Virus record (IMG/VR): IMGVR_UViG_3300042465_006693
Coordinates: 1 to 25,774 of that record
Length of the DNA stretch: 25,774 bases
Origin: a virus
Reading direction: 5' to 3' (one strand)
Below, in pieces: positions 1-25,774 of the stretch. Numbering within the stretch: the stretch's first letter is position 1; each line of letters begins with the position of its first letter. The notes under the pieces were generated by a model, which worked only from the letters and a program-made list of their open reading frames with translations, was not told the origin of the DNA and did no database searches. Both the position numbers and the translations under genes were made by a program.

Positions 1-96
1 AGTTCCTGAACCTAAATATCCAAACATAATAGAGAAACAGAATATAGCAACAACCCATAAAGATATTGTGCCTATAATTTTTAATTGTCTTTTCAT
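1..96 (-). CDS. Partial small membrane protein, N-terminus only
   Basis: The first 32 codons of a leftward gene that runs off the window. After a short basic start (MKRQLK) comes a strongly hydrophobic stretch at about residues 7-28 (IIGTISLWVVAIFCFSIMFG), which looks like a signal anchor or single membrane segment. The ATG follows the upstream stop by one base (TAATATG), the same junction seen at two other places in this operon. Function is not recognised. A membrane anchor is directly visible, but the rest is missing, so it could be a holin-like, exclusion or other envelope protein. Confidence 0.6.
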   Translation of the reverse strand, partial: MKRQLKIIGTISLWVVAIFCFSIMFGYLGSGT

Positions 97-97
97 A

Positions 98-268
98 TTA
101 CAAAAACATTTTTACACAGTCCTCAACTGATTTATTTAAATTGTAACACCATTCTATTTTCATTCGACATGGCTTAGTTTCAACACCTTTTACTCTAATG
201 TTGTTTATAACAGATTCAAGGTATTCAGAATACGAAATATCGTATTGGTTTGCATATTTGTTTATCAT
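98..268 (-). CDS. Hypothetical protein, 56 aa
   Basis: A small open frame that fills the gap between two neighbours. Its ATG overlaps the upstream gene's stop as ATGA, and its TAA lies one base before the next ATG. The product starts MINKYANQYDISYSEYLESV and ends CVKMFL; it contains three cysteines and no membrane segment. I recognise no family. The case for a real gene is the tight packing and coupled junctions on both sides. Confidence 0.55.
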   Translation of the reverse strand: MINKYANQYDISYSEYLESVINNIRVKGVETKPCRMKIEWCYNLNKSVEDCVKMFL

Positions 269-618
269 AGTTGTATTATTAACTCTTCGTTTGTTAGCAA
301 TTGATACATATTTTGTAATTGATGCAAATATTGAATTTTTTCAGTAATTACATTATATCCTTCACAAAATACCCAACCATTAAAATTTGCAGGATTTGAA
401 AAGTAAAATCTAAAGTTTTCCTTTTCATAATTACCTAATCCTACAACTCTCTCAAACCCACACTTAATTAATATTTCTTCGGTTAGTTGGATTGGTTTGT
501 AATCAACAGTTTCAGGATTTATTGTTAAATATCTAATATGATGAAAATTTACTTTTAATACATTACCATTACTATGACAAATATAATTACCTGAACGCAA
601 CTCACTATACTTAATCAT
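265..618 (-). CDS. Conserved Bacteroidetes phage protein (LTEEIL..CGF / YLHQLQN type)
   Basis: 117 aa. The pattern is one I know from many Bacteroidetes phages and prophages: an N-terminal ELRSGNYI segment (residues 6-13), a central IQLTEEILIKCGFERV block (about 43-58), and a C-terminal YLHQLQNMYQLLTNEELII (about 98-116). The biochemical function of this family is not known to me. The start ATG lies inside the upstream gene's end (8-base overlap), which suggests translational coupling. It is soluble by composition, with no signal peptide. Confidence 0.75.
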   Translation of the reverse strand: MIKYSELRSGNYICHSNGNVLKVNFHHIRYLTINPETVDYKPIQLTEEILIKCGFERVVGLGNYEKENFRFYFSNPANFNGWVFCEGYNVITEKIQYLHQLQNMYQLLTNEELIIQL

Positions 619-889
619 TATTAGCTACTTTTAAAATTAAATTCTTTATTTCTTCAAATGTGTATTTATTGTAGTACTGCAAATGATGATCAAACAAATC
701 AGGCATTAACTCATGTAAAATAGGATTAGTTCTAATATTACTAACATCATTTAACGCAATAATCCTTAATGTTTTTACAAAGTCGTTTTGGTTGTGCTTA
801 TTCCAGTCGTATTTTACTACCAACGCTGGTAAATGTTCCTTAGCAAAATTATCAATTATGCCAATTTCAAGCTTATATTCTTCTATCAT
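611..889 (-). CDS. Hypothetical protein, 92 aa
   Basis: Charged, probably alpha-helical protein (starts MIEEYKLEIGIIDNFAKEHL, ends LILKVANND). No motif recognised. It begins two bases after the stop of the gene upstream (TAATAATG) and overlaps the next gene by 8 bases, so it is part of the same leftward transcript. Confidence 0.65.
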   Translation of the reverse strand: MIEEYKLEIGIIDNFAKEHLPALVVKYDWNKHNQNDFVKTLRIIALNDVSNIRTNPILHELMPDLFDHHLQYYNKYTFEEIKNLILKVANND

Positions 890-891
890 TA

Positions 892-1107
892 TTAAAATTT
901 ATCTAATTCAAATTGTGCTTCAATAAATAATAACTCACTTAAATACATTAGTATTTTATCATTTTCAGTTATTTTAAACTCTTCAATATCAACCCAATCA
1001 TGTAACTGATTAAATAAATTATTTGCAAGGTTTTTCTTTTGTAAATCATGTTTGCTATTCCACCAATGATTTACATCTACTTCGAACTGTATTTTTACAT
1101 TTGCCAT
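892..1107 (-). CDS. Hypothetical protein, 71 aa
   Basis: Product starts MANVKIQFEVDVNHWWNSKH. I chose the ATG at 1107 because it follows the upstream stop by one base (TAATATG). An in-frame ATG three codons earlier (1116) would overlap that stop. The first dozen residues look like a beta strand, and the remainder is helical and acidic. No family recognised. Confidence 0.62.
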   Translation of the reverse strand: MANVKIQFEVDVNHWWNSKHDLQKKNLANNLFNQLHDWVDIEEFKITENDKILMYLSELLFIEAQFELDKF

Positions 1108-1108
1108 A

Positions 1109-1717
1109 TTAATCAATAAATTTTATTTCGTTAATTTCTTCTTTTTTTGGATAACGTGCAAACATCCAAGCATTACCATTATTGTCAATAAATCTATTAT
1201 TTGCTATTGATTTTAATATTCTTGAATACCAACCATAATTATCATCACTCACCATTACCACATCATTATACCCATCTTTTACCTCGAATCCTTGCATGAA
1301 AATAGGTTCTTTAATTCCTTGTTCTTCACAGTATTGTGAAAATGATATAATTTCGTAATTGTTTTTTATTGCAAATATTTTACTACAATATCCACCTTCT
1401 ATTTTTACTACATAATTATTATCTATATCTGATTGAGAAAATTCAAATTCAAAATCTGTTTTATTTAATAACCAATTAGCTTGCTCAACCGTATCACACT
1501 TAACCGCCCTACCGTTGTATTTTGGCTTAGGTTGTTCAATTTTAGCCTCGTTACGTTCAAAGTTTTCAAACATCCACCATTTTACTTGATTGCTATTAAA
1601 ATGATTAACACCGTAAATATCATTTAAAATAGCAACTATTTTAATATTACCATTTTTTGTATTGATGCTTAAGCCTTGCTCATGTGCATCAATTAAATTT
1701 TCTTTTGTTAGTGACAT
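1109..1717 (-). CDS. Hypothetical phage protein, about 202 aa
   Basis: Start chosen at MSLTKENLIDAHEQGL (ATG at 1717); an upstream in-frame ATG at 1753 would add a hydrophobic stub (MHLHGAINSIFI) that looks untranslated. The middle has a segment reading VKCDTVEQANWLLNKTDFE (about residues 77-95), resembling small phage proteins that measure or bind something through a beta-rich fold, and the C-terminus is aromatic-rich. No catalytic motif seen. It is the largest gene of the leftward operon and its role is unknown. Confidence 0.6.
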   Translation of the reverse strand: MSLTKENLIDAHEQGLSINTKNGNIKIVAILNDIYGVNHFNSNQVKWWMFENFERNEAKIEQPKPKYNGRAVKCDTVEQANWLLNKTDFEFEFSQSDIDNNYVVKIEGGYCSKIFAIKNNYEIISFSQYCEEQGIKEPIFMQGFEVKDGYNDVVMVSDDNYGWYSRILKSIANNRFIDNNGNAWMFARYPKKEEINEIKFID

Positions 1718-1780
1718 AATAAATATTGAATTAATAGCACCATGAAGATGCAAAGTGCAAAGGGTAGTAATTGTTTGATT

Positions 1781-1930
1781 TTACTTAATATTTTCATATT
1801 CTTTTTTTATAAGCAATCTTATAAGTTCTGAATTATTCTTAATACCTAAGAATTTTTTTACTACATTAATTTGCTGTAACTCTTCTTGTTCGGTTACATG
1901 GCATTGGAGAAATATTGGTTTTAAATCCAT
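1781..1930 (-). CDS. Small ribbon-helix-helix-like regulator, first gene of the leftward operon
   Basis: 49 aa starting MDLKPIFLQCHVTEQEE. I chose the ATG at 1930, which lies about 20 bases below a good promoter; the longer frame (to 1975) would start inside that promoter. The C-terminal half (VKKFLGIKNNSELIRLLIKK) reads like the second and third elements of a CopG/Arc-type RHH fold, with the typical N-S-E-L-I-R turn. Such proteins bind operators as dimers. Its position next to a divergent promoter suggests autoregulation. The family call is by pattern only. Confidence 0.5.
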   Translation of the reverse strand: MDLKPIFLQCHVTEQEELQQINVVKKFLGIKNNSELIRLLIKKEYENIK

Positions 1931-1949
1931 GATTAATAATTTATTTATG

Positions 1950-1979
1950 CAAATGTAGTTAATTAATTTTAACACACAA
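1950..1979 (-). promoter_or_regulatory. Bacteroidetes-type promoter for the leftward operon
   Basis: On the minus strand, TTG (1979-1977), 19 bases, then TACATTTG (1957-1950), matching the Bacteroidetes sigma form TTG-N19-TAnnTTTG. Transcription should begin about 15 bases before the ATG at 1930. Confidence 0.7.
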
Positions 1980-2000
1980 ATAAATAATAATAATTTATTT
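1978..2000. repeat. AT-rich dyad, possible operator between divergent promoters
   Basis: Perfect inverted repeat AAATAAAT (1978-1985) and ATTTATTT (1993-2000) with a 7-base spacer. It overlaps the TTG element of the leftward promoter. The surrounding DNA is almost pure A/T, so chance is a real possibility, but similar AATAAA/TTTATT dyads lie at the promoters at 4415 and 16854. Confidence 0.3.
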
Positions 2001-2024
2001 TTAATTATTTTTTAATTAAATCTA

Positions 2025-2055
2025 TTGCATTACAATTTATTTTATCCTACATTTG
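2025..2055 (+). promoter_or_regulatory. Bacteroidetes-type promoter for the rightward early operon
   Basis: TTG (2025-2027), 20 bases, TACATTTG (2048-2055); the ATG of the first gene is 22 bases further on. Together with the promoter at 1950-1979 it forms a back-to-back pair. Confidence 0.7.
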
Positions 2056-2077
2056 TAGCAGTTAAAACAATTAAGAA

Positions 2078-2359
2078 ATGAAAGTAATATATAAATTTGA
2101 AACTGTATTTGAAGGTAAATTTACTATTCTAATGCAAAAAAATGCAGAAATTCTTTGCGTACAGCAAGATAAAAAAACTAATATACCTTGTATTTGGGTA
2201 TTAGTAGAATCGGATAATACTTTAGAAGAAAGAGTATTTGAATTGTTTGGTACAGGTAATGAAATTAAATTTGATATGGGTGTAGAAAGAAAATACATAG
2301 GAACGTATCAATATCAAAACGGTGCATTTGTTGGACATTTATTTGAACGTATTAATTAA
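2078..2359 (+). CDS. Conserved phage protein, resembles DUF7352
   Basis: 93 aa. The order of blocks (IYKFET near the start, then a NAEILCVQQD segment, PCIWVLVES, FELFGTGNEI, and a C-terminal YIGTYQ..GAFVGHLFE) matches a small beta-rich family widespread in tailed phages, which I believe is DUF7352. Function is unknown. It is the first gene of the early rightward operon, so it is probably made soon after infection. I am sure of the general family pattern, less sure of the DUF number. Confidence 0.72.
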   Translation: MKVIYKFETVFEGKFTILMQKNAEILCVQQDKKTNIPCIWVLVESDNTLEERVFELFGTGNEIKFDMGVERKYIGTYQYQNGAFVGHLFERIN

Positions 2360-2361
2360 CC

Positions 2362-2565
2362 ATGGAACAAAAGATAAAACAATTAGAATCGCTTATAACT
2401 AAGTTAAGAGCAAAAGATTATACGGTACATTGTGTAAATTATAGCACTTATAGTACAATATCTGTTTTAAAAGGTATTTATAAGTTTAGTAAAATTATTC
2501 AAGAATCTAATATTGATAATATTTTAACCGAATTACAAAATGAGTTGGATAGAACAAACATTTAG
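2362..2565 (+). CDS. Hypothetical small helical protein, 67 aa
   Basis: Begins MEQKIKQLESLITKLRAKDY and ends LQNELDRTNI; predicted to have helices at both ends with a short strand-rich middle. Stop is TAG. It overlaps the next gene by 26 bases. The helical ends resemble those of the following protein (LESLITKLRAK versus IETLLIQLRQK), so the two may be diverged tandem copies. No known function. Confidence 0.55.
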   Translation: MEQKIKQLESLITKLRAKDYTVHCVNYSTYSTISVLKGIYKFSKIIQESNIDNILTELQNELDRTNI

Positions 2566-2749
2566 CAAAATTGAAACTTTGCTAATACAATTAAGGCAAA
2601 AAGGACATATCACACCGTATCACCGCATGTACAATGAAATATACTTTGAATATAAAGTAGATAATATCATTAACGGTGTAATTACAGGTAATACAAGCAT
2701 AAGAGAAGTAGATAAATTAATCAATAAGTTAGAACAGTTAAATAAATAA
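2540..2749 (+). CDS. Hypothetical small helical protein, 69 aa
   Basis: Starts MSWIEQTFSKIETLLIQLRQ; the C-terminus (VDKLINKLEQLNK) is helical. Translated from within the end of the preceding gene in another frame. It may be a paralogue of that gene (see there). It sits immediately before the RecT-like gene, with only 4 bases between. Confidence 0.55.
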   Translation: MSWIEQTFSKIETLLIQLRQKGHITPYHRMYNEIYFEYKVDNIINGVITGNTSIREVDKLINKLEQLNK

Positions 2750-2753
2750 GGTT

Positions 2754-3443
2754 ATGAGTAACGAATTAGTAAAACAAGCAATGCCATTAAATGAAATTAT
2801 GAAAATGGCTGAAGTATTTGCACAAAGTGGAATGTTCACAGATGCAAAACAAATGGGACAAGCTTTTGTAAAAATACAAGCTGGTCAAGAAGTTGGAATA
2901 CCTCCATTTGCAAGTATGAGCGGTATTCATATTATACAAGGTAAACCAACAATAGGAGCTGGTATTATTGCAAGTTGTATAAAAGGATCAGGTAAATATG
3001 ATTACAAAGTAAAAGAAATGAGCGAAAAGATTTGCTCAATTGATTTCTTTCAAGGTAAAGAGTTTATTGGTAATTCTGAATTTACAATTGAAGACGCAAA
3101 AAAAGCAGGAACAAAAAATATAGATAAGTTTCCTAAAAATATGCTTTTTGCTCGTGCAATTAGTAACGGTGTGAAATGGTATTGTCCTGATGTGTTTGCT
3201 GGACCAGTTTACGTTCCTGAAGAAATGGAACACTTAACAGTTGATGTAAAACATGAAGTTGTTGAAGAACCTAAAGTAGTAGAATTAAAAGCACCTAATA
3301 AGGCTCAATTAGATAAGCTTTGCGATAAAATACTTTCAGGTAAAAGTAGTAAAGTTGAAGTAATTGAATTAGCTAAATTACATTTTACATTATCTGAAAG
3401 TGATTTACAAACTTTAAACGATTGTATTGAACCAAATGAATAA
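2754..3443 (+). CDS. RecT-like single-strand annealing protein (probable)
   Basis: 229 aa. It carries the conserved core of a phage family recognisable by KIQAGQEVGIPPFASMSGIH (about residues 40-59), IIQGKPTIGAGIIAS, then G-KYDYKV and a KNMLFARAISNGVKWYCPDV block at about 128-147. Members usually sit beside a RecB/YqaJ-type nuclease, as here: the next gene overlaps by 8 bases and is such a nuclease. By analogy with RecE/RecT and lambda Exo/Beta, it would coat single strands made by the exonuclease and anneal them to homologous DNA during replication and recombination. The last 60 residues are a charged helical tail. The recombinase role rests on family memory and context, not on a catalytic motif. 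Confidence 0.6.
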   Translation: MSNELVKQAMPLNEIMKMAEVFAQSGMFTDAKQMGQAFVKIQAGQEVGIPPFASMSGIHIIQGKPTIGAGIIASCIKGSGKYDYKVKEMSEKICSIDFFQGKEFIGNSEFTIEDAKKAGTKNIDKFPKNMLFARAISNGVKWYCPDVFAGPVYVPEEMEHLTVDVKHEVVEEPKVVELKAPNKAQLDKLCDKILSGKSSKVEVIELAKLHFTLSESDLQTLNDCIEPNE

Positions 3444-4188
3444 CCAAACTAAAATAGACTTATTAGGCTCGAATGAGCTTAGTAAGTCAACTCAAAGATT
3501 TGGTAACTTTTCTAGTTCATCAATACATAAATTAACAACATCAGACAAATCAGGTAATTTTGGTAAACCAGCATTAACGTATATTGAAGAAATTAAATAC
3601 GAAATAAAGCTAGGTCGTAAATTATCAAATGATGCTTGGGCTAAAGAGTTATCATGGGGTAATTTCTTGGAAAATAGAGCATTTAATATGTTAGGAGAAG
3701 ATTATCATTTAGTTTCAAAAGATAGACTTTGGCATAATGAAATACCTAATTGGTGTGGTGCTCCTGACACTATTACAATGTTAAATGATTCAGATTTAAA
3801 CTCAATAGGAGATATTAAATGCCCTTTTACGTTAAAATCAATGTGTGAACAAGTTGATTCATTTAATTCAATTGAAGATTATAAATCTGTTAAGCCTGAG
3901 TATTATTGGCAATTAGTTTCAAATGCTATTTTAGCAAATGTAAATTATGCAGAAGCTATTATTTATGTTCCTTATGAATATGAGTTAAAAGAAATAAAAG
4001 ATTCTATTATTGATACTGAAAACGCAAAAGAGTATGCATGGATCTATAATTCTAATAGTAAATCATTGCCTTATTTGATTAAAGATACTTACTATAAAAA
4101 TATAAATATATTTAAATTTAAAGTTCCACAAGAAGATATTGATTTCTTAACAAAAAGAGTATCAATGGCAGTCGAATTATTAAAATAA
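3436..4188 (+). CDS. YqaJ/lambda-type exonuclease, PD-(D/E)XK fold
   Basis: 250 aa from the ATG at 3436 (an in-frame TTG at 3427 is possible but ATG gives the usual 8-base coupling to the RecT-like gene). The viral recombinase nuclease motifs are in order: W-G-x-x-x-E-N-R-A (about residues 72-81), W-C-G-A-P-D (about 108-113), G-D-I-K-C-P (the D-x-K catalytic strand, about 129-134), and Y-Y-W-Q-L after it, the supporting Gln motif. Family members are 5'-3' exonucleases that resect linear double-stranded DNA so the partner annealing protein can load. This is the strongest functional call in the early operon. Confidence 0.88.
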   Translation: MNNQTKIDLLGSNELSKSTQRFGNFSSSSIHKLTTSDKSGNFGKPALTYIEEIKYEIKLGRKLSNDAWAKELSWGNFLENRAFNMLGEDYHLVSKDRLWHNEIPNWCGAPDTITMLNDSDLNSIGDIKCPFTLKSMCEQVDSFNSIEDYKSVKPEYYWQLVSNAILANVNYAEAIIYVPYEYELKEIKDSIIDTENAKEYAWIYNSNSKSLPYLIKDTYYKNINIFKFKVPQEDIDFLTKRVSMAVELLK

Positions 4189-4349
4189 TGAACAAACCAA
4201 AGCTGACGACTGCACAACTTAACCATTATTTACAACGAATAAATAACGGTGAAAAACTCTTTGAAAGGATTGAAAATCATTTTGAATTGAAAAACGGTCA
4301 AATGTTAGCATTGAAATTTAGTGAAATGTTAAATAATAAAATATCATAA
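4188..4349 (+). CDS. Hypothetical small protein, 53 aa
   Basis: Starts inside the stop of the exonuclease gene (TAATG) and ends 6 bases before a terminator hairpin. Product begins MNKPKLTTAQLNHYLQRINN and is charged and helical. Not recognised. It is supported by coupling and by being the last gene before the terminator. Confidence 0.5.
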   Translation: MNKPKLTTAQLNHYLQRINNGEKLFERIENHFELKNGQMLALKFSEMLNNKIS

Positions 4350-4355
4350 CCCACT

Positions 4356-4391
4356 AAAAAGCAAGTACTTAAAAAATATCTTGCTTTTTTT
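4356..4391 (+). terminator. Intrinsic terminator of the recombination operon
   Basis: Stem AAAAAGCAAG (4356-4365) pairs with CTTGCTTTTT (4380-4389) across a 14-base loop, continuing into a run of T. It separates the recombination operon from the promoter at 4415. Confidence 0.75.
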
Positions 4392-4414
4392 GTGAAAATA
4401 AATAAAGTATTTTA

Positions 4415-4445
4415 TTGTATTTTAAAGTATTTTACATTACATTTG
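4415..4445 (+). promoter_or_regulatory. Bacteroidetes-type promoter with adjacent dyad
   Basis: TTG (4415-4417), 20 bases, TACATTTG (4438-4445). Immediately upstream and overlapping the TTG lies AATAAA-gtat-TTTATT (4401-4416), a perfect dyad that a small RHH dimer could read. First ATG is 19 bases downstream. Confidence 0.7.
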
Positions 4446-4464
4446 TATTATAAATAATTAAGCA

Positions 4465-4590
4465 ATGAAAAAACCAGTTCAAACGTATCTTTCAAAAGAA
4501 GATTACGAAATATTAAAGCGAAAAGCTGAAAGCGATAATATACTTATTGCAACTTATGTAAGAAAGTTAATTTTAAAAGATTTAAAGTAA
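4465..4590 (+). CDS. Small ribbon-helix-helix (Arc/CopG-like) regulator, 41 aa
   Basis: A 41-residue frame with the layout of a minimal RHH protein: a short beta strand (VQTYLS) at residues 5-10, helix A (KEDYEILKRKAESDN, 11-25), a turn, and helix B (TYVRKLILKDL, 30-40). It would dimerise and bind operator DNA. It is the first gene after the promoter and dyad at 4401-4445, so it probably represses its own operon. It ends in a TAATG overlap with the next gene. Confidence 0.65.
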   Translation: MKKPVQTYLSKEDYEILKRKAESDNILIATYVRKLILKDLK

Positions 4591-4820
4591 TGAAAGAAGT
4601 ATTATTTAGAATATTCCAAGCTAATCCGAATAAGCAAAATGTAGTAATACAATATACTCAAAACCAATTTGATCATGAATTTATGATTTGTTCAAAATCG
4701 AACGGTTATAGACATCATTCTTTTGATTTATCAAATTTTCAATCATTGAAAGATAATGAGCAAATAGCAATTGTTAACACACTTAATTCAGTATTAGACT
4801 GGTATAATTTACAACCATAA
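4590..4820 (+). CDS. Hypothetical protein, 76 aa
   Basis: Starts MKEVLFRIFQANPNKQNVVI and ends NTLNSVLDWYNLQP. Translation is coupled to the RHH gene by a TAATG junction. The C-terminal third is a predicted helix. No domain recognised. Confidence 0.6.
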   Translation: MKEVLFRIFQANPNKQNVVIQYTQNQFDHEFMICSKSNGYRHHSFDLSNFQSLKDNEQIAIVNTLNSVLDWYNLQP

Positions 4821-4831
4821 TAAATAATAAT

Positions 4832-5374
4832 ATGCAAAAGCAAGATTTAATTAACACAATATTAGCCTGCACGGCTAAATTTCAAGAGCGTTTTGATAGC
4901 GATTCAAAGCCTGATGTAATGAAACGATACGAAATACTACAAAGTGAAGTTGAAGAAACTAATAAAGCAATTTCAGAAAATGATTTAGTTGAAATATTAG
5001 ATGGATTCTGTGACCAGCTTTATGTATTAGGTGGAAGTGTTGATAAATTCAAAGGTAGTAAATTTCAAGAAAATGCTTATTTAGAAAATATAAAAATTAT
5101 ATTAGAACAGGCTTTACAATACTTTAGTTTAGAATGTATTTTTGATGCTTTCAACGACGTTCATAAGTCTAATATGTCTAAGGTACATAAAGACCTATAC
5201 AGTGTATTTGATACTGTTAAAAAGTATCAATTAGATACAAATGATTTTAGGTTAAAACAAATATCTAAAGTAGAATATTTAGTTTATGATAATAAAATCA
5301 ATAAACTACTTAAGCCTGAAAACTATTTAAAAGCTAATTTAAAACCAATTTTAACTAAATATGGATATTTGTAA
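4832..5374 (+). CDS. MazG-like / PRA-PH-type NTP pyrophosphohydrolase
   Basis: 180 aa. The all-alpha NTP pyrophosphatase signature is visible: E-V-E-E at residues 39-42, then E-I-L-D-G-F-C-D at 54-61, acidic residues that hold Mg2+ and the triphosphate. A later DAFNDVHKSNMSKV segment (about 105-118) is typical of the phage branch of this fold. Relatives cleave (d)NTPs or aberrant nucleotides to monophosphate and pyrophosphate, in the cytoplasm. In phages they may balance or sanitise the nucleotide pool or lower alarmone levels; which substrate applies here cannot be read from sequence. The 3' end overlaps the start of a homing-endonuclease gene by 14 bases. Confidence 0.78.
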   Translation: MQKQDLINTILACTAKFQERFDSDSKPDVMKRYEILQSEVEETNKAISENDLVEILDGFCDQLYVLGGSVDKFKGSKFQENAYLENIKIILEQALQYFSLECIFDAFNDVHKSNMSKVHKDLYSVFDTVKKYQLDTNDFRLKQISKVEYLVYDNKINKLLKPENYLKANLKPILTKYGYL

Positions 5375-5876
5375 TGTAGAAATATTTAAAGATATACAAG
5401 GATATGAAGGTTTATATCAAATATCGAATTTTGGAAATGTTAAAAGTTTAAATTACAAACAAAGTAAAAAAGAATGTATATTAAAACCATACATAAATAC
5501 AACTGGTTATTATATAGTTGGATTGCATTGTAATAAAAAACAAAAAACATTAAAAATTCATAAATTAGTAGCTATCGCTTTTCTAAATCATACTCCATGC
5601 GGTTATAAATATGTTATAAACCATAAAGATTTAAATAAATTAAATAATCACGTTGATAATTTAGAAATAGTAACTCAACGTGAAAACGCTAATCATAAAC
5701 ATTTAAATAGTAGTAGTAAATATACTGGTGTTTCATGGAGAAAAGATAAAAATAAATGGTGTGCTTATATATGGATTAATAAAAAATTAAATCATTTAGG
5801 ATTTTTTATAAACGAAATTGAAGCTAATCAAGCTTATCAAAATAAACTTAAAGAAATAAATAATTATGGAGCGTAA
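5361..5876 (+). CDS. Free-standing homing endonuclease: NUMOD4 + HNH + AP2
   Basis: 171 aa with three modules. NUMOD4 is at residues 9-30 (FKDIQGYEGLYQISNFGNVK). The HNH region is at about 64-110, with KIHKLVAIAF followed by INHKD and N-N-H-V-D-N-L-E, the conserved His/Asn residues. A C-terminal AP2-type DNA-binding domain spans about 118-165 (YTGVSWRKDKNKW). These are mobile nucleases that cut one or both strands at a target and copy themselves by repair. It is wedged between the MazG gene and the next gene with overlaps of 14 and 11 bases. No intron signature is visible around it, so it is free-standing. Confidence 0.88.
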   Translation: MDICNVEIFKDIQGYEGLYQISNFGNVKSLNYKQSKKECILKPYINTTGYYIVGLHCNKKQKTLKIHKLVAIAFLNHTPCGYKYVINHKDLNKLNNHVDNLEIVTQRENANHKHLNSSSKYTGVSWRKDKNKWCAYIWINKKLNHLGFFINEIEANQAYQNKLKEINNYGA

Positions 5877-6471
5877 CTGGTGCATCAAACTAGATGCTGA
5901 AAATAGAGATGTTGTTATTCAGTATTTGAATGAAAAGTATAATGTTAATTTATCAGATAAAAGAAAATATTATGCATTACATAATAATGAAATTAAATCT
6001 GAATTAACTTTAAATGAAGATTATCTATTAAAAATAGAAATAACAACAGAAGAATTTATTAAAAAGATAAAATCAGAAGGTTACGAAGTTGTTTTTGATA
6101 CAGACCAAAATAAATATTTTATCTTAAATAATGGTTATAAATCTAATATATTAGGCACTTCAAAAAACAATCCGCCAATTAATAAATTTTTGAGTGAGTT
6201 GGATAAGGATACTAAGGAAATTAAATCAGATGGAGGTAGTACACAATATTATCAAATTGAAATTACTAATTCAAAAGGAGAGAAATTCAGTTGTGAATTA
6301 AACGATATTCTAAGAGATGTATTTAATAATCAATGGGATTTATGCAACATTGTAAAAGCTTCAAGGCGTATTTCTGAAAGTAGAAAAGGACAAGGTAAAA
6401 AAGATGTAAGCATACAATACGATGCTAATAAAATAATTTGGTTTGCAGAAGAAATTAAGAAATATGAATAG
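5866..6471 (+). CDS. Phage protein with C-terminal DUF3310-like segment
   Basis: 201 aa. The C-terminal third holds D-G-G-S-T-Q-Y-Y (about residues 122-129), then W-D-L-C-N-I-V-K-A (about 157-165), a Lys/Gly-rich turn and a final Y-D-A-N-K-I-I-W-F-A helix. This resembles small phage domains (DUF3310 and relatives) with a G-N-hydrophobic-K-hydrophobic helix and a D-hydrophobic-x-K-A helix, which occur beside nucleotide-metabolism genes. The N-terminal part is unrecognised. Stop is TAG. Function is not established; the resemblance is by eye. Confidence 0.5.
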   Translation: MERNWCIKLDAENRDVVIQYLNEKYNVNLSDKRKYYALHNNEIKSELTLNEDYLLKIEITTEEFIKKIKSEGYEVVFDTDQNKYFILNNGYKSNILGTSKNNPPINKFLSELDKDTKEIKSDGGSTQYYQIEITNSKGEKFSCELNDILRDVFNNQWDLCNIVKASRRISESRKGQGKKDVSIQYDANKIIWFAEEIKKYE

Positions 6472-6784
6472 CACCGAACAAATAAACGCTTTAGTTGAAA
6501 GATTTGGATTATCCGAAACTGTAAAGCAAGAGATTATTAAGATAGTTGATATAAATAATAATATGAAATACGAAGGAGAAATAAAACCAATTGTAAGTGA
6601 TAAATCATTTTATATGGTAGTTGTTGAAAGCGGAAATACACCGCCAAGTAAGCATCATAATACTTATGAAGATGCTTTTGCTGAGTGCAATAGACTATCG
6701 CAAAAAGAGAATAAAATTGCGTATATTGTCAAAGCAATTACTGAAATTAGACAAATTAGCAACGTAACGCAATTAGAGTTATGA
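6464..6784 (+). CDS. Hypothetical protein, 106 aa
   Basis: Start placed at the ATG at 6464 (MNSTEQINALVERFGLSETV), which overlaps the preceding stop by 8 bases; an earlier TTG at 6443 is less likely. The N-terminus is a short helix-turn-helix-like segment, and the middle (FYMVVVESGNTPPSKHHNTY, then EDAFAECNRLS) looks like a beta strand plus a helix. This type of segment is common in small phage proteins of unknown role. Confidence 0.58.
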   Translation: MNSTEQINALVERFGLSETVKQEIIKIVDINNNMKYEGEIKPIVSDKSFYMVVVESGNTPPSKHHNTYEDAFAECNRLSQKENKIAYIVKAITEIRQISNVTQLEL

Positions 6785-6972
6785 TTAAGTATTTACTACC
6801 TTTAGTTTTGTTAAGTTGCAAGGCAAAGGTAATGCAAGAACAAAACCAGAAATGTACTGATACGATAGTATTTGATTGTAGGAAAGATACAAGTGTGTAT
6901 CATTGGAGCGACAATTTCACTGATAACCAATTAAGAGAATTAGCAAGAACCAATAAATTAATAATTAAATAA
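6781..6972 (+). CDS. Putative small lipoprotein, 63 aa
   Basis: The first 13 residues (MIKYLLPLVLLSC) form a short, very hydrophobic signal with a lipobox-like L-L-S-C, so cysteine 13 could be lipidated after signal peptidase II cleavage. The mature part is hydrophilic with two more cysteines (in QKCTDTIVFDCRK), which could form a disulfide outside the cytoplasm. ATGA overlap with the gene before. Phage-encoded lipoproteins include superinfection-exclusion proteins and Rz1 spanins; no Rz partner is seen here, so exclusion is one option, unproven. The signal lacks a strong positive cluster (only K3), which lowers confidence. Confidence 0.5.
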   Translation: MIKYLLPLVLLSCKAKVMQEQNQKCTDTIVFDCRKDTSVYHWSDNFTDNQLRELARTNKLIIK

Positions 6973-7278
6973 ATGGCAAGTATCTATTCAGCATCAATCG
7001 ACTTATCACTAATTGATAAATCAAAAATTACCGAAAAGAACGGTAAAAAGTATTATAACATTAATGTAATAATCAATGACAAAGAAAACGAATATGGACA
7101 AATTTTGTCCATTACTGAAAATCAAACACAAGAAGAGCGTACAAATAAAGTAGCTAAAAAATATCTTGGAAATGGTAAGCTAGTTTTTGATTCAAATAGT
7201 AAAAATTCAACTAATAAAGAAGTTGAAAATAAATCAGTTACAATAAATAAAAATGACGAAGATTTATTGCCATTTTAG
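6973..7278 (+). CDS. SSB-like protein with acidic aromatic C-terminal tip
   Basis: 101 aa. Starts MASIYSASIDLSLIDKSKIT and continues with a beta-rich segment (KKYYNINVIINDKENEYGQ) and an L-G-N-G-K-L-V-F block. This family layout recurs in Bacteroidetes phages. The last residues, N-K-N-D-E-D-L-L-P-F, match the acidic D-D-x-x-P-F tip by which bacterial SSB recruits replication proteins. I infer a single-stranded DNA-binding protein working with the recombination and primase genes. The OB fold itself cannot be proved by eye. Confidence 0.5.
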   Translation: MASIYSASIDLSLIDKSKITEKNGKKYYNINVIINDKENEYGQILSITENQTQEERTNKVAKKYLGNGKLVFDSNSKNSTNKEVENKSVTINKNDEDLLPF

Positions 7279-7297
7279 GAAATAATTACTATATTTA
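7267..7297 (+). promoter_or_regulatory. Promoter for the free-standing HNH-like gene
   Basis: TTG (7267-7269), 20 bases, TATATTTA (7290-7297), one base off TAnnTTTG. It overlaps the end of the SSB-like gene and lies 22 bases before the next ATG. Confidence 0.5.
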
Positions 7298-7319
7298 CCA
7301 TTGCCTAAATATAGATAAT

Positions 7320-7835
7320 ATGCAATGTATTTTATGTAATCAAGAAAAATCATTAACTGACTTTTATTATAGAAAAGATAATAAAAAGTATAGGTCTTCT
7401 TGTAAAGAATGTGATAAAGATAGAACTAGAAAATCATATTTAATAAATAAAGAAAAACCTGAATTTATTGAAAATGAAAGTTTAAGAAAAAAAGCTTTTT
7501 ATTCAAAATTTCATAAAACATCTTTATTTAATAGAAAAACTGATTATTCAGAAAATGAAAACCACAAAATAAAATTTCCTGAAAAATATATTGCAGTTGG
7601 TGCAACTAAAAAAATAAGAAAAGAAGGTTTTCATGCACACCATTGGAGTTATTTAAAAGAACATCATAAAGATGTTATTTATTTAACACCAAAAAAACAT
7701 ATGGTTGCACATAGATTTATTATTTATGACCAAGAAAGAATGATGTATAGGCGTTATGATACAAATGAATTGTTAGATACAAAAGAATCTCATTTATCAT
7801 TTATAAGGTTTTGTATTGAAACAAAAAACGATTAA
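7320..7835 (+). CDS. HNH-like endonuclease with N-terminal zinc finger
   Basis: 171 aa. Two CxxC pairs (C3/C6 and C28/C31) form a small zinc finger at the N-terminus. After a basic linker, H-A-H-H-W-S-Y (residues 105-111) followed by Y-L-T-P-K-K-H-M-V-A-H (121-131) reads as a degenerate HNH/His-Me-finger core with H107/H108 and H127/H131. Such proteins cut DNA and are often mobile. This one has its own promoter and terminator, unlike its neighbours, which suggests insertion as a unit. The nuclease role is moderately supported; a purely DNA-binding role is possible. Confidence 0.65.
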   Translation: MQCILCNQEKSLTDFYYRKDNKKYRSSCKECDKDRTRKSYLINKEKPEFIENESLRKKAFYSKFHKTSLFNRKTDYSENENHKIKFPEKYIAVGATKKIRKEGFHAHHWSYLKEHHKDVIYLTPKKHMVAHRFIIYDQERMMYRRYDTNELLDTKESHLSFIRFCIETKND

Positions 7836-7846
7836 TTAACTAATAC

Positions 7847-7878
7847 AAACCTACTAATTGAGTTTAGTAGGTTTTTTT
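7847..7878 (+). terminator. Intrinsic terminator after the HNH-like gene
   Basis: AAACCTACTAA (7847-7857) pairs with TTAGTAGGTTT across a short loop and is followed by a run of T (to 7878). Confidence 0.82.
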
Positions 7879-7899
7879 AACAATTTAAAATAAAATAGT

Positions 7900-8565
7900 A
7901 TGGTAGAATTATTAGATGTTTTCGGAAATGATTTAATGATAGTTAATTCGGCTCGAGTTAGTTATGGAAAAAAAAGTGATGCAATAAATGTAAAAGATGA
8001 AAAGTTGATTAACTTTTTAGTTGAGCATAAGCATATTGCACCGTTTAGACACCCACAATTGCAATTTAGAATAACATGCCCTATCTATGTTGAAAGGCAA
8101 TTAAGAAAGCATGAAATAGGTATAGAATTAGGATTAGCACCTGAACCAAACAGTTCTATAAATTCTATTTCAGGTCGTTATGTTGATTTTAGTGATAGTT
8201 ATACAACTATTAAAGAGTGGAGAAAGCAATCAACTTCAAGTAAACAAGGGAGTGCAGAACCAATGAATCAAGCTGAACAATATCATTGCTCAATAAGAGA
8301 AAGCCAAGTTATAGATTTATGTAAAAAAGTTTATAATGAATTTATTGAAATGGGAATGAGTAAAGAACAGGCTCGAACTATTTTGCCACTAAATTTGAAT
8401 ACTACATTTATTTGGACTGGTAGCTTCTTATCTTTTATTCACTTATTTAATTTAAGATTGAAAAAAGATACTCAGCAAGAAACTAGAGAATTAGTAGAGT
8501 TGATGCTTATAGAAGTACGCAAAACAGGTAGATTTGATTTAAGTTTAAAAGCATTTGGATTATGA
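7900..8565 (+). CDS. thyX: FAD-dependent thymidylate synthase
   Basis: 221 aa, the usual ThyX size. It makes dTMP from dUMP using methylenetetrahydrofolate as carbon donor and FAD/NADPH as reductant. Visible features: H-I-A-P-F-R-H (residues 45-51), the ThyX loop; R-Q-L-R-K-H (66-71) followed by S-I-N-S-I-S-G-R-Y (86-94), which holds the S-x-N-x-x-S-x-R part of the signature; and a C-terminal F-x-x-L-R region with Q-x-E-T-R-E. The signature carries about a dozen extra residues between the RKH and SIN parts compared with the standard RHRxxSxNxxSxR, as in some phage ThyX proteins. It ends with an ATGA overlap with the next frame. It likely secures thymidine for replication of an AT-rich genome. 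Confidence 0.92.
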   Translation: MVELLDVFGNDLMIVNSARVSYGKKSDAINVKDEKLINFLVEHKHIAPFRHPQLQFRITCPIYVERQLRKHEIGIELGLAPEPNSSINSISGRYVDFSDSYTTIKEWRKQSTSSKQGSAEPMNQAEQYHCSIRESQVIDLCKKVYNEFIEMGMSKEQARTILPLNLNTTFIWTGSFLSFIHLFNLRLKKDTQQETRELVELMLIEVRKTGRFDLSLKAFGL

Positions 8566-8696
8566 TAGTTGGATTATATTATTTTGATTTAGGTTTGTTA
8601 GAATGTAATGAAACTAAACTTAGAAAAGCAAAACAAAGATATTACAATAAAATGTATAGGGAAAGACAAAAAAAAGATTATTTTTGCAAACCATAA
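8562..8696 (+). CDS. Mini-gene, 44 aa, coupled to thyX
   Basis: ATG overlaps the thyX stop as ATGA. The product (MIVGLYYFDLGLLECNETKL, then a basic stretch rich in K, R, Q and Y, ending FCKP) is highly positively charged in its second half, so nucleic-acid binding is possible. No family recognised. It ends 15 bases before a terminator. Confidence 0.45.
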   Translation: MIVGLYYFDLGLLECNETKLRKAKQRYYNKMYRERQKKDYFCKP

Positions 8697-8711
8697 CTTC
8701 TTTGTTTAACT

Positions 8712-8750
8712 AACCGATATAATACTTAATTGTATGTATCGGTTTTTTTT
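8712..8750 (+). terminator. Intrinsic terminator of the thyX unit
   Basis: AACCGATA (8712-8719) pairs with TATCGGTT (8737-8744), extended by an inner ATAC/GTAT pairing, and runs into eight T. The same AACCGATA/TATCGGTT outer stem is used by the terminator of the small RNA at 12039-12081. Confidence 0.85.
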
Positions 8751-8772
8751 GTAAAATATTTCTATTTTTATT

Positions 8773-8802
8773 TTGATTATTAGAATTTATATAATACTTT
8801 TG
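8773..8802 (+). promoter_or_regulatory. Bacteroidetes-type promoter for the helicase-methyltransferase operon
   Basis: TTG (8773-8775), 19 bases, TACTTTTG (8795-8802); first ATG 34 bases downstream. Confidence 0.7.
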
Positions 8803-8835
8803 TAATAGTTAATAACAATTAAACGAATAAGTAAT

Positions 8836-8988
8836 ATGTGGTGTTCAAGTTGCAATAGTAGTCAATGTCCTTGTTTGGAAGATGACTACGAAGAAGTAGA
8901 AGAAATTGAAATTGATGAGTACGAAGAAGTAGAACCAATTTCAGAAAATAAGTTAAACCAAGTAATAAACAATTATTTTAACAAATGA
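8836..8988 (+). CDS. Cys-rich, acidic small protein, 50 aa
   Basis: Starts MWCSSCNSSQCPC: four cysteines in the first 13 residues (C3, C6, C11, C13), able to bind a metal. Then comes a strongly acidic run rich in E, D and Y (residues 15-34) and a helical end. It overlaps the next gene as ATGA. The acidic part could act as a DNA mimic or a protein-binding tail, but there is no direct evidence. No family recognised. Confidence 0.55.
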   Translation: MWCSSCNSSQCPCLEDDYEEVEEIEIDEYEEVEPISENKLNQVINNYFNK

Positions 8989-9185
8989 GTAAAATAGACA
9001 ACCTAATACAAAGTGCAATTCAACAATTGCATTTTAAACGTAAGCAAAAAGGCTTAAATCAGAAGGAATTAGCCGATTTAGTTGGGTGTAGTGATAAAAG
9101 TATTTCAAACTTTGAAAGCTTAAAAACTACACCAAGTTTGGAATTGTTAAAAAAATTGTGCAAAGTTTTAGAAATTGATTTGTAA
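8985..9185 (+). CDS. XRE-family (Cro/CI-like) HTH regulator, 66 aa
   Basis: A compact helix-turn-helix protein: KRKQKGLNQKELADLVGCSD (about residues 19-38) and K-S-I-S-N-F-E (39-45) form the recognition unit, followed by T-P-S-L-E-L-L-K-K-L-C, the usual fourth helix. It would bind operator DNA as a dimer. It lies directly before the helicase-methyltransferase gene and after the promoter at 8773, so it probably controls this transcript. Confidence 0.85.
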   Translation: MSKIDNLIQSAIQQLHFKRKQKGLNQKELADLVGCSDKSISNFESLKTTPSLELLKKLCKVLEIDL

Positions 9186-9186
9186 T

Positions 9187-11370
9187 ATGGAATATTCAGA
9201 GTTTTTAGAATCAAAAAAGAAAACATTTATTGAAAGTGGTTTCGATATTAATGAAAATGAGTTAAATATTAATTTGTTTGACTTTCAAAAGTTTGCAGTA
9301 AAAACAGCTTTATTTAAAGGCAAGTTTGCATTGTTTTTTGATTGTGGATTAGGTAAAACATTGATGCAACTTTCATGGAGTGAAGCGGTTTATAATCACA
9401 CAAATAAAAAAGTGTTAATATTAGCACCATTAGCAGTAGTTGAACAAACTAAATTAGAATCTGTTAAGTTTGGTATTTCATTAGATTGCTTTGATATTAC
9501 TAATTACGACCAGTTAAAAAATATTGAAAATATCAATCAATATTCAGGAGTTGTATTAGATGAAAGTTCAATTTTAAAAGGGCGTGACGGTAAGTTATCA
9601 AATTTAATTATTGAAACTTTTAAATATACGCCTTACAAATTAGCATGTACGGCTACACCTTCACCAAACGACCACATGGAATTAGGTCAGCATTCTGAGT
9701 TTTTAGGTGCTATGTCTTATCTTGAAATGTTAGCAATGTACTTTGTGCATGATGGCGGTGAAACAAGTAAATGGAGATTAAGAAAACACGCTAAAGATTC
9801 ATTTTGGAAATATGTATGTACGTGGTCAATGGCTTGTGATAATCCTAAAACATTGGGATTTGATGTAAAAGGTTATGATTTACCTGAAATTGAATTTATA
9901 GAACATTTTATTGAAGTTGAAAATAATACCGATAATCTTTTTGGCGATGTGGCAATTTCTGCAACTGATTTACATAAAGATTTAAACCGTTCTTTTGATG
10001 CACGTATTCAAAAAACTGTTGAATTAGTTAATTCAAATGATAAGCAATGGATTGTTTGGGGTCTTAAAAATAATGAAACTGATACTATTGTAAAATTGCT
10101 TAATAATGCAATAAATGTACAAGGTTCTGATAGTCCTGAATATAAAGCGAAACATTTAAATGGATTTGCTAAAAAAGACTTTAATACTTTGGTTACCAAA
10201 ACATCAATTGCTTCATTTGGTATGAATTACCAGCAATGTAATCAAATGGTTTTTATGTCTTATGATTTCAAGTTTGAAGCTTTTTATCAAGCTGTAAGGC
10301 GTTGTTATCGTTTCGGACAAAAAGAAAAAGTATTTATTCATATTTTGATTCCAAAAAGCCAATTAAATGTTAGACAATCTATTATTGAAAAACATCAAAG
10401 GCATATTGAAATGATTCAAGAAATGGCTAAATATTCAAGTGAAGCAAATTATAAAAGTTCAAAATCTAAATTTAAAGTTGTGAATAAAGAAATTAAAACT
10501 AACAATTATCATTTGCTCAATGGTGATTGCGTTCAAGAAACTAAAAAACTAGCTGATAATATTGCAGATATAGTTGTTTTTAGTCCACCTTTTGCTGAAT
10601 TATATGTTTATTCAGATAAAGAAGAAGATATGGGGAATGTTAGCGATTACAAGCAATTTGAAGAGCATTTTAAATATCTTATTCCTGAGTTGAAACGTGT
10701 ATTAAAAAGCGGTCGTATTTGTGCTATTCATTGCATGGATTTACCAATTCAAAAAGGGAAAGAAGGATATATTGGTTTACGTGACTTTTCAGGTATGTTA
10801 ATTGATTGGTTTCAAGAAAACGGTTTTATTTACCACTCACGTACAACAATATGGAAAAATCCTGTAACTGAAATGCAACGTACTAAAGCATTAGGATTAC
10901 TTCATAAAACTATTAAAAAAGATAGCTCTATGACTAGGGTAGGTATTCCTGATTATATTTTGTTTTTTAGAAATGAAGGTGATAACGAAATACCAATTAC
11001 TCACCAAGATACAGACCCAAGTAAAAAAGACTATTTACCAGTTGATTTATGGCAAAAATACGCTAGTCCTGTATGGTATGATATCGACTACTCACGTACA
11101 TTGCAATATCGTTCAGGACGTGATGGGAATGATGAAAAACATATTTGTCCTTTACAATTAGATACAATTGAAAGAATATTGCATTTATACTCAAATGAGG
11201 GTGAAACGGTTTTAAGTCCGTTCGGTGGTATAGGTAGTGAAGGGTATTCAGCTTTAAAAATGAATAGAAAATCAATATCTATTGAATTAAAAGAAAGCTA
11301 CTTCACTATTAATGCAAAAAATCATAAATCTTGCATTGAAGAAAAAAATAGCGTTTTATCACTATTCTAA
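9187..11370 (+). CDS. SNF2-type helicase fused to a DNA methyltransferase
   Basis: 727 aa from the ATG at 9187. The N-terminal half is an SF2/SNF2 ATPase: Walker A G-L-G-K-T (54-58), Walker B D-E-S-S (125-128), T-A-T-P-S (155-159), and motif VI Q-A-V-R-R-C-Y-R-F-G-Q (368-378). From about residue 445 there is an amino-methyltransferase: catalytic motif IV S-P-P-F (466-469), then a long middle with A-I-H-C-M-D, and SAM-binding motif I F-G-G-I-G-S-E-G (679-686) near the end. Motif IV before motif I is the beta-class order, giving N6-adenine or N4-cytosine methylation; S-P-P-F leans to N4-cytosine but does not decide. No nuclease motif is seen, so it is not a complete restriction enzyme. It may protect phage DNA from host restriction or mark it while translocating. 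Confidence 0.85.
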   Translation: MEYSEFLESKKKTFIESGFDINENELNINLFDFQKFAVKTALFKGKFALFFDCGLGKTLMQLSWSEAVYNHTNKKVLILAPLAVVEQTKLESVKFGISLDCFDITNYDQLKNIENINQYSGVVLDESSILKGRDGKLSNLIIETFKYTPYKLACTATPSPNDHMELGQHSEFLGAMSYLEMLAMYFVHDGGETSKWRLRKHAKDSFWKYVCTWSMACDNPKTLGFDVKGYDLPEIEFIEHFIEVENNTDNLFGDVAISATDLHKDLNRSFDARIQKTVELVNSNDKQWIVWGLKNNETDTIVKLLNNAINVQGSDSPEYKAKHLNGFAKKDFNTLVTKTSIASFGMNYQQCNQMVFMSYDFKFEAFYQAVRRCYRFGQKEKVFIHILIPKSQLNVRQSIIEKHQRHIEMIQEMAKYSSEANYKSSKSKFKVVNKEIKTNNYHLLNGDCVQETKKLADNIADIVVFSPPFAELYVYSDKEEDMGNVSDYKQFEEHFKYLIPELKRVLKSGRICAIHCMDLPIQKGKEGYIGLRDFSGMLIDWFQENGFIYHSRTTIWKNPVTEMQRTKALGLLHKTIKKDSSMTRVGIPDYILFFRNEGDNEIPITHQDTDPSKKDYLPVDLWQKYASPVWYDIDYSRTLQYRSGRDGNDEKHICPLQLDTIERILHLYSNEGETVLSPFGGIGSEGYSALKMNRKSISIELKESYFTINAKNHKSCIEEKNSVLSLF

Positions 11371-11373
11371 ACC

Positions 11374-11404
11374 AAAGCCTCATTAATTTGAGGCTTTATT
11401 TTTT
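11374..11404 (+). terminator. Intrinsic terminator after the helicase-methyltransferase gene
   Basis: Perfect stem AAAGCCTCA (11374-11382) and TGAGGCTTT (11389-11397) with a six-base loop, followed by ATTTTTT. It begins four bases after the stop codon. Confidence 0.85.
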
Positions 11405-11639
11405 GTCGCAACACATTTTTATTTTTTGAGCAAATTGATAGTAGAAAAATATAGAAAATCTTGTATTTTTTTTACAACTCAAACCGAAAAAAAAGAAAAT
11501 GTGTTGTCGTTTTATAAGTGTATTAATAATCAATTACTTATAAAAAGTAAAAAATTAAAATAGTATATATCCATCTTAATGGTAAAACATTTTTATTAAT
11601 TATATTTGTTTTTGTGTACTTTTTAGTTATATTTACATT
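11405..11639. other. AT-rich non-coding region with two inverted repeats; possible origin or control region
   Basis: No convincing gene. It contains a perfect 11-base inverted repeat, CAACACATTTT (11409-11419) and AAAATGTGTTG (11496-11506), whose flanks also match imperfectly (T-rich against A-rich). Right after it is a perfect 10-base inverted repeat TTTTATAAGT (11510-11519) and ACTTATAAAA (11536-11545). The rest is A/T runs up to the promoter at 11606. The position, between a terminator and the primase operon, fits a replication origin or a binding region for the replication proteins. This is inference, as no known origin motif is recognised. Confidence 0.4.
11606..11635 (+). promoter_or_regulatory. 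Promoter giving a nearly leaderless mRNA
   Basis: TTG (11606-11608), 19 bases, TATATTTA (11628-11635). The ATG at 11640 lies only 4 bases past the -7 element, so transcription would begin at or very near the start codon. Confidence 0.5.
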
Positions 11640-11960
11640 ATGAAAATAAAACTAAAGGGAATTTGGTTCGAGGTAACTTTAACTCCAATTGAAATCGAAG
11701 AGCAAAGTGTTGTTAAAAGTATCAATACTTTTGATGATGAAATGTTAGTAAATATTGAATCATTTATAAAAGAAAATGATTTAATTAATAAAAACATATT
11801 TAGATGGCATTATGAAGAGTTTAAAGAAAAGTATGATAAATACAATATTTTAACTACAAAAAAAATGACACTATTATTTCATAGATATGCTAAAGAAAAT
11901 GAATTAAATTTTAATAGTTTAAATTCAAATGGCAATAGATATTTGAGAATATCAAAATAA
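11640..11960 (+). CDS. Free-standing winged-helix-like protein resembling the primase C-terminus
   Basis: 106 aa. The C-terminal half (about residues 58-106) lines up with the last 50 residues of the primase-helicase encoded at 12353-14713. Both have an F-x-x-x-Y-E/Q-x-F/Y helix, then L-T-T/Q-K-K/R-hydrophobic-T (the wing approach), a long helix with Y, and a closing N-G-N-R-Y/W-L/V beta hairpin. In D5-type primase-helicases this region is a winged-helix DNA-binding domain. The N-terminal half is unrecognised. I infer a DNA-binding accessory of replication, or a regulator competing for the same site. The similarity is by eye and needs alignment. Confidence 0.5.
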   Translation: MKIKLKGIWFEVTLTPIEIEEQSVVKSINTFDDEMLVNIESFIKENDLINKNIFRWHYEEFKEKYDKYNILTTKKMTLLFHRYAKENELNFNSLNSNGNRYLRISK

Positions 11961-11972
11961 TTACTATATTTG
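11943..11972 (+). promoter_or_regulatory. Strong Bacteroidetes-type promoter for a small RNA
   Basis: TTG (11943-11945), 19 bases, TATATTTG (11965-11972), a full match to the consensus. It overlaps the last codons of the upstream gene and points into a region without a reading frame. Confidence 0.7.
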
Positions 11973-11976
11973 TAGT

Positions 11977-12084
11977 ACAAAGATAAACCGCCATTTATCT
12001 ATAAGAAATTAAAGGTTTAAACAATCTTTAAACCTACAAAACCGATATACTGAAGACTGGCGGGTCTGACGTTATCGGTTTTTT
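11977..12084 (+). ncRNA. Structured small RNA or leader with three hairpins and a possible kissing loop
   Basis: About 105 nt between its own promoter and a terminator. Hairpin 1: AGATAAA (11981-11987) with TTTATCT (11994-12000), loop CCGCCA. Hairpin 2: AGGTTTAAA (12013-12021) with TTTAAACCT (12027-12035), loop CAATC. Hairpin 3: AAACCGATA (12039-12047) with TATCGGTTT (12073-12081), enclosing an inner AGAC/GTCT stem with loop TGGCGG (12058-12063), then a run of T. All these stems are perfect. Loops 1 and 3 are exact reverse complements over all six bases, so a G/C-rich kissing interaction is possible in a very AT-rich sequence. The RNA may act in trans, or as a leader whose terminator controls the primase operon downstream. 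I do not recognise a known family with certainty. Confidence 0.65.
12039..12084 (+). terminator. Intrinsic terminator formed by hairpin 3 of the small RNA
   Basis: A 9-bp outer stem followed by TTTTTTG. Genes start only 13 bases later (12097), so read-through at this point would set expression of the primase operon. Confidence 0.8.
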
Positions 12085-12096
12085 GTTTTATTAAAA

Positions 12097-12351
12097 ATGA
12101 AAAATTTAGAAGAAAAGTATTTGTAGTTATTTAATCATTTATTTTCATTATATCCAAATAATGTAAAAATGGATGAGAATGGTTTTATTGTAGTTAATCA
12201 ATTTGATAATCTATTCTCTTATGATGAATATGAATTTTACAATGTCGATATTGATAGTTTTAAATTATCAAAAATTGTAAAGTCTTATTCTGAAGATTTT
12301 TATTGCGAATGGGTAGATTGTTTTTCTCAAACTATAAGTATAAATATTTAA
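12097..12351 (+). pseudogene. Small gene with an in-frame amber stop after codon 9
   Basis: From the ATG at 12097 the frame reads MKNLEEKYL, then TAG at 12124-12126, then continues open as LFNHLFSLYPNNVKMDENGF to the stop at 12349-12351. The part after the stop also has a start at 12169 (MDENGFIVVNQFDNLFSYDE), giving a 60-residue acidic, aromatic product. Either the true gene is 12169-12351, or an 84-codon gene carries a nonsense mutation, or the TAG is read through. TAG ends several other genes here, so genome-wide recoding is unlikely. Function is unknown; it ends two bases before the primase-helicase ATG. Confidence 0.45.
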
Positions 12352-12352
12352 T

Positions 12353-14713
12353 ATGGAAATCACTATTTACAAAGATGTAAAGGATACTAAAAGTGGGTTT
12401 GTAAGACCTATTTCTGTTGTATTGGAAAGAATAAGAATTGGAAAATCTGCTGAATTACTTAGTAAAATAAGAGTAGAAAAAGACAAAACAAAAAGAGATG
12501 CTTTAAAAATTAAACTACCTTCTTATTGTTTTAGTGGTACATTTTCCTCAAGAAATGATAACTCAATTATTAAACATTCAGGATTTATTTGTTTAGATTT
12601 TGATAAGTTTTTAAATGATGATTTAACAATTTGGAGAGAAAAACTAGAAAAAGACAAATATACTTATGCTTTATTTTTAAGTCCTTCAGGTAATGGATTA
12701 AAAGTATTAGTAAAGATACCAGCTGACAAAGATTATCATAGAGATTACTTTAGAGCCTTAGATATTTATTACAATTCTGCTTATTTCGATAAATCTTGTA
12801 TTAATATATCAAGGTTATGTTTTGAAAGTTCAGACCCTAATTTATATTTAAATGAAAATTCTGAATTATGGGATACTAGAGCAGAAGAAGAACATCATAG
12901 TATAGGAAATACTAATGCAGTATTAAGAGTAGTATCTGAAAATAGAATAATATCAAACTTAGAGAAATGGTTTAATAATACTTTTCCTTTGGCTGATGGT
13001 TCAAGAAATAATAATATTTTTAAGTTAGCAATGGCTTTAAATGATTTTGGTATTTCTAAAAATGAAGCTGAATCTGTTTGTTGTAAATATGCTGAAAGTG
13101 GATTTAATGATACTGAAATTTTACAAGTTGTAAGAAGTGCTTACAATAGAGGTATATCAACTTTTAATAGTAAATTCTTTGAAGATGAAATTACATCAAA
13201 GAAAATTGAAAGACATATTCGTGCCGGATCAACAATAGAAAAAATTAAACAAGAATTTGCAGAACACAATCCATTAGAGATTGAAAACGCTATTGAACAA
13301 ACAAAAGCTAAATTATCAATATCTGAATTTTGGGATTATGATAAGAATGGAAAAATAAGTTTAAAGCAATCAAAATATAAAGAGTTTTTAGAGCAAAAAG
13401 GATATGCTAAATTATACCCAACAGGTTCAACAAACTTTGTATTTGTAAAGATTGAAGAAAATTTAATTGATAATACAACAGGAGAATTTATAAAAGATGA
13501 TATTCTAAATTATCTATACTCAAATGCTGATTTTGGTACAAAGCCGTATGACTTAATGGCGGGTACTCCAAAATACTTTAAAGATGATTATTTAAGTTTA
13601 ATTGATACTGTAACCGTAGAGTTTAAAAAAGACACAGTCGACACTTCTTATCTATATTATAAAAATTGTGCTTTAGAAGTTACTAAAAACGGTGTAAAAC
13701 AAATTGATTACTTAGAACTTGATGGGTATGTGTGGAGAAAACAAATAATCAATAGAGAGTACAAAGAAATATCATTTGAATACTGTGTTTTTGAAAAGTT
13801 CTTAATGAAAATTGCAGGAGAAAAAGAAGAAAATTTTACTTCTCTTTGTAGTGTTATTGGCTTTTTAATGCACTCACATAAAACAAGTGCTAACAATAAA
13901 GCTATAATTTTCAATGATGAGGTTATAAGCGAAAATCCAAACGGTGGAAGCGGTAAGGGATTGTTTTGTAATGCAATTGGGCATATTAAGAAAGTAGCTA
14001 CAATTGATGGTAAACAGTTTGAATTTAATAAGTCTTTTCCTTATCAAACAGTTGGAGCAGATAGTCAAGTATTGATTTTCGACGATGTTAAAAAGAACTT
14101 TCAATTTGAAAACTTATTTAGTTTAATTACTGAGGGTATTATTCTAGAAAAGAAAAATAAAGATGCTATTAAATTGCCAGTTTCTGAAAGTCCTAAAGTA
14201 GTTATTACAACAAATTATACTATTGGTGGTGTTGGTGGTTCTTTTGATAGAAGAAAATTTGAAGTTGAATTAAGTAGTTATTTTGGTTCACATCATACTC
14301 CTTTAGATGAATTTGGTCATATGTTATTTGAAGAGTGGAGTGATTCTGAATGGCTTAAATTTGATAATTTTATGATTACTTGTTTACAATTATATTTAAG
14401 AAATGGACTTGTTAAACATGAATTTCATAATCTTGAATTACGTAAATTTATTAAAAGTACTTCTTTTGAGTTTAATGAGTGGATTGAAGATGCCGACAAT
14501 ATGCCATTAAATCAAAGATTAGTTAAGCAAGATTTGTTTAATAAATTTACTAACGAATATCAAGATTTTAAAAAGTGGCTTACTCAAAAAAGGTTTACTA
14601 TGTGGTTACATTGCTATGGTACATTTAAAGGTATTAAAGTAATTGAAGGCAATACAAACGGTAATAGATGGGTATTATTTGGCAGTGACTTAACAGAAGA
14701 AAACGTATTTTAA
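12353..14713 (+). CDS. Primase-helicase: VirE_N/BT4734-like primase domain, PriCT, SF3 helicase
   Basis: 786 aa. The N-terminal domain (about residues 1-180) matches the VirE_N/BT4734-like primase type common in Bacteroidetes mobile elements: a strand with L-D-F-D (81-84) holding catalytic acidic residues, then S-P-S-G-N-G (110-115) before K-V-L-V-K-I. A PriCT-like helical unit follows at about 217-265 (RNNNIFKLAMALNDFGISKN). The C-terminal part is an SF3/D5-type helicase: Walker A N-P-N-G-G-S-G-K-G (528-536), Walker B with D577-D578 after V-L-I-F, and sensor V-I-T-T-N-Y at about 615-620. The end is a winged-helix-like segment closing with N-G-N-R-W. It would make primers and unwind DNA at the phage fork in the cytoplasm. 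Confidence 0.88.
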   Translation: MEITIYKDVKDTKSGFVRPISVVLERIRIGKSAELLSKIRVEKDKTKRDALKIKLPSYCFSGTFSSRNDNSIIKHSGFICLDFDKFLNDDLTIWREKLEKDKYTYALFLSPSGNGLKVLVKIPADKDYHRDYFRALDIYYNSAYFDKSCINISRLCFESSDPNLYLNENSELWDTRAEEEHHSIGNTNAVLRVVSENRIISNLEKWFNNTFPLADGSRNNNIFKLAMALNDFGISKNEAESVCCKYAESGFNDTEILQVVRSAYNRGISTFNSKFFEDEITSKKIERHIRAGSTIEKIKQEFAEHNPLEIENAIEQTKAKLSISEFWDYDKNGKISLKQSKYKEFLEQKGYAKLYPTGSTNFVFVKIEENLIDNTTGEFIKDDILNYLYSNADFGTKPYDLMAGTPKYFKDDYLSLIDTVTVEFKKDTVDTSYLYYKNCALEVTKNGVKQIDYLELDGYVWRKQIINREYKEISFEYCVFEKFLMKIAGEKEENFTSLCSVIGFLMHSHKTSANNKAIIFNDEVISENPNGGSGKGLFCNAIGHIKKVATIDGKQFEFNKSFPYQTVGADSQVLIFDDVKKNFQFENLFSLITEGIILEKKNKDAIKLPVSESPKVVITTNYTIGGVGGSFDRRKFEVELSSYFGSHHTPLDEFGHMLFEEWSDSEWLKFDNFMITCLQLYLRNGLVKHEFHNLELRKFIKSTSFEFNEWIEDADNMPLNQRLVKQDLFNKFTNEYQDFKKWLTQKRFTMWLHCYGTFKGIKVIEGNTNGNRWVLFGSDLTEENVF

Positions 14714-14715
14714 TT

Positions 14716-15207
14716 ATGGAAGATAAATTTAAACCAAAATGTATAAATCATAATTTAGAATTTGTTTTATACATCATAAAAAATGGTAGTAAAAGATTAA
14801 TTAAACAATGTTTATGTTGTGGTGAAAAGCAAATGCAAAACTACAAATTAAATAGTGTTAAAAATATAAATTCAATTCCTTTGTACTCACTTGATTTATG
14901 GAATAAATATAAAGACAATCAATCTTTTAGCAAAAGTTTATATTATGAAGCTAAAAACGAAAGATTTGAAGAGTATGTAAATTATATTAATTCTGAAAAA
15001 TGGCAAATATTAAGAAAGCAAGTAATAAAAGAATATAATGGTTTATGTTTTTATTGTTTAGAAACTGCAAATGATGTTCACCATAAATCTTATGACAATT
15101 TTGGTAATGAGCCATTAAGTGATTTGGTTCTACTTTGTAGAAAATGCCATGAAGAAGAACATATAAATAACCCTAATTTAAGATACGTAAATAATGTACA
15201 ACCTTAG
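14716..15207 (+). CDS. HNH endonuclease with zinc-binding cysteines
   Basis: 163 aa. The C-terminal HNH unit is clear: C-F-Y-C (111-114), V-H-H-K (121-124), L-V-L-L-C-R-K-C-H (137-145) and H149, i.e. two CxxC zinc pairs around the catalytic His-His and a final His. A cysteine cluster near residues 32-35 (CLCC) plus C9/H12 suggests a second zinc site at the N-terminus. It sits between the primase and the DEAD helicase-nuclease with a 14-base overlap at its end. It could be a homing nuclease or part of DNA processing. Stop is TAG. Confidence 0.85.
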   Translation: MEDKFKPKCINHNLEFVLYIIKNGSKRLIKQCLCCGEKQMQNYKLNSVKNINSIPLYSLDLWNKYKDNQSFSKSLYYEAKNERFEEYVNYINSEKWQILRKQVIKEYNGLCFYCLETANDVHHKSYDNFGNEPLSDLVLLCRKCHEEEHINNPNLRYVNNVQP

Positions 15208-16795
15208 AGAACCTCAACAAATTGTTTATGATAAAATAAAACAAGCTATTACTTTAGGTCATAAAAAGATTTTAGTAATGGCTTGTACAGGATTTGGTAA
15301 AACAATATTGTCACACGAAATTATTAAAAATGCAAATGCTAAAAATAATAGTGTTCTATTTACTTCACACCGTATAGCATTGGCAAAGCAAACTAAAAAT
15401 AAGTTTAAATCTTTAGATGTTGATTATTTACAAGGAGAAAATAACGATTTTAAGCAAGATTATAAGTGTTTGGTAGCAACTATTCAAACATTAAATTTAA
15501 CTGAAATAAAACAACCTAAAATCGTAATTATTGACGAATGTCATTATGCTTATGATTCAGGATTAATACAAACAATATTTGATAAATTTAAAGGTAGTAT
15601 TTTCATTTGCTTAACTGCTACACCCACAGATAATAACGATTGTTTATTAGAAGGGTTTGATTATATGATTGACGACTATCAAACAATAGATTTAATTAAT
15701 TTAGGTTGGCTAGTTCCTTTTAAATCGTTTGCTCCATTTACTGCAAAAACAGAACAGATAAACGATGAAATTATAATCAAAGAAGATATAAACAATTCAA
15801 TTGTAGAAAATTATATTAAGTATGGAGAAAATAGAAAATTCATAGTTTTTGCAAGTTCAAAAAAACATTGTTATGATTTAAAAGAATCATTTAAAAAATA
15901 TGGATTAAATACTGAAATTATAACCGCTGATACGACAGAAAAACAAAGAGAACAAATACTAATTGATTATAAAAATAGTTTATTACATGGTTTAATTTCA
16001 ATTGAAATACTTACTGCAGGTTTTGATGAACCAAGTGTATCATGTGTAATTATGGCTACATTTACAGTTCAATGGAAAAAGTATATTCAATGTGCTGGGC
16101 GTGGTATTAGATTATTTGGAAATACTTTAGAAGAATCAATTGCAAACGGTAAACCTTATTGTGTTTTTCTTGATTTCTTTGGTAATATTGAGCGTCATAA
16201 TTTGCCTGAAACTCGAAAAGAATTTAAAATTAAACAACAATTTTCACGAATAATTGATAAAGAATATACTTTAAATTCAGATGTAAATCAAGTTAAAAAA
16301 GCATTTGAAACAATTACAGAAGAAAAAAAGGTTTACCTAAAAGAAGTTGGAAAATTATTAGATTTATACGAAAATAAAGTTTACACTAAAGAATCAGATT
16401 TGCAAGAAGATGTAAATAATTTCTTAGAAAAAACTAATTATTTTTGGTGGAGACAAAACAGTGGTAAAATGTTTAAAGATGGGCGTTGGGTACATTTTAC
16501 TTCAAAACATGGACTACCTGACTGTACTGTATTTTATAATAAATCTAGTTTATTCTTTGGCTTAGAATTAAAATTACCTAAAGGTAGATTAACAGAACAT
16601 CAACAAAAAACATTACCTGAAATGGTTAATAAGAATGTTTTGTTTTTTATTTGTGAATCTGTTTATCATGTTTATAAAGCTATTGAACATATTGAATTAA
16701 ATATTATTGATAACGATGAATTATTTATTGTTAAAAAAGAAATTTATAATTTACCTGAATGGCAATTAATGTTAAGGCGTAAAATTAAATTATGA
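15194..16795 (+). CDS. DEAD/DEAH (SF2) helicase fused to a VRR-NUC nuclease
   Basis: 533 aa. The helicase motifs are in order: Walker A T-G-F-G-K-T (32-37), Walker B D-E-C-H (114-117), L-T-A-T-P, and motif VI Q-C-A-G-R-G-I-R (299-306). From about residue 395 the protein is a VRR-NUC domain of the PD-(D/E)XK fold: W-W-R-Q-N-S-G, then G-L-P-D (440-443), and E-L-K-L-P-K-G (458-464) with T-E-H-Q-Q after it. In stand-alone form VRR-NUC proteins cut branched or flapped DNA. Fusion with a helicase suggests processing of replication or recombination intermediates. Start at the ATG inside the HNH gene's end, in another frame. Confidence 0.9.
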   Translation: MYNLREPQQIVYDKIKQAITLGHKKILVMACTGFGKTILSHEIIKNANAKNNSVLFTSHRIALAKQTKNKFKSLDVDYLQGENNDFKQDYKCLVATIQTLNLTEIKQPKIVIIDECHYAYDSGLIQTIFDKFKGSIFICLTATPTDNNDCLLEGFDYMIDDYQTIDLINLGWLVPFKSFAPFTAKTEQINDEIIIKEDINNSIVENYIKYGENRKFIVFASSKKHCYDLKESFKKYGLNTEIITADTTEKQREQILIDYKNSLLHGLISIEILTAGFDEPSVSCVIMATFTVQWKKYIQCAGRGIRLFGNTLEESIANGKPYCVFLDFFGNIERHNLPETRKEFKIKQQFSRIIDKEYTLNSDVNQVKKAFETITEEKKVYLKEVGKLLDLYENKVYTKESDLQEDVNNFLEKTNYFWWRQNSGKMFKDGRWVHFTSKHGLPDCTVFYNKSSLFFGLELKLPKGRLTEHQQKTLPEMVNKNVLFFICESVYHVYKAIEHIELNIIDNDELFIVKKEIYNLPEWQLMLRRKIKL

Positions 16796-16837
16796 AATAC
16801 CAACCACTAACTTGCACAATAAAAATTAAATAAAAAT

Positions 16838-16853
16838 ATTTATTCAAATAAAT
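16838..16853. repeat. AT-rich dyad at the -33 region, possible operator
   Basis: ATTTATT (16838-16844), CA, AATAAAT (16847-16853), a perfect dyad touching the TTG of the promoter at 16854. Its half-site resembles the dyads at 1978 and 4401. Chance in A/T DNA is possible. Confidence 0.3.
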
Positions 16854-16884
16854 TTGCATAGTTAAATATTTTATATTACCTTTG
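16854..16884 (+). promoter_or_regulatory. Bacteroidetes-type promoter for the XRE/phosphatase operon
   Basis: TTG (16854-16856), 20 bases, TACCTTTG (16877-16884); first ATG 23 bases downstream. Confidence 0.7.
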
Positions 16885-16907
16885 TTTCAAGTTAAACAAT
16901 TGTAGAT

Positions 16908-17108
16908 ATGAACGCAGTAAATAAAAAACAAATTAAAGCTTTAATTCACTTATTTAAAGCTACTGAAATGTTATCAGATTTAGGAGCTACAAATGAAGTA
17001 ATTGAAAATCTTAATCAAATTACTACTCAAGAAGTTGAAAACGTAGCAAAATATATGAACTTGCAATATGATGAGGTTATAGACTTAGTTAATCAATACG
17101 ATATTTAA
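16908..17108 (+). CDS. Hypothetical all-helical protein, 66 aa
   Basis: Starts MNAVNKKQIKALIHLFKATE; the whole chain is predicted helical, with a Q-E-V-E-N-V-A-K-Y segment that could be a degenerate helix-turn-helix. First gene after the promoter at 16854 and one base before an XRE gene. No family recognised. Confidence 0.6.
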   Translation: MNAVNKKQIKALIHLFKATEMLSDLGATNEVIENLNQITTQEVENVAKYMNLQYDEVIDLVNQYDI

Positions 17109-17109
17109 A

Positions 17110-17310
17110 ATGACAACATCACAATTTATTAAAGAAAACTTAAACGGTGTGTCAGCATACCGTTTAAGCCAATTAACAGGGATTTCAACTTCATTATTAA
17201 GTTGTTATTTAAATGGTAAATCCGAGCCTAGCGTTGATAAATTAAAGCTAATTATCAAAGCATTAGATATTCATAGAGATAATTTAAACGACTTTTTTTA
17301 TGAAAATTAA
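17110..17310 (+). CDS. XRE-family HTH regulator, 66 aa
   Basis: Helix-turn-helix is clear: S-A-Y-R-L-S-Q-L-T-G-I-S (about residues 15-26), then S-L-L-S-C-Y-L-N-G (28-36), then S-E-P-S-V-D-K-L-K-L-I-I-K-A-L. Length and layout match a minimal Cro-like repressor. It probably controls the promoter at 16854 upstream. It overlaps the next gene by 11 bases. Confidence 0.82.
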   Translation: MTTSQFIKENLNGVSAYRLSQLTGISTSLLSCYLNGKSEPSVDKLKLIIKALDIHRDNLNDFFYEN

Positions 17311-17581
17311 AGACTGCGTAGTGATTGAATTAAATTTATTAGAATCATTGCTTGATGATTTTAATAAATGTATGATTGAAAATGGAAACTCTAAAGTAGA
17401 AAGAAAAATTATTAATAATCATATTGTTGTTATTAATAAAATTATTAATAAGACAAACCCATTAGAACTAATTGTGAGAGATGCATTTAATAATGGAGTA
17501 AATACTGGCAATGATTATGCAAATAATATATCCCCATATTATGGAAATGATACTAATTATATTGACGAAACTGAAATATAA
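17300..17581 (+). CDS. Hypothetical protein, 93 aa
   Basis: Starts MKIKDCVVIELNLLESLLDD; helical N-terminal half, then D-A-F-N-N-G-V-N-T-G-N and a Tyr/Asn-rich acidic end. A D-A-hydrophobic-x-x-G motif followed by Tyr is also seen in the protein at 17705-17905, so they may share a small phage motif of unknown role. Confidence 0.58.
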   Translation: MKIKDCVVIELNLLESLLDDFNKCMIENGNSKVERKIINNHIVVINKIINKTNPLELIVRDAFNNGVNTGNDYANNISPYYGNDTNYIDETEI

Positions 17582-17582
17582 T

Positions 17583-17708
17583 ATGCCACGAGAAAGAACT
17601 CCATTAACAAGACCTAAAAAACAAAATATCATAATAAATATTAACGATATTTTCAGAAATAGTGATATTCAAAATGAAGTAATTAAAAATTTAAAGAAAA
17701 TAAAATGA
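17583..17708 (+). CDS. Basic mini-protein, 41 aa
   Basis: I chose the ATG at 17583 (MPRERTPLTRPKKQNIIINI), one base after the preceding stop; a longer frame from 17511 would lie inside the upstream gene. The first 13 residues are very basic, and the rest has a strand and a helix. It may be a small DNA-binding protein, possibly RHH-like (strand I-I-I-N-I-N-D), but this is weak. Confidence 0.45.
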   Translation: MPRERTPLTRPKKQNIIININDIFRNSDIQNEVIKNLKKIK

Positions 17709-17905
17709 AAACTAGCTTACAAGAATTAATTCACTACATAGAGCATAAAGGTGAATTAGACAAAGAAACTTTACTAAATAAAGCTAAGTCTTTGCTCGAA
17801 AAAGAAAAAAATGATTTGATTGATGCTTGTCAAAAAGGAATAAATAAAGCACTTGATTATTCTTTTGAGCCACAAGATTATTATAACCAAACTTTCAAAC
17901 AATGA
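17705..17905 (+). CDS. Conserved small phage protein (LEKEK..IDA..G / YYNQTF type)
   Basis: 66 aa with the pattern L-L-E-K-E-K-N-D-L-I-D-A (about residues 31-42), G, then Y-Y-N-Q-T-F near the end. This combination recurs in Bacteroidetes phages and prophages as a short helical protein without known function. ATGA overlaps on both sides join it to its neighbours. Confidence 0.65.
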   Translation: MKTSLQELIHYIEHKGELDKETLLNKAKSLLEKEKNDLIDACQKGINKALDYSFEPQDYYNQTFKQ

Positions 17906-18339
17906 TAAAAAAAGCAATAGCACTACCAAAAAGAATATTTGAAAGTAATTTTAATAATTCAAAAATTGAAGAACAAAAAGGATATACTTTGTTTATTTCA
18001 ATTTTAGACATGTATAATCAAGAAAAATTATACAATGAATACGATAATTTCTTACAGGTTAAAATGTGGGATATTGAAGAAGATTTGCACGATAAAAATG
18101 GTTTAAAATATCACAAACCTAGCGATACAGAACTACAAAAAATAGTTGATTTTATTGATAAAAATCAAAATTATAAGCGTTGTATTGTACATTGTTCAGC
18201 TGGTATTTCTCGAAGTGGTGCAGTTGTTACGTTTTTAAAAGATAAGTTTAGAATTGATAATCAATTGTTTTTAGAAACAAATAAATTTATAAGACCTAAC
18301 TTGTACATTTTAAATAGATTAAAGTATTTAGATTTATGA
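17902..18339 (+). CDS. Dual-specificity / tyrosine phosphatase-like protein
   Basis: 145 aa. The cysteine phosphatase loop H-C-S-A-G-I-S-R-S is at residues 97-105 (C98 nucleophile, R104 phosphate binding), followed by G-A-V-V and a helix. D57 in K-M-W-D-I-E-E-D may be the general acid. Such enzymes hydrolyse phospho-tyrosine, -serine or -threonine, or sometimes nucleotides or RNA ends, through a phosphocysteine intermediate. Small phage members of this fold exist; their targets are mostly unknown. Coupled by ATGA overlaps to the genes before and after. It acts in the cytoplasm, as no signal peptide is seen. Confidence 0.85.
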   Translation: MIKKAIALPKRIFESNFNNSKIEEQKGYTLFISILDMYNQEKLYNEYDNFLQVKMWDIEEDLHDKNGLKYHKPSDTELQKIVDFIDKNQNYKRCIVHCSAGISRSGAVVTFLKDKFRIDNQLFLETNKFIRPNLYILNRLKYLDL

Positions 18340-18590
18340 AACTAGAACAAGCTAAAACTATTTGTTTAGATCACGTTGAATACGTGTTAAATGGTACTAA
18401 AAACGATTACACACCTGAACAAATTGGAATAGCTATACACACCATTGCAATAGCTATTAAACCAATAATAGATTATAATTATAAAGTATTGGTACAGTAC
18501 AACGAGTGGCGTAGAGGTTACTTACAAGAATATCCATTAAACTCAATTTATAATATGAATATTTTGAAAGAATCTATATATTTGTTGTAG
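18336..18590 (+). CDS. Hypothetical helical protein, 84 aa
   Basis: Starts MKLEQAKTICLDHVEYVLNG; contains I-G-I-A-I-H-T-I-A-I-A-I-K-P-I, an alternating helix of moderate hydrophobicity rather than a membrane segment. Last gene of its operon; its final codons overlap a promoter-like TATATTTG (18577-18584). Stop is TAG. No family recognised. Confidence 0.6.
   Translation: MKLEQAKTICLDHVEYVLNGTKNDYTPEQIGIAIHTIAIAIKPIIDYNYKVLVQYNEWRRGYLQEYPLNSIYNMNILKESIYLL
18555..18584 (+). promoter_or_regulatory. Possible promoter ahead of the virion module
   Basis: A perfect -7 element TATATTTG (18577-18584) with ATG instead of TTG at the -33 place (18555-18557), 19 bases apart. As at 11943, it overlaps the end of a gene and points into a hairpin-rich stretch. 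Confidence 0.45.
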
Positions 18591-18690
18591 ATTTAAATTT
18601 AAGCATGATATACAAAGTTGGCAAGAACTAATGTATCAACAATAAGCAATTAAGTAGGAGTTGGCGATCCTTTTTAGTTGCTTTTTGTTT
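18591..18690 (+). ncRNA. Second structured RNA or leader, two hairpins
   Basis: Hairpin A: TGAT..ACA (18606-18614, two-base bulge) with TGTATCA (18632-18638), capped by AGTT/AACT with loop GGCAAG. Hairpin B: AAGCAATTAA (18644-18653) with TTAGTTGCTT (18674-18683, one G-U pair), enclosing AGGA/TCCT with loop GTTGGCGA, followed by T residues. Hairpin B has the same build as hairpin 3 of the RNA at 11977-12084: a terminator stem with a 4-bp inner stem and a TGGCG loop. No reading frame is seen. It could be a small RNA or a leader/attenuator of the structural operon starting at 18722. Confidence 0.5.
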
Positions 18691-18691
18691 T
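18644..18691 (+). terminator. Intrinsic terminator before the virion module
   Basis: Hairpin B of the structured RNA with TTTTTGTTTT after it. It may end the XRE/phosphatase operon or attenuate entry into the structural genes 31 bases later. Confidence 0.7.
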
Positions 18692-18721
18692 ATGGATAAT
18701 TTTATTTAATTTTGAAACATC

Positions 18722-19648
18722 ATGAACGGTACTGTAACACGCCAAGATTTTACAATCATAAGAAGTAATCCAAACCAAACGAATACTTCTGTAATTACTC
18801 AAGATTTTGAGGATTGTTGCTATGTACTACCTGCACTTGCTGAAATTGAAAGTAAAACATCGGATTTAAAAAACGATAAACATTCTGTTATTTGGTTCTT
18901 TTCAAATGCTTTTACTTTTGCAGAATTAATCCTACAAAAGAAAGTTAACGGTGTATGGACTGATGCTTACCCTTTAAGTTTCGATAATACTTACGGTACT
19001 AACTTTGTTTATGGATTTTATAATACAATCTATGAAGAAAAAGCAATCGGTTATTTAATAGATTGGTTCTTAGTATTAAATGACTTAGGAATTGGTAATT
19101 ATAGAGTTAAATGTAATGCTACTCAAATAGATAGTACAATAAATAATTACTACTCTTTTGAATTTTGCCTTAATGAATATTCAGATTATAGAGCAAATGA
19201 AACGGTACGTCTGGAATGGTACAAGAATGGTAATGTAGGTTCGTTATTAGATGATACTAAAAAAGAAGATTTTGGAACGCTAAACTATTATAACAGTATT
19301 AGACTACCAAAATCTATTTTCGGTCGCTTAAAACCTACTAAAACTAAGAATTTTACACGTTATCAAACAGGTGAAGATGTAAGGTTATTTGATGCTGATG
19401 AAATTGAATATACTCTTAACATTGATTCAGCACCATTGTGGCTAGGTAAGTTTATTAACTTTGATGCTAACTACTCAAATAATCTTACTATAACTGATTA
19501 CAATGAGCGTAATCATGAAGTATTTATACAAAAACAAGTAATTTCAAAAACATCATTTTCAAATGAATATGATTACGATGTTAAATTAATTGACTTTGAA
19601 TTTACGTATCAACCAAGATTTAATAATTTTAAACATAACTACGAGTAA
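18722..19648 (+). CDS. Conserved Bacteroidetes phage protein, probably structural
   Basis: 308 aa, beta-rich throughout, with no catalytic motif. The layout (an N-terminal F-T-I-I-R-S-N segment, a middle D-L-G-I-G-N-Y-R-V-K, a block N-E-T-V-R-L-E-W-Y, then I-F-G-R-L-K-P and a late L-T-I-T-D-Y-N-E-R-N-H) resembles a family I associate with Bacteroidetes phage structural regions. Function is not known to me. It lies first in the virion transcript, directly before TerS, an unusual place for a tail or baseplate protein. The ATG at 18722 is the first in frame after the terminator; its stop overlaps the next start. Confidence 0.62.
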   Translation: MNGTVTRQDFTIIRSNPNQTNTSVITQDFEDCCYVLPALAEIESKTSDLKNDKHSVIWFFSNAFTFAELILQKKVNGVWTDAYPLSFDNTYGTNFVYGFYNTIYEEKAIGYLIDWFLVLNDLGIGNYRVKCNATQIDSTINNYYSFEFCLNEYSDYRANETVRLEWYKNGNVGSLLDDTKKEDFGTLNYYNSIRLPKSIFGRLKPTKTKNFTRYQTGEDVRLFDADEIEYTLNIDSAPLWLGKFINFDANYSNNLTITDYNERNHEVFIQKQVISKTSFSNEYDYDVKLIDFEFTYQPRFNNFKHNYE

Positions 19649-20166
19649 TGGCACAATTTGAAAAAGGAAATCAAATGTACTTATTCAGATTAACAGATGG
19701 TAAATTTAAGAAATATACACCTGAAGAATGGGGTATAAAACTTAAAGAGTACTTTGAATTTATGTCTAATCAATATTGGTATAAAAGTGAAGCCATTAAA
19801 AGTGGAGACTTAGCTGGTACTACAATGCAAGTAGAAACAAAAACTCCATTAAGTAGAAAATCTTTAGCGGTATTTGCTGAAATAAGCGAAGATACTATAA
19901 AAAATTACGCTTCAAATAAAGAAGGCTATACCGATTATTTCGCACTCACTACACAAGCTTTAAATATTATTGATTCAAATCAAATAGATGGGGCTTTAAT
20001 TGGGGCTTATAATACTAATTTAGTAGCTAGGTTGCAAGGTATTAAGGAAGAAATAGATCACACTACAAATGGAAAAGATTTAAACAATACAATACCAATT
20101 ATCAACGTACAAGTTAATTCAAGTAAAACAGATTTTGCAGGTTCTGAAAGTGAAGTAGATGCTTAA
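19648..20166 (+). CDS. terS: Terminase small subunit (gp3-like)
   Basis: 172 aa. The order fits a DNA-packaging small subunit: K-K-Y-T-P-E-E-W-G-I-K-L-K-E-Y-F helix (about residues 20-35), then T-P-L-S-R-K-S-L-A-V-F-A-E-I-S-E-D-T-I-K-N-Y (a helix-turn-helix reading the packaging site), then D-G-A-L-I-G-A-Y-N-T-N-L-V-A-R-L-Q-G. It would recognise phage DNA and feed it to the large subunit. The gene overlaps terL by 8 bases. Confidence 0.75.
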   Translation: MAQFEKGNQMYLFRLTDGKFKKYTPEEWGIKLKEYFEFMSNQYWYKSEAIKSGDLAGTTMQVETKTPLSRKSLAVFAEISEDTIKNYASNKEGYTDYFALTTQALNIIDSNQIDGALIGAYNTNLVARLQGIKEEIDHTTNGKDLNNTIPIINVQVNSSKTDFAGSESEVDA

Positions 20167-21328
20167 TTTTCAATGTACAGATGTATTTTATGCAAATTAT
20201 CAAGCTACAGAAAAGCTTATAATTAATCAAGGAGGTACAAGTAGCTCAAAAACTTACAGTATATGCCAATTATTATTTATTAAAGCTATTTATGAAGCTG
20301 GTGTAATTATTTCAATAACAGGTGAGTCATTACCAAACTTAAAAAAAGGTGCGTTAAGAGATTGTAGAATGATTGTATCAAACACGCCTTCATTAAATGA
20401 ATTTATATTATTTTGGAATAAAACAGATAATGTAATAAACTTTAAAAATGGTAGTGTAATAGAGTTTATTACAAATCTTGATGAACAAAGTGCAAAGAAT
20501 GGTAAACGTGATTATTTATTTGTAAATGAAGCTAATGGTATTGATTTTCCAGTATTTTTTCAATTAGCAATTAGAGCAAGAAAACAAATATTTATTGATT
20601 ATAACCCTTCAGCTCCATTTTGGGCTCATGATAAGTTTATAGGCACAACTGAATTAAGCAATGATTTATCAGCAAGTGTAAAGCTTATTATTTCAGACCA
20701 TAGGCATAATAATTTTTTAAGTGCAGAAGACCATAGAAAAATCGAAGGAATAAAAGATAAAGAACTTTGGAGGGTTTACGCTAGGGGCTTAACAGGTAAC
20801 TTAGAAGGTTTAATTTTCTCAGATTGGAAAATTATACCAGACTCGATGTTTCCAAATGATGCTCCTTTTAATGGTGGTTTAGATTTTGGATATACTAACG
20901 ACCCAACAGCAGGCGTAAAGAAAGTAAAAGTAGGTAATAACATTTATTTTAAAGAAATGTGTTATGAAACAGGTTTAGCCCCAAAACAAATAAAATTGAT
21001 ATTTGAAAGTGAAGGGTTTAAACAAAATAATGTTATCTATTGCGAACATGACCCCGACATGATTAATCAATTAAGAAAGTTAGGTGTAAATGCTTTTCAA
21101 GCTAAAAAAGGACAAGGCTCAATAAATGCGGGTATATTAAATTTAAAGCAATATAATGTATATTATACTGAAAGTTCTAAGAATTTACATAACGAGAAAA
21201 TAAAGTATATGTGGATGAAAGACCAATCAACAGGCAAACCGACTAATACACCAATTGACAATTATAATCACTTAATGGATGCTTGTAGGTATGCTACATT
21301 TAGTGAAACATCAATGCAATCTTATTGA
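20159..21328 (+). CDS. terL: Terminase large subunit
   Basis: 389 aa. ATPase: Walker A G-G-T-S-S-S-K-T (25-32), then Walker B hydrophobic strand with V-N-E-A (E124). Nuclease (RNase H fold): D242 in G-G-L-D-F-G-Y, E/D in Y-C-E-H-D-P-D (about 295-300), and D374 in H-L-M-D-A-C-R-Y-A. This is the PBSX/Terminase_3-like arrangement. It pumps DNA into the prohead through the portal and makes the packaging cuts. All key residues look intact. Confidence 0.93.
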   Translation: MLNFQCTDVFYANYQATEKLIINQGGTSSSKTYSICQLLFIKAIYEAGVIISITGESLPNLKKGALRDCRMIVSNTPSLNEFILFWNKTDNVINFKNGSVIEFITNLDEQSAKNGKRDYLFVNEANGIDFPVFFQLAIRARKQIFIDYNPSAPFWAHDKFIGTTELSNDLSASVKLIISDHRHNNFLSAEDHRKIEGIKDKELWRVYARGLTGNLEGLIFSDWKIIPDSMFPNDAPFNGGLDFGYTNDPTAGVKKVKVGNNIYFKEMCYETGLAPKQIKLIFESEGFKQNNVIYCEHDPDMINQLRKLGVNAFQAKKGQGSINAGILNLKQYNVYYTESSKNLHNEKIKYMWMKDQSTGKPTNTPIDNYNHLMDACRYATFSETSMQSY

Positions 21329-21371
21329 TATAATATTTTTTTTATATATTTACAAATAAATTTAAAAAATC

Positions 21372-22742
21372 GTGAAAGAAAATAGCATTTTACCTAAAAA
21401 AGGCTTAGTTCCTATAATTAAATCTTATTTATTTGGTGACCAAGTTGATAGTTATGTAGCTGGTACAGAATTAATAAATAGGATGCCTTTTTTTCAACTT
21501 ATTACAGGCTCACACTCATTTCACAGAAGAAACTTAAGGACTTTAGTATTAACCGCTGATAATAACCCTATTGTTAGTGGTGTAATTCAAAAGATATTAT
21601 TTACTCAATCAAATATTAATTTCGTACCTTATAAATCTGGTAAACCTTATAAGTCTGCTAAGTTTGATTTTGATATTCACAAAGCTACATTAATGCTTTT
21701 AAAAACAGGTACTTTGTTTATTTGGAAAAAGAAAATAGTGGGATTTGAAGGAACTGAATTAGAAATTATCAATACTTTAGATGTTACTGAAATTAAAAAA
21801 AATAATACATTTGAATATCAACTTGACAAAGGAACATACAGAATAACTATAAAAAGAGATGATTTAATTATAATCGGACTTTCTGACATATCTTGTGAAA
21901 AAGATACCAATTTCGGCTTAAGTCCTTTACAAATTGCTTTAATGCCTTTGGAAAGTTTAGAACAAATGTACTTAGCGGACACCTCAGCGTTAAAAAATAA
22001 AGGTGCTGATGTTATGATTACAAATGATTCAGATACTCCATTATTAGATTCAGAAAATAAAACCTTTGACCAGGCTATTAATGAGCGTATTGGAGGTGCA
22101 AGAAAAACAGGAGGCATCGCAACATCAACCGCTAAATTAAGAGTTTTAAATTTAGGGCGTACTACTAAAGAGTTGGCTTTATGGGACGGTTATAAAATTA
22201 AATTAAGAGATATTTGTAATGTTTACCAAGTTGATTCAGGACAATTTAACGACCCTGACAATAAGAAATTTAGTAATGTAATTGAAAGTAATAAAGCTTT
22301 ATATTCTGATTGTGTAATACCTTGGACCAAGTTAATTACTGAAAATAAAGAGTTAACTAATGAATTAGGTTATCAAATTTATTTAGATACTTCTAATATT
22401 GATTGTTTACAAGAGGCTCAATCAGTGCGAATGGAAAAGAACAAAGCTATTATGTATGCAATCTTTGAAATTAATAAAATGGTAAAAGACGGTGTAATTA
22501 GTTTTGAAATTGCAATTAGATTGTTAACAAGTGAGTTTGGGTATGACGAACAAGAGGCAAGTGAGTTGATAGTACAAAGAAGTCAAGATACTAATAAACA
22601 AGCAGATTCATTAAATACATTAAGTCCAATTGTAGCAACTAAAGTAATGGAAAGTACAACTACAAATGAACGTAGGTTATTAATTGGATTAGATAAAGTA
22701 ACAGATGGAGATACAATTCCACAGCCTAAACCTACATTTTAA
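21372..22742 (+). CDS. Portal protein, GTG start
   Basis: 456 aa. The position directly after terL and before the protease, the length, and the sequence support a portal: a region G-L-S-P-L-Q-I-A-L-M-P-L-E-S-L-E-Q (about 182-198), then N-K-G-A-D-V-M-I-T, and A-L-W-D-G-Y-K-I-K-L-R-D-I-C-N-V-Y. The portal forms the dodecameric ring at one capsid vertex for DNA entry and exit. The start is GTG at 21372; the in-frame stop TAA at 21363-21365 excludes a longer frame and no early ATG follows. Confidence 0.85.
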   Translation: MKENSILPKKGLVPIIKSYLFGDQVDSYVAGTELINRMPFFQLITGSHSFHRRNLRTLVLTADNNPIVSGVIQKILFTQSNINFVPYKSGKPYKSAKFDFDIHKATLMLLKTGTLFIWKKKIVGFEGTELEIINTLDVTEIKKNNTFEYQLDKGTYRITIKRDDLIIIGLSDISCEKDTNFGLSPLQIALMPLESLEQMYLADTSALKNKGADVMITNDSDTPLLDSENKTFDQAINERIGGARKTGGIATSTAKLRVLNLGRTTKELALWDGYKIKLRDICNVYQVDSGQFNDPDNKKFSNVIESNKALYSDCVIPWTKLITENKELTNELGYQIYLDTSNIDCLQEAQSVRMEKNKAIMYAIFEINKMVKDGVISFEIAIRLLTSEFGYDEQEASELIVQRSQDTNKQADSLNTLSPIVATKVMESTTTNERRLLIGLDKVTDGDTIPQPKPTF

Positions 22743-22753
22743 TTAATGTAGGT
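22730..22753 (+). terminator. Hairpin over the portal stop codon, weak terminator
   Basis: ACCTACATT (22730-22738) pairs perfectly with AATGTAGGT (22745-22753) across TTAATT, which contains the stop. The following TAATTATTTG is T-rich but not a clean T run, so it may only slow or process the transcript before the promoter at 22760. Confidence 0.45.
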
Positions 22754-22759
22754 AATTAT

Positions 22760-22789
22760 TTGTTTAATTGCTTAATTATATTACATTTG
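22760..22789 (+). promoter_or_regulatory. Bacteroidetes-type promoter for protease and capsid genes
   Basis: TTG (22760-22762), 19 bases, TACATTTG (22782-22789). It would give separate, possibly higher, transcription of the prohead protease and major capsid genes. Confidence 0.7.
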
Positions 22790-22827
22790 CAACTGATTTC
22801 TAGGATAAATACTTAGCATCATTTAAA

Positions 22828-22920
22828 ATGAAAAATAAAATCATTGATAAAGCTGAATTAGATAAGTCTAATTTAGAGAAAAAAAAACTTGTCAACTCTA
22901 AACAAATTGTAAAGAAATGA
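22828..22920 (+). CDS. Mini-gene, 30 aa, before the protease
   Basis: ATG with a short Lys-rich product (MKNKIIDKAELDKSNLEKKK, ending QIVKK) whose stop overlaps the protease start as ATGA. The frame may serve only to couple translation of the protease, or encode a real small protein. No family. Confidence 0.4.
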   Translation: MKNKIIDKAELDKSNLEKKKLVNSKQIVKK

Positions 22921-23792
22921 CAAGAGAAGAAGAAATTGCACACGCTTGGAAAAATCGTGATTTAATTATCACTCAGAAAACCAACGCTATAAAACACGCT
23001 GATGTTGTTATTTTTAAACAACTTAGCAATGACCTACCTAATAAAGACAATGCCAATAAGGCAGAAGTTGAAGTAACTATTGACAATCCTAATCCTACTG
23101 TTTTATCGGCTAAATTAGTTATTAATACTACTAATTTAATTGATTCTCATTTAGATTGTCATATACCTAACATTTGGAAAAAATCACTATCAGAAACTAA
23201 ACAATTGCTTTTACTTCAAGAGCATGAAATGGAATTTGACAAGATTATTGCAGATAGTTTAGTAGATGAATTAAAAGCATACACTAAAACAATTGCATGG
23301 TCTGAATTAGGATATGATTATCAAGGTTTCACTGAGGCATTAATATTTGATGTTAAAATCAAAAAAGATGTTAATGAATTTATGTTTAACTTATATAAAA
23401 ATGGTCGTGTTTCTCAACACTCAGTTGGTATGAGATACATTAAAATTTTTATGTGTGTTAATTCAAATGAGCCTGATTATTCAAGTGAAAAAGCAAATTG
23501 GGATAGATACTACCCACAAGTAGCAAATAAAGAAGTAGCCGATGAAAAAGGTTATTTTTGGGCGGTTACTGAGGCTAAAGTAATTGAAGGCTCAGCGGTT
23601 GTAAAAGGTAGCAACTACTGTACTCCAGTTATGCAAATGGATTTAGAAAATAAAGGAGAGCCGATTTTAGAAATCACTCAACCTAAAAATAAAGAACAAG
23701 TTGAAGAGCCGACTATTGAGGTCACTAAGCAACAAGAAGAAGTACAAACTCAGGCAATAGAGCCTAAAAAATCAATCTTTAACTATCTCTAA
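22917..23792 (+). CDS. Prohead protease, HK97/S78-like
   Basis: 291 aa. The caudovirus prohead serine protease pattern is visible: a first strand segment ending D-C-H-I-P-N (80-85), then L-L-L-L-Q-E-H (97-103, with likely catalytic H103), later A-L-I-F-D-V-K-I (141-148), and Q-H-S-V-G-M (167-172, with likely nucleophile S169). It cleaves scaffold and capsid N-termini during prohead maturation and usually itself. The C-terminal 60 residues are a Glu/Gln/Pro-rich tail (E-Q-V-E-E-P-T-I-E-V and similar), perhaps a scaffold-like or self-cleaved part. The capsid gene starts 8 bases after it. Confidence 0.82.
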   Translation: MTREEEIAHAWKNRDLIITQKTNAIKHADVVIFKQLSNDLPNKDNANKAEVEVTIDNPNPTVLSAKLVINTTNLIDSHLDCHIPNIWKKSLSETKQLLLLQEHEMEFDKIIADSLVDELKAYTKTIAWSELGYDYQGFTEALIFDVKIKKDVNEFMFNLYKNGRVSQHSVGMRYIKIFMCVNSNEPDYSSEKANWDRYYPQVANKEVADEKGYFWAVTEAKVIEGSAVVKGSNYCTPVMQMDLENKGEPILEITQPKNKEQVEEPTIEVTKQQEEVQTQAIEPKKSIFNYL

Positions 23793-23800
23793 CTAAAATT

Positions 23801-25042
23801 ATGAAATTCAAAGATTTCTTAAAAAACAAAGGACTTGATGAAACTTCTTTTGCATCAAAAGAGGCTAACGAGCAAGGCGTATTAATGAGCGAATTTAACG
23901 ACATTATCGCTTCAAAAAATGAAGAAGCTTTAAATGCTTTAAAATCTAAAAACGAAAGTTTAGAGGTTGCATTAAAAGCACAAGGTTCTAAACTTACTGA
24001 ATTAGAATCTAGTAAAGCTAATGTAGCTGAATCAAGCTCATTAAGCGATTCAATGGCTAAAGCTTTTTTAGCTAAAAATGAAGAGTATAAATCAGCATCA
24101 ACTAGAGAGCAAAAATCGCCTTTAATTATTGAGGTTAATAAAGCTGCTGTTGATATGACTACTGCTAACACAATTGGTAGTGGTTCAACTCAATACACTT
24201 TAACACAAAATACAGGTATTGTTTCTCCTATCCGTAGAAGAGATGAGAAATACTTACAAAGTGTTTCTGTTGGTTCTTTAGTTTCACCTCGTGCATTATG
24301 GGTTGAAGAAACAGATGAGCAAGGTACTCCAATATTTATTGGCGAAGGTGATTCTAAAACTAAACTTTCTTCTCTTTGGGTTGAAAAAACAGCAGAAACT
24401 AAAAAAATTGCTGTTTATGGTAAAGTAACTACTGAAATGATTGCTGATTTACCTCAGTTAATTTCATACATTCAAAACTCATTAATTAAAAGATTATCTA
24501 ACACAGTTGAATCTCAATTGTTGACAGGTAATAATGTTGGTGACAATTTGAACGGTGCAAAAACTTTAGCAACTGCTTTCTCTGCTGGTGCAAACGCTTC
24601 AAGTATTATCGCTCCTAATGAGTTTGATGTATTAGATGCTTTAGCTTTACAAGTTGAGGTTGCTAATGGTATGGCTAATGCTGTTTATATTCACCCTTCT
24701 ACATGGGCTAAAATGAAAGCATTAAAAGACAATACTGATGCTCCAATTTGGAAAAATTACATTGAACCAATGACAGGTGATGTTGTTTACTCAGGTATGA
24801 AAATCATTACTTCAACAGCTGTAACTGCTGGTGAGTTTATTGGTGGTGATATGACAGTACTTAATGTATTGTTTAGAGAGCAGTTGACTGTACAAATTGG
24901 TTTAGATGGTAACGACTTTACTAATAACAAGAAAACTATTCTTGTTGAGCAAAGATTAGTACAATTTGCAAGTGCAAATGATACTCCATGCTTAGTGAAA
25001 GGCGACTTTGATACTGCAAAATCTGCTTTAGAATTAGTATAA
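23801..25042 (+). CDS. Major capsid protein, HK97 fold
   Basis: 413 aa. Residues about 1-95 are a charged helical stretch with a coiled-coil feel (Lys/Glu/Ser-rich), the delta/scaffold domain usually removed by the prohead protease. The core begins near V-D-M-T-T-A-N-T and shows HK97 traits: S-P-R-A-L-W-V-E-E, G-K-V-T-T-E-M-I-A-D-L and T-V-E-S-Q-L-L-T-G. Codon use is richer in C/G than elsewhere, as expected for a highly expressed gene. It forms the icosahedral shell. Confidence 0.9.
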   Translation: MKFKDFLKNKGLDETSFASKEANEQGVLMSEFNDIIASKNEEALNALKSKNESLEVALKAQGSKLTELESSKANVAESSSLSDSMAKAFLAKNEEYKSASTREQKSPLIIEVNKAAVDMTTANTIGSGSTQYTLTQNTGIVSPIRRRDEKYLQSVSVGSLVSPRALWVEETDEQGTPIFIGEGDSKTKLSSLWVEKTAETKKIAVYGKVTTEMIADLPQLISYIQNSLIKRLSNTVESQLLTGNNVGDNLNGAKTLATAFSAGANASSIIAPNEFDVLDALALQVEVANGMANAVYIHPSTWAKMKALKDNTDAPIWKNYIEPMTGDVVYSGMKIITSTAVTAGEFIGGDMTVLNVLFREQLTVQIGLDGNDFTNNKKTILVEQRLVQFASANDTPCLVKGDFDTAKSALELV

Positions 25043-25048
25043 CTTAAT

Positions 25049-25068
25049 TAGGGGTGTAAAAGCCCCTA
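25049..25068 (+). terminator. Hairpin after the major capsid gene, possible attenuator
   Basis: TAGGGGT (25049-25055) pairs with GCCCCTA (25062-25068, one G-U), loop GTAAAA, then TTTATT. The T tract is short, so partial termination is likely, lowering expression of downstream genes relative to the capsid gene; stabilising the 3' end is another option. Confidence 0.5.
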
Positions 25069-25077
25069 TTTATTAAT

Positions 25078-25293
25078 ATGGCAAGACCTAAAAAAGAAGA
25101 AACAAATCAAATCGAAATTGAGGAAGTAATTGAAGAAATTCAAGAGCAAAATCAAATCGAAATTGAGGAAAACTCAGAATACAAAGTAGAGGTTATTAAT
25201 CCAAATAGACACTTGAAAGTAGGACAAGTTTTTAAAGTTTCGGGTAATGTAGCTAAAAATCTATTATCTAAAAATCTAATCAAAATATTATAA
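25078..25293 (+). CDS. Small acidic head-region protein, 71 aa, with internal repeat
   Basis: Begins MARPKKEETNQIEIEEVIEE. The segment N-Q-I-E-I-E-E occurs twice (about residues 10-16 and 25-31), encoded by a 21-base direct repeat at 25105-25125 and 25150-25170. The second half (Y-K-V-E-V-I-N-P-N-R-H-L-K-V-G-Q-V-F) resembles short beta-rich domains found downstream of capsid genes. Probable accessory head protein; role unknown. Confidence 0.6.
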   Translation: MARPKKEETNQIEIEEVIEEIQEQNQIEIEENSEYKVEVINPNRHLKVGQVFKVSGNVAKNLLSKNLIKIL

Positions 25294-25652
25294 TGGCATC
25301 TCCAAAAACAATGACAGTTGCTGGTAGTCCAGTAACAAATGGTGGAACAGGAACAGCTACTTTACAAGTTGTAAGTGGCAAACCAAATGTATCTATTTTA
25401 GCTACATTTACTAAAACATCAGGAACATTAGGCGGTACAGCTACTTTACAAGGTAGTTTAGACGGTACTACTTATGTAACAGTTCCAACAGGTGCTACAG
25501 TTGCTGGTGCATCAACTTATACTGTAACAGATACAGCTTCACAATCAAATTTATTTATTGTGAAAAACAATGCTTTCAATTACTATCGTGTAAGTTGGAC
25601 AGGTACAGGAACTATGGTTGGTACTATTTCAGCATCATTATTAACAAAATAA
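25293..25652 (+). CDS. Beta-rich capsid decoration-like protein, 119 aa
   Basis: Composition is dominated by Thr, Gly, Ser, Ala and Val with alternating hydrophobic strands (G-T-A-T-L-Q-V-V, then S-L-D-G-T-T-Y-V-T-V), typical of an immunoglobulin-like or jelly-roll fold. The motif L-Q-G-S-L-D-G-T-T-Y (about residues 51-60) is common in small virion proteins. Start overlaps the preceding stop by one base (TAATG). I infer a head decoration or fibre-like accessory; an Ig-like function is not proved. Confidence 0.6.
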   Translation: MASPKTMTVAGSPVTNGGTGTATLQVVSGKPNVSILATFTKTSGTLGGTATLQGSLDGTTYVTVPTGATVAGASTYTVTDTASQSNLFIVKNNAFNYYRVSWTGTGTMVGTISASLLTK

Positions 25653-25656
25653 TACA

Positions 25657-25774
25657 ATGGGAATTTTAGTAACTAAATCAGATTTTGTAGGGAAATATTC
25701 GCTTGTTAAATCAATTAACGATAAAATAGATGTATTCATTGAAGAATATGAAGAACAAATATTAATTGATTTAT
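25657..25774 (+). CDS. Partial gene, probable head-tail connector protein
   Basis: N-terminal 39 residues, cut by the window end: MGILVTKSDFVGKYSLVKSI, then an acidic helix (D-V-F-I-E-E-Y-E-E-Q-I-L). The position after capsid and decoration genes, and a start resembling small head-tail adaptor proteins of Bacteroidetes phages, suggest a connector. The evidence is thin because most of the gene is missing. Confidence 0.45.
   Translation, partial: MGILVTKSDFVGKYSLVKSINDKIDVFIEEYEEQILIDL

Follow-up and report, generated by a model that had tools for sequence, protein, structure and literature searches.

We describe a short phage RNA leader that lies ahead of a primase/helicase gene and carries two perfectly complementary hairpin loops, the second of which sits in the leader's own terminator. 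It occurs in the window, by which we mean the whole 25,774-nucleotide stretch of IMG/VR virus record IMGVR_UViG_3300042465_006693 that was analysed. It belongs to a large RNA family, absent from Rfam, whose carriers are phages of Flavobacterium-type bacteria. That the two loops form a kissing pair is almost certain, and the evidence points to an RNA switch that has so far gone undescribed. In our preferred reading, to which we give about an even chance, the pair works in cis to attenuate genes for replication and for endonucleases. The parts of the element and the frames that follow it are listed here, numbered from the first letter of the window.

11943–11945, + strand: TTG, the −33 element, 22 nt upstream of TATATTTG (read from sequence)
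11965–11972, + strand: −7 element TATATTTG, of the Bacteroidetes TANNTTTG type (read from sequence; TATATTTG begins most elements found)
11977–12084, + strand: predicted leader RNA, about 105–108 nt, its extent deduced from the two flanking signals, promoter and terminator (fold z = −5.3)
11981–12000, + strand: hairpin 1, 7 bp, AGATAAA-CCGCCA-TTTATCT (sequence, fold and stem covariation in relatives L256/L257)
11988–11993, + strand: kissing loop K, CCGCCA, complementary to 12058–12063; partner loops covary family-wide
12013–12035, + strand: hairpin 2, 9 bp, AGGTTTAAA-CAATC-TTTAAACCT; optional, present in only some members
12038–12084, + strand: intrinsic terminator with a 10-bp outer stem, an inner AGAC/GTCT stem and a U-run; the stem covaries in L255 and L256/L257
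12038–12082: terminator arms AAAACCGATA...TATCGGTTTT, with inner part AGAC-TGGCGG-GTCT
12058–12063, + strand: terminator loop TGGCGG, the partner of K, invariant together with CCGCCA in L255–L257
12079–12084: T-run of the terminator
12097–12351, + strand: first downstream frame, with ATG at 12097, TAG after nine codons (MKNLEEKYL, then stop) and open again from the ATG at 12169
12353–14713, + strand: primase/helicase gene (BT4734-like_N, DUF5906, PHROG 28855), the presumed main target

The first-pass annotation had read a consensus promoter, hairpins with complementary loops and a U-run terminator around a non-coding stretch, and a check of the sequence found each of these at the positions above, with CCGCCA and TGGCGG complementary throughout. 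The leader folds at −28.8 kcal/mol (z = −5.3; RNAfold, dinucleotide shuffles), and none of 200 shuffles was as stable. A generic sigma-70 scan of the leader region found promoter-like sites to be no commoner than in shuffles; a Bacteroidetes-type promoter is supported by the concentration of TTG exactly 22 nt upstream of TATATTTG across 47 non-redundant leaders, the same spacing as in the window. The site ahead of the primase operon, also recognized in that first reading, fits an order that is conserved among relatives, namely promoter, loop hairpin, terminator with partner loop, and start codon. The nearest ATG 3′ of the terminator (12097) is not the start of the primase, which itself begins at 12353. 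Reassignment of TAG in the interrupted frame at 12097 was considered and is unlikely, since TAG already terminates four of the 30 window genes, and 12097–12351 has the appearance of a gene that was broken or re-started, not of a recoded one.

A homologue search seeded by the primase (BT4734-like_N, DUF5906; PHROG 28855) yielded 80 viral loci. When these were scanned for the combination of promoter, hairpin and terminator, the loops being required to match, many elements with differing loop sequences were returned. Because this search itself used complementarity, the comparison was repeated blind to the loops, with leaders picked by promoter, terminator and start codon only and their loops compared afterwards. 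In a first blind set, at least six complementary nucleotides were present in 60% of 63 non-redundant leaders, compared with 2.6% of swapped pairs. A larger blind set, anchored on three different genes and restricted to TATATTTG-only promoters, gave complementarity of at least six nucleotides in 54 of 59 non-redundant leaders (91.5%) against 4.6% of swapped pairs, with same-sense loop matches at 1.7% and all 59 leaders oriented along the gene strand. Among the exceptions, locus L062 has one mismatch in seven, L275 is a true element for which the wrong hairpin was chosen and L243:1380 lies inside a gene; L243:134 and L250:16553 have no complementarity.

These blind tests, together with a stricter detector, replaced a first scan that had no promoter requirement and was too permissive, giving many control matches. 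The stricter detector returned about 20 matches with scrambled loops against 74 real ones, mostly 6-mers, so that not all of its single 6-nt matches are certain; it also misses imperfect loops and unusual promoters, and the element counts given here are therefore lower bounds. The IMG/VR records searched are often fragments, and direct blastn of the 161-base element against phage records returned only short, weak matches.

Evidence for the kissing loop also comes from the way in which the two loops change. A profile with the loops masked recovered 23 scaffold homologues, and the loops covary, since 22 of the 23 keep complementarity at seven of seven positions across nine different loop sequences. 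In an alignment of 18 of these homologues the loop–loop helix is 95.2% paired, with a covariation score of 0.487 as against 0.097 when shuffled and at most 0.125 when slid. At three loop positions, 25 cells are changed on both sides and none on one side only. Independent variation of the two loops, which the first-pass annotation had named as the outcome that would speak against its kissing loop, is thus not what homologues display. A MAFFT alignment of diverse loop-masked members misaligned the loops and was dropped in favor of this narrower loop-blind set.

The same behavior is visible among individual relatives. L028 and L035 share a scaffold that is about 90% identical, and their loops are altered in concert. 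The nearest relatives of the window, L255 (helicase 99% identical) and L256/L257 (91%), keep CCGCCA/TGGCGG, and their hairpin 1 and terminator stems vary in compensated fashion; in hairpin 1 of L256/L257 an A-U pair has become U-A and another G-C around a fixed loop. The element qualifies as a kissing-loop RNA, since the Watson-Crick complementarity between its two hairpin loops covaries, and its structure is well supported. Three near-identical leaders of HNH genes (L063:5531, L070:5528 and L064:4534) carry the loops GCGTGGAAAC, GCGTGAGAA and GCCTGAGAA, each with a partner loop to match.

The loop-agnostic loci contain 91 non-redundant elements, among which 68 different loop sequences occur. 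The loops are 61% GC, compared with 29% for the remainder, and the mean duplex energy of the loop pair is −9.7 kcal/mol. In most members K begins 17–22 nt from the first base of the −7 box. The distance from K to its partner clusters near 39–43 nt and near 55 nt, and most elements have an ATG 0–25 nt past the U-run, usually within 0–20 nt. Each of the parts expected of an intrinsic-terminator leader was found, that is a promoter, a leader, a terminator and a gene on the same strand. In a scan blind to the promoter, 162 terminators with complementary loops were found before an ATG, and 144 of the 162 had a promoter where one would be expected. Pairing of other parts of the leader with the terminator arms does not exceed chance, which argues that no classical antiterminator competes with the terminator. 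L242:6964, L246:2711 and L249:1488 stand directly 3′ of another terminator (CCTAGT..AGGCTTTT) and have no visible TANNTTTG promoter, and they may therefore depend on read-through from upstream.

Comparison with Flavo-1 or another known family, as the first-pass annotation had suggested, led nowhere. Rfam 15, Flavo-1 included, gave no match in the window at the curated cut-off, only two chance-level matches in region 11900–12170 at E up to 10, and a single match, a tRNA in L052, among eight related loci. A search of the open-access literature found no paper describing such an element.

Several known systems share some of its features. The CI immunity RNA of satellite phage P4 is a short RNA that is cut out of a longer leader and is linked to Rho-dependent termination; it pairs with complementary stretches of that leader and governs termination upstream of replication genes, as the RNA described here may do. 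The present leader differs in having a dedicated promoter and an intrinsic terminator. Plasmid replication is controlled by ColE1 RNAI/RNAII and by pT181 attenuation through kissing loops of 6–8 nt, in which loop changes alter specificity. The complementarity of such copy-control RNAs is automatic because the partners come from opposite strands, whereas both phage loops lie on one strand, in one predicted transcript, and must change in parallel. The packaging RNA of phi29, a phage RNA of about 120 nt that likewise has two complementary, covarying loops, forms an intermolecular ring in packaging and is present in one copy per genome. Unlike that single RNA and its phi29-type ATPase, the present elements precede early genes, a contig may have as many as three that differ from one another, and the large terminase of the window phage is of an ordinary type (TerL; PF04466/PF17288). 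The lambda pR′–tR′ region (6S RNA, Q antitermination) also combines a strong promoter, a terminator shortly downstream and phage genes next; it differs in that the lambda leader has no loop–loop pairing, and no Q-like factor was identified for the phage leaders.

The closest published logic is that of a cobalamin riboswitch, the hydroxocobalamin riboswitch env8, in which the regulatory hairpin contains the ribosome site and its loop is kissed by a loop of the domain upstream (L5–L13). That contact requires a bulge in the interloop helix and a ligand bound by a large aptamer (PMC10907184). In both leaders an upstream loop contacts, or in ours is predicted to contact, the loop of a regulatory hairpin. 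The phage leader differs in having no aptamer-sized domain, a terminator as the partner and pairing that is strictly Watson-Crick and hypervariable, and no Rfam match to a cobalamin aptamer core was obtained in the window or the eight related loci.

The arrangement of the leader enabled us to propose a model for its action. In this model, hairpin 1 would fold first, exposing K as a GC-rich loop of 6–9 nt. The partner loop would then emerge from RNA polymerase ahead of the 3′ arm of the terminator, and because that arm emerges later, K would be free at that moment to pair with the partner loop, giving an intramolecular kissing-loop structure on the nascent RNA just before terminator closure. 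The loop contact would set the frequency of termination, and hence of read-through into the replication and endonuclease genes. As to direction, we propose only tentatively that early contact hinders closure of the terminator and leads to read-through, and that termination is restored when K is occupied; the occupant could be, for example, extra copies of the same short RNA as phage genomes multiply. The anatomy, the conserved and covarying complementarity, the promoter and terminator signals and the gene context are observed, whereas the intramolecular contact, its effect on termination and the direction of that effect are what we infer.

A role in termination fits the finding that complementarity ties nearly every such leader to its terminator. 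The kissing pair is compatible with the terminator stem, however, so that an effect on termination is plausible rather than forced. Two further observations count against the attenuator: a few leaders of the same build lack complementarity (L243:134, L250:16553 and the one at window position 18577), and loop turnover is faster than a purely cis fold would lead one to expect, with nine different loops in ten leaders of helicase-methylase genes.

This turnover bears on the main rival of the attenuator, a self-specific RNA acting in trans, which we regard as possible if doubtful. Here the terminated short RNA would accumulate and pair, loop to loop, with nascent leaders of the same kind, following the logic of the P4 immunity RNA and the plasmid copy-control RNAs; it would silence the gene that it precedes, or that of a co-infecting phage whose loops are identical, the loop serving as a specificity tag. 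Loops are indeed replaced wholesale between close relatives, which favors such an RNA somewhat: among the ten helicase-methylase leaders, whose genes are 69–88% identical, K is common to only one of 45 pairs. At one site, L027:4423 and L028:4377 have flanks that are 91% identical over 2 kb and leaders that are unrelated, both with complementary loops, apparently through replacement of the whole leader, and L028 and L035 (above) have kept their scaffold while changing both loops. Against this, the loops GATACAG, GTGGTAG and GTCGTCG are well conserved within lineages, albeit replaced in others, and the partner loop in cis is far nearer than any copy in trans.

Loops within single genomes speak to the same question. 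None of 76 within-genome pairs of elements shares a loop, even where, as in L127 and L150, similar scaffolds in one genome differ by one compensated position. This privacy had appeared significant in a sample selected on one loop, a significance that was given up when the loop-agnostic control gave an expectation of 2.1 shared pairs and P of about 0.11; that these genomes repeat no loop is at most suggestive. The carriers described in the literature are, moreover, virulent (PMC7077304), so that lysogenic immunity is inapplicable to them. We think it rather unlikely that each private loop pair is an identity tag, by which the short RNA would recognize a leader, whether of its own genome or of a competing phage, only if the tags are identical. 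If it were, replication and endonuclease genes would be under self-specific RNA control, and paired loop changes would split related phages into RNA compatibility groups.

Two further readings are less likely. The leader might be a free-standing small RNA, its kissing fold serving only for compaction or stability, with a target elsewhere (a host mRNA or protein) and a downstream gene that is there by chance or is served by another promoter. This we consider improbable, even though the element has its own promoter, a strong terminator and a stable fold and its GTCGTCG loop type precedes many unrelated genes: an ATG lies within 25 nt of the U-run in most elements, nearly all are on the gene strand and the same kinds of target gene (primase, helicase, endonuclease) come up repeatedly. 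The variation of loops and stems is, furthermore, so great that no fixed outside target could be recognized by base pairing. Complementary loops on one molecule would also permit chaining, K pairing with the partner loop of the next molecule into rings or chains in the manner of the phi29 packaging RNA, and in the packaging RNAs of phi29 relatives the loops do change together. Such an oligomer is nevertheless very improbable, as several elements with different loops occur per genome, each preceding a gene, the window phage has an ordinary terminase and no Rfam family was matched. That the complementarity of two such short loops is due to chance, which does produce six complementary bases at the rate seen in swapped pairs, is practically out of the question, having been refuted for the family by the blind tests in related phages; the loop pair of the window is, in addition, invariant in its three nearest relatives despite changes in the stems.

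The genes downstream of the elements comprise primases, DEAD/ResIII helicases, helicase-methylases, HNH/NUMOD4 and GIY-YIG endonucleases, AntA/KilA-N antirepressors and small genes of unknown function, so that this multi-copy, hypervariable family extends well beyond the primase gene. Phage contigs carry from none to three detected elements, in the early region. The GTCGTCG version was found in 65 viral contigs, where the genes that follow it are of many different kinds, and it occurs in 34 records of Flavobacterium phages of strains LMO6 and LMO9. No Bacteroidetes genome was found to carry the GTCGTCG pattern in its chromosome; matches in four contigs, of Sphingopyxis, Parcubacteria, Synergistales and Alphaproteobacteria, were taken as chance. 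Nonlabens P12024S, Polaribacter Leef_1, Maribacter Panino (first 50 kb) and MW202828 yielded no element, and Cellulophaga phi46:1 has only a weak 6-nt candidate.

Cultured carriers include the virulent Flavobacterium phages mumin and snusmum and the F. columnare phage FCV-1. The LMO6/LMO9 phages have been described as virulent in a paper whose main text is silent on RNA, promoters and terminators (PMC7077304). The element is widespread and unannotated in cultured phages, in a phage group whose regulation is little known. Dozens of different natural kissing pairs built into terminators, hypervariable yet complementary, make an unusual set, one that could supply useful parts for RNA design and that makes two questions testable, whether loop–loop contact on nascent RNA tunes intrinsic termination and whether RNA loops serve as specificity tags of phages. 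In FCV-1, GTAGTGC/GCACTAC precedes a NUMOD4-like gene, and inspection found the pair GTAGAGAG/CTCTCTAC in the gap that precedes the gene at 35995.

In the window, a fused helicase-methylase (9175–11370) is 83.5% identical to its counterpart in FCV-1, and a ResIII helicase with a VRR-NUC domain occupies 15194–16795. The early region also holds two endonuclease genes, NUMOD4/HNH at 5361–5876 and HNH-like at 14716–15207; no kissing-loop leader was detected at either, frequent as these are on such genes in relatives. A second promoter–terminator leader (18577–18690) precedes a 308-aa gene at 18722. Its loops are not complementary, and GTTGGC occurs in it twice in one orientation; L002 has, at the corresponding position (12640), the loops TATCAAAC/GTTTGATA, complementary over 8 nt.
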